Assembly (NCBI GenBank): GCA_017522065.1 | Contig: JAFXAD010000062.1 | Location: 62,001-126,000 of the forward strand | Direction: 5' to 3' | DNA: 64,000 nt | DNA from: Bacteroidales bacterium | GTDB taxonomy: Bacteria > Bacteroidota > Bacteroidia > Bacteroidales > P3 | In this document: piece after piece, positions 1 to 64,000 of the stretch | How the letters are laid out: each line of letters begins with the position of its first letter | Numbering within the stretch: position 1 is the first letter of the stretch | Notes under the pieces: generated by a model | Database searches by the model: none | The model's input: only the letters and a program-made list of their open reading frames with translations | What the model was told of the DNA's origin: nothing | Position numbers and translations under genes: made by a program

Positions 1-224
1 CAGCAGATGCAGCCGTTCTGCAGTGCCACAAGGTTGTCGTCCTTTTTACCTACTATGCCACCTTTTTCGATGAGGTCGGCATCGATGTTGACTTCTCCTA
101 TATCGTTGACAATGACGGCAAACTTAATGCCGCGACGGTTGTTGAGAATTCTGTTGAGTAGAGTAGTTTTTCCGCTGCCAAGATAACCCGTAAGCAGCAA
201 TACCGGTGTAGTATTATTCTTCAT
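1..224 (-). CDS. CobW/HypB-UreG family GTP-binding protein (partial, N-terminus only)
   Basis: Only the first ~74 codons lie in the window; the gene runs off its left edge. The N-terminus reads MKNNTTPVLLLTGYLGSGKT, a P-loop (GYLGSGKTT, about residues 13-21) typical of the CobW/YjiA/P47K G3E GTPases. It is followed by NDIGEVNID and by GCIC at the very edge, the start of the GCICC-type metal-binding motif of the family. These proteins are putative metal chaperones or insertases for zinc or cobalamin-type cofactors in the cytoplasm. The metal and client cannot be told from this fragment. Confidence 0.85.
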   Translation of the reverse strand, partial: MKNNTTPVLLLTGYLGSGKTTLLNRILNNRRGIKFAVIVNDIGEVNIDADLIEKGGIVGKKDDNLVALQNGCIC

Positions 225-300
225 TTTATCAGTCTTTTAGTCTTAAAAAGCCAACGGATAACGAGACTGCAGCGTTTTTATTGCCCCAAAAGTCAAGACG

Positions 301-336
301 AAACAAAAAAAGCCAATCAAATTTCTTTGATTGGCT
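301..336 (-). terminator. Rho-independent terminator of the ECF sigma operon
   Basis: A perfect 11-bp inverted repeat (311-321 with 326-336, 4-nt loop) is followed on the minus strand by a U-rich run (301-310). It lies about 115 nt downstream of the lipoprotein stop codon at 451, so it closes the sigma-factor operon and separates it from the CobW-type gene. Confidence 0.8.
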
Positions 337-450
337 CGGAATGAATGTCATTATGAAAAAAGTGTCAATAAAAGTGTCTATAACAGAATTTTGAAGTTCG
401 TTGGCTGTAATGTCATTGTGTTTTAAATCGCTTTGTCAACGTGCGGGTTT

Positions 451-1584
451 TCACATTCGGTGGAAGACCAGGTCGTAATCTCCCATGTGCCAAACCACCA
501 AATCATCAGATACTAAGTCCACTCCATAGTTGTTGTCTGCATCACCCGACATGCTGATATTGAAGTTTTCGTCGCTTCCGGGAGTGTTCGAATTGCCAAC
601 GCTGATGATATTGAATAGTCCGCCAATGGATGACAAAAAGCCCGACTGCATTGCTTCACTGAACTGGATTGCCATCTGTCCGTCGAAAGAATAGGAGGTC
701 GTGTCCATGGTTGTCTTGTCGACATGCATGACGATACTGAAGCCATTCTCCTCGCACACCCAAGTCTCATACTGTGAAGTCTCACTGAAATTCAACTGAT
801 TATTCACGTTGTAGAGAGGAACCATTGAGAATGAGGGCGACATGAAACAGTATGCTGGTGCTGTGGTTATTGCAAAATGGCGTCCGTTCTGTGCCGAATC
901 GGAAATCAAACTATTCATATAAATGTATGTCCATGCAGGATTTACGCTCATGCCAGAATCTGCGGGATTGAAATACTTGTAGTTGTTCACTCCGATATTG
1001 ACATCGATTCCGAATCCACCTATGGCTGAGGTCACATACATCTTGTGCAAGACGGTGTCGACAGTCATGATGATAGTATAATCGCCCATGACGTCACTTA
1101 TGGGGCAAACGTATGTCTTGATCTGGCCTGCCATTGATGGAGGCAGCGAATAGGCATAGCCGCTCCACGTACCAGTCTTGCTGTCATAGTCCATCACGAC
1201 CGTCAAGCCTGCCTCTTCCATACGGCGGCACCAGTTCTTCATCTCCTCACGACTATTGGTCTTGATGTTGTTCGACTCCTTGGTCGAAGATTTGGCCTTC
1301 ATCGCGCCAGAATGCGGGTTACTGAACTGCGCATTGTCGGTATTATAGAATGTGACAGTGTTGCCCGAAGCGACATAGTCACAAAACCGGTCAAGCATAT
1401 TATCCCACTCCTCGTCGCTCAGCGAGAGTTGTGTCGGAGCCGACATCGAACCGGCATAGGTGTCCGAGTTCTGCACAGCGTATATTATTCTGTGGGTTGA
1501 TTCCTGTTTTTCGGTATGATTGCACGAACCCAAAAAAGTGATGGCGAATAGAGCAACCGTAATGATTCTAAATGTATTTTTCAT
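451..1584 (-). CDS. Secreted lipoprotein of unknown function
   Basis: 377 residues. The N-terminus has a lipoprotein signal peptide ending in LGSC (Cys about residue 21), so the protein should be lipid-anchored in the envelope. The body is Ser/Asn/Thr-rich with many short hydrophobic beta-strand-like stretches and no motif I recognise. It is the last gene of a four-gene run that begins with an ECF sigma factor at 2829; the gap to the preceding gene is 16 nt and a terminator follows. Its place suggests it belongs to the regulon or signalling system of that sigma factor, which is inference. Confidence 0.75.
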   Translation of the reverse strand: MKNTFRIITVALFAITFLGSCNHTEKQESTHRIIYAVQNSDTYAGSMSAPTQLSLSDEEWDNMLDRFCDYVASGNTVTFYNTDNAQFSNPHSGAMKAKSSTKESNNIKTNSREEMKNWCRRMEEAGLTVVMDYDSKTGTWSGYAYSLPPSMAGQIKTYVCPISDVMGDYTIIMTVDTVLHKMYVTSAIGGFGIDVNIGVNNYKYFNPADSGMSVNPAWTYIYMNSLISDSAQNGRHFAITTAPAYCFMSPSFSMVPLYNVNNQLNFSETSQYETWVCEENGFSIVMHVDKTTMDTTSYSFDGQMAIQFSEAMQSGFLSSIGGLFNIISVGNSNTPGSDENFNISMSGDADNNYGVDLVSDDLVVWHMGDYDLVFHRM

Positions 1585-1600
1585 GTTCTTGTCCCATTTT

Positions 1601-2038
1601 TTACTTGTTCATCATCAAATTCATCTGATAGTCCATAAGGCTTTCGTATTGCAGTGAGTTGTTCAACAGATAAAAGCACACCGTTTTCTTGGATGGAGAC
1701 GCGATAGCCTTGCAGCACGATTTACCGTCCCATTTGATACGGGTTTCAGGTTTGTTAAGTTTGCCAGTCCATGTTGTAACTCCTTTCTGACTTCTTATGT
1801 CGAACTCCTTACAGAGTTGATTCCAAGCATTTGCGTTGTCTGCGACAACGATGACCACGTCGACTTTAACGCTGTCATTGAGTTTAAATCCCTCGACTTT
1901 AGCCACTGTCAGATCCGTACGCGAATCATAAAGGTCATACAGCATTTGTGCAGCCTTCACCCGATGCGGTGTCTGTGCGTCGACCAAAGCCGGTATGGAG
2001 AAGAAAACAATCAATAATATGAAAAAAAGGCGTTTCAT
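1601..2038 (-). CDS. Small secreted protein of unknown function (DUF4252-like size)
   Basis: 145 residues with a clear signal peptide (about residues 1-21, cleavage after VDA). Mature part about 120 residues with a Lys-rich, two-cysteine (CC) segment near residue 108. No family recognised with certainty; size and position after an ECF sigma factor resemble small periplasmic proteins found in many Bacteroidales sigma operons, but I cannot confirm a match. It overlaps the preceding gene by 4 nt, so the two are translationally coupled. Confidence 0.7.
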   Translation of the reverse strand: MKRLFFILLIVFFSIPALVDAQTPHRVKAAQMLYDLYDSRTDLTVAKVEGFKLNDSVKVDVVIVVADNANAWNQLCKEFDIRSQKGVTTWTGKLNKPETRIKWDGKSCCKAIASPSKKTVCFYLLNNSLQYESLMDYQMNLMMNK

Positions 2039-2310
2039 ACTTCAGTAATAAGCATTTCGTTGGCTAATTGAGCCCAATATTCGTCTGTGTATCCAGTGCG
2101 GTTGCATGCAACTGAATCGAATCCTTTCTCTTCCGGTCTGATTCCAAACCACATAGATACACCCATTACACACACGGCAGCAATGCCCATAACGGCATTT
2201 CTACGGCGCTTGTAGCGGATTCGCCAAGCCGGAAAACCGGCCGCAAGCTCCGCAGCGCCATGTTCTGTAGCTGCCTTCTCCCATAAATGTTCAAATTCTT
2301 GTTCGTTCAT
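2035..2310 (-). CDS. Small single-pass membrane protein, candidate anti-sigma partner
   Basis: 91 residues: an N-terminal cytoplasmic part of about 38 residues, one transmembrane helix at about 39-57 (NAVMGIAAVCVMGVSMWFG), then about 34 residues outside. This N-in, one-helix layout directly after an ECF sigma gene (12-nt gap) is that of short anti-sigma factors in Bacteroidota. No zinc-binding HxxxCxxC anti-sigma motif is present, so the role is inferred from layout and context alone. Confidence 0.6.
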   Translation of the reverse strand: MNEQEFEHLWEKAATEHGAAELAAGFPAWRIRYKRRRNAVMGIAAVCVMGVSMWFGIRPEEKGFDSVACNRTGYTDEYWAQLANEMLITEV

Positions 2311-2322
2311 TTGCTATTATAA

Positions 2323-2829
2323 TTATATCTTTGACATCGTAATACGTAATTTCTCTTTTAGCCTTACCAACCTCACGCTGACGTTTTTCTCGGTCATTCC
2401 AATCTCTTTGGCTATTTCCTCGTAGCTATATCCTGCCAGCTGCATCCTCAGCAACGTCCGGTCGGGTTCTCCGAAACGGTCTATCTCCTCGTAAAGACTG
2501 TTTATCAATGTGTGGTCTTCCTCTCTCATATCTGCCGTCATCGAATCGTCAAGTGCCTGCAACTCTGGATTCTTTCTCACCGTATCGATAGCGGCATTTC
2601 TCGCCACTCGCCAAACCCATGCCGTCCGCTGCACTCCTGTAGGCACCTGCCACAGTTTCTCTCTTTGCCGCCACAAGGCTATCGACATGTCTTGCATCAA
2701 ATCCTCGACCGTGGCCTCCCGACTGCAGTATCTGTTGCACAAACGATACAATAAGCCTTGATACTGCGACAACATCGTTTCAAATCTCTTTTCCGATTCC
2801 ATACCTGTGGAGGATTCTGATTTTGGCAT
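2323..2829 (-). CDS. ECF-type RNA polymerase sigma factor
   Basis: 168 residues. Region sigma2 lies at about 20-85, including the DLMQDMSIALW core-binding segment and a tryptophan-rich -10 recognition helix (RTAWVWRVARN). Region sigma4 is at about 115-165 with the helix-turn-helix YSYEEIAKEIGMTEKNVSVR. Regions 1 and 3 are absent, as in extracytoplasmic-function sigma factors. It heads a run of four tightly spaced genes whose other members are predicted membrane or exported proteins. A second Met at residue 10 is an alternative start. The signal it answers to is unknown. Confidence 0.9.
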   Translation of the reverse strand: MPKSESSTGMESEKRFETMLSQYQGLLYRLCNRYCSREATVEDLMQDMSIALWRQREKLWQVPTGVQRTAWVWRVARNAAIDTVRKNPELQALDDSMTADMREEDHTLINSLYEEIDRFGEPDRTLLRMQLAGYSYEEIAKEIGMTEKNVSVRLVRLKEKLRITMSKI

Positions 2830-2884
2830 TTATATTATAATAACGTATCTTAGAAACAAAAAACTACAAACACTAAAAAAAATT

Positions 2885-4687
2885 TCATTTTTTGTGTTTG
2901 GACTTGTTTTTTTTCAGTCTGGAGAACCATTTGTATGCCGGTTGGTCAAGGCCACGTCCGTTCATATAGTTATAGGTAGCAATTCTCAGTATGTCGCCAA
3001 CAGCGTCGAGGTCGTATCCGAAATCGTATTCAAACGGTATTTCATTGTTGCAAAACAAGTTGTCCCCTACCCGTCCTGGGCACAAGGCTCCATAGCGGTT
3101 AGGATTGCAGCCCGACGGACTGTGTACCGTCATGGCATAACGATGCCAGAATGCCGACTGAACCATGTTTTCATCAAACATATATCTCACATTCTCAAGG
3201 GCATCTATTGTTTCTGCGAGGGTCTCTGTGGGGAATCCATACATGAGGTACGTATGGACCATTATTCCCGCATCGCGGAAATTGCGTGTGGCATCGATTG
3301 TCTGTTGCACGCTTACTCCTTTGCCTATAAGCTCGAGCAGTCTGTCGGACGCCACCTCAAGTCCTCCGCTAACAGCAATACAACCGGCAGACGACATAAG
3401 TTCGCACATTTCACGACTATACACCTTCTCGAATCGTATATTACCCCAAAACGACACAACGAGTCCCCTTCTTATAATTTCCTGACAGACTTCGCGTAAC
3501 AGTTTGGGTGGCATTGCCTCGTCGACAAAATGGAATCCGCTGCAACGGGTCTGCAACATAATATGCTCCATGCGGTCTACAACCATTTGGGCTGAAGGGG
3601 CGTCGTAACGTCCAATATAGTCGAGCGTCGTATCGCAAAAAGCACATTTTGCCCAGTAGCAACCATGCGCCATCATCATTTTGTTCCACCTGCCACACGA
3701 CCAAAGCCGCTGCATCGGATTGCCCATATCGGCAGTTGAGATGTACTTGTCAAGAGGCAATCCGCTGAAATCAGGCGACGGCAAATCATCGTTCTTGACC
3801 TGTGTTGGCATACCGTCAGTCTCTTTGCTGATATAGACCACCTTGCCATCCTTGCGACAGAAAGTCCGCAGAAGCGATTCTTCGTCAATCCGTCCGCAAT
3901 TCATCTGGGCAAGTCGAAGCATAGGGAGTTCTCCATCGTCAAGCGTCACGTAGTCGACATAGTCAAACAGCCTTGGCTCACGCATTCTTCGCCATTCCGT
4001 ATTGGGGAAGCCCCCGCCTAAACAGACCGTAATCTCCTTATGGTGTTTTTTGATATACTGCCCACATCGCAGCGCTGGTATCAGGCATCCGGGGAAAGGC
4101 ACAGTAAATCCTACTATCGTAGGAGCCAATTCTTTAATATGCTTTTCAAGAAGTTCAAGCATAACGTCTTCAACTGGCGTGCATGCACCTTCGAGCACTA
4201 AGGCAATTTTGTCGAATGTTTCTGCATAAGTGCATATATGCTCCGCATAGCGCACCAACTCAAATTGCGGGTCCAACGTATTCCTCACATACTCAGCCAG
4301 GTCCTCAAGAAAAAGCGTGGCCATATAGCGAGCCTTGTCCTCGGTTCCGGCATTCCCGAACCACCAATCCATGTCGTCGTCGCCTGAAATGCGTTTGCTT
4401 TCTGGCAAAAGTGTACTGTTGGCGATACGTGTAGCCAACGATGGATCTTCTCCGCGGAGAAAGCACATGACTGCGTCCACTATATCAGCATAGCGTCCTG
4501 ACGCCGGATGTCCGGCAGGAAATGCTTTTTTCAGAAATTCCTTCCTGAAAATCCTGTCTATCAATTCTATCCCCAAATCCACCTGCTCAGTATGGAATCC
4601 CTCTCTGTCAAGAAAAGGTTTCAGTTGCGAAGTTGCCGGATATGGCGTGTTCAACTGCGTGAGCGGAGGGGTGACAAGTAGAATCAT
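2885..4687 (-). CDS. B12-binding-type radical SAM protein
   Basis: 600 residues. The N-terminal ~210 residues resemble the Rossmann-like cobalamin-binding domain of B12-dependent radical SAM enzymes (hydrophobic start, GFTVPFPG, CLGGGFPNTEW), though no DxHxxG motif is visible. The radical SAM core follows, with a cluster motif GCYWAKCAFC (Cys about 343, 348 and 351), that is Cx4Cx2C rather than the classic Cx3Cx2C, a spacing also met in GC-x-W-x-x-C-x-F-C type family members. GGLEVASDR and a TIM-barrel pattern follow. Start: the ATG at 4687 shares its A with the upstream TGA, so the gene is coupled to the barrel gene before it. Substrate unknown. Confidence 0.85.
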   Translation of the reverse strand: MILLVTPPLTQLNTPYPATSQLKPFLDREGFHTEQVDLGIELIDRIFRKEFLKKAFPAGHPASGRYADIVDAVMCFLRGEDPSLATRIANSTLLPESKRISGDDDMDWWFGNAGTEDKARYMATLFLEDLAEYVRNTLDPQFELVRYAEHICTYAETFDKIALVLEGACTPVEDVMLELLEKHIKELAPTIVGFTVPFPGCLIPALRCGQYIKKHHKEITVCLGGGFPNTEWRRMREPRLFDYVDYVTLDDGELPMLRLAQMNCGRIDEESLLRTFCRKDGKVVYISKETDGMPTQVKNDDLPSPDFSGLPLDKYISTADMGNPMQRLWSCGRWNKMMMAHGCYWAKCAFCDTTLDYIGRYDAPSAQMVVDRMEHIMLQTRCSGFHFVDEAMPPKLLREVCQEIIRRGLVVSFWGNIRFEKVYSREMCELMSSAGCIAVSGGLEVASDRLLELIGKGVSVQQTIDATRNFRDAGIMVHTYLMYGFPTETLAETIDALENVRYMFDENMVQSAFWHRYAMTVHSPSGCNPNRYGALCPGRVGDNLFCNNEIPFEYDFGYDLDAVGDILRIATYNYMNGRGLDQPAYKWFSRLKKNKSKHKK

Positions 4688-5802
4688 CAACGGAAACTAT
4701 TGCGAGAAAATGTATAGCCGTAAGAGAGCATCAACGATGCCATTCCGACCGACAGTGTCTTCTGGGTTTGCTCAACATGGGCAAATCGCGGAGGGGTGAC
4801 GATATAGCGAGTGTCAAGACTAATCTCGTGGTTCTTGAACGGTCGCATCACAAACTGCAACCCCACGCCTGGCGAGAAGAGGAAATGCGACTGGTCGTCC
4901 AAGCGCGACACCACACCTGCGCTGCAATATGGGCGCACGGTGAAGAATGGGTTATAATTATTTTTTAGGAAAAGTCCTGACAGGTCGAACATCAAATCTC
5001 CGTCAACATTGTAGTACGAGAACAATTCATTGGAACTCTGAGCATAGAGTCCCGCAATATTAAAGCGTATCTGCCACAAGTAGTTTAGTCTCTTGCCGAT
5101 ACCGAACTGGAAGACCGGTGTCATCAGCGACATTCGCTCATTAAAAGAACTAATTCCACTATAGTTGAAAGAGCACACTCCTAAGGCCAGTTGGAAGAAC
5201 CAGTCGTTTGTGAAATAGCGTGTTTCCGTTCGCGAACGACTTCTTGTCGGATTATAAGCAATGTCGTATACAGCACCGAACTTCATTGTCAGCAAGGCCG
5301 AACTTCTTTTGTTGTCGTCAAAATCGGACGGGTGTATCATACCATCCAATTCGGCGTATAGGCGCCAGTCGTTACTAATCTTTATGTCTCCTCCCAAGCC
5401 AACAAGACCAGAGAAATCATTATCTCCGAAATCGGTATGCACAATACCAACGCCCGTGGCGATCCAACTTCTGAACAGGTCGCTTCGGTTCCTGTTTCTC
5501 AAAGCCGTCAGCAAGTCGAAAAAAACATCGAAATGAGCATAGTATATAAGATTAGACATGTCTTTCGACGAAGCGGCATATTGTGCAGATACGCTACCAC
5601 GGAGGCCTGTGGACGTGAGCAACCACTTGCCGTATGTCAATTCAGCACCAGCCCCCAATCCTCCTCCATTGGAGTTGTAATAGTAGTTCGGACCCGCGCC
5701 AAACGACACATACGAATTGCGGAAGAAATCCGAATACTGGGCCTTGCCACTATTGCATAGTAACAGGAAAACAATGATATATATAATTCCTCGCAGTTTC
5801 AT
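4687..5802 (-). CDS. Predicted outer-membrane beta-barrel protein
   Basis: 371 residues from the preferred start, with signal peptide MKLRGIIYIIVFLLLCNSGK ending in KAQ, then repeated alternating hydrophobic strands with aromatic girdles and a C-terminal strand (SLMLSYGYTFSRNSF), as in small to mid-size barrels. An in-frame Met 14 codons upstream (5844) is rejected because that stretch is occupied by the trigger-factor terminator and would put a charged extension before the signal peptide. Its stop overlaps the start of the radical SAM gene, so the two form an operon. Function beyond the outer membrane is unknown. Confidence 0.8.
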   Translation of the reverse strand: MKLRGIIYIIVFLLLCNSGKAQYSDFFRNSYVSFGAGPNYYYNSNGGGLGAGAELTYGKWLLTSTGLRGSVSAQYAASSKDMSNLIYYAHFDVFFDLLTALRNRNRSDLFRSWIATGVGIVHTDFGDNDFSGLVGLGGDIKISNDWRLYAELDGMIHPSDFDDNKRSSALLTMKFGAVYDIAYNPTRSRSRTETRYFTNDWFFQLALGVCSFNYSGISSFNERMSLMTPVFQFGIGKRLNYLWQIRFNIAGLYAQSSNELFSYYNVDGDLMFDLSGLFLKNNYNPFFTVRPYCSAGVVSRLDDQSHFLFSPGVGLQFVMRPFKNHEISLDTRYIVTPPRFAHVEQTQKTLSVGMASLMLSYGYTFSRNSFR

Positions 5803-5810
5803 CAGCTGTG

Positions 5811-5862
5811 AAAAAAGAAAAAATCGGCGGAGAACTTCGTTCATAAACGAGATCGCCGCCGA
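5811..5862 (-). terminator. Rho-independent terminator of the trigger factor gene
   Basis: On the minus strand a hairpin with outer stem 5856-5862 / 5824-5830 (TCGGCGG type) and an inner 5-bp stem is followed by a U-rich tail (5811-5823). It lies 66 nt downstream of the tig stop codon and only 9 nt before the start of the barrel gene, which shows where that gene can begin. Confidence 0.8.
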
Positions 5863-5927
5863 ATTTTGTATTTTATAGATGTCATTTAAAAATTGAGCTC
5901 TATAAAATTCCGTTTAAAAATTTCCGA

Positions 5928-7286
5928 TTATTTGAGTTTCTCAGAAAAATCCTTGATGGTTATTTTTTCGGCTTCGGGTTTCAGCTGCTCGTTGAACAGT
6001 TCGAACGAATTGCGTGAATAGATGCGATCGATAATCTGCTGAACATTCTGACGGTCCTTGGCAATGGTACGTGCCGACTGTTCGAGACGCTCGTCCTGAG
6101 CTTTCTCGTCCTCGCCTTCCTTCAGGGTGTCGTTTTGTTTGAGGATATCCTTCACATAGTCCACGATTTGGTTCTGAGTCGGTTCGAGCGGCTTGATTTT
6201 GCTCAAAGCGCTGTCAACCATTTCCCACTTGAGAGACGGCATGTATTTCTCAGCCCATTCGGACTCAAGGGTCTCAGGAGTAAGTTCCTTATTGTCGCTG
6301 CGGCTGACGATCCAGCGTTTCAGGAAAGCCTCAGGCATAGCTGCATCGAAATTGTCGATAAGCTGTTTGCGAACCTCGTTGACATAAAGCACTTCGGCCT
6401 GTTCGTTGTAGCTCTTCTCCATGTCTTTGCTGAGCATTTTACGGAATGCAGCAACGTCCTTGACGGTCTCTTTCGGGAAGACTTTCTTGAAGAGTTCGTC
6501 GTTGACCTCGTGAGGAGTAATCAGAGAGCAACCGCTAAGTGTCAGCTGCACATCCGATTTGAACTTCTTGGCTGCGGCTGTATCAAGATGGAAATGCTTT
6601 TCGATATCGGCAGCACTGAATGCCTTGCCTGCATTGAAAACAACTTTCTCTTCTGCTTTCTTGCCAACAAACAGAGGAAGCATTTCGTCCTGGTTCTTCA
6701 AGCTTGCGAGGTCGAACGAAACAAATGTGTTGACACCGCCCTCTTTCACGTTGCCTTCCTTGTCGAGTTCTTCAGCCTTGCCATAAACATAGCATTTTTC
6801 GCTCACGGTCTCAGGAGTCTCGAACTTGCCGTAGCGCTGGCAAATCTCTTCAATCTGTTTATCGATATCTTTCGGGTTGATTTTTATTTGATAAAGCTTG
6901 GCATCCACCTTATTCCATGCCAGATCAAACTTGGGCGAAACGGCAGCGTCAAAATAGAAAACAAAATCCTTGCCTTTCTCGAAATCAACAGTGCCGGTCT
7001 TCTCATCGTTTGAGAGAGGGCTGCCCAGAATATCAAGCTTCTCATCGTCAAGGTATTTGTACAGCGACTCACCAAGCAACGACTGTACCTCGTCGGCTAC
7101 GACTGCCGATTTGTACATGCGCTGTATCAATCCCATAGGTGCCATACCCTTGCGGAAACCGGGGACTGTGGCCTTTTTCTGATACTCCTTAAGCTGTTTC
7201 GAAACACGCTCGGCATAATCACTTTCTACGATTTCTACCTTGATAAGAAGGTCCAAATCTCCCAAATTTTCTCTTGTAATATTCAT
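5928..7286 (-). CDS. tig: Trigger factor, ribosome-associated chaperone / peptidyl-prolyl isomerase
   Basis: 452 residues, usual length for the family. N-terminal ribosome-binding domain at about 1-115 with the ribosome-docking loop GFRKGMAPMGLI (about 43-54; consensus GFRxGxxP). A degenerate FKBP-like middle domain (about 150-240) follows, and the helical substrate-cradling C-terminal domain (about 250-450). It binds nascent chains at the ribosome exit in the cytoplasm. It is a single-gene unit with its own promoter (7341-7371) and terminator. Confidence 0.93.
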   Translation of the reverse strand: MNITRENLGDLDLLIKVEIVESDYAERVSKQLKEYQKKATVPGFRKGMAPMGLIQRMYKSAVVADEVQSLLGESLYKYLDDEKLDILGSPLSNDEKTGTVDFEKGKDFVFYFDAAVSPKFDLAWNKVDAKLYQIKINPKDIDKQIEEICQRYGKFETPETVSEKCYVYGKAEELDKEGNVKEGGVNTFVSFDLASLKNQDEMLPLFVGKKAEEKVVFNAGKAFSAADIEKHFHLDTAAAKKFKSDVQLTLSGCSLITPHEVNDELFKKVFPKETVKDVAAFRKMLSKDMEKSYNEQAEVLYVNEVRKQLIDNFDAAMPEAFLKRWIVSRSDNKELTPETLESEWAEKYMPSLKWEMVDSALSKIKPLEPTQNQIVDYVKDILKQNDTLKEGEDEKAQDERLEQSARTIAKDRQNVQQIIDRIYSRNSFELFNEQLKPEAEKITIKDFSEKLK

Positions 7287-7340
7287 TTTAATAGTTTAAT
7301 TTATTGATTTTTAAATTTATATTATCAAACAAGTAATTTG

Positions 7341-7371
7341 CAAAGATACAGACATTTTTGCAAACTGACAA
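7341..7371 (-). promoter_or_regulatory. Bacteroidota-type promoter of tig
   Basis: Minus strand: -33 TTG at 7369-7371, 20-nt spacer, -7 TATCTTTG at 7341-7348, matching the TTG / TAnnTTTG consensus of Bacteroidota primary-sigma promoters. The predicted start point leaves a leader of about 45-50 nt before tig. Confidence 0.6.
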
Positions 7372-7474
7372 AATAATTTTACTACTATACTCTACTGACT
7401 GATATATACATGCGTTTGTTTTTCACTTATCAGACAGGACTCCGATGTCTATTCTTCATCCAAAACATTATATT

Positions 7475-8518
7475 TCAAAAGCCTACACCTAATTCTTTCA
7501 ATGCCTTTACGTATGAATCCATTGCCGAGGAGGGGGTGCGGACTCGGTAGCTCAGATGTTGTCTGCGTGATGCGAACACCCCTAAGCCTCCCTGAATATT
7601 TGTGTATGTGAACGGTTCCTGATCGAAACTTCCCATAGGGCTTGTAGCGTACAAGTAGGCTGCGAGCGGCTCGTTGCAACTGGTTATGAATATCTGCAAC
7701 GTGTCGATTATATTCTTGTTGCAGGTGTCGTCACCTATCGCATCCTTTATTTCGGAGAGGAAATACGATTGGTCGAGTTTCGTGGTACAGGTAGTGCTAC
7801 GCATATCGTTCTTGACCATTTCGCAGACAATATCAATGCTATGCGGAATGATAGTCGTATCCCATGGAATCGAGGTGCGGTCGACTATGAAATCGCGATA
7901 GAAAAACCTGACTATGGGCTGGTAGCGACGTGCTTCTTTCATGGTTGACCAAATAATGTTGCACGTTTTAGAAGATGTTCCTGAGAAAGTGAACAGATTC
8001 ACATTGTTAGGGTAAATAAGCCGCTGGTCGCCGCTGATCAACTGCGTCTCGGCCTGGGCTATAGTGTCGCCGGTTGCATTTTTGACAATCTTCAGCCTAT
8101 AGATACAGGTAGAGTCGAGTTGTCCGCCAGTGGCACAAGCGTATGCCGGCTGGTTGGAGTTGTAGAAAAGGCCATCGCCTTTTACGCATTCAGTATATGA
8201 GAAGGTGAAAATCCTGTTTGGCGACTGTCCGCTTACGTGCAACGAACCGTTTTGGCCCTCTGTTGCTTTCCACTCTTCAAGCATCACGGTAAGAGCTCCC
8301 TGCGGATAGTTGATCGAGTCGCCGACAGCAGCAAACTCATATTGGTTGCCTTCTCCAAGGAAGCACCGCTGTACACGCACATAACTTGTATCGTCATCCT
8401 GGTCGAGCAGGCAATACACCACCGGTATTTCCTTCCAGTTTTCGTTCGGAGAGAACTCCACTTCACACGAGGCGAATAGAAACAGCACCGAGAGTGATGC
8501 TATTGTTTTTTTCAGCAT
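7475..8518 (-). CDS. DUF4249-type outer-membrane lipoprotein
   Basis: 347 residues with a lipoprotein signal ending LFASC (Cys about 18). The body and the closing segment YTNIQGGLGVFASR match the pattern of DUF4249 proteins, which often accompany TonB-dependent receptors in Bacteroidota; here no receptor is adjacent. The Met at 8518 is chosen because it begins directly at the signal peptide; a longer GTG-initiated form would add 10 polar residues. It is the third gene of a barrel / GH2 / DUF4249 unit (49-nt gap to the GH2 gene). Function unknown. Confidence 0.7.
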   Translation of the reverse strand: MLKKTIASLSVLFLFASCEVEFSPNENWKEIPVVYCLLDQDDDTSYVRVQRCFLGEGNQYEFAAVGDSINYPQGALTVMLEEWKATEGQNGSLHVSGQSPNRIFTFSYTECVKGDGLFYNSNQPAYACATGGQLDSTCIYRLKIVKNATGDTIAQAETQLISGDQRLIYPNNVNLFTFSGTSSKTCNIIWSTMKEARRYQPIVRFFYRDFIVDRTSIPWDTTIIPHSIDIVCEMVKNDMRSTTCTTKLDQSYFLSEIKDAIGDDTCNKNIIDTLQIFITSCNEPLAAYLYATSPMGSFDQEPFTYTNIQGGLGVFASRRQHLSYRVRTPSSAMDSYVKALKELGVGF

Positions 8519-8567
8519 CCGACTTTGTCGGTTAATAAAAGAAGTCACAAGTCTACAGTTTTATCCA

Positions 8568-11500
8568 TTAATGTATAACTTCATTGAGTTGAACCTCGTC
8601 GACCATAATCCACGGACGCAACCCTTTGGCTTTATGCCATGAAGGTATACGACCCATGTTCTTCGCGACGAGACGCACATATTTCACATCCGGCTGGTTG
8701 ACATCTACAGTGACGACAACCAACTGTGGCGAGTTCATAGATTGTTCCTCAGGCGCATATTTCAGCTTGGCGTTGATGGCCGGCGAATAGTTCTCTCCGT
8801 CCGAAGAGACATAGACCTGTACAGCCGTCGGGGCAAAGGCCCACGCATCAGGAACATGTGCGAAATCGACAACCACCTGCTGGAGCTCTATAGCTTTGCT
8901 TAGTTCAAGAACCACGTCAAGGCTATTACCCGAGAATCCTAACCATCCGCGCGAAAGCTCGGTTATGTCGCCCATTTCGCCATCGAACAGCGCACTTTCC
9001 TGCTCAAAGTTGTATGGCGTATTGGGTTTGTTTGCAAATGTGGCATTGACGATATAGTCAAAATTATAACGTTTGATAGCTGTAAACGATGGGGTTGCGC
9101 CCTGCTTAAAGGTTTTTGCCTTGACGTAAGTGGAGTTTTCAATGACGAACGGCTTCTTGTACAGTGCAGATTTTTCGTCAGGTGTAGAGCCATCAAGCGT
9201 GTAGCGTATTTCCGATTTCGGGGTCTCGCTCTTTATTGTTATCGTCATTGGCTGGTCAAACCTGTCGCGGTCCTTAGAAATCACAGGCATAGGCAGCACG
9301 CTCGACTCAATTTGCGGATATTCCACACGGCAGAAATCGTAAGGATTGTACTCATCCAGGTCATAAGCACGCATGTGGATACGGAAATGGTATCTGTGGT
9401 CGTCAATCAGGTCCTTGTCGCTGACCTCGCATCCGGCCACAGCACTGCCTATTGCAGCCTGTCGGAAGTCAGCATTGAGAGTCCAAAAGTCACGCTCTTT
9501 GAGCGACGATGGTTCTTGTGTTTCGAACAAGTCGACATCAGTATAAGGATATATACTGAAATTGAATGTCGTATCAAGCATATCAACAAAAAATCCGACA
9601 TTGTTGTCCTCGACCGAAAGCCAACGCACACCGGCACGGTTACCACCTTCTTGTGGCTTGTCGTAGACATAGAAGAGCGACTGAATGTCACGCTTATATG
9701 TCCCGGCAACTCCCGACGAGCGGCGGTCGCGATAGGTTTCCTTGTCCAATCCGAACCAGCGAACACTGTCAAAACTCTTTGGAACACACATTTGCATACC
9801 AACCTTGGGCAATGTGCGTATCTGTTCGGTGGCGACAATCTCGTTATCGATAAGGACATCACCAGTATAGAGAATGGCTATCGACTGTTTGACGTCGAAG
9901 AAAGCCTGTCCGCTTTGGTCGGAGAAACGAAGCATGGCATCAATACACACCGTATTGTCGTCCACCTTGCGACAATTTGTCGCTATCACCGTACGATTAA
10001 GATTCTGAGGACCAAGATTCTGCCACAGGCGCAAAGCGTTTTTGTCGACACGGTCGTTGTCGGTCGCAGCACGCCAGAAATTGATATGCGGCGAGGCTAT
10101 CAGCATGTCCTTGTCGTGGAATCTGTACGAAAGCATCTCTGCCTTATCAAGGTCGTAACGCATCTCAATATTGTCGTTGAAGACTTTAACAACGTGTTCA
10201 GACTCCTCGTTAACGAGATACAGCGTCTCGCGGTCATAGTCTGACAGTTTTTCCTTCTTTACACCCTTCATCGGCAACGGGAATTCAACAACACCCAGTT
10301 CAGTCCTGCGTGGTACTGCTTCAGTATCTTTACGTTGGCGGAGAGTAAAGCGAATGAACAACTCTTCACCGGCATAGAGCGTCAGCGCCGGAACTTTAAG
10401 TTTGAAATTCTTGTTTTCGCCAGCTTTCAAAGCCACCGAAACTTCGCCTTCAATGATGCGGTTTTTGAGATTAGAAAATATATTGTATTCTAATATATAA
10501 TCGTTCAGTGTCTGGAACGATGTCATGTTTGTCACATTGAATTCAGCAGCGTCAGGGCTGATGTTGACAAGTCTGACCTCGAACGGGCGATAGATGTTGC
10601 GCAACTCACTAAGATATGGCTTTGCGGTGCCATCTTTGTCGACAAGGCCGATCGAGTGCGCATCGTCGTTGATTGTATAATCATAGTAGTCCGCAGGATT
10701 CCAATAGGTTGCAAAACCGCCCTGCAGACTTTTATTGTTTCGTACCAATTGCCACAACGGTTCTATGCTTCCGTACGAGTTGCCCTTGGTCGATCCGAAT
10801 GTGGCCATAATCATCGGACGCGGTTGCTGTTTGGCGGCAAAGAGTTTCAGGTCGTCATAATCGACACTGGTTGTAGCTATCACATCGGTATTCTCAGAGT
10901 ATCCTGCCCCTGGGAAAATAACGATGCGCGTTTTATCCTTCTGTTTAATAGTTCTATAGGCATTTTCCATGCACACACCATTGTCGACACCGTTTCCGAG
11001 CGACCATGCTATGATGGAGGGATGGTTTTTCAGTCGTTCATACATGTTCTGCATACGCGAGACGAACATGTTGATGTAGTTCTTGTCTGTGGCGACAGCC
11101 TTCGACTGTGTGGAAAATGGCTGCAGGTTAGCATCACACACCACGTACAGTCCGTACTCGTCACACATTTCATAGAAATACTGAGCCGCAGGCGAATAGA
11201 GCGTTGTACGGACAGCATTGATGTTGTTCTGCTTCATGGTCTGAAGGTCACGGCGAACAGTCTCTTTAGAGGGAATGCCCGTAGGACTATAGTCATAATA
11301 TGCGTACACCGTGCCACGCAGGGTAATCGGTTCGCCATTCACCAGCATCAATCCGTCACGCATTTCTATCGTACGGAATCCAAATCGGCAACCGACTGTC
11401 TCAAGCAGGTTCATTTTCTGGTCTCTGAGGCGCAGAACCATTGTATAAAGGCTTGGCGACTCTGCGCTCCAGGGGTTCACTTTGCCCAATTCGCGGTCGA

Positions 11501-12425
11501 ACTTCATGGACACCTCATTCTTTTTGTCGAAAACCATCCAGCGTCCGACCTTGTCAACTTCATGTCCTTGAGGGTCCCAAATCTCCAACTCGAGATAGTA
11601 TTGGCCCTTCTTGGTCTGGTTCGACACATCGACATTCACCTTGAGGTCACCCATACCGTTTGTCGGGTTATAATCAGCCTGCACATTGTAGTCCAACACA
11701 TTCACAATGGGTTTCAGCAGCAGAAACACGTCTGAAGTAATGCCGTTGAACGAACGCGAATAGTTCGACTCAAGCATCGAGCCATCCGATACACTTACGA
11801 CCTGAACCACGATATTGTTTGGTTTGCCTGGCTTCAGGTGCTCTGTCAGTTCGAATTCGCTCACGTCACGCGAATCCTCGCTATAGCCTACATACTCATG
11901 GTTCACCCACACGTAATATGCGGAGCGTGCCTGAATATTCAGGTATACTTTATATTCTTTCCACGATTTAGGAACCTCGATATCTTTATAATACGATGCG
12001 ACACAATTGCCGGACTCTGAGACATCGGACGGTTTGGAAAGTTTTTTTGTCAAGACTGTTTTGCCGCTTTTAGACAAATGGGCAGAAGGTACAGTGACAG
12101 AGGGCCATCCGTCAGCTGAAAAATCCTGCTGCTCCATATCTTTTGGACGCGAGCCAAAATCAGAGCTCAACTTCATTTTCCATTCCCCGTTAAGGCTGAT
12201 ATAGTATGGCGAATTCTCGTACCCGTTCTTCTCTATATCATTCTCATTGCCATACGGTATGACATTGGCTCGCGGATATAGTTTGTGTTGTTCGAACACT
12301 TCGACATCGTTCCATTCGTCGATTTCGGGAGTCTGATCCACATTCTTGCCCTTTTTGAACTGGGCACTGGCGGAGCCACAGAATAAAATGGCGAGCACCG
12401 CCACGAGAATTTTCTTGTTAATCAT
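8568..12425 (-). CDS. GH2 (LacZ-like) protein with both catalytic glutamates missing, probable pseudoenzyme
   Basis: 1285 residues with a signal peptide (about 1-21), so periplasmic or surface. It follows the LacZ plan: sugar-binding jelly-roll (SLNGEW at about 75), Ig-like domain, TIM barrel, second Ig-like domain and large beta-sandwich domain (ATDNDR at about 790). A chitobiase-like C-terminal repeat (about 1065-1130) and an F5/8-type lectin-like domain (about 1150-1285) are added. In the barrel the acid/base site reads AWSLGNGVDNG, so Gly479 stands where LacZ has Glu461. The nucleophile site reads MATFGSTKGNS, with Thr542 where LacZ has Glu537, and the ANxETHG loop is replaced. Reading frame and fold motifs are otherwise intact, which points to a non-catalytic binding role rather than decay. 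Gap to the barrel gene is 15 nt. Confidence 0.85.
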   Translation of the reverse strand: MINKKILVAVLAILFCGSASAQFKKGKNVDQTPEIDEWNDVEVFEQHKLYPRANVIPYGNENDIEKNGYENSPYYISLNGEWKMKLSSDFGSRPKDMEQQDFSADGWPSVTVPSAHLSKSGKTVLTKKLSKPSDVSESGNCVASYYKDIEVPKSWKEYKVYLNIQARSAYYVWVNHEYVGYSEDSRDVSEFELTEHLKPGKPNNIVVQVVSVSDGSMLESNYSRSFNGITSDVFLLLKPIVNVLDYNVQADYNPTNGMGDLKVNVDVSNQTKKGQYYLELEIWDPQGHEVDKVGRWMVFDKKNEVSMKFDRELGKVNPWSAESPSLYTMVLRLRDQKMNLLETVGCRFGFRTIEMRDGLMLVNGEPITLRGTVYAYYDYSPTGIPSKETVRRDLQTMKQNNINAVRTTLYSPAAQYFYEMCDEYGLYVVCDANLQPFSTQSKAVATDKNYINMFVSRMQNMYERLKNHPSIIAWSLGNGVDNGVCMENAYRTIKQKDKTRIVIFPGAGYSENTDVIATTSVDYDDLKLFAAKQQPRPMIMATFGSTKGNSYGSIEPLWQLVRNNKSLQGGFATYWNPADYYDYTINDDAHSIGLVDKDGTAKPYLSELRNIYRPFEVRLVNISPDAAEFNVTNMTSFQTLNDYILEYNIFSNLKNRIIEGEVSVALKAGENKNFKLKVPALTLYAGEELFIRFTLRQRKDTEAVPRRTELGVVEFPLPMKGVKKEKLSDYDRETLYLVNEESEHVVKVFNDNIEMRYDLDKAEMLSYRFHDKDMLIASPHINFWRAATDNDRVDKNALRLWQNLGPQNLNRTVIATNCRKVDDNTVCIDAMLRFSDQSGQAFFDVKQSIAILYTGDVLIDNEIVATEQIRTLPKVGMQMCVPKSFDSVRWFGLDKETYRDRRSSGVAGTYKRDIQSLFYVYDKPQEGGNRAGVRWLSVEDNNVGFFVDMLDTTFNFSIYPYTDVDLFETQEPSSLKERDFWTLNADFRQAAIGSAVAGCEVSDKDLIDDHRYHFRIHMRAYDLDEYNPYDFCRVEYPQIESSVLPMPVISKDRDRFDQPMTITIKSETPKSEIRYTLDGSTPDEKSALYKKPFVIENSTYVKAKTFKQGATPSFTAIKRYNFDYIVNATFANKPNTPYNFEQESALFDGEMGDITELSRGWLGFSGNSLDVVLELSKAIELQQVVVDFAHVPDAWAFAPTAVQVYVSSDGENYSPAINAKLKYAPEEQSMNSPQLVVVTVDVNQPDVKYVRLVAKNMGRIPSWHKAKGLRPWIMVDEVQLNEVIH

Positions 12426-12440
12426 ATCAACTTCTGATGG

Positions 12441-13082
12441 TTAGAAATTAACACCTATACCAAACTTAAGGTTGTCGTACAATTCGGGAAAACGCGACGC
12501 AGCAACCTCGTTGAAGCCGCGCTCCACACTTCTGTTCTGTATCATCTGATAGCCAACGTAGATATTAAGGCCCAGTTTCCTGCTGATGGCAAAGCGGGCG
12601 CCCACTTCCAAACCAAAAGTGATTCCGCCCTCATCGATGCGCGTATATTCGGCTACATTGTTTTTGGAACCGAACGGTATCGAGTAGCCCAACTGAACCG
12701 AAGTGAACGGAGTGATACGGTTGCGCAGGAAGTGCGAACGGAACTCGAGGAATACTGGTATCTGTGAAAACGAGCCAACAGCATCGTTCAAATACGAGAA
12801 ACCGATTCCGAGAGCAGATTCCTTTCGCCATTGCCATCCGGCAACAGCCGTGATGCCGTTAAGGTTATATACATCACTATAATAATGCATTGAACCATAC
12901 TGGTCAATGTAAGCTCCATTTTCAGAAGCAAAGTGCATGAAGTGTGAATAGTCAACCACACAATAGAAACCATAATACTTGAATTCTATGTGGTTAGGTC
13001 CTTCCTGCGGTGCAGGAGGAAGTTCTGCACTGGTAAAGCCAACCATAGCCAGCAGCGCAAACAGAAAAAAGGTCTTCTTCAT
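12441..13082 (-). CDS. Small outer-membrane beta-barrel protein
   Basis: 213 residues with signal peptide (about 1-19, ending TSA). The mature part has alternating amphipathic strands (GWQWRKESALGIGFSYL, FTSVQLGYSIPFGS, ITFGLEVGARFAIS) and ends in the aromatic strand LKFGIGVNF, a typical barrel end. It leads the barrel / GH2 / DUF4249 group. The hairpin that ends the kam operon sits only about 15 nt upstream of its start, so its own promoter must lie inside the upstream gene, or it depends on read-through. Confidence 0.75.
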   Translation of the reverse strand: MKKTFFLFALLAMVGFTSAELPPAPQEGPNHIEFKYYGFYCVVDYSHFMHFASENGAYIDQYGSMHYYSDVYNLNGITAVAGWQWRKESALGIGFSYLNDAVGSFSQIPVFLEFRSHFLRNRITPFTSVQLGYSIPFGSKNNVAEYTRIDEGGITFGLEVGARFAISRKLGLNIYVGYQMIQNRSVERGFNEVAASRFPELYDNLKFGIGVNF

Positions 13083-13096
13083 AAAGACATTTTTAT

Positions 13097-13132
13097 AAAA
13101 GGGCGTGAGATGTTATCAAAACTCTCACGCCC
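13097..13132 (-). terminator. Terminator / possible attenuator after the kamD-kamE-CoA-transferase operon
   Basis: A perfect 10-bp stem GGGCGTGAGA / TCTCACGCCC (13101-13110 with 13123-13132) with a 12-nt loop, followed on the minus strand by TTTTATAAAAAT. It lies 11 nt past the CoA-transferase stop codon. Confidence 0.75.
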
Positions 13133-13142
13133 GCATTTTCAA

Positions 13143-13799
13143 TTATTTGATTTCCTTCAAGTCGGGAGAAATGATAAGTGTTGCCTCAGTAGCAGCCTGA
13201 ACATCAGCCACGGTGAATTCAGGATTAATCTCCGTAAGGACGATGCCTTTAGGAGTTATCTCCATGACACCCATTTCGGTGATGATCATATTGACCTGAC
13301 CCTTGGCAGTAAGAGGAAGAGTGCATTTTTTCAGGATTTTCGGGTTACCTTTTGCCGTATGTTCCATAGCGAGGATAACCTTCTTGGCACCAACCAGGAG
13401 GTCCATAGCACCACCCATACCGGGAGTTTTCTTGCCAGGAATCATCCAGTTGGCCAGGTCGCCCTGCTCGTCGACCTGCATTGCACCGAGAACAGATACA
13501 TCAACGTGACCGCCACGGATGATGCCGAACGAAGTGGCGCTGTCGAAGGTGCTGGCACCTGGCACTGCCGAGGTGAATCCACCACCTGCATTGATGAACC
13601 AAGGATCTTCTTTTCCCTCTTCAGGAGTAGGACCCATTCCAATCATACCATTCTCTGACTGGAGAATAACATTCACGCCTTCAGGTAGGAAGTTAGGAAT
13701 CAATGTCGGCAGACCGATTCCGAGATTTACCACATCGCCGTCGTGAAGCTCTTGTGCAGCACGACGAGCAATAAAGTTTCTGATTTCGTTTTTGTCCAT
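13143..13799 (-). CDS. 3-oxoacid (butyryl-CoA:acetoacetate type) CoA-transferase, subunit B
   Basis: 218 residues, the usual length of the B (beta) subunit of family I CoA-transferases. It carries GLGIGLPTLIPNF near the start and the SENG motif with the catalytic glutamate that forms the CoA thioester (Glu49, in LQSENGMIGMG). Subunit A is not found in the window. In lysine fermenters this enzyme moves CoA between butyryl-CoA or acetyl-CoA and acetoacetate. It follows kamE by 69 nt and is followed by a terminator, so it closes the operon. Confidence 0.88.
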   Translation of the reverse strand: MDKNEIRNFIARRAAQELHDGDVVNLGIGLPTLIPNFLPEGVNVILQSENGMIGMGPTPEEGKEDPWFINAGGGFTSAVPGASTFDSATSFGIIRGGHVDVSVLGAMQVDEQGDLANWMIPGKKTPGMGGAMDLLVGAKKVILAMEHTAKGNPKILKKCTLPLTAKGQVNMIITEMGVMEITPKGIVLTEINPEFTVADVQAATEATLIISPDLKEIK

Positions 13800-13868
13800 T
13801 TTATATCAATATTTTAGAGTTTTATTTCCGTCTGTATGGCTTTTTTGCGACCATATACCGTTTATTTG

Positions 13869-14657
13869 TTATTTCATTCCGCGTTTCACCATTTCCTGGG
13901 CTACGTACGAAGCAACATCATCGGCATAGGTGTTGGTGCCGAATCCGGCATCGTAGCCAAGTTCTTTGGCTAACTCATGGCTTATGCGAGGACCGCCACA
14001 GACAAGTATCATCTTGTCGCGAAGTCCTTCGGCTTCAAGCATTTCCACAAGCTCTGTGAGATTCTTGATATGAATGTCCTTCTGAGTAACCGTCTGCGAG
14101 ACGAGCAAAGCGTCGGCATGCAGTTCAACGCCTTTGGCAATGAACTCCTCGTTGGGAACCTGGCTGCCAAGGTTGTAGGCGTCAATCATATCGTAACGCT
14201 CCAGTCCGTAATGGCCGGCATAGCCTTTCATGTTCATGATGGCGTCAATACCAACAGTGTGGGCGTCGGTACCTGTCGAGGCTCCGACCATGACGATCTT
14301 ACGGCCGATATGTTCACGGATATACTCGTCGCACTCTTTCATTTCCATTGTATTGGACTCGACTTTAGGCACATGGATTGTAGTATAGTCGACCGTATGT
14401 GTACAGCTGCCATAGCAGTTGAAGAACGTGAAACCTTTTGTCAGTTCTTTAGAATAAACGACGAGCGGATTCTCGAATCCCATTTTCTTCAGCATCTGTT
14501 TGGCGGCTTCGATAGCCTCGTCGCCAGCCGGCACAGGAAGCGTGAAGCTCAGCTGTGTCTTGCCGTCGTTCATGGTGTCGCCGTATGGTTTTATTTTTGT
14601 CAAGTCTAAGGTTTTGTCGTAATCCTTAGCTTCCATTGAATAAAGTCCTTCACTCAT
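13869..14657 (-). CDS. kamE: Lysine 5,6-aminomutase beta subunit
   Basis: 262 residues. The Rossmann-like cobalamin-binding domain has the DxHxxG motif as DAHTVG, with His133 (cobalt ligand) and Lys144 (the lysine that binds PLP). Both fall at the residue numbers known for the Clostridium sticklandii enzyme, so the protein appears catalytically complete. With KamD it shifts the terminal amino group of D-lysine or L-beta-lysine using adenosylcobalamin and PLP, an early step of anaerobic lysine fermentation. Gap to kamD is 53 nt. Confidence 0.93.
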   Translation of the reverse strand: MSEGLYSMEAKDYDKTLDLTKIKPYGDTMNDGKTQLSFTLPVPAGDEAIEAAKQMLKKMGFENPLVVYSKELTKGFTFFNCYGSCTHTVDYTTIHVPKVESNTMEMKECDEYIREHIGRKIVMVGASTGTDAHTVGIDAIMNMKGYAGHYGLERYDMIDAYNLGSQVPNEEFIAKGVELHADALLVSQTVTQKDIHIKNLTELVEMLEAEGLRDKMILVCGGPRISHELAKELGYDAGFGTNTYADDVASYVAQEMVKRGMK

Positions 14658-14710
14658 TATTGTAGGGTTTAAGGGTTTAAAAGTTAAATGGTTCGAAAGG
14701 TCGGTGTAGC

Positions 14711-16267
14711 TTATTTCTTGCCTTTCATTATTTCGATGAACGGATTGAAGTAGTGCTCAGCCTTAAGGGTCACGCCGTCAAGACCTTTTCCGCCATTCTT
14801 CGGACGTTTGACGTTAGCGAAAATTCCCTTCTCAAGAGCTGTAAACAGGCCTTCACGTTCCATATCTTCAAGCAGTTTGGTGGCATTGTCAAGGACTTCC
14901 TTGGCACGGGTGCGGATTATTCCGCCCTCTTTGAATTCCACCTCTTCGCCGATATCCTTCATGTTGTTGAAAATGTACTTGGCATTTTCAATCGACAGGT
15001 AACGGTCGCTCATGAAAGGTGTGTGAATTGCCTCGGTGGGCATACCCAGCAGCTGAAGGCCCTGGTGGGTCCATTGGCCGATAATGTTGAACAGAGCATC
15101 CTGAATATGACCGCGGAAGATGTTACCCGTCATAAACTTTGTAGGAGGCATGTATTTGAGCGGAGCCTTGGGGAAAATCTCACGAATCATCTGAGCCTGA
15201 GCCAATTCATAAAGAAAGCCATTCTCAAGCATGGGGTCCATCTCAAATGCGTGGCCCAATCCCTGCTGCTCTTCGGGCAGACCGGCCAGCAGAGCCAGCT
15301 GTTCGTTGATGAAATCCGAAGCCAGGACCGTGTGTGCCTCCTCGTATGCGTCGGCCGTAGTGAGGTAGTTGTCCTCGCCAGTGTTTATGATGACACCTGC
15401 AAATCCATTGATGATACGGCTGAAATACTGGTCAATAAGCGTACGCTGCATATTGATGTCGCGGAAAAGGATTCCGTAGAGGGCATCGTTCAGCATGACG
15501 TCTAGGCCTTCCAGTGCTCCCATGGCAGCAATTTCCGGCATGCAAAGACCCGAGCAGTAGTTGCAGAGGCGAATGTATCGTCCGACCTCCTCACCCACTT
15601 CATCAAGGGCTTTACGCATAATACGGAAGTTCTCCTGAGTTGCAAAGGTACCGCCGAAGCCTTCGGTAGTGGCACCATAGGGCACATAGTCGAGCAGAGA
15701 CTGACCAGTAGTACGGATAACAGCAATGATGTCAGCACCTTGACGTGCGCCGGCCTGTGCCTGCACAACATCCTCGTAGATGTTACCAGTTGCAACAATG
15801 ATGTAAAGATATGGCTTACTGCCTTCACCTATTGTTTTGATATAGTTTTCGCGACGGAGTCTGTTGTTGCGGACACGCGTCACGTTCTCGTCGACATAAG
15901 GTTTGATGGCCTTGGCAGCCTCATCGACAGAATGCAGCGGGAGATGGGTAATGTCCATCGTACCAGCCACAATGCTTTCGGCAATCTGCTGCGGAGTCTT
16001 TCCTGTTTCGAGGATTGCATTGCCGATAAAAAAGGCTACGCCCTGACCCAAAAGGCCTTTTGACTTCAGTTCGTCGACAACAATGTTCGGAAGCGGCACT
16101 TCGTTAGCGTCAATTCCGTCAATTCCCAAAAGACGACAAATCGTACGTTCTACTGCCACTGTCGTATAGTTGCCCACAAAATCCTGCACCTGATTGGCTA
16201 TTTTGCGCGCCACGCTTCTTGCATGCTCTACTTTTTCAAAATCGAGACCAATTTTACTTTTTTGCAT
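14711..16267 (-). CDS. kamD: Lysine 5,6-aminomutase alpha subunit
   Basis: 518 residues, full length for KamD. It is the TIM-barrel subunit that cradles adenosylcobalamin and the substrate; the sequence is conserved throughout (for example RGEHL-free barrel with CNYCSGLCMPEIAAMGALEG at about 235-254 and ETGKTPQQIAESIVAGTMD near residue 90). It is first in the operon kamD-kamE-CoA-transferase B. The other pathway genes usually nearby (kal, kce, kdd, ablA/B) are not in the window. Confidence 0.92.
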   Translation of the reverse strand: MQKSKIGLDFEKVEHARSVARKIANQVQDFVGNYTTVAVERTICRLLGIDGIDANEVPLPNIVVDELKSKGLLGQGVAFFIGNAILETGKTPQQIAESIVAGTMDITHLPLHSVDEAAKAIKPYVDENVTRVRNNRLRRENYIKTIGEGSKPYLYIIVATGNIYEDVVQAQAGARQGADIIAVIRTTGQSLLDYVPYGATTEGFGGTFATQENFRIMRKALDEVGEEVGRYIRLCNYCSGLCMPEIAAMGALEGLDVMLNDALYGILFRDINMQRTLIDQYFSRIINGFAGVIINTGEDNYLTTADAYEEAHTVLASDFINEQLALLAGLPEEQQGLGHAFEMDPMLENGFLYELAQAQMIREIFPKAPLKYMPPTKFMTGNIFRGHIQDALFNIIGQWTHQGLQLLGMPTEAIHTPFMSDRYLSIENAKYIFNNMKDIGEEVEFKEGGIIRTRAKEVLDNATKLLEDMEREGLFTALEKGIFANVKRPKNGGKGLDGVTLKAEHYFNPFIEIMKGKK

Positions 16268-16362
16268 AGATAATAATATAAAAATATTTCACTCAATATC
16301 ATATAGTAACACACGCCACACCCTCGGTTTGACCGATTGCAGACGGGGTATGAAACAACTTG

Positions 16363-16370
16363 CAAAGTTA
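16363..16370 (-). promoter_or_regulatory. Candidate -7 element upstream of kamD
   Basis: TAACTTTG on the minus strand fits TAnnTTTG and would give a leader of about 90 nt before kamD. No good -33 TTG is seen at 19-21 nt; the region instead holds a short A/T-rich direct repeat, so the call is weak. Confidence 0.4.
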
Positions 16371-16377
16371 ATGATTT

Positions 16378-16410
16378 TTTGGAAAATAAAAGATTCTTTG
16401 GAAAATAAAA
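16378..16410. repeat. Short direct repeat upstream of kamD
   Basis: Two copies of TTTGGAAAATAAAA (16378-16391 and 16397-16410), 19 nt apart start to start, just upstream of the candidate kamD -7 box, where an activator or repressor site could lie. It could also be chance in A/T-rich DNA. Confidence 0.5.
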
Positions 16411-16481
16411 AGTTCAAAACTCACGCATCTACACACTAACAAACTGTGTCTCAAACCACAACGAGAACAAATAAATTGATA

Positions 16482-17309
16482 TTACTTCTTGGAGCCACTG
16501 GTGTTTTTCGACGACGAAGCCGCACCTTGTGCCGGCTTTGCAGTTGTCTGCTTTGGCTTGGCTGGCTGTGACTTTGAAGGCTTGGACGACGACGCATTGG
16601 CTTTGGTCTGCTTGCCCGAAGCCGATTTTTTGTCTTCGGTCACCACCTGTTCCACATCGGTCGAATCCTTGTCCGGCATCTTGATAGTCTTCACCGAATA
16701 CTTCTTGTGGAAGCGCGAAAAATCGACAAAACCGGCAATTCCCTTTTGCTTTCCATGCTGCGTGTATTGCCACAGAGTGTAAGCCATTTTCGGCTCACAG
16801 TTGTAGTTGGCGATGAAATAATGGTATTTTTTGTATTTGGAGATTGCGAAATGAGTATTATACAACTTTTCGCTGGTGTAGATCATCGGCTTCACACCAT
16901 ACTCGTTCTCCATGAGTTCCAAGAGTTTATCAACCCTTTTCATGTACAACTTATTGCAGTGTACGGCTTCGATGTCAAGGACCGGCACCAAGTCTTGTTC
17001 CGTCTTGCCAACGGTCTTCTTGAAATTGGCAAACTGCTGATAGGCAGTAGTGCGACTACTATAGACATGGTAGCTTCCGACAAGCAGTCCAGCCTCACGA
17101 GCCTTTTTCATGTTATATTTATACATCCTGTCGGAAATGCTGGTGCCTTCAGTTGCCTTGACATAGACAAACTCTATGCTTGTGTTTTTTGCAACCCGGG
17201 TCCAGTTGATGCTGTCCTGATAGCGAGAAACATCGATCCCTTTTTGGGCATTGGCCACCGCAGAAAGAGTCGTCAAAACAACAAAAAAGTATAAAGCTAT
17301 GCTTCTCAT
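16482..17309 (-). CDS. Secreted GH25-type lysozyme (muramidase)
   Basis: 275 residues from the Met at 17309, which starts a clear signal peptide (MRSIALYFFVVLTTLSAVAN, cleavage after NAQ). The GH25 barrel carries GIDVSRYQDSINW at the start, YVKATEG, and the active-site strand VPVLDIEAV with the acidic pair; LWQYTQHG and GFVDFSRF are also family-typical. These enzymes cut the MurNAc-GlcNAc bond of peptidoglycan. The last ~75 residues are a Lys/Ser/Ala/Pro-rich low-complexity tail. An upstream in-frame start at 17348 would place a polar extension before the signal peptide. Confidence 0.87.
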   Translation of the reverse strand: MRSIALYFFVVLTTLSAVANAQKGIDVSRYQDSINWTRVAKNTSIEFVYVKATEGTSISDRMYKYNMKKAREAGLLVGSYHVYSSRTTAYQQFANFKKTVGKTEQDLVPVLDIEAVHCNKLYMKRVDKLLELMENEYGVKPMIYTSEKLYNTHFAISKYKKYHYFIANYNCEPKMAYTLWQYTQHGKQKGIAGFVDFSRFHKKYSVKTIKMPDKDSTDVEQVVTEDKKSASGKQTKANASSSKPSKSQPAKPKQTTAKPAQGAASSSKNTSGSKK

Positions 17310-17393
17310 CACGCAACAAAACGAGACATATACTTGTTTATTGTGCAAAAAGCATATTTTTTATACTTTGAGCCTCTTGGGAGGGCTTCTGTA

Positions 17394-18944
17394 TCACATG
17401 GCAATCTCTTCGCCGGAGGCATCGAACAACTTAAACTCCATTAAATTGTACGTCTCCATCGGTTTGATTTCCAGCTTTATTTTATATTTCCTCTGCCATT
17501 GCCGACGCAGCGACCACAATCCTTTTGTCAGATATGCCTCGATGTAAGGGTGTGCGGTGATGGAGATGCGTTTCTCGTGTTGCGTCGTGGTAAGATAGCG
17601 TATGTTGGACTCGATCTCATCGACTACAGAAAAACTCGACTTGATTGTTCCAGTTCCATCGCAGAAAGGACATTTCTCCTGCACCTCGACCTCCACCACA
17701 GGGCGTACACGTTGGCGAGTGATCTGCATCAATCCGAACTTACTGAGTGGCAATATTGTATGTCTTGCCTTATCTTTCTTCATCTCTTCGGTCATCACCT
17801 CAAAAAGCTGGCGTCGATGGTCAGCTTTCACCATATCAACAAAGTCAACAATCACAATACCACCCATATCACGAAGTCTGAGTTGGCGTGCTATCTCCTT
17901 TGCCGACTCGATATTGACCTGCAATGCAGTATCTTCCTGTCCGGTTCCAGCTTTGATGTGGTTGCCGCTGTTGACATCAATAACATGCATTGCCTCAGTA
18001 TGTTCTATGTATAAGTATATACCTGAACGAATCGTCACAATACGCCCAAACGAGCGGCGGATATCACGCTGGACACCGAACTGGTCGAAAATCGGGGTCT
18101 CCATCTTGTAGCGTTTGACGATGTCGACCTTATCTGGAGCAATTGTTTTTAAATAGTTGCGGATTTCGTTACACACATCGTCATTGTCGCAGTATATGGT
18201 ATTGAAATCATCCGTAAGCACATCCCTGAGTAGAGTCGATGTTGTGCTCATTTCAGATTCAATAAGTTGCGGACCGTTAACAGTCTTGAGTTTCTTTGTT
18301 ATGCGTTCCCATTTCTCCATCAGGAGGTTGAGGTCGGCATCGAGTTCCGCGACCGACTTTCCTTCGGCGACGGTACGGACAATTAGGCCAAAGTTTTCGG
18401 GTCTGATGCTCTGAATCAGGCGGCGCAGTCTGTTGCGTTCTTCGTTGCTTTTTATTTTCTGGGATATAGAGACTTTGTTCGAGAAAGGCGTCAGTACAAG
18501 ATAGCGTCCTGCGAACGATATGTCGCCCGAAAGTTTCGGTCCTTTTGTAGAAATAGGCTCCTTGGCAATCTGTGCGAGAAGGTACTGTCCGACTTTAAGG
18601 ACATTGGAGAGATTACCCGACTTTTCGAAAACCGGCTCTATCTTGAATTTCTCGAGTCTGCGCGTAGTCGGGTCTCCATTCATGGCTAAACGCAAGTATT
18701 TTTCGAGCGAGTTGTATGATGGACCCAAATCTATATAATGCAGGAAACCATCCTTCTCGTCATCGATATCGATAAAGGCGGCATTGAGACCCGGCATAAT
18801 CTTCCGCACCTTGCCCACGACTATGTCGCCCACCGTGAAATGGCTGTTTTTTTTCTCTTTATGTAGCTCAACCAACTGTTTATCTTCAAGAAGAGCAATC
18901 TGCACCTCGTCGGCTGTAGCTGATATGATTAATTCTTTTTCCAT
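17394..18944 (-). CDS. rng: Ribonuclease G / E-type endoribonuclease
   Basis: 516 residues. S1 RNA-binding domain at about 35-130 (VGDIVVGKVRKIMPGLNAAFID), RNase H-like and DNase I-like catalytic parts at about 140-400 with DVNSG and GGIVIVDFVDM (metal-binding aspartates), and the zinc-link CPFCDGTG (about 426-433). It lacks the long C-terminal scaffold of RNase E. It would act in rRNA maturation and mRNA turnover. It sits downstream of HU and a 29-residue basic protein but beyond a strong hairpin, so it is transcribed by read-through or a separate promoter. Confidence 0.92.
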   Translation of the reverse strand: MEKELIISATADEVQIALLEDKQLVELHKEKKNSHFTVGDIVVGKVRKIMPGLNAAFIDIDDEKDGFLHYIDLGPSYNSLEKYLRLAMNGDPTTRRLEKFKIEPVFEKSGNLSNVLKVGQYLLAQIAKEPISTKGPKLSGDISFAGRYLVLTPFSNKVSISQKIKSNEERNRLRRLIQSIRPENFGLIVRTVAEGKSVAELDADLNLLMEKWERITKKLKTVNGPQLIESEMSTTSTLLRDVLTDDFNTIYCDNDDVCNEIRNYLKTIAPDKVDIVKRYKMETPIFDQFGVQRDIRRSFGRIVTIRSGIYLYIEHTEAMHVIDVNSGNHIKAGTGQEDTALQVNIESAKEIARQLRLRDMGGIVIVDFVDMVKADHRRQLFEVMTEEMKKDKARHTILPLSKFGLMQITRQRVRPVVEVEVQEKCPFCDGTGTIKSSFSVVDEIESNIRYLTTTQHEKRISITAHPYIEAYLTKGLWSLRRQWQRKYKIKLEIKPMETYNLMEFKLFDASGEEIAM

Positions 18945-18982
18945 GTATTACAAGCAAATATGCCATCTTATCGGTCATCTTG

Positions 18983-19038
18983 AAAAAACAAAAACAAATC
19001 ACACAACAAAGTCCTTGCGGACGCTGTGTAATTTGTTT
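18983..19038 (-). terminator. Hairpin terminator between the HU operon and rng
   Basis: A long stem with 14-nt arms (18992-19005 with 19025-19038, one mismatch) encloses a second small hairpin GTCC-TTGC-GGAC. The minus strand then runs into TTTTGTTTTTTCA (18983-18991). The other strand also has a T-rich tail. It lies between the 29-residue gene and rng and should limit transcription into rng. Confidence 0.75.
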
Positions 19039-19081
19039 TGGTTTTTGTTAGATGTCTCGTAAGAAAGAAAAAAGCCGGAGC

Positions 19082-19171
19082 TTATTTCTTCTTATGTCTG
19101 TTCTTGCGCAGGCGTTTTTTACGCTTGTGCGTAGACATTTTATGTCTCTTGTGTTTTTTACCGTTTGGCAT
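19082..19171 (-). CDS. 29-residue highly basic protein (AURKAIP1/COX24-type, bS22/mS38-like)
   Basis: The product begins MPNGKKHKRHKMSTHKRKKR and ends RKNRHKKK; over half of its residues are Lys, Arg or His. This matches the short AURKAIP1/COX24-domain proteins that many Bacteroidota encode beside HU; the family is related to the mitochondrial small-subunit protein mS38 and mycobacterial bS22, so a ribosomal role is likely. It is 19 nt downstream of HU and shares its promoter. Confidence 0.8.
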   Translation of the reverse strand: MPNGKKHKRHKMSTHKRKKRLRKNRHKKK

Positions 19172-19190
19172 AGTGATTAATTTTTAAAAG

Positions 19191-19475
19191 TTATTTCGTG
19201 TTGTTTTTTACTTCAATCATGAAAGACTTGGCCGGTTTGAAAGCCGGGATATTGTGTGCCGGGATTATAACCGTAGTGTTCTTTGATATATTACGGCCAG
19301 TCTTCTCTGCTCTTTTTCTAACTATAAAACTACCGAATCCACGAAGATAAACGTTCTCGCCTTCAGTCAAAGAATCCTTAACGATGGTCATAAACTCTTC
19401 GACGACAGCCATGACTGCGATTTTCTCGATACCTGTTTTCTTAGCAATTGAACTAACTACTTCTGCCTTAATCAT
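19191..19475 (-). CDS. HU-family histone-like DNA-binding protein
   Basis: 94 residues, the standard HU size. The dimerisation helices (KAEVVSSIAKKTG, VEEFMTIVKDSLTEGENV) lead to RGFGSFIVRKR and the DNA-binding beta-arm with IPAHNIPAFKPAKSF, close to the HU signature GFGxF-x-n-P-x-F-x-P. It bends and compacts DNA in the nucleoid. Own promoter upstream (19518-19547); followed by the 29-residue basic protein. Confidence 0.93.
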   Translation of the reverse strand: MIKAEVVSSIAKKTGIEKIAVMAVVEEFMTIVKDSLTEGENVYLRGFGSFIVRKRAEKTGRNISKNTTVIIPAHNIPAFKPAKSFMIEVKNNTK

Positions 19476-19517
19476 TTCTAAAAACTTTTAAATTATTTTT
19501 GTCTCAAATTCAGATTG

Positions 19518-19547
19518 CAAAAATACTAAAAAGAATTGAACCACAAA
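19518..19547 (-). promoter_or_regulatory. Bacteroidota-type promoter of the HU gene
   Basis: Minus strand: TTTG at 19544-19547, 18-nt spacer, TATTTTTG (TAnnTTTG) at 19518-19525. Predicted leader about 35-40 nt. Confidence 0.5.
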
Positions 19548-19619
19548 GTTTTTTTTTCATTTTATCGTCACAAAAACGAAAACAAAAACATCAAAACAAT
19601 GTTTTTCAATACTATACAA

Positions 19620-20486
19620 TCAAGATTCGACAGATGCTTTCTGTTTTTTCAGAAAGACTATCCAAAACAGCCAAATGGCTATCGCAAGTCCGAGAAGGAT
19701 CACATACCATGGGGCACCTATCGAGTCAGCCATTTCGACATCAATCACCCCTTGGCTTGCGAGGCGGTACAGGACAACCACCATCAAGTTGTTAGTGAAG
19801 TGGACAAGAATGTTTATCCATAGCGAGCCTCCGTAATAGAACACATAGCCCAGGACGAGTCCCAACACAAATCGCGGAAGGAATGCGAACACTTCGCCGT
19901 GGAGTAAAGAGAAGACAACGGCTGTCAGGACAATGGCAACATGGTGGTTGCGTAAAGAGCGGCACAGCAACTGTTGGAGTGCTCCTCTGAAAAAAAGCTC
20001 CTCGCATATTGCCGGCACCAAAGCCAAGGAAAATGCATTGGACAGCAGTATCCAGTTTCCATCACGCATCAAGTACACCTCCATCAGCGACTGGGAACGT
20101 TCTTCAAGAGCCCGCAATTGGGCCTCCAGCCCTTCCAGTCGCGACGGAAAATGCCAGGCGTCGTTCACCTGAGTAAGCCAGTCGGCAAAAGGCAGCACCG
20201 CGATGAGGATAACAAAGGCAGCACTCATCTTGACTGCCATCCTGTCAGTCTTGACCATCTGGAGATGGCGCAGCGGACGTCCATAGAACAATGCAGCAAA
20301 GACTATTGCTGTAGCCGCGAACATAATCACCTGGCTTATGTCGTTAAGTTCGGGGGAATCGACACCAAGACCGAACAACATGGCAAAGGCCGAACAGCCT
20401 GCGGCGATAATGAAAAATATTACAAACAACAGCAGCAGAGCTAACAGCTGCCCTCCCGGTTTAGTGGATTCAAAAAACTGCTTCAT
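19620..20486 (-). CDS. CPBP-family intramembrane metalloprotease
   Basis: 288 residues with about seven to eight hydrophobic helices. The CPBP (Abi/Rce1-type) motifs are present: EELFFRG (Glu162-Glu163, Arg167), FSLLHG with His196, and LVHFTNN with His229. These residues form the glutamate/histidine active site within the membrane. The ATG at 20486 is preferred to an upstream TTG. Natural substrate unknown; CPBP proteins act in prenyl-protein processing, bacteriocin self-immunity or anti-sigma cleavage. No bacteriocin gene is seen nearby. Confidence 0.87.
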   Translation of the reverse strand: MKQFFESTKPGGQLLALLLLFVIFFIIAAGCSAFAMLFGLGVDSPELNDISQVIMFAATAIVFAALFYGRPLRHLQMVKTDRMAVKMSAAFVILIAVLPFADWLTQVNDAWHFPSRLEGLEAQLRALEERSQSLMEVYLMRDGNWILLSNAFSLALVPAICEELFFRGALQQLLCRSLRNHHVAIVLTAVVFSLLHGEVFAFLPRFVLGLVLGYVFYYGGSLWINILVHFTNNLMVVVLYRLASQGVIDVEMADSIGAPWYVILLGLAIAIWLFWIVFLKKQKASVES

Positions 20487-20567
20487 GCTTTTACGAAATG
20501 TGAGCAATGCGATACTGTTTCGATTTTCAGAGCAAAAACTCTACAAATCGCTGATTTTTAATCTTTG

Positions 20568-20641
20568 TGACCCCGGCGGGATTCTAACCCACGACTTTCG
20601 GAACCGGAATCCGACGTTCTATACAGCTGAACTACGGGGCC
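20568..20641 (-). tRNA. tRNA-Arg, anticodon CCG
   Basis: The minus strand folds into a full cloverleaf: acceptor stem GGCCCCG / CGGGGTC with one G-U pair, D stem GTTC/GAAC, anticodon stem TCGGA/TCCGA with loop TTCCGGT (anticodon CCG, reads CGG), T stem GTGGG/CCCGC. Length 74 nt with discriminator A; CCA is not encoded in the DNA. Confidence 0.95.
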
Positions 20642-20736
20642 AAATGGTACTGGTCGACTGACTTTGTGGTGACAGTTTCACCTTAGTTAACGAGAATTAT
20701 CCTAATTATTGCGTACGACCAAATTTTTTTTTCACA

Positions 20737-21231
20737 TCAGGCATCAGCAAAGACCTTGCCATCGTCGAGAGTTATCTGAAGCTTAGTGTATTCGCTGTGA
20801 AAATCGTTTTTCAGACGGTCCAAGTAACGCACACTCTCCCACTTGCACATCGGTAGGTCGTGGAGCAGGTAGTTACCACATGATTGAGGTTGCGTGGCCG
20901 GCACTTCGTCCTGCGCGAGTATCCACTCCAAGCATTCTATGGTGAGACTTCGCATATCCTCGACACTGTATTGACCCAGCATAATCACATACATTCCTGT
21001 GAGACAGCCCATGGGTCCCACATACACGACATCGTCCTTCACTCTGGAATTACGGAACCAAGTAGCCATCAGGTGTTCCATACTGTGCATCGCAGATGGA
21101 GCCACAGCAGGTTCCTTGTTGGGTTCGGTTATGCGCAAATCATAAGTAGTGAAGCCTTTGTCCTGACGCGAAATGTAGATTCCCGGCTTAAGATGAGTAT
21201 GGTCTACAGTAAAACTCTGAATTACTTCCAT
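20737..21231 (-). CDS. luxS: S-ribosylhomocysteine lyase (autoinducer-2 synthase)
   Basis: 164 residues, normal length. The metal-binding HSMEH motif (His49, Glu52, His53), the catalytic Cys76 in GPMGCLTG and the third metal ligand Cys118 in PQSCGNY are all present. It splits S-ribosylhomocysteine into homocysteine and the precursor of AI-2, so it recycles the methyl cycle and may signal. It follows mtnN by 36 nt, and the pair carries out consecutive steps. Confidence 0.96.
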   Translation of the reverse strand: MEVIQSFTVDHTHLKPGIYISRQDKGFTTYDLRITEPNKEPAVAPSAMHSMEHLMATWFRNSRVKDDVVYVGPMGCLTGMYVIMLGQYSVEDMRSLTIECLEWILAQDEVPATQPQSCGNYLLHDLPMCKWESVRYLDRLKNDFHSEYTKLQITLDDGKVFADA

Positions 21232-21267
21232 TTTATAAAATGTTAATGTTTAAATATAAACTACTTT

Positions 21268-21933
21268 TTAAAGTGTTTCCAGGAATCGTTTCACGAAATG
21301 GAACGACCTGTCGCACATGGAGGCAAGAAAATCTTCCCATTGCTGCTGGTGGTTGTCGGTGCGGCCCGGAGTGTCGCTTATGACGCGAAGGCTGAGGAAT
21401 GGGATCTGCAGCAGATGGCATGTCTGAGCGATGGCTGCGCTTTCCATATCGCATGCCATTCCGTCAGGAAAATTGGTCTTGATTGTGTTCTGTCGTTCTC
21501 TGTCTGTAATAAATTGGTCGCCTGTGCAAATAAGACCGCTGACGAGACGCTCGTTCGGGAGGTGCGTCATCGCGACAGCATGGTCGAGCAGTCGTTTGTC
21601 GGCTTCGAAGCGGGCCGGAAGTCCTTGAACCTGACCGAGCTGGCATCCAAGGCCGGAGCCGCAGTCGACATCATGGTATACACATTGAGTTGCAGCGAGC
21701 ACGTCCATCACTTGCATACTCTGGTCTATACCTCCGGCAAGGCCGGTGCTGACGATAGCATCGGGATGGTGGCGGTCGACGAGACGCATTGTGCCAACAG
21801 CGGCATTGACCTTGCCTATGCCACACTGCCACAACACGATTTCGTTGTTACCCAAGCGGCCCGTATCGGCTCCAAGAGCATCGTACATCTGACGATACTC
21901 AATATCCATTGCTATGATGATTCCTATTTTCAT
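21268..21933 (-). CDS. mtnN: 5'-methylthioadenosine / S-adenosylhomocysteine nucleosidase
   Basis: 221 residues. Catalytic residues expected from the E. coli enzyme are seen: Glu12 in AMDIEYRQM, Glu164 in CDMESAAIAQ and Asp187 in VISDTPG; STGLAGG is the phosphate/ribose loop. It removes adenine from SAH and MTA and hands S-ribosylhomocysteine to LuxS, encoded next. 22 nt downstream of the DUF1846 gene. Confidence 0.94.
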   Translation of the reverse strand: MKIGIIIAMDIEYRQMYDALGADTGRLGNNEIVLWQCGIGKVNAAVGTMRLVDRHHPDAIVSTGLAGGIDQSMQVMDVLAATQCVYHDVDCGSGLGCQLGQVQGLPARFEADKRLLDHAVAMTHLPNERLVSGLICTGDQFITDRERQNTIKTNFPDGMACDMESAAIAQTCHLLQIPFLSLRVISDTPGRTDNHQQQWEDFLASMCDRSFHFVKRFLETL

Positions 21934-21955
21934 TTATTTAATGATTTATCTATTA

Positions 21956-23422
21956 TTATTGTTTTTTGGGTTGGGGATCGGAGGTTACATCGATGCCTAA
22001 TTTTTTGAATATCTTGATATCGACCTCTCCAAGCATTGTGGTTGTATGGACCTGGCAGCCCTTCAGCAAAGGCAACGTTGCAAGGGCGTTCTGGCAATTC
22101 TCGTCAGTGAGGCTGAGCATAGAGAGTGCAAGGAGCACCTCGTCGGTATGGAGACGCGGGTTCTTGCCGTGAAGAAGGTTGATTTTTGTATTTTGAATAG
22201 GTTCAATATATTTCTGCGAAATAAGCTTGATTGGATGGTCGATATGAGCGAGATACTTGATGGCATTGATCAGCATTGCTGCACAAGCGCCAAGGAGCGG
22301 GCTTGAATGGCCGGTGATGATAGTTCCATCCTCCATCTCGATGGCTGCAGCCGGGGCACCTTCTTTGAGGGCGCGTTCGCGGGCGGCGACGGTAGTGCGG
22401 CGGTCGTCGGTGGTTATCTTCATCTGCTTCATGAGGAGAGCATTCTTATCGACCTCAGATTCAGGAATACGTCCCTGCACATACTTGCACAGTGCCGAGA
22501 AATATCGACGAATGATTTCGTCCTTGGAAGCCTTGCAACATACCTCGTCGTCGCAGATGCAGAAACCAGCCATATTGACACCCATGTCGGTAGGCGACTT
22601 GTAGGGATTGCTGCCATAGATGCCTTCGAAGATTGCGTTGAGCACAGGGAAAATTTCGATATCGCGGTTATAGTTTACGGCCGTAACCCCGTAAGCATCA
22701 AGATGGAAGGGGTCGATCATATTGACATCGTTAAGGTCGGCGGTAGCGGCTTCGTAGGCGACATTGACGGGATGCTTCAGAGGTATACTCCAGATGGGGA
22801 AAGTCTCGAACTTGGCGTATCCGGCCTTGACGCCGCGGCGATTTTCCTGATACAGCTGGCTAAGACATACAGCCATCTTGCCGCTGCCGGGGCCCGGTGC
22901 TGTGACGACAACCAGAGGACGCGTCGTCTCGATATACTCGTTGCGTCCGAATCCGTCGGGCGAGCAGATGAGGTCGACATTGGTAGGATATCCGTCAATA
23001 AGATAATGATAATAAACATTTATTCCGAGACGCTCGAGACGCTGGCGGAAGGCCTGCGCGCTTGGCTGTCCGTGATACTGGGTTATGCAGACCGAATTGA
23101 CCATAAGCCCACGGCTCATGAACTCGTCGCGCAGACGAAGCACATCGTCGTCGTAAGTGATGCCGAGGTCGGCGCGGACTTTGTTCTTCTCGATGTCGCG
23201 AGCACTGATGGCAAAAACAATCTCAGCATCGTCGCGGAGTTGCATAAGCATTTTGAGCTTGCTGTCGGGTTCAAACCCTGGCAGTACTCGACTTGCATGG
23301 AAGTCATCGAATAATTTGCCTCCAAATTCGAGATAGAGCTTGTTGCCGAATTTTGAGATTCGATCCTTGATGTGTTCTGATTGGATTTTGAGATACTTCT
23401 CGTTGTCGAAACCTTGTTTCAT
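21956..23422 (-). CDS. DUF1846 (PF08903)-type protein
   Basis: 488 residues from the Met at 23422 (MKQGFDNEKYLKIQSEHIKD), which is where DUF1846 proteins normally start; an upstream in-frame Met would add 52 residues of A/T-rich spacer translation. A nucleotide-binding-like loop VTAPGPGSGKMAVC (about 175-188) is visible, and the protein has a well-conserved central domain (NVAYEAATADLNDVNMIDPFH). Biochemical role unresolved. It heads the run DUF1846-mtnN-luxS, so a link to the methyl cycle is possible, though only from context. A candidate -7 box TATTTTTG lies at 23501-23508. Confidence 0.85.
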   Translation of the reverse strand: MKQGFDNEKYLKIQSEHIKDRISKFGNKLYLEFGGKLFDDFHASRVLPGFEPDSKLKMLMQLRDDAEIVFAISARDIEKNKVRADLGITYDDDVLRLRDEFMSRGLMVNSVCITQYHGQPSAQAFRQRLERLGINVYYHYLIDGYPTNVDLICSPDGFGRNEYIETTRPLVVVTAPGPGSGKMAVCLSQLYQENRRGVKAGYAKFETFPIWSIPLKHPVNVAYEAATADLNDVNMIDPFHLDAYGVTAVNYNRDIEIFPVLNAIFEGIYGSNPYKSPTDMGVNMAGFCICDDEVCCKASKDEIIRRYFSALCKYVQGRIPESEVDKNALLMKQMKITTDDRRTTVAARERALKEGAPAAAIEMEDGTIITGHSSPLLGACAAMLINAIKYLAHIDHPIKLISQKYIEPIQNTKINLLHGKNPRLHTDEVLLALSMLSLTDENCQNALATLPLLKGCQVHTTTMLGEVDIKIFKKLGIDVTSDPQPKKQ

Positions 23423-23875
23423 AAAACAAAAATAATAAACCTTTACCAAGCCGGTGATGTTTGGTATAAGGAGGTGATATAAATAATTAACTACGGGATA
23501 CAAAAATATGTAATTTTCGACATATATGAGTTTTCTTGAAAAAAAATATATCAGACTTTTATCATTCACACCTATCAATCAGCACATTATATTGTTAATA
23601 ACATTTTTTAAAATAATTAACTTTTCTTCAAGAGCAGTCAAAAAAAAGGCATTCTCGCCGCAGGATTTATTTTTTTTTCGATAATTCAAAACAAAAAATG
23701 TCATGATACGTTAATGTAATGAATGAAATCCTAAAAATAAAAACGCTTAGCACAGCGTACAGAAATCATGTAAATCATCTGTCTAAGCAATTCCGACAAC
23801 AAAAGGACAAGATTGCATGTGCTAGGCGGGTGGGATTACATGATATAGTACAAGAGCGTTAATGACTGTAGAAAT
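23423..23875. other. Divergent A/T-rich intergenic region
   Basis: This 453-nt stretch separates the minus-strand DUF1846 gene from the plus-strand kinase. It holds a TATTTTTG -7 candidate for the minus strand (23501-23508) and several long A or T runs (23650-23700). Apart from a 47-codon ORF (listed separately) I see no gene, strong hairpin or repeat. Confidence 0.6.
23719..23862 (+). CDS. Possible 47-residue ORF upstream of the histidine kinase
   Basis: ATG at 23719 to TAA at 23860-23862, ending 13 nt before the kinase start. The product is Lys/Arg/Gln/His-rich (starts MNEILKIKTLSTAYRNHVNH) with no signal peptide or known motif. It could be a leader or small protein coupled to the kinase, or chance. 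Confidence 0.25.
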   Translation: MNEILKIKTLSTAYRNHVNHLSKQFRQQKDKIACARRVGLHDIVQER

Positions 23876-25408
23876 ATGAAAAGAACATTTTGGATATTAT
23901 TGATAACATTGTTTTCTTTGGCTGCGGCGAGTCTTTTGGTGGTGCAGTATGTACAGATGAAACGTACCGTGACTGTGAGCGACAACCTGTTCAACATAAG
24001 TGTGAACAATGCCATGGACGACATGATAGAGCAGCTTAACAGGCTGAAAGTCGAGGACTACATTGGTCAGAACGACCGGTACAAACTACTAAAGTTCAAG
24101 CGCATCGAAGAGTTGAACGACCGAATGCAGGGGATAATCAAGGAGAATTATTCAATTTTCTACGACACCAATATTGTAGAGGTCGGCATAACGATGATAG
24201 ACAGCGTGAAGCTGCTGCAAGGTGTCCACATCAGCGCTGACGACTCGAATGCCATTGCGCAATACAACACGCTGCTGTCGACACGCGACCGCTTGGCCGG
24301 TGGCGACGAGTTCTACAGCCAGTTCGTCACCGACATATCGGAATATGTCGTCGACAACATAATCACGTTGAGTACATTCAACTATACGCTTCTCGACTCG
24401 CTGATCACAAACAACCTGATGGTTAACGGTGTAGACATTCATCCTAACATAGGAATATATAACTACACCGACGACAAATTTTTGTATTGCAACGCCGAAG
24501 GCTCGGAAAACAAGCTGCGCGAATCGCCGTTCAAATACCGTTTCCACCCGAACGGCATGATGTCTCCCAAAGAATACTTCATCGTGCTTCAATTTCCGCT
24601 GTCTTCACTTCTGCTGAAAGAGAATTCGACAATGTATTTCATCATCAGTCTTATTCTTATAATTCTGATTATAACATTGTTCAATCTGTCGATGATCAGC
24701 ATCTTCAAGAAAGAGAAACTTGACGAGATGAAGACCGATTTCATCAACAACATGACGCACGAGATCAAAACACCGATTGCTACGATAGGACTGGCCTGCG
24801 AGATGCTACAAGACCCGACAATCGGGTCGGATCCCGAGAACAACCGTACGTATATAGGCATTATCAGCGACGAGAACCGTCGTATGAGGATGCTTGTAGA
24901 GACAATACTGCAAAGTTCGAAGATGTCGAGCAAGAATTTCGAGCTGAATCTGAAAGAGATCGACCTGAACGCCGTTGTGGAGAGCGTGGCATCGAATTTC
25001 CGTCCGCAGATTGCCAGCCGAGGAGGCAGCCTCAATTGTCGACTCGAGGCATCGCCATCGACAACAATTGGCGACGAACTGCACATAACAAACATGATTT
25101 ACAACCTAATTGACAATGCCATCAAGTATTCGCCCGAACGTCTTGAGATAGATATATCGACAAAAGCCGACAACGAAAAAATTGTACTTGCCGTCAAGGA
25201 CCATGGTCTGGGAATCAGCAAAGAAGACCAGAAGCACATCTTCGAGCGATTCTACCGAGTTTCGACAGGCAACGTGCACGACGTCAAAGGTTTCGGCATC
25301 GGTTTGAGCTATGTACAACAGGTTGTCCTGTTGCACAAAGGAACTATAGAAGTAGACAGCACCCCCGGCGAAGGAACAACATTCAGAATATCACTACCGA
25401 AAGAGTAG
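23876..25408 (+). CDS. Membrane sensor histidine kinase (RprX-like), no adjacent response regulator
   Basis: 510 residues. TM1 about 5-27, a periplasmic sensing domain about 28-250, TM2 about 252-276. The DHp domain carries the H-box MTHEIKTPIATIG with phospho-acceptor His295; the HATPase domain has the N-box NLIDNAIKYS, G1 DHGLGIS, F-box IFERFYR and G2 GFGIGLSYV. Overall it resembles the RprX group of Bacteroides kinases. Neither neighbour encodes a response regulator, so the partner lies elsewhere. Followed by a strong terminator. Confidence 0.92.
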   Translation: MKRTFWILLITLFSLAAASLLVVQYVQMKRTVTVSDNLFNISVNNAMDDMIEQLNRLKVEDYIGQNDRYKLLKFKRIEELNDRMQGIIKENYSIFYDTNIVEVGITMIDSVKLLQGVHISADDSNAIAQYNTLLSTRDRLAGGDEFYSQFVTDISEYVVDNIITLSTFNYTLLDSLITNNLMVNGVDIHPNIGIYNYTDDKFLYCNAEGSENKLRESPFKYRFHPNGMMSPKEYFIVLQFPLSSLLLKENSTMYFIISLILIILIITLFNLSMISIFKKEKLDEMKTDFINNMTHEIKTPIATIGLACEMLQDPTIGSDPENNRTYIGIISDENRRMRMLVETILQSSKMSSKNFELNLKEIDLNAVVESVASNFRPQIASRGGSLNCRLEASPSTTIGDELHITNMIYNLIDNAIKYSPERLEIDISTKADNEKIVLAVKDHGLGISKEDQKHIFERFYRVSTGNVHDVKGFGIGLSYVQQVVLLHKGTIEVDSTPGEGTTFRISLPKE

Positions 25409-25485
25409 AGCTGTCTCAATACCAAACAAGGATGGAAATTGACAAAACCGTACCTATTGTTATGATAATGGACAAATAAATTCAA

Positions 25486-25528
25486 AATGGCCGTTAGGAT
25501 TTTTTCCCTGACGGCCATTGTTTTTTTT
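25486..25528 (+). terminator. Rho-independent terminator of the kinase gene
   Basis: A 13-bp stem (25486-25498 with 25507-25519, one G-U pair) is followed by GTTTTTTTT. It lies about 80 nt after the kinase stop codon. Confidence 0.85.
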
Positions 25529-25555
25529 GAGTTTCACTTAGGTTTTAAGACGGCT

Positions 25556-25582
25556 CCGCCTGCCATCCTGAGTGGCTGGCGG
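25556..25582 (-). terminator. GC-rich hairpin downstream of the MBL-fold gene, weak terminator candidate
   Basis: CCGCCTGCCA / TGGCTGGCGG arms with a 7-nt loop and one mismatch, 30 nt past the stop of the minus-strand MBL gene. No U run follows on the minus strand, so it may stabilise the mRNA end or pause polymerase rather than terminate. Confidence 0.35.
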
Positions 25583-25611
25583 CTGTACCGGACTCTCTGT
25601 TATCGCTTTTC

Positions 25612-26517
25612 TTAAAGCACTAAATCGCAGGTATTTCCCAAATAAATAAACGGCTCGTAGCAGTGGGCGCCGCACATATAGAGGCCTTCGGCACGGGTGA
25701 TTGTGTCAAGCCATTTTTTGCGTGTGGCAGTGGCCTGGGTGGGGTCGTTGTCGTAGCGGGCGCAGAAGTCAGGATAAGGCAGCTGAAGGTCCTGAGCGTG
25801 GACAAGGTCGCCGACGAAGTAGCACAGTCCTGACTTATAGACAGTATGGCCCGGCGTATGGCCCGGTGCCAGATGGGCCGTAATCCAGCCGTCGACAATC
25901 TTGTCGCCATCGTTGAACAGGCGTATCTGGTTGGCGTAGCAGCTGAGAACCTGCTTCCAAAGGCCGTTTTGCTGCGCCATAGGGCCGTCGTCGCTCCAGG
26001 CGTTGAACTCGTTGACCGAGAGGTAGATTTCTGCATTGGGGAAAACAGGCTGCCCGTTCTTCAGCAAGCCACCGATATGGTCGCCGTGCAGGTGCGTAAG
26101 ACATACAGCGTCAATCTCTTCGGGCTTAACTTTCTCCCTTTTGAGCTGCGCCAGCAGTGCACCGCCAGCTTCTTCGCCCAGTCCGGCGTCAATGAGGATA
26201 TTGCGGCGCGTTCCGCCATAATAGTCCGACGTGCGCAAAAGGAAGCAGTTGATAGCCGACGGGCTGGAGCCATCGGACAGCAGCGAGTCGAGCAGGCTGT
26301 CGTTGTAGGAGCCGCGAAAGAGGTCGGCCGACATCTCGTTGACGCGGTCGGGAATGGCAACAATTTCCATATCATCATTTTCGCTGAAGATTGAGCAGGC
26401 CGCCAGCTGCACATCAGCTGCAGCTGCCGTGTCGTCATCCACCGCAGATTTGCCATTGTTCTTGCAAGACACCAGCAGCATTGTCGCTGCAATAAAAGCT
26501 ATAAATGTTTTTTTCAT
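25612..26517 (-). CDS. MBL-fold metallo-hydrolase lipoprotein
   Basis: 301 residues. Lipoprotein signal MKKTFIAFIAATMLLVSC (Cys18), so envelope-anchored. The metallo-beta-lactamase fold has THLHGDH (His142, His144, Asp146, His147), a later zinc-ligand histidine in APGHTPGH, VGDLVH with the bridging aspartate, and GAHCYEP near the end. It is closest in layout to quorum-quenching lactonase or glyoxalase II-like hydrolases, but the substrate cannot be told. 72 nt downstream of the AtoE gene. Confidence 0.85.
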   Translation of the reverse strand: MKKTFIAFIAATMLLVSCKNNGKSAVDDDTAAAADVQLAACSIFSENDDMEIVAIPDRVNEMSADLFRGSYNDSLLDSLLSDGSSPSAINCFLLRTSDYYGGTRRNILIDAGLGEEAGGALLAQLKREKVKPEEIDAVCLTHLHGDHIGGLLKNGQPVFPNAEIYLSVNEFNAWSDDGPMAQQNGLWKQVLSCYANQIRLFNDGDKIVDGWITAHLAPGHTPGHTVYKSGLCYFVGDLVHAQDLQLPYPDFCARYDNDPTQATATRKKWLDTITRAEGLYMCGAHCYEPFIYLGNTCDLVL

Positions 26518-26589
26518 ATTAATTCGCTAATTTGATAATTAGATAATTCGTTAGTAGATAACGCGGCAACAGTCTTCCGCTTTCCGCTT

Positions 26590-27942
26590 CTAAAATGCCC
26601 ACAACAGCAGGCCGCCTGAGATAATGACACCGCTCACAAACAGGTCTATAAGGCAGAAGCCCATTATGTCCTTGGCACTCAATTTGGCGATTGCCAGTGC
26701 CGGCAGTGCCCAGAACGGCTGAATCATATTGGTCCATGCATCGCCCCACGCTATAGCCATACCCGTAAGTCCCGGGTCAACGCCCAATTCGGCACCTGCG
26801 GTGAACATGATCGGGGCCTGGATAGCCCAATGACCGCCACCCGAAGGGACAAACATATTAAGCAGCGCTGCGCAAAGGAAAGTAAGCAGCGGATATGTCA
26901 CTGGCGACGAAATGCTTATACACGCATTACTAATAACAGTTCCAAAGCATATTCCGCTCTCCCCCACCCCAGTTATGATGCCCATGATACCGGCATAGAA
27001 GGGGAACTGGAGGATGATGCCGGCGGCACCCGACACGGCCTTGCCGAAGGCGCGCACGTATGCCACTGGGGTTCCGTGGAAGATGACTCCAAGGAAGAGG
27101 AATATCATTATCACTGCTCCGAGGTCGAAAGCAGCGCCTTTGAATCCAAGCGAGACAACAAGATAGGTGATTCCCAGCAATGCGACAAGCCACGTAAGCA
27201 GTCGACTACGTTCGACCTTCTCGGCGGGTGTGCTGGCAGCAGACTGGACAGGTTCTGCTTCATCTACAAGCAACGAAGGGTCGACGGAAACCACACCTGG
27301 ACCCTTGGGATGCATGAGCGTATTAACCACCGTGATGGCAATAATGACCAGCACCACCATTGCGACATTGTAGGGGCTGAAGATAGTCTGCGAGATAGGG
27401 AGAGGGTCGATGATGGCGCCATTTGTTGCAGCTGCGAGGTCCGGTCCGGGAGTTGCCAGCTTCAGGGGTACCGAACCTGAAAGTCCGGCATGCCAAACGA
27501 CGAAGCCGCTGTAGGCCGATGCTATCAGCAGCCGGTAGTCCACGCCTGCCAGTCGGCGTGCGATATCCTTGGCGAAGATAACGCCGACGATAAGTCCGAA
27601 GCCCCAATTGAGCCAGCATGCCACTGCCGACAGCGAGGTTACAAGAGCTATGGCCGATGCTGGAGTTTTAGGTAGCGAGGAGAGCCAGGCGATAGCCCGT
27701 TTCAATGCGGGAGCAGAAGCCAGGGCAGAGCCCGTGACGAGGACCAAAGCCATCTGCATGGCAAACGAGAGAAGTCCCCATACGCCGCCGCCCCAGTTGA
27801 CAATGACTTCGACGGGAGTTTGTCGGCAAATAGGCATTGCCAGCAATGCGGCAATAAAAGTAAGGATGACAGCGAAAAGGAAAGGTTCGGGCATCCAACG
27901 CTGGACGAGTTTTACGGAGCCGTTGATTAGTTTCTGGAACAA
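26590..27942 (-). CDS. AtoE-type short-chain fatty acid transporter
   Basis: 450 residues and about eleven hydrophobic helices. N-terminus FQKLINGSVKLVQRWMPEPF and WHAGLSGSVPLKLATPG and FVPSGGGHWAIQ are typical of the AtoE/TIGR00366 family of short-chain fatty acid (acetoacetate, butyrate) permeases. The only start in frame after an upstream stop is TTG at 27942. Butyrate and acetate are the products of the lysine pathway partly encoded at 13-16 kb, so export of these acids is a reasonable inference. Confidence 0.87.
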   Translation of the reverse strand: MFQKLINGSVKLVQRWMPEPFLFAVILTFIAALLAMPICRQTPVEVIVNWGGGVWGLLSFAMQMALVLVTGSALASAPALKRAIAWLSSLPKTPASAIALVTSLSAVACWLNWGFGLIVGVIFAKDIARRLAGVDYRLLIASAYSGFVVWHAGLSGSVPLKLATPGPDLAAATNGAIIDPLPISQTIFSPYNVAMVVLVIIAITVVNTLMHPKGPGVVSVDPSLLVDEAEPVQSAASTPAEKVERSRLLTWLVALLGITYLVVSLGFKGAAFDLGAVIMIFLFLGVIFHGTPVAYVRAFGKAVSGAAGIILQFPFYAGIMGIITGVGESGICFGTVISNACISISSPVTYPLLTFLCAALLNMFVPSGGGHWAIQAPIMFTAGAELGVDPGLTGMAIAWGDAWTNMIQPFWALPALAIAKLSAKDIMGFCLIDLFVSGVIISGGLLLWAF

Positions 27943-28013
27943 GAGTAAGTGTTTAAAGAGTTAATTTAGTAGTAAAAAGATTGATCGGCTATTTCAACAT
28001 GAGAGCCTTCATC

Positions 28014-28934
28014 TTAGTTAGAGGGGACTGTTGTGATTCTGGCGGCATCGGTCACGTAAGCCGTTGCGCATATAGCCGACTGGCTGTAGAGACCTGCATA
28101 GACCTCGTTAGGATAGCGTTTTGCAAGGGTCTGCACATATTCGTCAATCTGCTTGGCCTGTGACAGTTGGGTGGTCTTGCGCAGTCGCATTGCCTTCACG
28201 ACGGTCTGGTAATAGTCGGGCATCACCTGGCGGAAGTATCCGCAACGGTCGTCGTCCGAGACATTGTCCTTGCCGTCGAATTTCTTGCTCCATATTGCTC
28301 TGCAGATCGAGTCGGCATCGCTATAGAGCTTGTTTATCTGGTCTTCAGTCTCGTTATACTTTTCCATTAGTTTCTTGTAGCCCTCGTCGCTACCGAGCCG
28401 TTCGATGGTTTTGTAGTAACGGTCTTCCATTTCGGCTGCATATTTCATGGCGAAATCTTTTTGTTCCTGTTCTGACATGGCGTCATACTGTTCTCTGGTG
28501 ACGCCGAATTCTTTCAACAGCTGGTCGTCGAAATCATAGTAACGTCCGTACTGGCTTGCAATTGCGGCATATCCGCCCATGCCGGCGGCTGTCAGCTGAG
28601 TAAGATAGAGCGTGGTAGGGTTAGTCATCATCTTGAGAGTCCGTGGATTTGCTCTGTGCGACTCGCACAAATACTCAGCAATCTGCTGTGGGTTAGGCAT
28701 CGTCGGAACCATGGCGATCACCTTTTCAGGTGTCAGTTCCTCGTCGTCGGCAACAGCCTGTTTTTCACTTTCAACTTCATTTTTGTTTTTGTTTTCGTCT
28801 GTTTTGTTGCCGACAGCGTTGCTAATGGTCTGTTCTGCCTTTTCTTTGAGTTTTTTACCGAGTACGCTACCGATCTGAGCGTTCGAAGACAGAGCCACGA
28901 GCAATGCAATTGCGAATAAAGCTATCTTTTTCAT
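28014..28934 (-). CDS. Secreted protein of unknown function
   Basis: 306 residues with a signal peptide (MKKIALFAIALLVALSSNAQ). After a Lys/Glu/Asn-rich charged linker (about 35-65) the protein is mainly helical, with many Tyr, Gln and Glu residues (for example EFGVTREQYDAMSEQEQ). No family recognised. It precedes AtoE by 71 nt on the same strand and may be in the same unit. A TATTTTTG -7 candidate lies at 28988-28995. Confidence 0.7.
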   Translation of the reverse strand: MKKIALFAIALLVALSSNAQIGSVLGKKLKEKAEQTISNAVGNKTDENKNKNEVESEKQAVADDEELTPEKVIAMVPTMPNPQQIAEYLCESHRANPRTLKMMTNPTTLYLTQLTAAGMGGYAAIASQYGRYYDFDDQLLKEFGVTREQYDAMSEQEQKDFAMKYAAEMEDRYYKTIERLGSDEGYKKLMEKYNETEDQINKLYSDADSICRAIWSKKFDGKDNVSDDDRCGYFRQVMPDYYQTVVKAMRLRKTTQLSQAKQIDEYVQTLAKRYPNEVYAGLYSQSAICATAYVTDAARITTVPSN

Positions 28935-29112
28935 AACTAATAATTTATTAAGTTTATAAAGACAATGGTTTAATATAATTTAAAATGCAAAAATAAACTT
29001 TTTTTTATTTTTGGTGACTTTCGGACAAAAAACTATTGGCAAAGAAAGAAAAAAAAATGAAAAAATTGGATTTTTATTTTTTTATGGGATTTTAATTTTT
29101 TGTGTAATTTTG

Positions 29113-29120
29113 TAAATTTG
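29113..29120 (+). promoter_or_regulatory. Candidate -7 element of the cyclic glucan synthase gene
   Basis: TAAATTTG (TAnnTTTG) ends 19 nt before the ATG; TAATTTTG just upstream (29105-29112) is a second fit. The -33 region is T-rich without a clean TTG. It predicts a very short leader. Confidence 0.5.
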
Positions 29121-29139
29121 TACAATATAAAAAATACAG

Positions 29140-32100
29140 ATGAAAAATTCATACAAAGCATTCAAAAAGAGCGTTAGGATTGTCACTGACTATTATATGC
29201 TCCTTGTGGAGGAGACGAAAATGCAGCGATTGGTAGGGAGCACGAACGAGTGGATTCTTGACAATTATTACATGATCAGCGAACAGGAAAAGGTGATGCG
29301 CGAGGAATTATGCGGAAAAGAGTTTGTGCGCATTGGGTCGAAACGCATCGAAAAGATTGAATCGCTGATACGCGGCTTCTTAGACGGGAGCCACTACCAG
29401 ATAGACAAGCATTTGTTTTTTAAATACCTGAGCGAGAAACAGAAAGAGCGGTCGGACTATTTATCCTACCCCGAAGTGTGGTCGCTGCTTCCGCTGACAA
29501 AACTGGTGCTGATAAAAGAGTTGGCATTGCTCTGCGAAGAGCTGAGGGCTACGGGTTCGTACCACTACACACCGACGGACAAGAGCCAGGCCGACATGAA
29601 ACAGATAGACGATGCCGCACGACGTAACCTGAAGATGATGAATCTCTTCAACTCGCTGAAGAAGATGACCAAACTGCCCATGGCCGAACTTATAGACGAG
29701 GTAAGCTACTCGGAGCAATGTCTGAAAGACGAGAAGGCAGGTATGTACGACGAGATGTACGACAAGACGAAGGAGGACTACAGGGCGAAAATTGTTCGCC
29801 AATGCCGTCGCAAGAAGCTGAAGGAGTACGACTATGTGCGCAAGCTGGTGACCGACAGCGATGCTGCAGGGCAGCACGTGGGCTGGATGCTGTTTCCCGC
29901 CAAGCGCTGGCAGGCCCGTGCGCGGTGGTACGTGTGGATAGTGGTGCTGGCATCGATAGGGCTGGCGCTGGCATTCGGAATCGTTGCCGCTAAAGGCATG
30001 GAATGGGTGGCAGCTATCGTGGCGCTACTTGCCGTGCTGCCGATGAGCCAGATAGTCATCGACCTTTTCAACCAGCTGCTCAGAAGGATCCACAAGCCGC
30101 AAAGCACTTTCAAAATCAAGTTCAAGGACGGCATCATTCCCGAGAAGTATGCCACCATGGTGATAATGCCCACCATACTGAAAAACAAGCAGAAGACCGA
30201 AGAACTGCTGGACCAGCTCGAGGTCTACTATCTGAGCAACATTAACCGCGCCAGCAAGGGTCAGCGCCTCGAACGGCGTCCTCAGAATCTCTTCTACACA
30301 CTCATAGGCGACGCAGCATCGTATAGCGAAGCCGATGCACCGTGGGACGAGGAGGTTGTCGAAGCCGGGCAAGCCAAAATCAAGGAGCTGAACGAGAAAT
30401 ATGGCGCCCCGATATTCAACTTCGTCTACCGTCGCCGTGCATGGAGCGAGGGCGAACAGACCTGGCTGGGCCACGAGCGCAAACGCGGTGCGATACTGCA
30501 CTTCAACGACCTGCTGCTGGGCGAGACCAGCGAGAGCGAGAAAGCAAAGCGTTTCCGCTACGAGAGCATCAGCCAGTGGCAGCAGCTTGCCGTGCCCGAC
30601 ATCCAGTTTGTCATCACTCTCGACACCGACACAGAACTGGTGCTCTATTCAGCGCAGAAACTCATAGGCGCCATGGCCCATCCGCTGAATCGTGCGCGGA
30701 TGAGCAAGGATGGTCGCCGGGTGGATAGCGGCTACGGCATCATGCAGCCCAGAGTGAACGTCGACGTCGAGGTGACCAACAAGAGCCGCTATGCGCAGCT
30801 CTTCGCCGGCCTGGGCGGTCTGGACGTGTACACGACAGCCAGTTTCGAGCTCTATCAGGACATCTTCGACGAGGGCAGTTTCTGCGGCAAGGGCATTTAC
30901 GACCTGCGCGTGTTCCAATCGGTACTGAAAGGCACCTTCCCCGAGAACCTGATTCTCAGCCACGACCTGATAGAAGGCTGCCATATACGATGCGGACTCA
31001 TCAACGACCTTGAGCTCTTCGACGACAACCCCAGCAACTATATCGACGATGCGAAGCGCCACCACCGCTGGACGCGCGGCGACTGGCAGATCATAGGCTG
31101 GCTGCGCAACCGTGTGCACAACGAGCGCGGCGAGAAGGTCAAGAACCAGGTGAACACCATCGGCCGATGGAAGATTTTCGACAATCTGCGTCGCTCGATG
31201 CTGAGCCTGAGCGTCGTTGTGCTTGTTTTCTTCGGCTATGTCGCCAGCTTGGACACGAGTGCTCATATCAGTGCCGCGTGGTACCTGCTGGCAGCCCTCA
31301 TTGTCGTCGCATCCCCAATTGTGTTTTTCATTGTCGGCCAGCTGACCAAGCTGCCACGCTTCGGACGCCGCTACAAATACTACATGACCCTGATGCGGGG
31401 CTTCAAAGTCATCGTATACCGCTCTTTAGTGCAGTTTGCCCTGCTGCCCAAAGAGGCCTGGATGTACACCGACGCCGCTGTGCGAGCCTGCTGGCGCATG
31501 TGGGTCAGCAAGCGCAACCTGCTGGCGTGGATCACAAGTGACGAAGCCGCAAAGAGCACCAAGGGTACGCTTGGCGACTATATAGGGAAGTTCTGGTTCA
31601 ACTACGTCTGCTCCGCAGCAATGGCCATCCTCGCCGTGCTGATGCTCGACGGGCGCGGTTCCATAACCACTGCCGACGTGCTTGCTGCGGCGAGTGCCGC
31701 ATGTGCCTGTGTGGTATGGGTTGCGGCGCCATTCATAATGTACTGGCTCGGAAAGAAATTTCCGCAGGACAAGAAAAGCCTCGACCAGAATGAGACGGAA
31801 GAGATGCGACAGGTGGCCAAGGATACGTGGCACTTCTTCGACAGCCTCATGACGGAAGAGAACAACTGGCTGATTCCCGACAACTACCAGCTGAACCGCG
31901 AGAAGCTCACAGACTATAAAACCTCGCCGACGAACATAGGCTATTCGCTGACATCAATAGTGAGTGCTGCCCAGCTGGGACTGATAAGCGAAAGCGAGGC
32001 GGTAGACCGCATAGGTCACGTTGTCGACACCGTGAAGCGGTTAGACAAATGGAACGGCCACCTCTACAACTGGTACGATGTGAAGACCTTGAAGGCCCTT

Positions 32101-35100
32101 CCTAACTTTTTCATAAGCACCTGCGACAGTGGCAATTTCGTAGCCTGCCTCTATGTCGTCAAAGGTTTCCTTAGCGAGATCAACAACAGTGAACAATTCA
32201 CTATGAAGACCCTCGAGATGATAGAGGACCTGCTGTTTCAGATATGCACCCTCATTGACCGCACCGATTTCTCGAAGCTCTACAACACCGAGCTGGACGT
32301 CTTCAGCATCGGATACGACACGGTGGCCTGTTCGCTGCTTCCCTATCACTACAACAATTTCGCCTCCGAAGCGCGCCTGACGTCGTTCCTTGCCATTGCG
32401 CAGGGCGACGCGCCGTACAAGCACTGGTTCTGTTTAGACAAGACCCTTGTGCAGTACCATGGCTACAAGGGCGTTGCCTCATGGTACGGGACGATGTTCG
32501 AATACTTCATGCCGCTGATATTCCTGCCGACGTACCGCCATACTCTTATGGACGAGACCTACAGTTTTGCCATTCGCGCGCAGCGGGCGTTCATCCGCAA
32601 CTCGAAGAGGGAAATCCACACAACAGAGCCGCTGCCATGGGGCATCAGCGAGACGGCGTACAACGAGCTTGACGATGCCCAGAACTACAAGTACCACGCC
32701 TTTGGAGTACCGTACCTGAAATTCCAGAACACAACGCCCGACCGCATCGTCGTCTCGCCCTACAGTTCGCTGCTGGCCATCTCCTCCGACGACCGCGCCG
32801 TATACGACAACATGCAGAAGTTCAAGAATCTGGAAATGTATGACGAGTTCGGATTCTTCGAGTCGTACGACGACGAGGACACTGTACCCGTGCAGGCACA
32901 CTATGCGCACCATCAGGGCATGATACTTGCCTCGCTGACGAACTACCTCTGCGACCATTCCATCCAACGCTTCTTCATGCACGAGCCCACGATGCGCTCG
33001 ATGGAGACGCTCCTCAAGGAGAAAGTCCAGGTGAAGCCATACATTGACCTGAAAGTCACACAATACAAGCGTTACCGGTACTCGAAGGTTCAGACCGAGA
33101 GCGATGCGCGCGACTTCGACGGCATAGCCAACGTGCCCGAATTAGGCGTGCTCAGCAACGGACAGTACTCCGTCCTCCTCAACGACCGCGGAAGCGGATT
33201 CTCGCGCTTCAAGAACATCATGCTCGGACGCTACCGCAAAATCAGCGCCGACCACTACGGCACCTACCTATACATACGCAACCTGCGCAACGACCACCTC
33301 TGGAGCGCCACATACTCCCCGCTCGACGTGATGCCCGAAAAATATCACGTCAGCTTCGCCAGCGACAAAATAAAATACATCCGCTTGGACGACGCTATCG
33401 AGACCGCCACCGAAATCACCGTATTGAAAGACCGCAGTGGCGAAATCAGGCGCTTCACCTTCACCAACAACAGCCCTCTCGACGTCGACCTCGAAATAAC
33501 AACATACGGCGAAGTCGTTCTCGCACCAGCCGCCGAAGACGAAAACCACCGCGTCTTCAATGCCATGAAGATTGCATCAGAATTCGACAGAGCCCATGAA
33601 GCCTTGATCTTCAACCGCCCCGGTTCGAACAATTCCACTTACTACCTCCTCCACCGCCTATGGACAGAAGGTGCCGACTGGAAGCTTGACAACTCTTCCG
33701 ACATCATCGAATACGAAACCTCACGCATCAAGTTCCTTGGCCGCGGTAACAGCCTCCGCCACGCCGACGTCATCGACAGCCACCGCACCCTCAGCGGCAC
33801 CGTCGGCACCACGCTCGACCCGATTATGAGCATGCGCCGCCGTCTGCACATTCCCGCAGGCAAAACCGCCCAAGCCTTCATCCTCACCGCCTTTGGCAAG
33901 TCGCGGGAACAGCTACTCCAACTCGCCGAGCAATACCAGACTCCCGTCGACGTGGAACACGCCTTCAAGATTTCCTCCGTCTTCAACAACATGCGCACAA
34001 GCCTCACCCTCCTGAAAGGCAGTCAGATGCGCCTCTACAACAACATTTCCAAATACATGGCGCAGACCGCCACGCTTGGCAGCCAACGGATGTCTTCTCT
34101 GGCCAAAAACACCCTGTCTCAAAGCGGCCTGTGGCGATTCGGCATTAGCGGTGACCTCGCCATCCTCCTCCTCGAGATCGACAGCCAGGAACGCTCCGGT
34201 TTCGCCAAAGAGATGCTCCGCGCCTTCGAATACTTCAAAATCCACGGACTACTCCTCGACATGGTCTTCATCAACGACGCACCCGAGCGCGAACGTGAAG
34301 GCCTTACCCACTTCATACGCAACATCGCCAACACCGAGCACCTCTGGGCACAGCATAGCGACTCGGGACACGTATACGTCATCAACGGCAACGAGATAAG
34401 CGAAGCCGAACGTACACTCCTCCATGTCGTCGCACGCCTCTCCTTCGAGACCCGCAGCGGCCTCACCCTCGAGCAGCAGCTCCATGCCCTTGAAGTTCAG
34501 AACCAGCATTATCAGGACAAAATCGAATACCCCGTCCTGAAAGCCAAGAACTCCAAAGAAGTCCGTCTGTGGAGCAGCTTGGTTTACTATAACCAATATG
34601 GCGGCTACGACAAAAACGGGCACGACTACGTGGTCACCAACACCAACACCCCCATGCCGTGGATCAACGTCATAGCCAACGAGCACCACTTCGGCTTCAT
34701 CGTCAGCTCCACAATGGCCGGTTTCACCTTCGCCCACAATGCCCAGCAGTTCAAGCTCACAGGCTGGAGCAACGACATCGTACGCGACAACGCCAGCGAG
34801 ATGCTCCTCATCAACAAGCAGCAGTTTGTTCCTGCCACAGCACGCCACAGTCAGGGATGGTCTGCCTTCGATGCCGAATACGACAATATGCGTGTTGCCG
34901 TCCGCATCTTCGTAGCCATTGACCGACCCGAGAAATATTACCAGATAAAAATCGAGAACACCTCTTCCGAGCTGCAGACCATACAACTCGACATGGTTTT
35001 CAAGCTCGTACTCGGCATGTGCGAAGAGCAGACCGCTCGCTACCTCTACTCCGAGTTCGACAAAGAGCGCAACCGGCTGGTGGTTCGCAACGTCTACCAC

Positions 35101-36858
35101 CCCATCTACCGCGACACCACCATGTATATCACATCGACCCATACTATCACCGACATCTCCACCGACTACCCCAACCGCAAAAGCATCGGACTCACCATCC
35201 AGCTCGCACCCAATGCCGAAGAGGAGCTCGCATTCATTATAGGAACAGAAAGCAAGGAGGTCGAGGCATCCCCGTTCTCCGCTCCCGACCTCTCCGCCAT
35301 CTATGCCCAGTTCGACCGTGTCATAGAATATTGGGACAACAAACTCAATGTCATCCAAGTCGACACCCCCGACCGCAGTTTCAACTACATGCTCAACCGC
35401 TGGTACCTATACCAAGTCTACGCCTCGCGACTCTTCGCACGCGCAGGATTCTATCAGGTCGGTGGCGCCACCGGCTTCCGCGACCAGCTTCAGGACGTGA
35501 TGAGCCTGCTCTATAGCTACCCCGACTATGCACGCAGACAGATTCTCGACCATGCAGCCCACCAGTTTGCCGAAGGCGATGTCCTCCACTGGTGGCACGA
35601 AAGCATGCACCTTGGAGCCCGAACCACCTTCAGCGACGACTACCTGTGGCTTGTTTTTGTCACCTACCAGTACATTACCGTGAGCGGCGACAGTTCGATA
35701 CTCTCCGAGATGGTACCCTTCTGCCAGGCCGACCAGCTTGGTGCCGGCGAAGCCGAACGCGGAATGAACTACAGTCTGCCCGAACGGGACGAAAACGCGT
35801 ATTACAAACCCGACAATCCGAATTTCGAATACGCCACACTCTATGAACATCTGCGTCGTGCCATGAGCCGCGCCATGAGCCGCACCGGAATCCACGGGCT
35901 GCCCCTTATGGGCTGCGGCGACTGGAACGACGGCATGAGCCGAGTCGGCGTCGGCGGCAAAGGCGAAAGCGTATGGGTAGCATTCTTCCTCGCCGACCTA
36001 CTGCCCAAGATGCAGCAACTCACCATCCTCGCCGCCAACCTGCAGACCTCCGGAGCCAACCTCGCCTACTGCGAGGAACTGGCATCGTTCCGCGAGCGGC
36101 TGTACGATGCCATTCAGAAATCGGCATGGGACGGAGCCTGGTTCCTGCGAGCCTACTACGACAACGGCGACCCGATGGGCAGCCGCAACAACATCGAATG
36201 CCAGATAGACCTCATCAGCCAAGCCTGGAGCATACTCACCGACGTAGCGACACCCGAGCAGAAAGAATCCGTCATGCGCGAAACTGACCGTCGCCTCGTC
36301 AATCGCGAACATGAAATCATCCAGCTCCTAACCCCACCCTTCAAGGACTCGCAACCTTCGCCAGGCTACATCGCCAACTACCCCATTGGTGTGCGCGAAA
36401 ACGGCGGCCAGTACACCCATGGCGCAATGTGGTACATTATGGCCCAGCTGAAAGAAGGCCGCTACGATATGGCCTACTTCCTCTATTCGCTCATCAACCC
36501 AATCCACCGCACCCAGACCCTTGCCGACGTGCTCAAATACAAGGTCGAACCCTACTGCATCGCCGCCGACATCTACAGCAACCCGCAGCATCCGGGTCGC
36601 GGCGGCTGGACGTGGTACACCGGCTCAGCTTCGTGGGCCTACAAGACCGGCATCGAGAACATCCTGGGCTTGCACAAAGAGGGTGACACCCTGACGATGG
36701 AGCCGCGCGTCCCCACCGAGTGGCCCGAATTTACCATCCGCTACCGCTACGGCAACAGCACCTACATCATCCACTACCAGCGCACAGCCCAGCAGTCAAC
36801 CCCGACACAAATCCACCTCGTCGACGACGGACAGGAGCATCGTGTCGAGATAGGGTGA
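29140..36858 (+). CDS. Cyclic beta-1,2-glucan synthase (GT84-GH189-GH94)
   Basis: 2572 residues, somewhat shorter than the proteobacterial NdvB/Cgs proteins (about 2800). Early WILDNYYMISEQ is a family hallmark. Six predicted TM helices occur in three pairs (about 265-310, 690-735, 825-880). The GT84 transferase lies at about 380-680 with the DxD site Asp495/Asp497 and RWTRGDW at 643-649. A GH189 cyclising domain covers about 890-1300 (SPTNIGYSL, HAHHQGM-like HYAHHQGMI). A GH94 phosphorylase-type region covers about 1326-2565, with the catalytic-loop GCGDWNDGM (2258-2266). It would make cyclic beta-1,2-glucan from UDP-glucose and export it to the envelope for osmoadaptation or host interaction. 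Followed by a DUF6794 gene after 26 nt. Confidence 0.92.
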   Translation: MKNSYKAFKKSVRIVTDYYMLLVEETKMQRLVGSTNEWILDNYYMISEQEKVMREELCGKEFVRIGSKRIEKIESLIRGFLDGSHYQIDKHLFFKYLSEKQKERSDYLSYPEVWSLLPLTKLVLIKELALLCEELRATGSYHYTPTDKSQADMKQIDDAARRNLKMMNLFNSLKKMTKLPMAELIDEVSYSEQCLKDEKAGMYDEMYDKTKEDYRAKIVRQCRRKKLKEYDYVRKLVTDSDAAGQHVGWMLFPAKRWQARARWYVWIVVLASIGLALAFGIVAAKGMEWVAAIVALLAVLPMSQIVIDLFNQLLRRIHKPQSTFKIKFKDGIIPEKYATMVIMPTILKNKQKTEELLDQLEVYYLSNINRASKGQRLERRPQNLFYTLIGDAASYSEADAPWDEEVVEAGQAKIKELNEKYGAPIFNFVYRRRAWSEGEQTWLGHERKRGAILHFNDLLLGETSESEKAKRFRYESISQWQQLAVPDIQFVITLDTDTELVLYSAQKLIGAMAHPLNRARMSKDGRRVDSGYGIMQPRVNVDVEVTNKSRYAQLFAGLGGLDVYTTASFELYQDIFDEGSFCGKGIYDLRVFQSVLKGTFPENLILSHDLIEGCHIRCGLINDLELFDDNPSNYIDDAKRHHRWTRGDWQIIGWLRNRVHNERGEKVKNQVNTIGRWKIFDNLRRSMLSLSVVVLVFFGYVASLDTSAHISAAWYLLAALIVVASPIVFFIVGQLTKLPRFGRRYKYYMTLMRGFKVIVYRSLVQFALLPKEAWMYTDAAVRACWRMWVSKRNLLAWITSDEAAKSTKGTLGDYIGKFWFNYVCSAAMAILAVLMLDGRGSITTADVLAAASAACACVVWVAAPFIMYWLGKKFPQDKKSLDQNETEEMRQVAKDTWHFFDSLMTEENNWLIPDNYQLNREKLTDYKTSPTNIGYSLTSIVSAAQLGLISESEAVDRIGHVVDTVKRLDKWNGHLYNWYDVKTLKALPNFFISTCDSGNFVACLYVVKGFLSEINNSEQFTMKTLEMIEDLLFQICTLIDRTDFSKLYNTELDVFSIGYDTVACSLLPYHYNNFASEARLTSFLAIAQGDAPYKHWFCLDKTLVQYHGYKGVASWYGTMFEYFMPLIFLPTYRHTLMDETYSFAIRAQRAFIRNSKREIHTTEPLPWGISETAYNELDDAQNYKYHAFGVPYLKFQNTTPDRIVVSPYSSLLAISSDDRAVYDNMQKFKNLEMYDEFGFFESYDDEDTVPVQAHYAHHQGMILASLTNYLCDHSIQRFFMHEPTMRSMETLLKEKVQVKPYIDLKVTQYKRYRYSKVQTESDARDFDGIANVPELGVLSNGQYSVLLNDRGSGFSRFKNIMLGRYRKISADHYGTYLYIRNLRNDHLWSATYSPLDVMPEKYHVSFASDKIKYIRLDDAIETATEITVLKDRSGEIRRFTFTNNSPLDVDLEITTYGEVVLAPAAEDENHRVFNAMKIASEFDRAHEALIFNRPGSNNSTYYLLHRLWTEGADWKLDNSSDIIEYETSRIKFLGRGNSLRHADVIDSHRTLSGTVGTTLDPIMSMRRRLHIPAGKTAQAFILTAFGKSREQLLQLAEQYQTPVDVEHAFKISSVFNNMRTSLTLLKGSQMRLYNNISKYMAQTATLGSQRMSSLAKNTLSQSGLWRFGISGDLAILLLEIDSQERSGFAKEMLRAFEYFKIHGLLLDMVFINDAPEREREGLTHFIRNIANTEHLWAQHSDSGHVYVINGNEISEAERTLLHVVARLSFETRSGLTLEQQLHALEVQNQHYQDKIEYPVLKAKNSKEVRLWSSLVYYNQYGGYDKNGHDYVVTNTNTPMPWINVIANEHHFGFIVSSTMAGFTFAHNAQQFKLTGWSNDIVRDNASEMLLINKQQFVPATARHSQGWSAFDAEYDNMRVAVRIFVAIDRPEKYYQIKIENTSSELQTIQLDMVFKLVLGMCEEQTARYLYSEFDKERNRLVVRNVYHPIYRDTTMYITSTHTITDISTDYPNRKSIGLTIQLAPNAEEELAFIIGTESKEVEASPFSAPDLSAIYAQFDRVIEYWDNKLNVIQVDTPDRSFNYMLNRWYLYQVYASRLFARAGFYQVGGATGFRDQLQDVMSLLYSYPDYARRQILDHAAHQFAEGDVLHWWHESMHLGARTTFSDDYLWLVFVTYQYITVSGDSSILSEMVPFCQADQLGAGEAERGMNYSLPERDENAYYKPDNPNFEYATLYEHLRRAMSRAMSRTGIHGLPLMGCGDWNDGMSRVGVGGKGESVWVAFFLADLLPKMQQLTILAANLQTSGANLAYCEELASFRERLYDAIQKSAWDGAWFLRAYYDNGDPMGSRNNIECQIDLISQAWSILTDVATPEQKESVMRETDRRLVNREHEIIQLLTPPFKDSQPSPGYIANYPIGVRENGGQYTHGAMWYIMAQLKEGRYDMAYFLYSLINPIHRTQTLADVLKYKVEPYCIAADIYSNPQHPGRGGWTWYTGSASWAYKTGIENILGLHKEGDTLTMEPRVPTEWPEFTIRYRYGNSTYIIHYQRTAQQSTPTQIHLVDDGQEHRVEIG

Positions 36859-36884
36859 CAGAACTATAATAAAAAAATGAAATA

Positions 36885-38720
36885 ATGCACAAATCACTTG
36901 TTGCTCTATCAGCGCTCTTATGTGTATGCCTGGAAGCCTCGGCGCAGTGGCATTCTCCGTCGCGGGACATCATCACCGTGGCATCGCCCAATGGGCGCTA
37001 CTATGCGACAACCACGCCGGCACGCAGCCTCGACATCACCACGCTGGGCAAGACCGAGGTCTTCGACAGCAGCGACTCGCAGATGCTCTATTCCTTTCCT
37101 GTCTGCCTGGCCGCCGGCTCGCTGTTTGTCAGCAACGACGGCCGCTCGTTGCTACACCTGATGAACAGGGATTTAAGTCCTAATGATGAAGAACCTCGGC
37201 ACACCCACTGCTTTATGCTCTATCACGACGGAAGCGTAGCAAAGCAGCTGACGCTGAAAGAGCTGACGGGCTGTGACAAACGCGAGAGCGACTGCCAGTT
37301 GTTCTACAACGTAAAATATAACTGGACGCCAACTCTCGGCCATCGCGACAGCCTTATCTCCCAGCGTCCCGCTTTCGCCGACGGCGACACGGTGTTTGTC
37401 TACACCTCGCAACACAACCTGCTGCGCATCCACCTGCCGTCGGGCCAAATCGACACGCTGCCCTACGAATACCACAGCGTCAGCTATCTGCAACAGATTG
37501 CGCCACAGCGTTGCGACAAAAAGAGTTTCCGCTGTCCAAGTGATTATGTAGAAGAAGAAATCCGCCACCAATTTGCCCGCCGGATGCGGATGGTTCCGCA
37601 AGGCGACACCTACTATTCAGCCTACAAATATTACCATATCAGCTCCCTGCTGCGCATCGGACGGGACGGCAAGGCGGAGATAATCTCGCTCAATAACCGC
37701 GACAGCCTGTCCGAAGCCAAGATCCGCAGGGTCATCGAAGGAATGACATTCAACGGCGACTTCCCCGACGGCATTGACCACTGGTACTGCGAGCTGTTTG
37801 AATCGATGCACAAGTGCAACAAACTTGTAGCCCGTCGCGAGGGAAAACAGCAACAACAACGCGAACACGAGGAATACCAACGTCGCCTGGTTGCCGACAG
37901 CATTGACGGTGTATACATTCCCCGCAATATCGAAGATTGCTTCACCGCGCTCGACTCCATTCTGTGGCCCGTCGACCGCAAGGGCATCATCAACGAGACG
38001 AACCGCGACGCAATGAGCAAATACCACTTCGGTCTTGGAATGTGGTTGCGCAACAACTGGGGTCTGTGGGCCGGCTCGCGGCTGCAGAGCTATATGGAAG
38101 CGCGTGGCGTTTACCATCCCGACAATATGTCGGGGGCAATACTCGAATACTACTACGACCATCTGCATTCGCAGGACAGTGCCTGGCGCGCATTCGACAC
38201 GACGCTCGTTCCCCCGCCCCCACCCGATACGGCAACGATGGCAGTACCACGCTACCGTATTGCCGACCGCCAGCTGCGACGCGTGCTGCGAAATGTCATC
38301 AAAGGTACTACCGGTTCGGAAGATCCTGAAGACGATGAGGATACAAAACTAAAAAGAAAATCATATTGCTACATCTCCCTTGTCGACATAAAAGCAACTG
38401 ACACAACGCTGTTTGACGACATCCGCGACCTGGCAGACTCCGCTGTCGCTGTCGATTTGCAATCCTCCGCTCCGATTCCCCAAGCCCTACTCGAACTCGA
38501 GCGCTACGATTATTACCTCATATACCGTCCCTTCTATGGCTACATTAAATTCCGCGGCCGTTACTTCCTGCTTACCGAACAGGAAATCAGTCCCGCATAT
38601 TTCAAAAAAACAAACAAAAACAAACGCTACTGGAAACCCCGAAAATACTTCAATGAACCCTTTCATCCAGATATTGTTTATTTCCGCCACAACGGGAAAT
38701 GGAGACTATTGTGGATGTAG
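36885..38720 (+). CDS. Secreted DUF6794-domain protein
   Basis: 611 residues, signal peptide (about 1-20, ending ASA). The first ~300 residues look like repeated beta-strand segments (propeller-like, e.g. SPNGRYYATTTP). A DUF6794-like module sits at about 345-435: IPRNIEDCFTALDSIL, HFGLGMWLRNNWGLW, GVYHPDNMSGAIL. A charged KKTNKNKRYWKPRKYF segment lies near the end. Function unknown; the 26-nt spacing places it in one transcript with the cyclic glucan synthase, so a role with that polymer or its envelope site can be proposed only from context. Confidence 0.72.
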   Translation: MHKSLVALSALLCVCLEASAQWHSPSRDIITVASPNGRYYATTTPARSLDITTLGKTEVFDSSDSQMLYSFPVCLAAGSLFVSNDGRSLLHLMNRDLSPNDEEPRHTHCFMLYHDGSVAKQLTLKELTGCDKRESDCQLFYNVKYNWTPTLGHRDSLISQRPAFADGDTVFVYTSQHNLLRIHLPSGQIDTLPYEYHSVSYLQQIAPQRCDKKSFRCPSDYVEEEIRHQFARRMRMVPQGDTYYSAYKYYHISSLLRIGRDGKAEIISLNNRDSLSEAKIRRVIEGMTFNGDFPDGIDHWYCELFESMHKCNKLVARREGKQQQQREHEEYQRRLVADSIDGVYIPRNIEDCFTALDSILWPVDRKGIINETNRDAMSKYHFGLGMWLRNNWGLWAGSRLQSYMEARGVYHPDNMSGAILEYYYDHLHSQDSAWRAFDTTLVPPPPPDTATMAVPRYRIADRQLRRVLRNVIKGTTGSEDPEDDEDTKLKRKSYCYISLVDIKATDTTLFDDIRDLADSAVAVDLQSSAPIPQALLELERYDYYLIYRPFYGYIKFRGRYFLLTEQEISPAYFKKTNKNKRYWKPRKYFNEPFHPDIVYFRHNGKWRLLWM

Positions 38721-38842
38721 ATAATCTCCATGTTCCACGACATTCCGAGCGCAGCCTCCATTATGGTGGCTACCAGACACATTAAGAATAGCGAGACATA
38801 CAATAACAGGGATGCAATACTATAGATATCGGTAATGTTGCA

Positions 38843-40663
38843 TCATGCGTTTGTCTCGTTTAGTGTGTCGGCTATCTTGTCGACATTCATGCTTCGCGCA
38901 CTGGCATCAAAAATTTCTTTGTAGAGACCGCCCTGCCGATATACTTCGTCGGGCGTGCCTTGCTGCACGACATGACCTGTATCTAACACATATAACCTGT
39001 CTGCATCGATAATCTGTCCGATATTGTGACTGATAACAACTACTGTGCGGTCTTTCTTGATAGCGTCGATGCTGTTCTTGATCTGTTCGGTGGCGATGGC
39101 GTCGAGACTTGCAGTGGGTTCGTCGAGGAATATGACTGGCGGATTCTTCAGGAACATGCGCGCAATGGCTATACGCTGTTGCTGTCCGCCGCTGAGCAAC
39201 AGAGCATTGCTCTCAAACCCATCGGGCAGCGACATAATCTGATCATAGATATATGCTTTTCGTGCCGCTTCTACCACTTCCTCATGCTTCGCCGACGGCT
39301 TGCCGTATCGTATATTATCCTCAATGGTTCCGTTGAATATGTGGTTTTTCTGAAGGACCAATCCAATATTGTCGCGCAACGACTTGGTGTCCCACTCTTC
39401 CAACGGCACACCGTCGAGGGTTATGGTTCCACTCTGCGGTGCATAGAACTTGTCGAGCAGGTTGACGATGGTGCTCTTGCCTGCTCCGCTCAACCCAACA
39501 AGGGCAGTCGTTTTGCCGGGCTCTATAGTCATCGACAGCGCACTTATGGCATGGACTCCGGACGGGTAGGTAAACTCAACGTTGCGGAGCTCGAAGCGGC
39601 CTTGGACATTGTCGGATTTGTAGTGGCCCGTGGGTTCCACATCACTCTGAGACTCAAGTATTCCAAAGAATCCCTCGGCATAGACGAGGGCATCGTTCAA
39701 ATCGTCATATATGCGGTGCAGCTGACGAATGGGGGCACTGACGTTGTTGAACAGGAGGACGTGGTACATGATTTTTCCTATCGTCATTCCCGGATAGTCT
39801 GTCAACACAAGGTAGGCTGTAAGGATTATGATCAGCACCGTTCCGATCTGCTCTACAAAAGTCTTCAGACCTTCAAACAGGAAGGATATACGCCGTGTCG
39901 ACATCTGCTGGTCGGTGCTTTGATCCTGCAGGGCAGCCTGCTTGTCGGCCTCGACCTGCTCGCGGTTGAACGACTTGATGACGCCAATGCTCTCTATTAT
40001 GTTCATTATGCCGCTGTTGAGGGCCTGATGGGTTCCAAAAACACGGTGACGCCAACCTTTCATACGTCGTCCCTGAACGGCGGTAATCCAGAAATAGACA
40101 GGTATGATGGCCAGGGCAACGAGCCCCACATAGACATTGGCTGCAAACATGAGAACGAGTGCTATTACGGCGCTGGTGAACAGGGGCAGGATGTCGATAA
40201 AGAAGTTCTTCACGGTGTTGCTCAGACTCATAATGCCACGATCGATACGTGTCTGCAGCTTGCCTGGCTCGTTGCCGTCGGCACTGAAGAATGCCATCTT
40301 GAACTGCAGTATTCGGTCCACTACGCGCAGCGAGAGGTCGCGACTGACCTTGATGCGTATTTTCTCGCCGAAAATGCGCTGCCCGAATGTGACCACCGCC
40401 GACAAGAGCTCTTTGCCAAGCAGTACCGAGCTGACTATCAGCAGCAGCCTTGCGGCCTTGCTCCACTGGAAGCATCCTTCTGTATGCAAAAGGCTGTTGA
40501 TGGCATCGACTGCCCTGTCGAGCACCACGGCATTGACCTGCGCCATTGTGGAGCCAACGAATGTAAGAACAAGAGTGATTATCAGCAACCACCTATACGG
40601 CAGCACGTAAGGCAACAACTTGCGCAACAAACCGCCTATCCCTAGTTTTGTATTGTCTGTCAT
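38843..40663 (-). CDS. ABC transporter, fused permease and ATPase (exporter type)
   Basis: 606 residues from the Met at 40663 (MTDNTKLGIGGLLRKLLPYV). The six-helix exporter domain (about 1-320) is followed by an ATPase domain with Walker A GLSGAGKST, signature LSGGQQQRIAIAR, Walker B VIFLDEP and the H-loop VVISHN. It is probably a homodimeric exporter of lipid, peptide or drug type; substrate unknown. The longer ORF beginning 17 codons upstream is a translation of the dispersed repeat at 40686-40728. The 122-nt gap to the convergent plus-strand gene at 38720 holds nothing I recognise. Confidence 0.9.
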   Translation of the reverse strand: MTDNTKLGIGGLLRKLLPYVLPYRWLLIITLVLTFVGSTMAQVNAVVLDRAVDAINSLLHTEGCFQWSKAARLLLIVSSVLLGKELLSAVVTFGQRIFGEKIRIKVSRDLSLRVVDRILQFKMAFFSADGNEPGKLQTRIDRGIMSLSNTVKNFFIDILPLFTSAVIALVLMFAANVYVGLVALAIIPVYFWITAVQGRRMKGWRHRVFGTHQALNSGIMNIIESIGVIKSFNREQVEADKQAALQDQSTDQQMSTRRISFLFEGLKTFVEQIGTVLIIILTAYLVLTDYPGMTIGKIMYHVLLFNNVSAPIRQLHRIYDDLNDALVYAEGFFGILESQSDVEPTGHYKSDNVQGRFELRNVEFTYPSGVHAISALSMTIEPGKTTALVGLSGAGKSTIVNLLDKFYAPQSGTITLDGVPLEEWDTKSLRDNIGLVLQKNHIFNGTIEDNIRYGKPSAKHEEVVEAARKAYIYDQIMSLPDGFESNALLLSGGQQQRIAIARMFLKNPPVIFLDEPTASLDAIATEQIKNSIDAIKKDRTVVVISHNIGQIIDADRLYVLDTGHVVQQGTPDEVYRQGGLYKEIFDASARSMNVDKIADTLNETNA

Positions 40664-40685
40664 AAAAATGTATTCTGTGATGAGC

Positions 40686-40728
40686 GACCTGTGAAAAGGA
40701 AGTGTTCGTGTCACTGGTCACTATTCAC
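40686..40728. repeat. 43-bp dispersed leader repeat, copy 1
   Basis: The sequence from GACCTGTGAAA to CACTATTCAC recurs with three mismatches at 42703-42745. Both copies sit on the same strand, 23 and 28 nt upstream of a start codon (ABC transporter and korB). It contains GTGAC/GTCAC units. Confidence 0.85.
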
Positions 40729-40752
40729 AATTCTGTGATACGATATGAAAAA

Positions 40753-40944
40753 AACTCCGCCGAAGGATCAGTCAACCGGATGGTAGTGAAATGTGCACCC
40801 TGTACCGTGAAGCGTGCATATATGCTGAGTTTGCACCGTGACGCTCAACCCATAGGTGGGGAACAGTGCAGCCAACTCCGGGCCGCGAGACATAAAGAGC
40901 AATGCTCTCATCTTCCCGATTCGCCCTGAAACGACAGCGGAGTT
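40753..40944 (-). ncRNA. Candidate structured RNA of about 190 nt
   Basis: The 192-nt stretch between the DIP1984 gene and the ABC transporter is closed by a perfect 8-bp stem (AACTCCGC at one end, GCGGAGTT at the other) and followed on the minus strand by a run of seven T. Inside, on the minus strand, I find AAUCGG/CCGGUU and UCAG/CUGA helices continuing the rod, a hairpin around AGAGC-AUU-GCUCU, a 7-bp stem GCACUGU/ACGGUGC enclosing CCCA-CCUA-UGGG, and a third hairpin GGUA...UACC. Size and rod-like plan recall 6S RNA, but I do not recognise the sequence. The plus strand also ends in a T-rich tract, so orientation is not certain. No convincing ORF. Confidence 0.45.
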
Positions 40945-40951
40945 TTTGTTT

Positions 40952-41407
40952 TTATATCAATTCCGACGAGAAATTGAGGGCTTGTATTTCCATATCGAGC
41001 ACTCGTAACTTGGCAGAAAGGTCGTCGACTTTCTTACCCAATTTCTTCACATCGACAACGGTAACCATCTTGATTTCGGACTGCGAATAGCGACTCTGAC
41101 TTTCAGAGGCAGTGTTGAACACGTTGCGCAGCGTGTTGACCCGCATGGTCAGCACATCACGACGGGCCATCAGTTGCGTCAGGCTCTCGCCTTTAGCATT
41201 ACGGCACTGCATATTGGTAGCGTTGATGCGCCATATCAGTTCTTCCAGCTGTTTAAGGTTCGCGTCAAGCTCTCCCATCAGGTCGTCGGGATTCTCGAGC
41301 GGTTCGTCGCCTTCCTGAACCTTTACGTTGTTGACGATGCGGCTCTGCAGCTGAGCAATGCGCTTCTGCAGGTCTTTTCTAAGGCTTAGGGCTTCTGCTA
41401 ATTTCAT
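40952..41407 (-). CDS. DIP1984-family (septicolysin-like) protein
   Basis: 150 residues starting MKLAEALSLRKDLQKRIAQL, the normal start of DIP1984 proteins; the 19 codons upstream are spacer. The protein is an all-helical, coiled-coil-like Leu/Arg/Glu-rich rod with no signal peptide. The family is widespread but its role is not settled. It stands alone between repeat-rich spacers. Confidence 0.8.
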   Translation of the reverse strand: MKLAEALSLRKDLQKRIAQLQSRIVNNVKVQEGDEPLENPDDLMGELDANLKQLEELIWRINATNMQCRNAKGESLTQLMARRDVLTMRVNTLRNVFNTASESQSRYSQSEIKMVTVVDVKKLGKKVDDLSAKLRVLDMEIQALNFSSELI

Positions 41408-41495
41408 AATAGATAACAATAATAAAAATATAATTCTCCTTACTTCGTACGAAAACGAAAACAACTTTAAAACATTAACTTCAGAAACATTTATT

Positions 41496-41551
41496 TCAAC
41501 CCTTTAAGACTTTCAATCCTTTCAACCCCTCAACCCTTTCAACCCTTCAAC
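41496..41551. repeat. Degenerate tandem repeat, unit about TTTCAACCC
   Basis: About six imperfect 8-10 nt units (TTTCAACCC, TTTCAATCC, CCTCAACCC and similar) fill the spacer downstream of korB and upstream of the DIP1984 gene. Confidence 0.75.
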
Positions 41552-41559
41552 TTCGTACG

Positions 41560-41612
41560 AAAAAAGAAGACGAAAACGAGAAAGGCGGTATAGGCTTTTC
41601 GTTTTCGTCTTC
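41560..41612 (-). terminator. Terminator of the korA-korB operon, built from a GAAGACGAAAACGA repeat
   Basis: On the minus strand a long stem (arms 41595-41612 and 41566-41584, GAAGACGAAAACGA... with its complement; about 17 bp, one bulge) with a 10-nt loop is followed by TTTTTT (41560-41565). It starts 32 nt after the korB stop. Confidence 0.8.
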
Positions 41613-41643
41613 GTGATGGGTTTAGTTTTCTGTCTCTAAGGGA

Positions 41644-42675
41644 TTATACTTCCCATGTGTCGCCGCTGTTGAGGAGGTCGTCGACGCATTTGTACTTGCC
41701 GTTCTGGATCTGTTCGTCCATCTGGTCTTCGTAGAGCTGCGTGTACGAGGTCTTCTTGACATTGCGGATCACGCCGAGGGCAACGGGGAGGTCACCACCC
41801 ATGTGTGCAAGCATCATGTGGATGCCGGTATCTTCGGTGGTTTCGTCGTGGACCATGATGTCGTCGATGGTGATGCCGTTTTCGCCGATGGTGACTGCTT
41901 CGAGCTGGCGTCCGTTGAAGCGGAGACCCTTGTTCTTCTCTTTGCCGAAGATCATGGGTTTGCCGTGCTCGAGGACGATGGTACGGTCGTCGCGGACTGC
42001 GCGGTCGGTGATTGCTGCATGGGTCTTATCGTTAAAGATCATGCAGTTCTGCAAAACTTCGACAACAGAGGCCCCGTCGTGCTTGGCTGCGTGTTCCATA
42101 ACCTCAGTGGTGAGGGCGGGGACGCAGTCGAGCGTGCGTGCGAAGAAAGTGCCTTGTGCGCCCATTACGAGTTCGCCGGGGTTGAAGGGATAGTCGATGG
42201 TGCCGTAGGGCGAGGTCTTGGTGACCTGACCGAACTTGGTGGTGGGGCTGTACTGTCCCTTGGTGAGGCCGTAGATCTCGTTGTTGAAGATGGTTATGTT
42301 GAGGTCTTGGTTACGACGGATGGCGTGGATGAGGTGGTTGCCTCCGATGGCCATGGAGTCGCCGTCGCCCATGTTGACCCATACGCTGAGGGCGGGGTTG
42401 GCGAGCTTGACGCCAGTGGCGATGGCGCAGGCGCGGCCGTGGATGCTATGGAATCCGTAGGTGTCGACATAATAGGGTATGCGCGACGAGCATCCGATAC
42501 CGGAGACCATAACGATGTTTTCCTTCTTGACGTGGGTCTTGGGGAAGGTGTTGAGGAGTGATGAGAGGATGGCGTGGTCGCCGCAACCGGGGCACCATTT
42601 GACCATCTGATCGCTGGTGAAATCAGCTTTTGTATATGCTACGTCCGTTTTGGGGACAAAATGTCTTTCGCTCAT
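41644..42675 (-). CDS. korB: 2-oxoglutarate:ferredoxin oxidoreductase, beta (TPP-binding) subunit
   Basis: 343 residues from the Met at 42675 (MSERHFVPKTDVAY). Contains WCPGCGDHAIL at the start and the thiamine-diphosphate motif GDGDSMAIGG...FNNEIYGLTKGQ. With KorA it interconverts 2-oxoglutarate and succinyl-CoA with ferredoxin as electron carrier, as usual in anaerobic Bacteroidota. 80 nt downstream of korA, with a 43-bp dispersed repeat in the gap. Confidence 0.92.
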   Translation of the reverse strand: MSERHFVPKTDVAYTKADFTSDQMVKWCPGCGDHAILSSLLNTFPKTHVKKENIVMVSGIGCSSRIPYYVDTYGFHSIHGRACAIATGVKLANPALSVWVNMGDGDSMAIGGNHLIHAIRRNQDLNITIFNNEIYGLTKGQYSPTTKFGQVTKTSPYGTIDYPFNPGELVMGAQGTFFARTLDCVPALTTEVMEHAAKHDGASVVEVLQNCMIFNDKTHAAITDRAVRDDRTIVLEHGKPMIFGKEKNKGLRFNGRQLEAVTIGENGITIDDIMVHDETTEDTGIHMMLAHMGGDLPVALGVIRNVKKTSYTQLYEDQMDEQIQNGKYKCVDDLLNSGDTWEV

Positions 42676-42702
42676 AATTGTATTTTTTTTTGTGACTTGT
42701 GA

Positions 42703-42745
42703 CCTGTTTTGTGACCTGTGAAACGGAAATGTTCGTGTCATTGGT
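42703..42745. repeat. 43-bp dispersed leader repeat, copy 2
   Basis: Three mismatches to 40686-40728. It lies in the korA-korB gap, 28 nt before the korB start, and is preceded by a short run of TGTGACCTGT-like units (42690-42710). Confidence 0.85.
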
Positions 42746-42755
42746 CACTATTCAC

Positions 42756-44594
42756 TTATTCACTGATTAATTTGTTAAAGTGTTCTTTCAACTCGCCGAC
42801 TTCGAACGGGAGTCCCATAACTTTGTTGTATTGGGTCATGGGGCACTCGGGGAACTGGGTGCGCAGGTAGCCGGCGAACTGTCCGTTGTTGAGCTCGCAG
42901 ACAACGATCTTCTTGTAGCGGCGGAGTATGTCACCTGTGTTCTTGGGCAGGGGGCAGATGTAGTTGAAGTGGGTGTAGGCAACCTTCTTGCCTTCGGCGT
43001 TCATCTCTTCGACAGCGAGTGTGAGCGCACCACTGGTGCCGCCCCAGCCGACAACGAGGAGGTCAGCATCGGGATCGCCGGTGACTTCCTGATCGGGGAT
43101 GTAGTTGGCGACGCGGTTGACTTTCTCCTGGCGGTTGTTGACCATGAGCTGGTGGTTTTCGGGGTCGGTGCTGAGAGGACCGTCGGGGCATTTCTCAAGA
43201 CCACCGACGCGGTGACGCAGGCCTTCCATGCCGGGCAGAGCCCACTCGCGAGCGTAGGTTTCGGGGTCGCGACGGAAAGGACGGTAGTTCGGGTCGTTAG
43301 GCTTGGCGAGACGCGGTGTGATGGCGGGCAGGTCAGCAACTTTGGGGATGCGGAAGAGCTGCGATCCGTTGCCGAGGTAGCCGTCGGTGAGGAGGATGAC
43401 GGGGGTCATGTGCTCAAGTGCAAGCTTGGCAGCGGTGTAGGCCCAATAGAAGCAGTTGGCGCTGGATGAAGCGGCGACAACGATAAGGGGAGCTTCGCCG
43501 TTGCGTCCGTAGAGTGCCTGTGCGAGGTCGCTCTGTTCGGTCTTGGTCGGGAGACCTGTGGAGGGACCGCCACGCTGTACGTCGACGACGACGAGCGGGA
43601 GTTCGGTCATGACGGCGAGTCCGAGAGCTTCGCTCTTAAGGGAGAGACCAGGACCCGAGGTGGAGGTGCAGGCGAGGGCGCCAGCGTAGGATGCACCGAT
43701 AGCGGAGCAGATACCTGCAATTTCGTCTTCAGCCTGGAAAACGCGTGCGCCGAGCGATTTGTGCTTAGCGAGCTCTACCATGACGTCGGTTGCCGGGGTG
43801 ATAGGATAGCTGCCGAGGAAGAGGCGGCGTCCGCTGCGTTCGCTGGCGGCGAGGAGACCCCAAGCTGTGGCGACGTTGCCGGTGATGTTGCGATAACGTC
43901 CCTTGGGCATTTCTGCGTGTGCAACCTCGACTATCTTGGAGTGGATAAGCTCGAGTTTGTCGGCATATTCGTAACCTTCGGAGAGGACGGCTTTGTTGAG
44001 CTTGACGACTTCGGGCTTCTTGGCGAACTTGCGCTCGAGGTAGGCGAAGGTCTTGTCAAGGGTCTTATGGGTGAGATAGAAAATCATACCGAGGGCGAAC
44101 ATGTTGCGGCATTTCTCGGTGGTTTTCTTGTCGGCACCCTGCTGCTCGCCGATCTTGGCGGTGAAGCTGGTGATGGGGGCGCGGACGATAGTATAGGCGC
44201 GCTCGAGTTCATCGGTGAAGGGGTTATCCTTGTAGCCGGCTTTTTCGAGGGCATCTTCGGTGAAGGTGTCCATGTCGACAATGACTGTGGCACCTTTCTT
44301 GGCCCATTTGAGTTGCGATTTGAAAGCTGCGGGGTTCATGGCGACGAGAATGTCGCATTTGTCGCCGGAGCTGTATATATGCGAACCGACATGTACCTGA
44401 TAGCCAGAAACGCCGGCTACGGTATTGTGGGGAGCGCGAATTTCGGCGGGATAATCGGGGAAAGTGGCGATATCGTTGCCTGTAAGGGCACTGGCATCGG
44501 AGAACAGCGTACCGGAGAGCTGCATTCCGTCGCCCGAGTCACCAGCAAACCGGATGACGAGGTCATCCTTATTAACAATCTGATTTTGTGACAT
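42756..44594 (-). CDS. korA: 2-oxoglutarate:ferredoxin oxidoreductase, fused gamma-alpha subunit
   Basis: 612 residues from the Met at 44594 (MSQNQIVNKDDLVIRFAGDS). The gamma domain (about 1-190, FAGDSGDGMQLSG) is fused to the alpha pyruvate-ferredoxin-oxidoreductase-like domains (GSYPITPATDVM, TSTSGPGLSLKSEALG, DVQRGGPSTGLPTKTEQSDL). The longer ORF to 44804 only translates A/T-rich spacer and is rejected because the promoter (44638-44670) lies inside it. First gene of korA-korB. Confidence 0.92.
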   Translation of the reverse strand: MSQNQIVNKDDLVIRFAGDSGDGMQLSGTLFSDASALTGNDIATFPDYPAEIRAPHNTVAGVSGYQVHVGSHIYSSGDKCDILVAMNPAAFKSQLKWAKKGATVIVDMDTFTEDALEKAGYKDNPFTDELERAYTIVRAPITSFTAKIGEQQGADKKTTEKCRNMFALGMIFYLTHKTLDKTFAYLERKFAKKPEVVKLNKAVLSEGYEYADKLELIHSKIVEVAHAEMPKGRYRNITGNVATAWGLLAASERSGRRLFLGSYPITPATDVMVELAKHKSLGARVFQAEDEIAGICSAIGASYAGALACTSTSGPGLSLKSEALGLAVMTELPLVVVDVQRGGPSTGLPTKTEQSDLAQALYGRNGEAPLIVVAASSSANCFYWAYTAAKLALEHMTPVILLTDGYLGNGSQLFRIPKVADLPAITPRLAKPNDPNYRPFRRDPETYAREWALPGMEGLRHRVGGLEKCPDGPLSTDPENHQLMVNNRQEKVNRVANYIPDQEVTGDPDADLLVVGWGGTSGALTLAVEEMNAEGKKVAYTHFNYICPLPKNTGDILRRYKKIVVCELNNGQFAGYLRTQFPECPMTQYNKVMGLPFEVGELKEHFNKLISE

Positions 44595-44898
44595 TTTTAT
44601 TATTTTTATTATTATTATTTTTAGTTTAAATATTTTGCAAAGATAATCAAAAAAAGGATACTTCGTACAAAACGAAGACGAAAACGAAAAAAAATAGACC
44701 TTAACTTTAAACTTTGCACGAAGAAGAGGACGAAAAATCATGTATCCCTTCTCTCGTGTTCGGCTCTTTCCGTTCTTCTCCGTGTCGGTCCGAGGACTTC
44801 CCAATCTCCTTGTTCTTCACTCCTTCCAAGAATCGATTCGTTCGAAGGCTAACAGTTCCGAACAAAGGCTGAATGGATGGGTGGCATGTCTGGCATGC
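44595..44898. other. korA upstream region
   Basis: 304 nt between korA and apt. It contains the korA promoter, then a purine-rich run with the GAAGACGAAAACGA element (44673-44690) and related GAAGAAGAGGACGAAAA (44718-44735). The part next to apt shows no terminator hairpin I trust. Confidence 0.6.
44638..44670 (-). promoter_or_regulatory. Bacteroidota-type promoter of korA
   Basis: TATCTTTG (44638-44645, minus strand) fits TAnnTTTG exactly and equals the tig -7 box; TTG lies at 44668-44670 with a 22-nt spacer, slightly long. Leader about 35 nt. Confidence 0.55.
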
Positions 44899-45474
44899 TC
44901 ACTTGCCTTCGATCCGGAGGAATGATTTGACAGGTGCTATAGACTCTATCAGAGCGTGGTCGTATAAGTCCGGAAATTCGACGAGGAAGATAAATTCCTT
45001 TACCTTAACGCTGTACTCTTTGCCATCAATGTGGATTTTTTCGCTGTTCAACGCATTGGCGATGCCGATAGCCGTACCGCCGGTGGCCAGTATGTCGTCC
45101 AGAAATGTCAGGTAGATAGTATCTCCCTCGGACTTGCCGGCTGCAATGTCGCTGAGGCGATAGTATACCTTGTCGGCACCATACTCCTTGACGATGTCAA
45201 CGCCGCGAAGATCGCCTTCGGCAAACGGGAGCTTTCCTTTCTTGCGTATGGGAACTATATTCTGCACCAGCTTTGACTGCGCCAACAACGGCGCGGCAAA
45301 CAGGAATCCGCGAGCTTCGACAGTGACAACGTTGGGACAGTGCACATTGGCGTCGATATCGGACACAATTTGCTTGAATGCTTCCTTGTTGGACAAAAAC
45401 GGAATAATGTCGATAAAGTCGATGCCAGGTTTGGGAAAATCGGGATAATGATTGATGACGTCTTTATAGTTCAT
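44899..45474 (-). CDS. apt: Adenine phosphoribosyltransferase
   Basis: 191 residues. Family marks: YPDFPKPGIDFIDI near the start, EARGFLFAAPLLA, PIRKKGKLP and the PRPP-binding loop FLDDILATGGTAIG. The last ~20 residues are longer than in E. coli Apt. It converts adenine and PRPP to AMP in purine salvage; adenine is also released by MtnN encoded at 21.3 kb. Single gene with a candidate promoter at 45570-45577. Confidence 0.93.
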   Translation of the reverse strand: MNYKDVINHYPDFPKPGIDFIDIIPFLSNKEAFKQIVSDIDANVHCPNVVTVEARGFLFAAPLLAQSKLVQNIVPIRKKGKLPFAEGDLRGVDIVKEYGADKVYYRLSDIAAGKSEGDTIYLTFLDDILATGGTAIGIANALNSEKIHIDGKEYSVKVKEFIFLVEFPDLYDHALIESIAPVKSFLRIEGK

Positions 45475-45569
45475 AATGTTAAATATTAAGGTTTAAAGTC
45501 TAAAGCTCATATAGATTTTCGGAGTAAACCATTTTTTTGGGGGTGCCGGAAGTGGCACAAAAACTTTTG

Positions 45570-45577
45570 CAAAAATA
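45570..45577 (-). promoter_or_regulatory. Candidate -7 element of apt
   Basis: TATTTTTG on the minus strand, matching TAnnTTTG; about 90 nt before apt. It is divergent to the plus-strand promoter at 45609-45616. No clear -33 TTG. Confidence 0.4.
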
Positions 45578-45608
45578 GGAAATAAAATAGGATTAGAAAT
45601 AAAATTAG

Positions 45609-45616
45609 TAAATTTG
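45609..45616 (+). promoter_or_regulatory. Candidate -7 element of the DUF4105 gene
   Basis: TAAATTTG, 27 nt before the ATG at 45644. It shows that an upstream TTG at 45614 cannot be the start of the gene. Confidence 0.5.
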
Positions 45617-45643
45617 CAACCTGATAACTTTGAATCAAAAATA

Positions 45644-46828
45644 ATGAAATCCATTAGCAAGATACTGATTTTTCTATCTTTATGCATCAGTTTCCAGATT
45701 GTCGGGGCGCAGAATGTTGAGGTGCCGGAACTGGGCGAAGGAGCCTATGCCAGCGTGATGACCTGCGGTCCGGGCAAAGAATTCTACGAATCATTCGGCC
45801 ATAGTGCGCTACGCATCTGCGACACCGCAAATGGTCTTGATATTGTATTCAATTATGGCATATTCGATTTCGACGAACCGAATTTCTACCTGAAGTTTGC
45901 GGGAGGACGATTGAACTACTTTGTAGGCGCACAGCGTTTTGAGCATTTCATTTCTGAATACCAATACTATGGCCGCTCTGTAACGGAGCAGCGGCTACGG
46001 ATGACGAAGACCGAGCTGCAGAGGCTTTACGAATTGCTCGCCGAAAATTCCAAGCCCGAAAACAAATACTATAAGTATGACTTTTTCCGCGACAACTGTG
46101 CCACACGGGTGCGCGACATGATTGTCGCCTCGATGGAGGACGGCGACAAGCCGCTGTTCAATCCCGACAAAGGAATCAGCAGCTACCGCGACATGATATA
46201 CAAGTATTCTGGAGCAACATCGCCGTGGTGGTGTTTCGGTGTCGACATACTGCTCGGAGCACGATGCGACAGGCGGATGACATCGGACCAATACATGTAC
46301 ATACCGATGGAGATGATGGCACAGTTCGACACCCTCACAACTCTTGCAGGCAACCCAGTATCCGAACCCAGTCAGCAACTATTGCCTCAAATCCAGAAGA
46401 CAACACCTCCCCTACTGACCCCCACACTATGCTTCATGCTGCTATTCATACTGGTGCTGATTCTCACACTCGTAGCACGCCATAAAGGATGGCGGCTGCA
46501 GTGGTTAGACGCGATACTATTCTCACTATCGGCACTCATCTCTGTACTGCTACTCTACCTCTGGTTCGGCAGCGACCACTGGTGCACCAAGTGGAATTTC
46601 AATCTGTTGTGGGCCAATCCGCTATTCTTCTGGATAGTGTGCCGGCTACGTAAGCCCAACCGGGGAGTGACGATTGCGCTGATAATCTGCTTGGTTGCAA
46701 TGCTGTTGATATGGTTGGCAGGCTGGCCACAAACCTTCAACAGCGCAACAATGCTCATTGCACTTACGCTACTACTAAGACTCCACGCAAGAGAACGGAA
46801 AGCGGAAAGCGGAAAACGGAGAACGTAG
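45644..46828 (+). CDS. DUF4105 / Lnb-type membrane protein
   Basis: 394 residues with a signal peptide (about 1-23, ending VGAQ). The periplasmic domain has the DUF4105 (Lnb N-terminal) pattern: CGPGKEFYESFGHSALRI with a conserved His, and FFRDNCATRVRDM with a conserved Cys, the kind of His/Cys pair that acts in the Lnb intramolecular acyl-transfer enzyme for lipoproteins. Four to five TM helices form the C-terminal ~150 residues. A role in lipoprotein modification is possible but unproven for the Bacteroidota branch. The 3' end contains AGCGGAAAGCGGAAA-type simple repeats. Confidence 0.8.
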   Translation: MKSISKILIFLSLCISFQIVGAQNVEVPELGEGAYASVMTCGPGKEFYESFGHSALRICDTANGLDIVFNYGIFDFDEPNFYLKFAGGRLNYFVGAQRFEHFISEYQYYGRSVTEQRLRMTKTELQRLYELLAENSKPENKYYKYDFFRDNCATRVRDMIVASMEDGDKPLFNPDKGISSYRDMIYKYSGATSPWWCFGVDILLGARCDRRMTSDQYMYIPMEMMAQFDTLTTLAGNPVSEPSQQLLPQIQKTTPPLLTPTLCFMLLFILVLILTLVARHKGWRLQWLDAILFSLSALISVLLLYLWFGSDHWCTKWNFNLLWANPLFFWIVCRLRKPNRGVTIALIICLVAMLLIWLAGWPQTFNSATMLIALTLLLRLHARERKAESGKRRT

Positions 46829-46840
46829 AACAAAAAAAAG

Positions 46841-46944
46841 AATACCGTAATAACGTAATAACGTAATACCGTAATCCCGAAAAAAGAAAAACCCTCAAAC
46901 CCTATAACCCTTTAACCCTCAAACCATATAACCCTTTAACCCCC
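46841..46944. repeat. Two simple tandem repeats in the spacer
   Basis: First ACCGTAATAACGTAATAACG-type 9-10 nt units (about 46846-46877), then telomere-like AACCCTTTAACCCTCAAACC units (about 46891-46944), leading up to the next gene. Confidence 0.8.
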
Positions 46945-46958
46945 TTATACCACTCACA

Positions 46959-48956
46959 ATGAAAAAAATACTACTGTCTGTCATTGCTATGACTTTTGGC
47001 TTTATGACAGTTTCTGCACAAGACAACGTCACGCGCCCGACAAAATACGACGGATGCAACACACTGACCATTTTCGACTCGACAACCGTATATATGGAAG
47101 AGTCGGGTCTCAGCCGCGTCGACTATCATATCCGCAAAGCAATGCTTACCTACAAAGGATGCATTGACAACAGCGTCTACAAGATGGACTACGACCCCCT
47201 GTCGGCCTACGTCGAGATACGTCAGGTACTCGTACACCGTTACTACGCCAACCGCACCGACACCATCGTTGCCCAAGGACGCGGCACAGTCTACGACTAT
47301 GTTGCCCCCGCACGCCTCATCTACTGGGGTGCATCGCAGAAAATGGTCGAGATCGGCCATCTCGACCCGCGCGACGAAATAGAGATATGGGGATTCCGCA
47401 AAGGTTTCACCTACGCGCTTTTGAGCAGAGATGAGAGAACGGAGAATTTTGATGCGGCAGCCAGTTCTCCGCTTCCCGACGACGACAGCCGCTACATACC
47501 CCCCATGCGAGGCCATTTCTACGACATCGTCCCCTTCTGGAGCAACGAGCCCATCACCGACAAGGTGTACTCCGTCAACGTCCTCAAATCGAAAAAACTG
47601 CGGTTCAGTTTCTATAACGACCTGAGTGGCGTTACCATGGACTCGACAGACAAAGGAGACCGCATCGTCTACACCTTCCGCCGTCATGACATCATGCCCC
47701 TCAAGCACGAGCCCTCTGCCCTGGCCGACAACGACATGCAGTGCAAGCTGCTGCTCAGCACAGCCCCCAACTGGGAGTCCAAATCGATGTGGTTCTATGG
47801 TGTCAACGAAGACTACGGCAGTTTCCGCTCCACACCCGAAGTAACCGCTAAGGTGCGCGAACTGCTCGTTGGCGCCAAAAGTGAACTCGACAGCATCAGC
47901 ATACTCACCCACTGGGTGGCTGACAACATCCGCTACTGTGGCATATCTATGGGCGAAGGCGAAGGCTACACCCTCCACAACGCCCAGATGAACTTCACCG
48001 ACCGCTGCGGAGTCTGCAAAGACAAGGCCGGAATGCTCGTCGCCATGCTGCGAGCCGCCGGATTCAAGAGCTATGCCGCAATGACCATGGCTCACGAGCG
48101 CATCGACCGCATCCCCGCCGACCAGTTCAACCACAGCGTATGCGTTGTGCAGCGTCGCAACGGACAATACCAGCTTCTCGACCCGACATGGGTTCCCAAC
48201 GTGCGCGAGCTGTGGAGCAGCGCCGAGCAACAGCAGGGCTACCTGATGGGTCTGCCGCAGGGTGCCGACCTCATGGAGACTCCTGTTTCGCCTGCCGAGA
48301 ACCACTATGTGCGCATCAGCGCCAATACCAAAATCAAGAAAAACGGAACCCTCACCGGCACCATCACCATCACCGCCGAAGGGCAGAGCGACGCCGCAGT
48401 TCGCAGTGTCTTCAGCGCCCGCCAGAGCGAATGGCAGCGCAATCTCGAGCTCGAACTCCTTCGCATCGCTCCCAACGCACAGATAAAGAAGATCACGCAT
48501 ACCGACCCCGACCGCTACCTCGAGCAGCCCGTATGCATCAGCTACACATTCTCCATTCCCGACTACGCCATCGTCGACGGCGACAACATAGTCTTCATAC
48601 CCCTGTCGGCACGCAACTTCTACAGCCGCGCCATGGGTCACCTCCGTTTCGACACCACACTCGCCGTACGCACTCAGCCCTTCGCCGACCGTTGCTCGCG
48701 ACTCGTCGAAATCAACGAGACAGTATCGCTGCCCTTCGCCTGCAGCAAGATGGACTACAATGCCGCCATCGACGGTGTTGTATCGCCTGCCGTCAACTAC
48801 GGATGCGGATTCAGTCTCGATGGCAAAACACTCACCTTCGGCGAAAGCGCAATGTTCAACAAGCGCATATACGATGCCGCCGACTGGATCCCCTTCCGCC
48901 AAGCCGTAATCGGACAAAACACCGTAGCCGTCACACCAGTAGTGCTGCATAAATAA
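46959..48956 (+). CDS. DUF3857 / transglutaminase-like secreted protein, intact catalytic triad
   Basis: 665 residues with a signal peptide (about 1-20). DUF3857 beta-sandwich in the first ~270 residues, then a transglutaminase-like core at about 300-420: Cys in DRCGVCKDKAGMLVAMLRAAG, His in FNHSVCVV, Asp in QLLDPTW. A C-terminal beta-sandwich follows. The triad is complete, so it could be a peptidase or amidase acting in the periplasm; substrate unknown. The next gene encodes a smaller relative. Confidence 0.85.
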   Translation: MKKILLSVIAMTFGFMTVSAQDNVTRPTKYDGCNTLTIFDSTTVYMEESGLSRVDYHIRKAMLTYKGCIDNSVYKMDYDPLSAYVEIRQVLVHRYYANRTDTIVAQGRGTVYDYVAPARLIYWGASQKMVEIGHLDPRDEIEIWGFRKGFTYALLSRDERTENFDAAASSPLPDDDSRYIPPMRGHFYDIVPFWSNEPITDKVYSVNVLKSKKLRFSFYNDLSGVTMDSTDKGDRIVYTFRRHDIMPLKHEPSALADNDMQCKLLLSTAPNWESKSMWFYGVNEDYGSFRSTPEVTAKVRELLVGAKSELDSISILTHWVADNIRYCGISMGEGEGYTLHNAQMNFTDRCGVCKDKAGMLVAMLRAAGFKSYAAMTMAHERIDRIPADQFNHSVCVVQRRNGQYQLLDPTWVPNVRELWSSAEQQQGYLMGLPQGADLMETPVSPAENHYVRISANTKIKKNGTLTGTITITAEGQSDAAVRSVFSARQSEWQRNLELELLRIAPNAQIKKITHTDPDRYLEQPVCISYTFSIPDYAIVDGDNIVFIPLSARNFYSRAMGHLRFDTTLAVRTQPFADRCSRLVEINETVSLPFACSKMDYNAAIDGVVSPAVNYGCGFSLDGKTLTFGESAMFNKRIYDAADWIPFRQAVIGQNTVAVTPVVLHK

Positions 48957-49008
48957 GTACAACCTTAAAGCAACATCTAAAATTTCGTTTAATTCGCATT
49001 TTGCACGC

Positions 49009-49035
49009 AAAACCCATCAAACCCATTAAACCCAT
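49009..49035. repeat. Short tandem repeat AAACCCATC/T
   Basis: Three imperfect 9-nt units (AAACCCATC, AAACCCATT, AAACCCATA) just before the start of the second DUF3857 gene. Confidence 0.65.
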
Positions 49036-49044
49036 ATATAAGAA

Positions 49045-50550
49045 ATGAAAAAAATCTTCAAAATATTTATCGCCGTCGTGCTGTTCTCCGTTCTCCATTC
49101 TCCGTTCTCCGCATCCTTCGCCCAGGACGCCGAGTACAACCTCATTCGCCACACCTACAAAATCAACAACGACGGCACGATGGACATCAATTTCCGCAAG
49201 GAAATCAAGCTGCTGCGCAACCGTGCCATAACAGCCTACGCCGACAAGGGCGAGACCTTCATACTCTACAATCCCGCCATCGACCAACTCCGAATCAACG
49301 AGAGCTACACCATCCGCAAAGACGGCAGCCGCGTGCAGACCCCACAGAACGCCTTCATCGACCAGCTGCCGAGCCAGTGCACCGACTGCGGCCGCTACAA
49401 CGGCATCCGCGAACGCGTGGTGGTCCACACCGCCCTTGAATACGACTGCATCATCGTCCTTGACTACACCATCCACCGCAAAACACAGCAACTGCAAGAG
49501 AGTATAGTCCTTGCCACCGACTGCCCCGTCAAGCGGCACGAGATTATTGTCGACCTCCCCTCTACCGCAACCGATAGACTATCCATCTCCTACCCCGTCG
49601 ACAATAAGAAAATCAAATCAATCGATGACAGTCATGCATTCCACCTCGTCGCTACCGACATAGAGCAAACCATCATCGAGAACTATATGCCCGCCAACAT
49701 CTACCCCACCGTAGAAATCAAATACAACCACAACGAAAATTCACAACTTCCCTCCTCACTCTCCCCCCTGCCTGAAGCCGAGAATGTCGTTACCGAGCTT
49801 TTCGACAACGACCCCATGACCTATGCCACCAACATACGCGACTATGTAGTCGACAACATACACACCAACGACATACCCCTCGCCCTGCTTGACTATCATG
49901 TTTCCACACCGCGCGAGACGTTCCTCAGCGGTTGCGGCACACCTGCCGACAAGCTCCACCTCCTCGCCTCAATGATGCGTCAAGCCGGTTTCGAAGTCCA
50001 GGGCATCGAAGGCGACATCGTGAATGTTGCAATCCGAGACAACGGACAGATGCTCACCTATGGTTTTTCAGCAAGCCACAAAAACCGCATCCGCCTTCAA
50101 GGTGCCGCCATCGACGAACAGCGCACCATCAGCATCAATCGCGACCTCGTCTGGAACGGCAACGACCTCGGCGGAGGCTACCACCAGATGGTCATCCCAA
50201 CCGAAAACGGCTCAATCAACATCAACCCCGCAAGGCTTACCTCCGAGCGCAAAGCCCCGCTGCGTGTGCGTAACTGCAACGAGCATTACCACTATAAAAT
50301 CATTACCCCACGCACACCCAAACGCATCCTCGTCCAGCCCGTCGACATCAGCTACACCAAGAAAGGCATAGGCTCCATAAAAATCAGCATACGGCAGCCC
50401 GAGAACGGCCCCATCGAAGTAGTACGCGAACTCAATATCGACGTCAAGGACGGCATCGTCACACCCAAGCAATACAAAGCCTTCCGACAAATGATGCAGG
50501 ACTGGAACACCTACAACACCGTCACCTTCAAAGTCCAGACAAAGAAATAG
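49045..50550 (+). CDS. DUF3857-type secreted protein with a degenerate transglutaminase core
   Basis: 501 residues. The signal peptide (about 1-26) is partly coded by TTCTCCGTTCTCC repeats. DUF3857-like N-terminal region about 27-230, then a shortened core with SGCGTPADKLHLLASMMRQAG: the Cys-helix is kept, but I find no following His and Asp motifs like those of the gene before it. It may be a non-catalytic partner of its neighbour (89-nt gap, same strand). Its 3' end has been copied into the spacer at 56.2 kb. Confidence 0.75.
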   Translation: MKKIFKIFIAVVLFSVLHSPFSASFAQDAEYNLIRHTYKINNDGTMDINFRKEIKLLRNRAITAYADKGETFILYNPAIDQLRINESYTIRKDGSRVQTPQNAFIDQLPSQCTDCGRYNGIRERVVVHTALEYDCIIVLDYTIHRKTQQLQESIVLATDCPVKRHEIIVDLPSTATDRLSISYPVDNKKIKSIDDSHAFHLVATDIEQTIIENYMPANIYPTVEIKYNHNENSQLPSSLSPLPEAENVVTELFDNDPMTYATNIRDYVVDNIHTNDIPLALLDYHVSTPRETFLSGCGTPADKLHLLASMMRQAGFEVQGIEGDIVNVAIRDNGQMLTYGFSASHKNRIRLQGAAIDEQRTISINRDLVWNGNDLGGGYHQMVIPTENGSININPARLTSERKAPLRVRNCNEHYHYKIITPRTPKRILVQPVDISYTKKGIGSIKISIRQPENGPIEVVRELNIDVKDGIVTPKQYKAFRQMMQDWNTYNTVTFKVQTKK

Positions 50551-50574
50551 CAGAAAATTCCATATATTATTATT

Positions 50575-50603
50575 AATGAGGCGGATCACAAATCCGCCTC
50601 ATT
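50575..50603. terminator. Bidirectional hairpin between convergent genes
   Basis: Perfect 12-bp stem AATGAGGCGGAT / ATCCGCCTCATT with a 5-nt loop, sitting between the stop codons of the plus-strand DUF3857 gene and the minus-strand giant gene. U runs are modest on both sides. Confidence 0.7.
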
Positions 50604-53600
50604 TCAATACTCTATGTCGCCCACAAGTACATGGGTATCGCCACCGACCGGACCTATATTGCCGCCACCGTATACATTCTTGCCTATACGGGCGTGTCCT
50701 TGAATGTGCACCGTCGTGTTGCCGTTCACCGTGGCATTGTTGCCTCCGCCAAACACATAATCGCTCACATTGCAGTCGCCCTTTATCCTGACTTCAGTAG
50801 TGCTCTGCGAAGGACTCTCATTGCCACCTCCGAAAACCGACTCGGCCACCGTACCGCCATCTATGGTGATACTGATAGCTCCCGTCACATTGCCTAAGGT
50901 CGACATATCGGTATTGGTGTAGAGAATATTGGCAGCGTCGTTCGAACCCGTAGTGGCACGGTATTGCCATGTGAAAGTCTCTGGCTCGACAGTACCAAAG
51001 TCGCTGAAAAGGCCTGTCTCTTTACTATATACAGACTTCGTAGGCTCTGTGGCGGGATATACCGACAACGTATTGGCGGATGCCTTATAACCACCCCCAT
51101 AAGCACTTTGCATCAAGGTGCAGTTGGTAAGAGTAGATGTCACTGTACCGGCCACCTTGCCCTGGCAGCCGCCACCATAGAAGTCTCCCTTCACAACACA
51201 GTCTTCGAGTAGATTGGTGACATTGCCAGTCTGTGCCAGCGAAAACTGTGCATAGCCTGTATATGAGCGTGCAACACCCGTTCCGTTGCCTCCCGAGTAA
51301 AGAATAAATTCGAACTTATAGCAGCTGCCGATTCCATAAGTAGCATTATTGGTAAGACGTTTATATGTATCGGTAAATGCTATAGGAAATTCCAGATCGC
51401 TGCCAAATCCAACTCCTGACTGGTTGCCCTCGCGATTATATGTAACTGACGTGCCACCATATCCCGCACCATAATATTCTCCAAAGACCGATCCTTTGGC
51501 ATGTGTGGTTACGCTCTTGCCGTCTGACATGTTTCCGAATTCGGGTCCTCCGCAATAGAAATCGACAAGGCTGTTGTTCATAGTGATGTTAATGTTGCCT
51601 GTGATACGTGCTGCCGCCGATGTGCCGCCGCCAAAGAATCTTCCTATCACGGCATGATCTATCTTGGCCGTAACATTGACGCCCGCAGTACTTGGATTCT
51701 CCATATAGGCGCCAAGCCACTTGTGAATCTTTCCGCCACCGCCCCAGAAGCGTATATCGCTACCTGTCGCAGAGGCACCTGCTCTGTAGCCTGTCATATA
51801 GCACTCCTCTATTTCGCCTCCTGTCACTAATATCGGCCTTAGCGTCGTTATATTGGCATCATCGGTGTGCGATCCTGGATAGAACTCCTTGACATAGGCA
51901 TTACCTCCGATTTGGGCATAGCTAAGCTTCGAACAGTTCCCTTTCCTGCAACGCACAATCTGGATAAAGTAACCACTGTTGGCAATCCATCGGTTATTGC
52001 CATGACCGTTGTCGGCACTGGCAAAATTGCCCGAGTTGATCTCACATTCGCTCATGAAGCTGACACAGGTCTCTGTCAGTTCGAACCATCCCTTGGCATG
52101 CCAGATACCTATTGTCGGGTTTGGTGTACTGCCTGTGACGCGCGCGGCCATACCCATACCGATATTCGGAACAAAATCGAAGCGCATGGGTGGAACGTTG
52201 GTACGGTCTGTGCTGTGGTACGAGTACCAGCCGTAGTCGGGTTCCTGGTTGTTGTCGTCGTCTGCACTCATTATGGTCACAGCTTTGCCCGTATTGAAGC
52301 AGTTGTTAATGACTTTCTGATTGTAGTGAAAATTGCCTACAAGCACAATAGCCTGCGTATGTGGATTGGTACTTGTCTCGAGAGCCCCCACCAGCGTTTC
52401 CAGATTGGTGTAGACGGTCCTGCCATGATAGGTTGTCGGCACTGCCCAGCCGAGATCTGTCTGAGCCTGGTAGGTGTCACTGTAGCCGAAATCGCCAAAG
52501 GCATCGCTGAGATAGAAGGCATTGGCGAAATTGGACTCTATTGTGATTGCCGTAACATCATACGGCACGATAAAGTTGCCACCTTGGGCGAAGACGTATG
52601 GGTTGTTTGTGGCGTGATAGATATCCTTCTGCGCATTGGAGCGGTCTGTAAAATTGTAAGGTTCTGCAGCCGGAAGGCTAAATTCCGTAAGTTCCACGGC
52701 TTCCTTTGTGACGGATGTCACCTTCCATCCCGTGCACACCTTGCTGTAATCGCGTGTCCATCCGCTGAATTCGTTGGCAAAAGGCAGAACAACCTTGCCC
52801 CATGTAAAATCGTGACGGAGAGTGTCCATGTCGGTAATAGGCAAGTCCACGTTGTATGTATCGTATGGTGCGCCTGTTCCAATCTTGACAGTAACGTGCA
52901 AATAGCCATTGTCGCCCATTTCCGTAAGCAGTCTACCCGCATAGTCCTCCTCGGTCGAGGGGAGGTTGTCTACTATGTCCTGTGTCACACGGTGGGTATT
53001 CGTTTCCCAGGGTTCGACTATAGGATAGGGTGCCACATCAGGCCTTAAGACCCAATGGCCAATTTCGTCGATTTGTTGCGAAGAAGGAGCCGAGGTGGTT
53101 AGCGAGGTCGTTGTATTGCCATAGAGGAAAAGAGCAGCCATCTCGCGATGCGTGTTTAGGATATGGCGATAGAACGGAAAACGGGTCAAGAAGTCGTCCT
53201 TGTCGATAGCCAGCTGGTCATTGTATACTGTGTAATCAAGATTGGCACGACTGCGCCAGAAATTGTATTCTGTGTAATTCTTGTCGTTCGAGACATGCGA
53301 ACCACCATAGACAGGCGAAATGTTTGTCCCTCCGGTTATGTCGCCGTACATCATGCAGTTCGAAACGCGGGGGCTTCCGCAATACAGCCGTACATCATCC
53401 CATCGCAGCCAGGTAAAATTGCCAGCATTGGATACATTGAATCCCAACGTCACGTCGCCATCGGCGGCAAGCGTGAACGACTGCACTATTCTTCCTCCCC
53501 TTCCGGATGATGTAGTTTGGTCCAGCATCGAGGTGGTAATGCTGGTAGTGTTGCCGTTGATGTAGAACGACAGGCCTGTTGGGTTTGTCGAATTATTGGT

Positions 53601-55976
53601 CCATACCTTATATATTACATCGTATGTTCCTGCCGGCACGTTATGGAAAGTGTATCTGAACGTCTGGTTTCTGATATTGCTGCCATTTCCCCAAACCTCA
53701 TAATCAGGCTCGACAAAAAAGCCATTCTGCACATCGCCTGTTTTCTTCTTTATCTGGTATGTACCGGTATAAGTCCATCCCGTAAGGTCTGATCCGTCGA
53801 GATGGTATGTGTTAGTCTCGACTTTTCCCACTATGCCGGCAGCAAAGTTGCCACCTTCAATTGTTGCATAGTTATAGCAGTTGACCACTCGCGTGTTGCA
53901 AGCGATCAAGCCTGCCAGTCCTCCGACATTGTCCGTACCGGCAATCGACGAGCTTCCGTCGCTCGAAAGCACTCCGGTATTGTAGATTTTGCTATTGCCA
54001 TGTGCCTCGCCGCACACCGCTCCGACATTGTTGCCCGAGGCGATGTGAACATTGTCGATACGCAGATTTTTCACTGTTGCGTCTCTCATAATGCCAAAAA
54101 GCGGCACTCCGAGCCCGCTAATCGTATGGTAGTTGCCGTCGAGAGTTCCTGTAAACAAGGCAATAGAAGACGCCAGCGACGTAGCGTCGATATCAGCAGC
54201 CAAGATGTAAGAGTATGTGGGATTGCTGGCTATATAGGCCAGGTCGCTGACATCTGTCACCATGTAAGGTTCATCAACTGTGGCTCCAGTATTGTTGTTG
54301 TAAGGATTTCTGACCACCGTTACTGCTGATGCCAGTCCGTCCACGTATGTGACAGCACGCACCTCTGTACCGTATGCGGTGTAGATAGGTGTGGCTGTGA
54401 GGTCTGTTGTCATCGGGGTGTCGCCGTCCAAAGTATAGTAGGTGACTGCCGATGCGGCTGAAGTTGTAGCATCTATAGTGGTATTCGGTGTAAAGCCGTC
54501 AAGCGTATGAACAAAAGTAACCATAGGCGCCGTGGGCAACACGGTTACCAATACATTGACACTGACTGTCGGCTCTGCAACAGTCCTCAACTCGATGCTG
54601 TACGTACCGGGTTGGTTGGCAACAATCGAATGTTCTGTGTTGTTGACCACAAGCGATGCGTCTGACGAAATAATCTCATATCGTTCGTCCAACTGCGAGT
54701 ACTCAGGATTGGCGAACGTAGGACTTAGTGTGGTGGTCTCGCCCTCGGTCATTGTTATTGGTGCAATCGTTATAGATGTTGGAGGGGCAAGATATTGATT
54801 GACCATTATTTCCACTGTTTGGGTCTGCATTGAGCCGTCGGGCCATGTGACGGTCAGCGTCAGCGTTGCCGTGCTGCCACCGGCAGCATGGCACGGTGTG
54901 CTGTAGGTCACCGTCGGTGTGGCGGTGGTTTCACCGCTAAGGGTCAGGTATGCTGCTCCAGCTCCGCTCAGCGTCCAACTGTAGGATGTAACTTCGCCGG
55001 CGGTGTAGTTATGTTCCGACGACGGAGGAACAGCTGTTCCGTGGTCGTTGGTGTACGACATCGAGGGATAGAAATTGTGCGTCGTCCAGATGGTGTCGCA
55101 CACACGCACTGTCCAGTCGCCACGGCAGTTGTCGAGAGCTCCTGTTGCCAACGACGTGTATTCCGGCGTGATCTGGTCGCTGTAGGTCCCGATGGTGGCC
55201 TCGGGGCTGATGCTGCTGCCATAGGTGATGGCCCCGCCACTGATGGTCGACAGACCACCAGTCTGCGTGCTAATGTCCACATCGTGATGAATGATGCGTA
55301 CGGGTTCGAAGGTGGCGATGTGCTCCACAGCCTCGTAGCTCGACGTGGTGCTCATGTGCCACTGCGGCTCGCTGCCGCCAAGAGCGTTGTCGTATACCAG
55401 CCAGTAGACTCGCCAGCACTCATCGCCTTCGCTATTGAACTCCGACGGGCACGACACCGTTGTATACTGCTCGCCGTGGGCCAGACCCCAGTCCCAGTTG
55501 TAGAAATAGTAGTAGCTCGTATTGCTTCCAAGCGAGGCCGTAACTGCAGCATCTTCTGCCACTATGGTCAGCGGTGCTCCGGCTCCGTATGCCGGGTTGG
55601 TGGCATCGGAGGCATTAGGTGACGTTGTGGTGGCGAAGGCGGCACTCAGATAATAGCGGGTACTGCCGTCATTTGACATAAAGTAATAGTTGTTGGTATT
55701 CGGCGAATACCACACGCACGAGTCGCTGAAAACCCTCGTGGTGTAGAGTTCATACCCATTGGTGGTCGTGTTTAAGCGGTGCGCCAAATAGTTGTTACCG
55801 CTACTGATGGTATACGCCTTCTGTGCCGTGAGCGAAGAATTGGTCAAAAAAACAAAAACCAACAAGAATACGACGGCAACAAGCCGATATATGAATTTGC
55901 TTATACTATGATTCATGAGAAGATTGTGCTTCTTCAAGGTACGCCCTTCTTTATTAAAAAACGAATTCTGTTTCAT
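50604..55976 (-). CDS. Giant secreted repeat protein, paralogue 1
   Basis: 1790 residues. Signal peptide ends near residue 52 (SSLTAQ); a second in-frame Met at residue 21 may be the real start. Residues ~53-390 are nearly identical to paralogue 2. Then an Ig-like domain (~395-485), a chitobiase-like repeat (~490-560, YYTLDGDTP), GLUG-type segments (~580-730, NVGGLAGLIA, AAGIVGK), and a carbohydrate-binding-module-like insert (~740-880, TFRYTFHNVPAGTYDVIYKV ... WLRWDDVRLYC) absent from paralogue 2. The C-terminal third repeats VFGGGN / VYGGGN turns, suggesting a beta-helix. It ends in that repeat with no recognisable T9SS sorting domain. Probable surface or adhesin-like protein. Confidence 0.75.
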   Translation of the reverse strand: MKQNSFFNKEGRTLKKHNLLMNHSISKFIYRLVAVVFLLVFVFLTNSSLTAQKAYTISSGNNYLAHRLNTTTNGYELYTTRVFSDSCVWYSPNTNNYYFMSNDGSTRYYLSAAFATTTSPNASDATNPAYGAGAPLTIVAEDAAVTASLGSNTSYYYFYNWDWGLAHGEQYTTVSCPSEFNSEGDECWRVYWLVYDNALGGSEPQWHMSTTSSYEAVEHIATFEPVRIIHHDVDISTQTGGLSTISGGAITYGSSISPEATIGTYSDQITPEYTSLATGALDNCRGDWTVRVCDTIWTTHNFYPSMSYTNDHGTAVPPSSEHNYTAGEVTSYSWTLSGAGAAYLTLSGETTATPTVTYSTPCHAAGGSTATLTLTVTWPDGSMQTQTVEIMVNQYLAPPTSITIAPITMTEGETTTLSPTFANPEYSQLDERYEIISSDASLVVNNTEHSIVANQPGTYSIELRTVAEPTVSVNVLVTVLPTAPMVTFVHTLDGFTPNTTIDATTSAASAVTYYTLDGDTPMTTDLTATPIYTAYGTEVRAVTYVDGLASAVTVVRNPYNNNTGATVDEPYMVTDVSDLAYIASNPTYSYILAADIDATSLASSIALFTGTLDGNYHTISGLGVPLFGIMRDATVKNLRIDNVHIASGNNVGAVCGEAHGNSKIYNTGVLSSDGSSSIAGTDNVGGLAGLIACNTRVVNCYNYATIEGGNFAAGIVGKVETNTYHLDGSDLTGWTYTGTYQIKKKTGDVQNGFFVEPDYEVWGNGSNIRNQTFRYTFHNVPAGTYDVIYKVWTNNSTNPTGLSFYINGNTTSITTSMLDQTTSSGRGGRIVQSFTLAADGDVTLGFNVSNAGNFTWLRWDDVRLYCGSPRVSNCMMYGDITGGTNISPVYGGSHVSNDKNYTEYNFWRSRANLDYTVYNDQLAIDKDDFLTRFPFYRHILNTHREMAALFLYGNTTTSLTTSAPSSQQIDEIGHWVLRPDVAPYPIVEPWETNTHRVTQDIVDNLPSTEEDYAGRLLTEMGDNGYLHVTVKIGTGAPYDTYNVDLPITDMDTLRHDFTWGKVVLPFANEFSGWTRDYSKVCTGWKVTSVTKEAVELTEFSLPAAEPYNFTDRSNAQKDIYHATNNPYVFAQGGNFIVPYDVTAITIESNFANAFYLSDAFGDFGYSDTYQAQTDLGWAVPTTYHGRTVYTNLETLVGALETSTNPHTQAIVLVGNFHYNQKVINNCFNTGKAVTIMSADDDNNQEPDYGWYSYHSTDRTNVPPMRFDFVPNIGMGMAARVTGSTPNPTIGIWHAKGWFELTETCVSFMSECEINSGNFASADNGHGNNRWIANSGYFIQIVRCRKGNCSKLSYAQIGGNAYVKEFYPGSHTDDANITTLRPILVTGGEIEECYMTGYRAGASATGSDIRFWGGGGKIHKWLGAYMENPSTAGVNVTAKIDHAVIGRFFGGGTSAAARITGNINITMNNSLVDFYCGGPEFGNMSDGKSVTTHAKGSVFGEYYGAGYGGTSVTYNREGNQSGVGFGSDLEFPIAFTDTYKRLTNNATYGIGSCYKFEFILYSGGNGTGVARSYTGYAQFSLAQTGNVTNLLEDCVVKGDFYGGGCQGKVAGTVTSTLTNCTLMQSAYGGGYKASANTLSVYPATEPTKSVYSKETGLFSDFGTVEPETFTWQYRATTGSNDAANILYTNTDMSTLGNVTGAISITIDGGTVAESVFGGGNESPSQSTTEVRIKGDCNVSDYVFGGGNNATVNGNTTVHIQGHARIGKNVYGGGNIGPVGGDTHVLVGDIEY

Positions 55977-56202
55977 TTCATCTTTTCGTTAAAAAAATCG
56001 TATACTATATCAAAATCTAAAGTCGAACAAAAACAAACTCAAAATGTTACCTCACTCCATAATCCCTATTTCACGTTAAACATTTCATCTACAAATCTAC
56101 AACTTATTCTATTTGATGCCTCTGAGCGTTTTCAGCGTCTCGTAGGCCTCGTTGATTTCGCGGAACTGCGCCTCGGCGTTCTTCTTCACCTCGTCACCCA
56201 TC
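54805..56202. repeat. 1.4-kb segmental duplication, copy A
   Basis: Nearly identical to 60223-61619 with scattered substitutions and a 1-nt length difference. It covers the first ~390 codons of giant paralogue 1, its upstream region and the last 31 codons of a TerB-DnaJ gene. Similarity falls sharply at 54805 inside the gene and stops at 56202 with a CATC microhomology. Confidence 0.92.
56109..56202 (-). pseudogene. 3' fragment of the TerB-DnaJ co-chaperone gene
   Basis: Minus strand, reads [20 protein letters not shown] and on to the stop TLKTLRGIK*, the same C-terminus as the intact gene at 61526-62359. It is cut at 56202 where a different gene fragment begins. It has no start and should not be expressed as a chaperone. 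Confidence 0.9.
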
Positions 56203-56301
56203 GTCACACCCAAGCAATACAAAGCCTTCCGACAAATGATGCAGGACTGGAACACCTACAAGACCGTAACCATCAAAAGCGCGCTTGGCAAGACCAATTA
56301 G
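56199..56301 (+). pseudogene. 3' fragment of the DUF3857 gene
   Basis: Plus strand. 56199-56261 is a perfect 63-bp match to 50454-50516 (frame IVTPKQYKAFRQMMQDWNTY), then diverges to KTVTIKSALGKTN and a TAG at 56299-56301, so the source may be a variant of the gene at 49045-50550. Its end overlaps the stop of giant paralogue 2. Confidence 0.9.
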
Positions 56302-59300
56302 TCGCCCACAGTGACATTGGTGCTGCCAAAGACTTCGCCGGCATTACCGCCTCCATAGACGTTGCCCTGCACTTTGCACTGTTCGCGAAGCGTTACGTTG
56401 GTCGTATTGGCACTTCCTGACGCACCCACCACAGCGGCATTGCCGCCACCGAACACATGACTGTCCACTAACGAGTTGCCTTTCACGAGGACATTAGTGC
56501 TGTTGCTGTTGTTGGTGCAGACGGCCGACTCGTTACCACCACCATACACGCTGCCGTAGACGTGCGACAATGTGTGTCCTCCTACAGAAAGCGACCCGTC
56601 AATGGTAAGATAAGTGTTGTATTTCACACTGCCGAGTCCGGTCAGAGTCTCAGAAGTGTAGATGGTCTTGTTTGTTGCATTCAGCTCGGCACTTGTGGAG
56701 CCCGAATTGCTCCACACAAAAGTCTCCGCATCGGTAGGCGGCAAATCGGGCAGCGAATAGAAACCCGAGCTGGTGTTGAAGCTTGGCCACTGCGGGTCTT
56801 GTGTGGCACGGCTTGCAGGATAGACCGTCACCTCGGGTATTGCTGCCGAGAAGCCACCACCGAAGACACTGCCGAAAACGGTGCAGTCGGTAAGCGTGCT
56901 GGTAGCATTGCCGTCGACCTCGCCGAGGTTGCCGCCGCCATAGTAGTCGTCGAGGACAACGCAACGGCTAAGTGTGGAAGTGACATTCTTGGTCTGCGCC
57001 TTGTCGAAAGAGGCGTAATGCACGTAGAAACGGCCCACATTGGCCACCGTCCAGGCACCGGACCTAGCGAAAAGCTCAAACTCATAGCTGACAGCAACGC
57101 CTCTGTTGTTGACATAGTTGCCTCGCTGGTAGTTGGCATAGAAACCTGACCAGTTGTACGTCTCACTTTGATATTCGTTGTTGAACCTGTGCCTGTAGAG
57201 GCTTGTGCCGCCGTTGCCGGCACCGAAGTATTTGCGGAACACCGTGCCCGTGGCGTTGGTAGTGACCGTCTTGCCCGCCTGCATATTGCCGAACTTCGGT
57301 CCGCCACAATATATCTGAGTGACAAGGCTGTTGTTGATCGTTACCGAAATATCGCCAAGAACCGGTTTGGCTTTGTTGATGCCGCCACCATACATATAGT
57401 CGACAACAGAATGGTTAAGGGACACGATGACATTGCCGTTCACCTGTTCCTGCCCTGCCCCGGCCAGCTCGCCGAAGTTGCCGCCATTGGCATAGAGAAT
57501 TACATTGTCGGCAAATACGCCAGCATCGGGTCGGAATGTGCCTGAAAGGTAGAACTTGTCGAAGTCGCCGCCCATGACCGAGACGGGGCAATGGTTGGTA
57601 CCTACGTTCTTGTCGGCATGAACGCCGTTTTGGAACTCCTTGAACCAAACATTGCCGCCGAAAATCATATAAGGGGTGTGAGTGGTTCTGGTACCAGGAT
57701 CGTCGTTGAAAGTCACGAATTGGTCAATCATGCCGCCGTTGAATATCACGGGGCTGTTGTTGTTTTTGTTTTTAGCCTCATATTCGAATTGGTTGAAGCG
57801 GATGAGACCCGTTTCGGTTATCTCGAACCAGCCTTTGGGTTTGAGGATACCAGGAGTTGCGACATTGCGAGCCGTCGACGGTTTGGCAGCGTTGCCGATG
57901 CCGGGGACGCAGAGGAAATCCCACCGTACGGCATCGATGTATATACGGTCTTTGCTCTGGAAGAAGAAGCAGTAGTCGGGTTCGCAGTCCACATCAAGGT
58001 CAACACTCATTATGGTGAAGCTGCGAGTGTTGTTGTTCATATCATTATCAGTTCTGAAATGCACATTGCCGACAAGGACTATGGCGTTGTCGTACACTGT
58101 CGTTGAGGTGCTACTTGCCACCTGATTGCGTGCATCGGCGTAGGATGTTCTTACCGTCTGGTCATTGAAGGTCGTAGGGCATGTTCCGGCAACGGTGAAT
58201 TCTTTCAAAGCGGCATTCACGTTGCCCGACACCGACGAGGTCCTGTCGTAGTTTGGATCGCTCAGATAGTAGGCATTGCCCCAGTAGGCTTCGATGTCAA
58301 TGCTTGTCACATCCTGGGGCACGTAGTAGTAGCCGCCCTGTGCGAAGACGCGCCCGCTGATGCTGTAGACATCCTTTCCGAGGTCGGTGGTGTCGGCAAA
58401 ATTGTAGCGCGTGTCGCCGGTGGTTGTGAACGTGGTTGAGGGGTTGCTGTTGCCGTTGACGGCGGTTATCTTCCATCCGGTACACACCTTGGCGCCATAG
58501 TTGGTGGCTGTTCCGAAGAGGTCGTTGTAATAGGGCAGCTGCACCTTGCGGAAACAGTAGTCGTAGTGTGCCGTGTCCATGTCGGTGATATAGAGCGTCA
58601 GCGTCTTGGTAGTATTGAGGGCTCCGTTGGTGGTACCGCCCTTGGCGTTGACGGTAAGGGTTCCCATCTGCGCACCCACGTAGCGTGTAGCCTCGCCAGC
58701 GGCACGGGCGGCTGGGTCGTTGTAGTCGATGGTCGGCTGATATGATACAGCGGGGGCATCGGTAGTGAGTGTGGATGTGTTGAACATATAGCGATTGACG
58801 GGCGACGTGTAGCGTCCCCATGGTTTCAGGATTGGATAGGGCGCTATGGTGGTGTCGAGCACCCACTTGGCGATAAGTGCACTGTTGGCGTCGCTCACTG
58901 CTCCGCCGATGTAGAAGCCTGTCAGTTTTCGCTGGCTGTTGAGGATGTGGCGGTAGAACTCGTAGCGGTTCAACAGCCAGGGTTCCACCTCGAGGGCACA
59001 GTTGTAGTCAGTGATGGTGCTCACAATCCTGTCGGTAAGGAAATAATTGTAGTTGTTGATTCCAGTATTTGTTGCACTTGTGTAGACATTAGATATTGCC
59101 GAACCTCCATAAATGGGGTAAGAGTTGGTGGCATTGATGGTGCCGTAGAACATGCAGTTGAGCACCAGTGTCCGCAGCGTGCCCGACTGCGATGCATAGT
59201 GGTTGTAGCCCACAATGCCGCCGACATAATTGCCTGTGAGGTCGGCAAAACTATAGCAATTGAGCAATCGTGCGGTATGACTGTTCTGCGTTCCGAGCCG

Positions 59301-61394
59301 TCCGACGATGCTGCCTGTATAGTAGCCATTGGTTGTCGACCCCGCTATAGTACCGCTAAGCACCCCGCAGTTATAGATACGAGCGTCCTCGCTGGCTGTG
59401 GCGGCAATGGCACCACAGTGGTTGTTGCCGCTGACGGCGATGTTGACATCCTTGAGGGTCACGTTGCGCACCGTGCCTGTCGTGGTGGCAAAGAGCGGAT
59501 GGGTAAGATTGCTGATGACGTGGAAATCGCCATCGAATGTGCCGCTGAAATTCGTGATGGAGGTTGTGAACGACGATGCATCGAAATCGCCTACGACCTT
59601 GTAGTATTTGGCACGATTGGCATTGCTGCTATTGATATAGTCGAGGTCGGCGACCGACATTACCGTATAGGGAGAGCCTGCTGACGAGCCGTCGCCATCG
59701 GTATGGGGATTGACGACAACAGTCTCGAGCGATGAAATCTGTGTACCCCCTACGGTAACCACCGTCACGGCATGTATCTCAGTACCATTAGCCACATTGA
59801 ACGGTGCAGAATACTGCGTGCCTGCATTCGTTGCTGCGCTGCCGTCGGTCGTATAGTATTGTACCGGCGACGCTGCCGATGTGGTGGCCGTAATTATAGC
59901 GTTAACCAAGTTGCTGCCCGCAGGGTGCGCAAAGGTTACTGTCGGAGCCTTGGGTCGGACTGTCACGGCGACTGCAACGGCCAGCTCCGGAGCCGACACA
60001 GGTGTTATTGTGAGCGTTGTCGTGCCTACTGCCAAAGGCTCTACCGACCGTCCTGCGACACTGACAATACCGGGTACCGAAGCCACTATATCGACTTCGG
60101 TATCGACATTTTCTGTCGGTGTGAAAACGAACGTCAGGTCGAGTGGTTCGCCATCCTCGACAAGTTCGATATCAGTAGGATTGACACTGAACGACGTTGG
60201 CGGATAGAGGTACTGGTCGACAATTATTTCCACTGTTTGGGTCTGCATTGAGCCGTCGGGCCATGTGACGGTCAGCGTCAGCGTTGCCGTGCTGCCACCG
60301 GCAGCATGGCACGGTGTGCTGTAGGTCACCGTCGGTGTGGCGGTGGTTTCGCCACTAAGGGTCAGGTATGCTGTTCCAGCCCCACTCAGCGTCCAGCTGT
60401 AGGATGTAACTTCGCTGGCGGTGTAGTTATGTTCCGACGACGGAGGAACAGCTGTTCCGTGGTCGTTGGCGTACGACATCGAGGGATAGAAATTGTGCGT
60501 CGTCCAGATGGTGTCGCAAACACGCACTGTCCAGTCGCCACGGCAGTTGTCGAGAGTTCCTGTTGCCAACGACGTGTATTCCGGCGTGATCTGGTCGCTG
60601 TAGGTCCCAATGGTGGCCTCGGGGTTGATGCTGCTGCCATAGGTGATGGCCCCGCCACTGATGGCCGACAGACCACCAGTCTGCGTGCTAATGTCCACAT
60701 CGTGATGAATGATGCGTACGGGTTCGAATGTGGCGATGTGCTCCACAGCCTCGTAGCTCGACGTGGTGCTCATGTGCCACTGCGGCTCGCTGTCGCCAAG
60801 GGCATTGTCGTATACTAACCAGTAGACTCGCCAGCACTCATCGCCTTCGCTGTTGAACTCCAACGGGCACGACGCCGTTGTATACTGCTCGCCGTGTGCC
60901 AAACCCCAGTCCCAGTTGTAGAAATAGTAGTTGCCCGTAGAGGTTCCAAGCAAACTCTCAACCGTAGCATCCACTGCCACTACAGTCAGCGGTGCGCCGG
61001 CTCCGTATAACGGGTTGGTGGCATCGGAGGCATTAGGTGACGTTGTGGCGGTGAAGTCGGCACTCAGATAATAGCGGGTACTGCCGTCAATTGACATAAA
61101 GTAATAGTTGTTGGTATTCGGCGAATACCACACGCACGAGTCGCTGAACACCCTCGTGGTGTAGAGCTCATACCCCGAGGTGGTCGTATTGTAACGGTGA
61201 GCCAAATAGTTGTTACCGCTACTGATGGTATACGCCTTCTGTGCCGTGAGCGAAGAATTGGTCAAAAGATTAAACGCCAAAAATAATACGACGGCAACAA
61301 GCTGATATATGAATTTGCTTATGCCATATTTCATGTGAAGTTTGTGCTTATTCAAGGTACGCCTTTCTTTATTAAAAAACGAATTATGTTTCAT
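56298..61394 (-). CDS. Giant secreted repeat protein, paralogue 2
   Basis: 1698 residues from the Met at 61394, aligned with the start of paralogue 1. Signal peptide ends at SSLTAQ. Shared N-terminal region (~50-390), Ig-like domain, chitobiase-like repeat (YYTTDGSAA), GLUG-type segments (YVGGIVGYN), then the YGGG / FGGGN repeat region to the end (NVYGGGNAGEVFGSTNVTVGD is split over its last residues). It lacks the carbohydrate-binding-module-like insert of paralogue 1. The two genes are tandem and in the same direction; C-terminal two thirds are only moderately similar. Probably exposed on the cell surface. Confidence 0.75.
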   Translation of the reverse strand: MKHNSFFNKERRTLNKHKLHMKYGISKFIYQLVAVVLFLAFNLLTNSSLTAQKAYTISSGNNYLAHRYNTTTSGYELYTTRVFSDSCVWYSPNTNNYYFMSIDGSTRYYLSADFTATTSPNASDATNPLYGAGAPLTVVAVDATVESLLGTSTGNYYFYNWDWGLAHGEQYTTASCPLEFNSEGDECWRVYWLVYDNALGDSEPQWHMSTTSSYEAVEHIATFEPVRIIHHDVDISTQTGGLSAISGGAITYGSSINPEATIGTYSDQITPEYTSLATGTLDNCRGDWTVRVCDTIWTTHNFYPSMSYANDHGTAVPPSSEHNYTASEVTSYSWTLSGAGTAYLTLSGETTATPTVTYSTPCHAAGGSTATLTLTVTWPDGSMQTQTVEIIVDQYLYPPTSFSVNPTDIELVEDGEPLDLTFVFTPTENVDTEVDIVASVPGIVSVAGRSVEPLAVGTTTLTITPVSAPELAVAVAVTVRPKAPTVTFAHPAGSNLVNAIITATTSAASPVQYYTTDGSAATNAGTQYSAPFNVANGTEIHAVTVVTVGGTQISSLETVVVNPHTDGDGSSAGSPYTVMSVADLDYINSSNANRAKYYKVVGDFDASSFTTSITNFSGTFDGDFHVISNLTHPLFATTTGTVRNVTLKDVNIAVSGNNHCGAIAATASEDARIYNCGVLSGTIAGSTTNGYYTGSIVGRLGTQNSHTARLLNCYSFADLTGNYVGGIVGYNHYASQSGTLRTLVLNCMFYGTINATNSYPIYGGSAISNVYTSATNTGINNYNYFLTDRIVSTITDYNCALEVEPWLLNRYEFYRHILNSQRKLTGFYIGGAVSDANSALIAKWVLDTTIAPYPILKPWGRYTSPVNRYMFNTSTLTTDAPAVSYQPTIDYNDPAARAAGEATRYVGAQMGTLTVNAKGGTTNGALNTTKTLTLYITDMDTAHYDYCFRKVQLPYYNDLFGTATNYGAKVCTGWKITAVNGNSNPSTTFTTTGDTRYNFADTTDLGKDVYSISGRVFAQGGYYYVPQDVTSIDIEAYWGNAYYLSDPNYDRTSSVSGNVNAALKEFTVAGTCPTTFNDQTVRTSYADARNQVASSTSTTVYDNAIVLVGNVHFRTDNDMNNNTRSFTIMSVDLDVDCEPDYCFFFQSKDRIYIDAVRWDFLCVPGIGNAAKPSTARNVATPGILKPKGWFEITETGLIRFNQFEYEAKNKNNNSPVIFNGGMIDQFVTFNDDPGTRTTHTPYMIFGGNVWFKEFQNGVHADKNVGTNHCPVSVMGGDFDKFYLSGTFRPDAGVFADNVILYANGGNFGELAGAGQEQVNGNVIVSLNHSVVDYMYGGGINKAKPVLGDISVTINNSLVTQIYCGGPKFGNMQAGKTVTTNATGTVFRKYFGAGNGGTSLYRHRFNNEYQSETYNWSGFYANYQRGNYVNNRGVAVSYEFELFARSGAWTVANVGRFYVHYASFDKAQTKNVTSTLSRCVVLDDYYGGGNLGEVDGNATSTLTDCTVFGSVFGGGFSAAIPEVTVYPASRATQDPQWPSFNTSSGFYSLPDLPPTDAETFVWSNSGSTSAELNATNKTIYTSETLTGLGSVKYNTYLTIDGSLSVGGHTLSHVYGSVYGGGNESAVCTNNSNSTNVLVKGNSLVDSHVFGGGNAAVVGASGSANTTNVTLREQCKVQGNVYGGGNAGEVFGSTNVTVGD

Positions 61395-61619
61395 TTCATC
61401 CTTTCGTTTAAACATCATATACTGTAGCAAAATCTAAAGTCGAACAAGAACAAACTCAAAATGTTACCTCACTCCATAATTCCAATTTCACGTTAAACAT
61501 TTCATCTACAAATCTACAACTTATTCTATTTGATGCCTCTGAGCGTTTTCAGCGTCTCGTAAGCCTCGTTGATTTCGCGGAACTGCGCCTCGGCGTTCTT
61601 CTTCACCTCATCGCCCATC
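60223..61619. repeat. 1.4-kb segmental duplication, copy B
   Basis: Counterpart of 54805-56202. It covers the 5' third of paralogue 2, the 131-nt spacer with its presumed promoter, and the true 3' end of the TerB-DnaJ gene. Here sequence continues without a break into that gene, so this is the ancestral arrangement at the right-hand end. Confidence 0.92.
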
Positions 61620-62359
61620 CCTTCCACCTTGTCGGGATGATACTTCATTGCCATACGCCTATAGGCTTTCTTTATCTCTTCGTCGCTGGCACTGCTGTCA
61701 ATACCCAACACCTTGTACGGGTCCTTCTTATAGCCCGCGGACGATGATGACGCAGAACTATTTCCCTCTCTGCCGCGTCCGCCGCCAAAGCCTCCGAAGC
61801 CCCCAGACACGTGCCGGGCCATGATCGACAGAAAATCACGGGCATTGATACCAAGACGGTTGCTTATTGTACGCAGCAACGACTGCTCCTGAAAAGTAAT
61901 CTCGGCGTCCGAACTGGCTATACTGAAAAGAAAATCCAGCATGTGATAGCGCGTGGTGTAATCAGTATTCTGCTTGATTTGCACACATATATCGATAAGC
62001 GGTATCTCTTCCTGCTGCAGGTCGCGCAATTTCAGAAGCAACTCCCGCGCTCTCTCCTCTCCATAGTTGCTCACAAGGAATCGTTTCACCAAATCGAGTT
62101 CGCTCTTCTTAACCACATTGTCGGCCTTCATAACAGCGGCTATCAACACAAGCAACGCTGCCGACAGGTCGTCGGACGAGCCCGTGTTGCTGTATCGTCC
62201 ACCTCGGTGCGACTCAAACTTACCGCCGCCGCCCGAACCGATAAAGCCATTGCTGTCTCTATTCTCAAAACTTCTTCCTATAAGGAAACCTATTATAGCG
62301 CCAATCGGACCCATCATGGTCCAACCGAGCCCGCCAAGTATCCATTTTCCTAATCCCAT
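61526..62359 (-). CDS. TerB and DnaJ domain co-chaperone (DjlA-like)
   Basis: 277 residues. A hydrophobic, Gly-rich N-terminus ([20 protein letters not shown]) may anchor it to the membrane. The TerB-like helical domain spans about 65-185 ([32 protein letters not shown]). A Gly/Ser-rich linker leads to a C-terminal J domain with the HPD motif in [10 protein letters not shown] (about 246-248), needed to stimulate DnaK. Complete and likely functional; its last 31 codons are duplicated at 56109-56202. Confidence 0.88.
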
Positions 62360-62390
62360 GCGTCTATTTTTTTTCGTTATTTCGTGAATG

Positions 62391-62572
62391 TAATTCGAGT
62401 AATTCGCCGTTAAACACTTTATTAGAGTAATTAGTTTGTAATCAATTCCTGCGTAGCTTCGAGTAATTCGAGTAATTCGAGTAATTCGCCGTTAAAAAAT
62501 TTATTAGAGTAATTAGTTTGTAATCATTTCCTGCGTAGCTTCGAGTAATTCGAGTAATTCGCCGTTTAAAAA
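62391..62572. repeat. Compound tandem repeat, 82-nt period with inner CGAGTAATT units
   Basis: The block from CGCCGTTAAA through TTTATTAGAGTAATTAGTTTG to CTGCGTAGCTT appears twice (first at 62405, next at 62487), then a third start at 62560. The 9-nt unit CGAGTAATT is repeated a variable number of times (two or three) between blocks. It fills the whole spacer between two genes. Confidence 0.9.
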
Positions 62573-62573
62573 A

Positions 62574-64000
62574 TTAGAGGTCTTCAACATTCGATTCTTC
62601 TTCGGTTTCTATTTCGTAGTCAGGCATTTCTCCTCTCATCTCAGAATTAATGACATATCCCGACTGCGTAGCCCCCATTGCAGCTGGCGCAATAAGCAGA
62701 TGCAACGTGTCGATCCCCTGCTCCGAGAAGAAGCGTCGCACATTCCTGTCACGGTACTCGCCGACAATAGCGAGGCTCGATTCGGCCGCGTCGCGAGGAT
62801 AGAGCCGCTCGGCAAGGCGCTGTATCTCCTTGTCGGTGGGTCGTTTGGAAGCAATTCCCTTACGGCGTACAAACGAGACGAAACCTGTGTCCTTAGCAGA
62901 GATCGAGACAACCTCGTCGTACAGGAATGCCTGCGGAAGGATTTTTGTATTGGCTTTGTCGGGATGCTTTGATATGTAGTATTCCTCCTTCAAAAGGTAG
63001 AGACTCTGACGCTTGGCCACTTCGGCCACATTGACCTGCGGCTCAAGGGTCACCACGATATTGGTATCGTACTCAAGTACTTCTGCAATCTTGTTGAGGA
63101 CGTTGTACTGTTCGGAATTGAAGTGAACCTGCAGGGGGTCGTAGGCTATGAACTCCAGATTGCCGCTTTGTCCCATGACTTTTGCAACGGCTCGGAAGGG
63201 CGACGTGGCGACCTTCACGACCAGGTTGCCCAAGGTCTTCCACACTATCTTCATGTAGGAAAATTCGGGCGAGTCGACATTGCCCTTGACCGGAACATCG
63301 ACATCAATCTTACCGTCCTTGTCTTTAAGCACATAGAGCGCTGCCTTGAGCGGTATGTTGACGCGGGCATCGACGTCCTTGCGTTTCTCGCCGATCTCCG
63401 GATTGTAGAGGTCAATATTGTTACGTCCCTCCAACTGACTGAAGACTATGTTGTTCTCGCTTGTGAACGAGAATGTGCCGTCGGTGAACGGATATCCGAG
63501 ATAAGCAACCGAATAGGGAGAAAGGTCTTTCAGCTGGATATTCTTAATATTCAGCGTAAGATGCTGGTTCTGCTTCCACTGGTCGATATTTCCGCGCCAG
63601 CTTATGAATGCCGTGCCGCCATGGGGCAGCTGCGCATGGAGACGTGCATTGTTGTCGCCAGTTGAGTTTATGTTCTCTGCCTTAATATTGATTTTCTTGA
63701 CCGGGAACGAGAATTCATCGGGCAGACTGTAGTCATTGTATACAAACTGGGCGTCTCTGATGACGAAACTGCCGACCTTAAGCTGCAAGGGTTTCGATGG
63801 AGCCGTGGTTTGCTCGTTCTCCGCTTTCACGTTTTCGTCTTCGTTTTCGTTTTTCGCTTTCTGTTCTCCTTTCTCCACCGCAAAAAGCCTGGAGAAATTG
63901 TTGCCGTCAGTATACATGTCGAAATGCGACACCAAGCCATCGACCTCAACCGACTTGACATCATACAGCTTGCTATCAAGGTTAATGCGGTTAACATTAA
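62574..64000 (-). CDS. AsmA-like / DUF748 protein, C-terminal part (partial)
   Basis: The last ~474 residues are visible; the frame stays open to the window edge, so the start is outside. The part shows beta-strand-rich AsmA-type repeats and the DUF748 segment DVPVKGNVDSPEFSYMKIVW followed by KTLGNLVVKVATSPF (about 220-250 residues before the end). Such proteins span the periplasm and are linked to lipid transport and outer-membrane integrity. A Glu/Asn/Lys-rich linker (63815-63870) is coded by GAAAACGAAGACG repeats seen also in spacers. Confidence 0.82.
   Translation of the reverse strand, partial: NVNRINLDSKLYDVKSVEVDGLVSHFDMYTDGNNFSRLFAVEKGEQKAKNENEDENVKAENEQTTAPSKPLQLKVGSFVIRDAQFVYNDYSLPDEFSFPVKKINIKAENINSTGDNNARLHAQLPHGGTAFISWRGNIDQWKQNQHLTLNIKNIQLKDLSPYSVAYLGYPFTDGTFSFTSENNIVFSQLEGRNNIDLYNPEIGEKRKDVDARVNIPLKAALYVLKDKDGKIDVDVPVKGNVDSPEFSYMKIVWKTLGNLVVKVATSPFRAVAKVMGQSGNLEFIAYDPLQVHFNSEQYNVLNKIAEVLEYDTNIVVTLEPQVNVAEVAKRQSLYLLKEEYYISKHPDKANTKILPQAFLYDEVVSISAKDTGFVSFVRRKGIASKRPTDKEIQRLAERLYPRDAAESSLAIVGEYRDRNVRRFFSEQGIDTLHLLIAPAAMGATQSGYVINSEMRGEMPDYEIETEEESNVEDL

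Follow-up and report, generated by a model that had tools for sequence, protein, structure and literature searches.

A chimeric scar between two giant genes of a Bacteroidales bacterium and its probable origin by recombination between two diverged alleles

If two giant genes lie side by side and the ends of both genes that flank them are fused between the copies, how was the second giant gene gained? This question is raised by a 64,000-nucleotide stretch of DNA (the window), which lies inside contig C62 (194,109 bp) of a draft Bacteroidales genome (G000) of 2,624,720 bases in 62 contigs, 90.8% complete. From left to right, DUF3857a and DUF3857b on the plus strand are followed by giant gene 1, the scar, giant gene 2 and a TerB-DnaJ gene, with the giant genes and TerB-DnaJ all on the minus strand. 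The features are as follows.

46959–48956, plus strand: DUF3857a, a DUF3857/transglutaminase-like gene, the outer left neighbour (Pfam PF12969, PF01841)
49045–50550, plus strand: DUF3857b, a DUF3857/DUF3858 gene, the intact left parent of the scar (Pfam PF12969, PF12970)
50575–50603, no strand: hairpin in the interval from DUF3857b to giant gene 1, its 12-bp stem perfectly paired (fold −19 kcal/mol, z −6.5)
50604–55976, minus strand: giant gene 1, 1790 amino acids, with a type-1 body from about residue 868
54790–56202, minus strand: shared block, copy 1, comprising the N-terminal ~400 codons, the upstream region and the DnaJ 3′ end (93.4% identical to 60208–61619)
56109–56202, minus strand: left half of the scar, a dead TerB-DnaJ 3′ end (91 of 94 bases equal to 61526–61619)
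56199–56202, no strand: CATC, common to both parents at the joint
56199–56301, plus strand: right half of the scar, a dead DUF3857b 3′ end (63 of 63 bases equal to 50454–50516) with its own end, ..YKTVTIKSALGKTN stop
56298–61430, minus strand: giant gene 2, 1710 amino acids, with body residues 757–1611 95% identical to the giant gene of the related species G138
60208–61619, minus strand: shared block, copy 2, the partner of 54790–56202
61526–62359, minus strand: TerB-DnaJ gene, the intact right parent of the scar (Pfam PF05099, PF00226)

DUF3857a is the same neighbour in G138 and other relatives. DUF3857b also led to four named relatives, all Bacteroidales bins, of which two come from sheep and goat gut according to their titles. 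The scar copy lacks the hairpin at 50575–50603. The terminator scan did not call this hairpin, neither the promoter nor the terminator scan gave anything exceeding shuffled sequence, and a search for its origin in the relatives with type-1 bodies yielded no convincing match. Upstream of TerB-DnaJ, at 62385–62576, there are two tandem 82-bp repeats based on a TTCGAGTAA motif.

The chimeric scar at 56109–56301 is confirmed. An earlier note, made from the letters alone, had assigned 56109–56202 to the 3′ end of TerB-DnaJ and 56199–56261 to a perfect 63-bp copy of the 3′ end of the DUF3857 gene, and the alignments bear out both assignments. As that note also described, the parents meet at CATC: these four bases are seen in both, and past the joint neither parent's own sequence goes on. 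Since the matches to the two parents have E values of 2.3e-92 and 6.0e-31, and a query of 55993–56301 finds only these two partners in the genome apart from itself, a chance origin is excluded. The probability that a random joint of TerB-DnaJ and DUF3857b shares at least 4 bases is 0.019. The DUF3857b fragment stays in frame to a stop codon at 56299–56301, which overlaps the stop codon of giant gene 2 at 56298–56300.

Both halves of the scar carry signs of a second allele. The end of the DUF3857b fragment was said to differ from the present gene, and the divergence does set in after 50516. The dead end shows zero differences over its first 63 bp; beyond 56261, 13 of 16 bases match to 56277, and 18 of the 24 positions from there to 56301 then differ from DUF3857b. 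The scar's terminal SALGKTN aligns with the end of the G138 gene, NSVGRAN, and not with the resident KVQTKK. In the left half there are three differences from the resident DnaJ, every one of them synonymous and in third position (P = 0.019 that random changes in this piece are all synonymous). Two of these are placed only 6 and 9 bp from the joint, which makes it probable that the left half came from a living DnaJ allele other than the resident one. A comparison with 13 relatives gave an ambiguous polarity for the three differences. The suggestion that an allelic copy took part in the joint thus finds support, as does its reading as an illegitimate joint formed at a microhomology, with the two flanking genes of the unit contributing their ends.

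What is duplicated on the two sides of the scar? The giant-gene copies share 1,413 bp at 93.4% identity (54790–56202 and 60208–61619), since the repeat on the DnaJ side continues through the whole upstream region into the first ~400 codons of the giant gene, and on the opposite side a further 79 bp at 96%. Between these, the bodies are only 36–41% identical at the protein level with two aligners, and each body has nearer relatives in other genomes than in the other copy. The two bodies represent different subfamilies, called here type 1 and type 2. The type-1 body of giant gene 1 has relatives at 61–71% in seven fetched loci of the genus, and these loci (9 to 15 kb each) contain no match of at least 60 residues to DUF3857b or TerB-DnaJ. 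The type-2 body of giant gene 2 shares 95% identity with the giant gene of G138 across 855 residues.

As to what the giant genes encode, both proteins begin with a signal peptide, judged by eye, and are therefore probably secreted or located at the surface. Pfam gives a partial Peptidase_M26_N match above the cut-off in both, and Fn3_assoc and CHB_HEX_C_1 in giant protein 2. NCBIfam matches to the giant proteins all fall far under the cut-off, and a profile of the giant body has no match among solved structures at E up to 1. Genes of this family occur in 58 of the 120 genus genomes searched, several in tandem, and a limited literature search found nothing relevant on giant tandem genes in Bacteroidales.

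The earlier note had proposed that the joint was left by tandem duplication of the segment between the two parent genes. The part that places the joint between the ends of the flanking genes stands; the duplication of one segment does not, as the bodies are 36–41% identical. Simple tandem duplication gives copies that are alike over the whole unit, and here the likeness is 93% over 1.4 kb and 96% over 79 bp only.

That note had also expected DNA lacking the duplication to show a DUF3857 gene, one giant gene and the TerB-DnaJ gene in that order, and this arrangement is found in G138, across two contigs. One contig carries DUF3857a and DUF3857b beside the C-terminal end of a type-2 giant gene; the other carries the remainder of the giant gene and then, directly, TerB-DnaJ. 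The two contigs overlap exactly by 55 bp at their ends, and in G138, too, DUF3857b and the giant gene have overlapping stop codons. Because G138 shows the same order (DUF3857a, DUF3857b, one giant gene, TerB-DnaJ), the gene order is older than the joint, just as had been argued from the letters.

Comparing the dead gene ends in the scar with the divergence of the copies also gives a relative date for the joint, and other tandem arrays could be tested in this way. In the shared coding part of the giant genes, dS is 0.134 and dN 0.058 over 399 codons. A simulation covered 93 bases at the DnaJ end and 60 at the DUF3857b end; each copy received half of the observed dS, on the assumption that the dS of the shared block holds in the flanks and that living genes take synonymous changes only. 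When the copies diverged in place, at most three DnaJ changes without an amino-acid change were obtained in 0.6% of runs, no DUF3857 change in 0.6%, and the two patterns together in 0 of 20,000, figures that derive from short dead fragments and small counts of changes. When the alleles diverged while alive, at most three DnaJ changes and no DUF3857 change were obtained in 9.6% of runs, so that even this model gives the observed class only occasionally. Simple tandem duplication requires that the dead fragments drift in step with the divergence of the copies, and they did not. As the dead ends are nearly unchanged against a dS of 0.134, and the pattern never arose in place, the most economical view is that the joint probably formed recently, between two alleles that had diverged beforehand.

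Divergence in place after one old tandem duplication of a single segment is thus very improbable. It would explain the topology of the joint, the gene order and the single giant gene of G138, but it has to place bodies of 36–41% identity beside flanks of 93–96%, each body being nearer to genes of other genomes, and it fails to produce the fragment pattern. We rejected plain tandem duplication with in-place divergence on body identity, on the contrast with the flanks and on the simulation.

We therefore favour, with a probability of roughly 0.6, a single recombination event in which two diverged alleles of one locus took part and whose illegitimate side left the scar. Allele A would have consisted of DUF3857b, a giant gene with a type-1 body and TerB-DnaJ, and allele B of DUF3857b, a giant gene with a type-2 body and TerB-DnaJ. 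DNA of one allele would have entered a cell bearing the other. One of its ends would have paired by homology, on the right within or past TerB-DnaJ or on the left within or past DUF3857b, and the other would have been joined at CATC, linking the DnaJ 3′ end of allele A to the DUF3857b 3′ end of allele B. With one homologous and one illegitimate end, the incoming allele would come to lie next to the resident one, so that two complete giant genes remain with two dead gene ends between them.

The allelic origin in this proposal rests on the divergence pattern. We infer that alleles A and B were once apart, that a single event joined them, that homology acted at the far end and that the DNA entered from another cell. 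A source other than the resident molecule is indicated indirectly, by the dS of 0.134, the different bodies and the purely synonymous DnaJ changes. Homology at the far end has left no visible trace. No loss of DNA is visible, as DUF3857b and TerB-DnaJ are whole and the order is that of G138, although a loss inside any part of DnaJ that was replaced would leave no sign.

Could the joint instead have been made during sequencing or assembly? Two strain haplotypes of a metagenome might have been set in tandem by the assembler, or a library molecule might have been chimeric. The layout (left flank, allele A, a bit of right flank, a bit of left flank, allele B, right flank) has the look of a falsely duplicated haplotype, and the genome is a draft of 62 contigs, taken as a metagenome bin. 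Against this, the 80 contig ends (from 41 of the 62 contigs) share 14 exact terminal matches, counted at 15 bp or more, of which seven are 141 bp long, one is 140 bp and none is longer. That half of them are exactly 141 bp suggests that the assembler used a de Bruijn graph with k = 141. Within the window, no 141-mer is repeated on either strand, and the longest run common to the giant copies is 128 bp. A de Bruijn assembler should not bridge a 4-bp overlap unless reads span it, and where a true continuation competes, the contig should end. An artefact is therefore unlikely. The exact 63-bp length of the DUF3857 match and the 55-bp overlap of the two G138 contigs raised the possibility of a 63-bp k-mer anchor; this was rejected, as the contig ends indicate k = 141 instead.

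If the scar reflects recombination between two alleles, by what mechanism did it form? Homology-facilitated illegitimate recombination (HFIR), which integrates incoming DNA through homologous recombination at one end and an illegitimate joint at the other, fits best. It has been reported in Streptococcus pneumoniae, Acinetobacter baylyi, Pseudomonas stutzeri and Escherichia coli (PMC3240628). Our locus resembles the events described there in having a single joint with a short microhomology, apparent DNA of another molecule and homology available on the opposite side as an anchor. According to that source, most published joints in transformable species have 3–10 bp of microhomology, a range that includes the 4 bp of CATC, although CATC alone proves nothing, because three of the four joints of its E. 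coli clones were without homology (PMC3240628). The locus seems to differ from these events in two ways: the HFIR insertion is described as generally paired with a deletion of about equal size in the recipient (PMC3240628), whereas here a second allele would have been added with both genes kept, and the homologous end is not directly visible. On our analysis, HFIR would explain why there is a joint, why the divergence pattern is as observed and why both genes are complete.

A possible but doubtful alternative is that a plain tandem duplication through the CATC joint came first, and that the left copy was later replaced by another strain's allele through homologous recombination, which would have imported the type-1 body, the new DUF3857b end and the diverged upstream region. 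The scar end YKTVTI.. resembles several relatives and the resident has YNTVTFKVQTKK, which would suit a later replacement of the resident end, but the argument is weak, as DUF3857b ends vary among relatives. Exchange of bodies at this locus is indicated in any case by the type-2 body (see below). Replacement of the left copy, however, requires two events, and the synonymous differences of the 94-bp DnaJ fragment call for an import that stops within its final 6 bp.

The comparison with G138 bears on how the giant genes vary. Between G000 and G138, the type-2 body (residues 757–1611) has a dS of 0.16 and a dN of 0.02, the middle part of giant gene 2 a dS of 0.31 and its N-terminal part a dS of 1.45; in the flanks, dS is 0.70 for DUF3857a and 1.29 for DUF3857b, and TerB-DnaJ is saturated. 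Since a dS of 0.16 stands against at least 0.7 in the flanks, the type-2 body seems to have passed between the two lineages long after they split, and the N-terminal part seems not to have done so. Nucleotide identity to G138 drops from ~95% to 64% between 59700 and 60300, around the position (60208) where the two copies in G000 start agreeing. The giant gene thus looks like a constant start joined to exchangeable bodies. The apparently exchanged body of giant gene 2 corresponds to 56301 to about 59700 of the window when compared with L104 and L105, the G138 loci. Elsewhere in the window, 44393–45792 matches L105 over ~1.4 kb at 92–98.5% and at 70–74% directly after, and is perhaps another recombined tract.

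Is the gap between DUF3857b and TerB-DnaJ a site where genes are gained more generally? We compared 13 versions of it from 12 genomes in which both genes lie on one contig. In five of the 13, 27–213 bp separate the homologous ends and there is no ORF of at least 100 amino acids. The other eight hold 1.1–14.8 kb with one to eight such ORFs each, 30 in total, and the 17 of these that were scanned include ECF sigma factors, secreted proteins with a type IX sorting domain, an Na/Pi cotransporter and a TM2 protein. Since the versions differ in content, we take the gap to be a variable-gene site and the convergent pair to be old. Genome G069 has two versions of the site with different content (L158 on contig C30 and L245 on contig C9), which may represent two strains or a duplication.

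To look for other scars, we searched 120 genus genomes with the scar DNA, the DnaJ C terminus and the DUF3857b C terminus as queries. Outside G000, each of the matches listed for the scar DNA covers one side of the joint only. G142 carries a scar of DnaJ only: two copies of 76 bp from the TerB-DnaJ 3′ end, 98.7% identical (L160, 2548–2623 and 3334–3409), flank a gene for 219 amino acids. This gene has no match in the other genomes of the 120 at an E value of 1e-4 and none in Pfam at 0.01. The DnaJ break of G142 lies 14 bp from that in G000. This looks like an independent case of the same type of gene addition, with DnaJ as the anchor. Scars of the DnaJ 3′ end are thus present in at least two of the 120 genomes. 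When 12 other giant-array loci were compared with themselves at 72% identity or more, they showed repeats of genes and spacers and no recognisable scar, although unannotated neighbours could hide one. A 107-bp repeat outside the pair in L141 is a palindromic repeat.

The scar in G142, and the different genes that relatives carry at the site, would also be expected if a dedicated mobile element or site-specific system inserted genes at the TerB-DnaJ 3′ end and left a copy of that end behind. We give this explanation hardly any credence: Pfam detected no recombinase in the 17 of 30 cargo ORFs scanned or in the G142 gene, the two DnaJ breaks are 14 bp apart rather than at one position, and the joint in G000 duplicates the DUF3857b end as well. 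A wider extension of the recombination between alleles is tentative, and we would not lean on it: the gap may be a gene-acquisition site of the genus, fed partly by illegitimate joins at the DnaJ 3′ end, which here took up a giant gene with a constant start and exchangeable bodies, so that cells stack alleles rather than swap them. If so, the repertoire of bodies would grow by one recombination step.

Related behaviour is known from other systems. Effector modules in the type VI secretion system (T6SS) clusters of Vibrio cholerae are displaced, as are Rhs 3′ regions, and an HFIR-like mechanism has been proposed (PMC5361080). Our locus shares with these a constant part with exchangeable parts, and there older versions are pushed aside by incoming ones. 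What is left there, however, is an orphan immunity gene or 3′ region (PMC5361080), whereas here both giant genes are complete with their N termini and upstream region. Pfam and NCBIfam find no toxin or immunity family in either giant protein, and no ORF of at least 80 amino acids lies wholly between the two genes; by these searches the locus shows no toxin tip or immunity gene of the kind in an Rhs/CDI-type polymorphic toxin locus. Tandem duplications made by transformation in S. pneumoniae are likewise set off by incoming DNA, but those described have repeats (incomplete IS861 copies) at the joint and span about 100–900 kb (PMC3784515), as against about 5.4 kb duplicated and 4 bp at the joint here.

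If our reading of the scar is correct, it would be a readable fossil of how a second giant protein was gained, by adding another strain's allele rather than by copying the cell's own gene. HFIR has been shown experimentally in a few species (PMC3240628), and natural scars of this sort would show how often whole alleles are added. In G099, two TerB-DnaJ genes lie in tandem (L246, 545–1360 and 1623–2294); they are 56% and 40% identical to that of the window and carry a 201-bp repeat at 85% identity at their 3′ ends.
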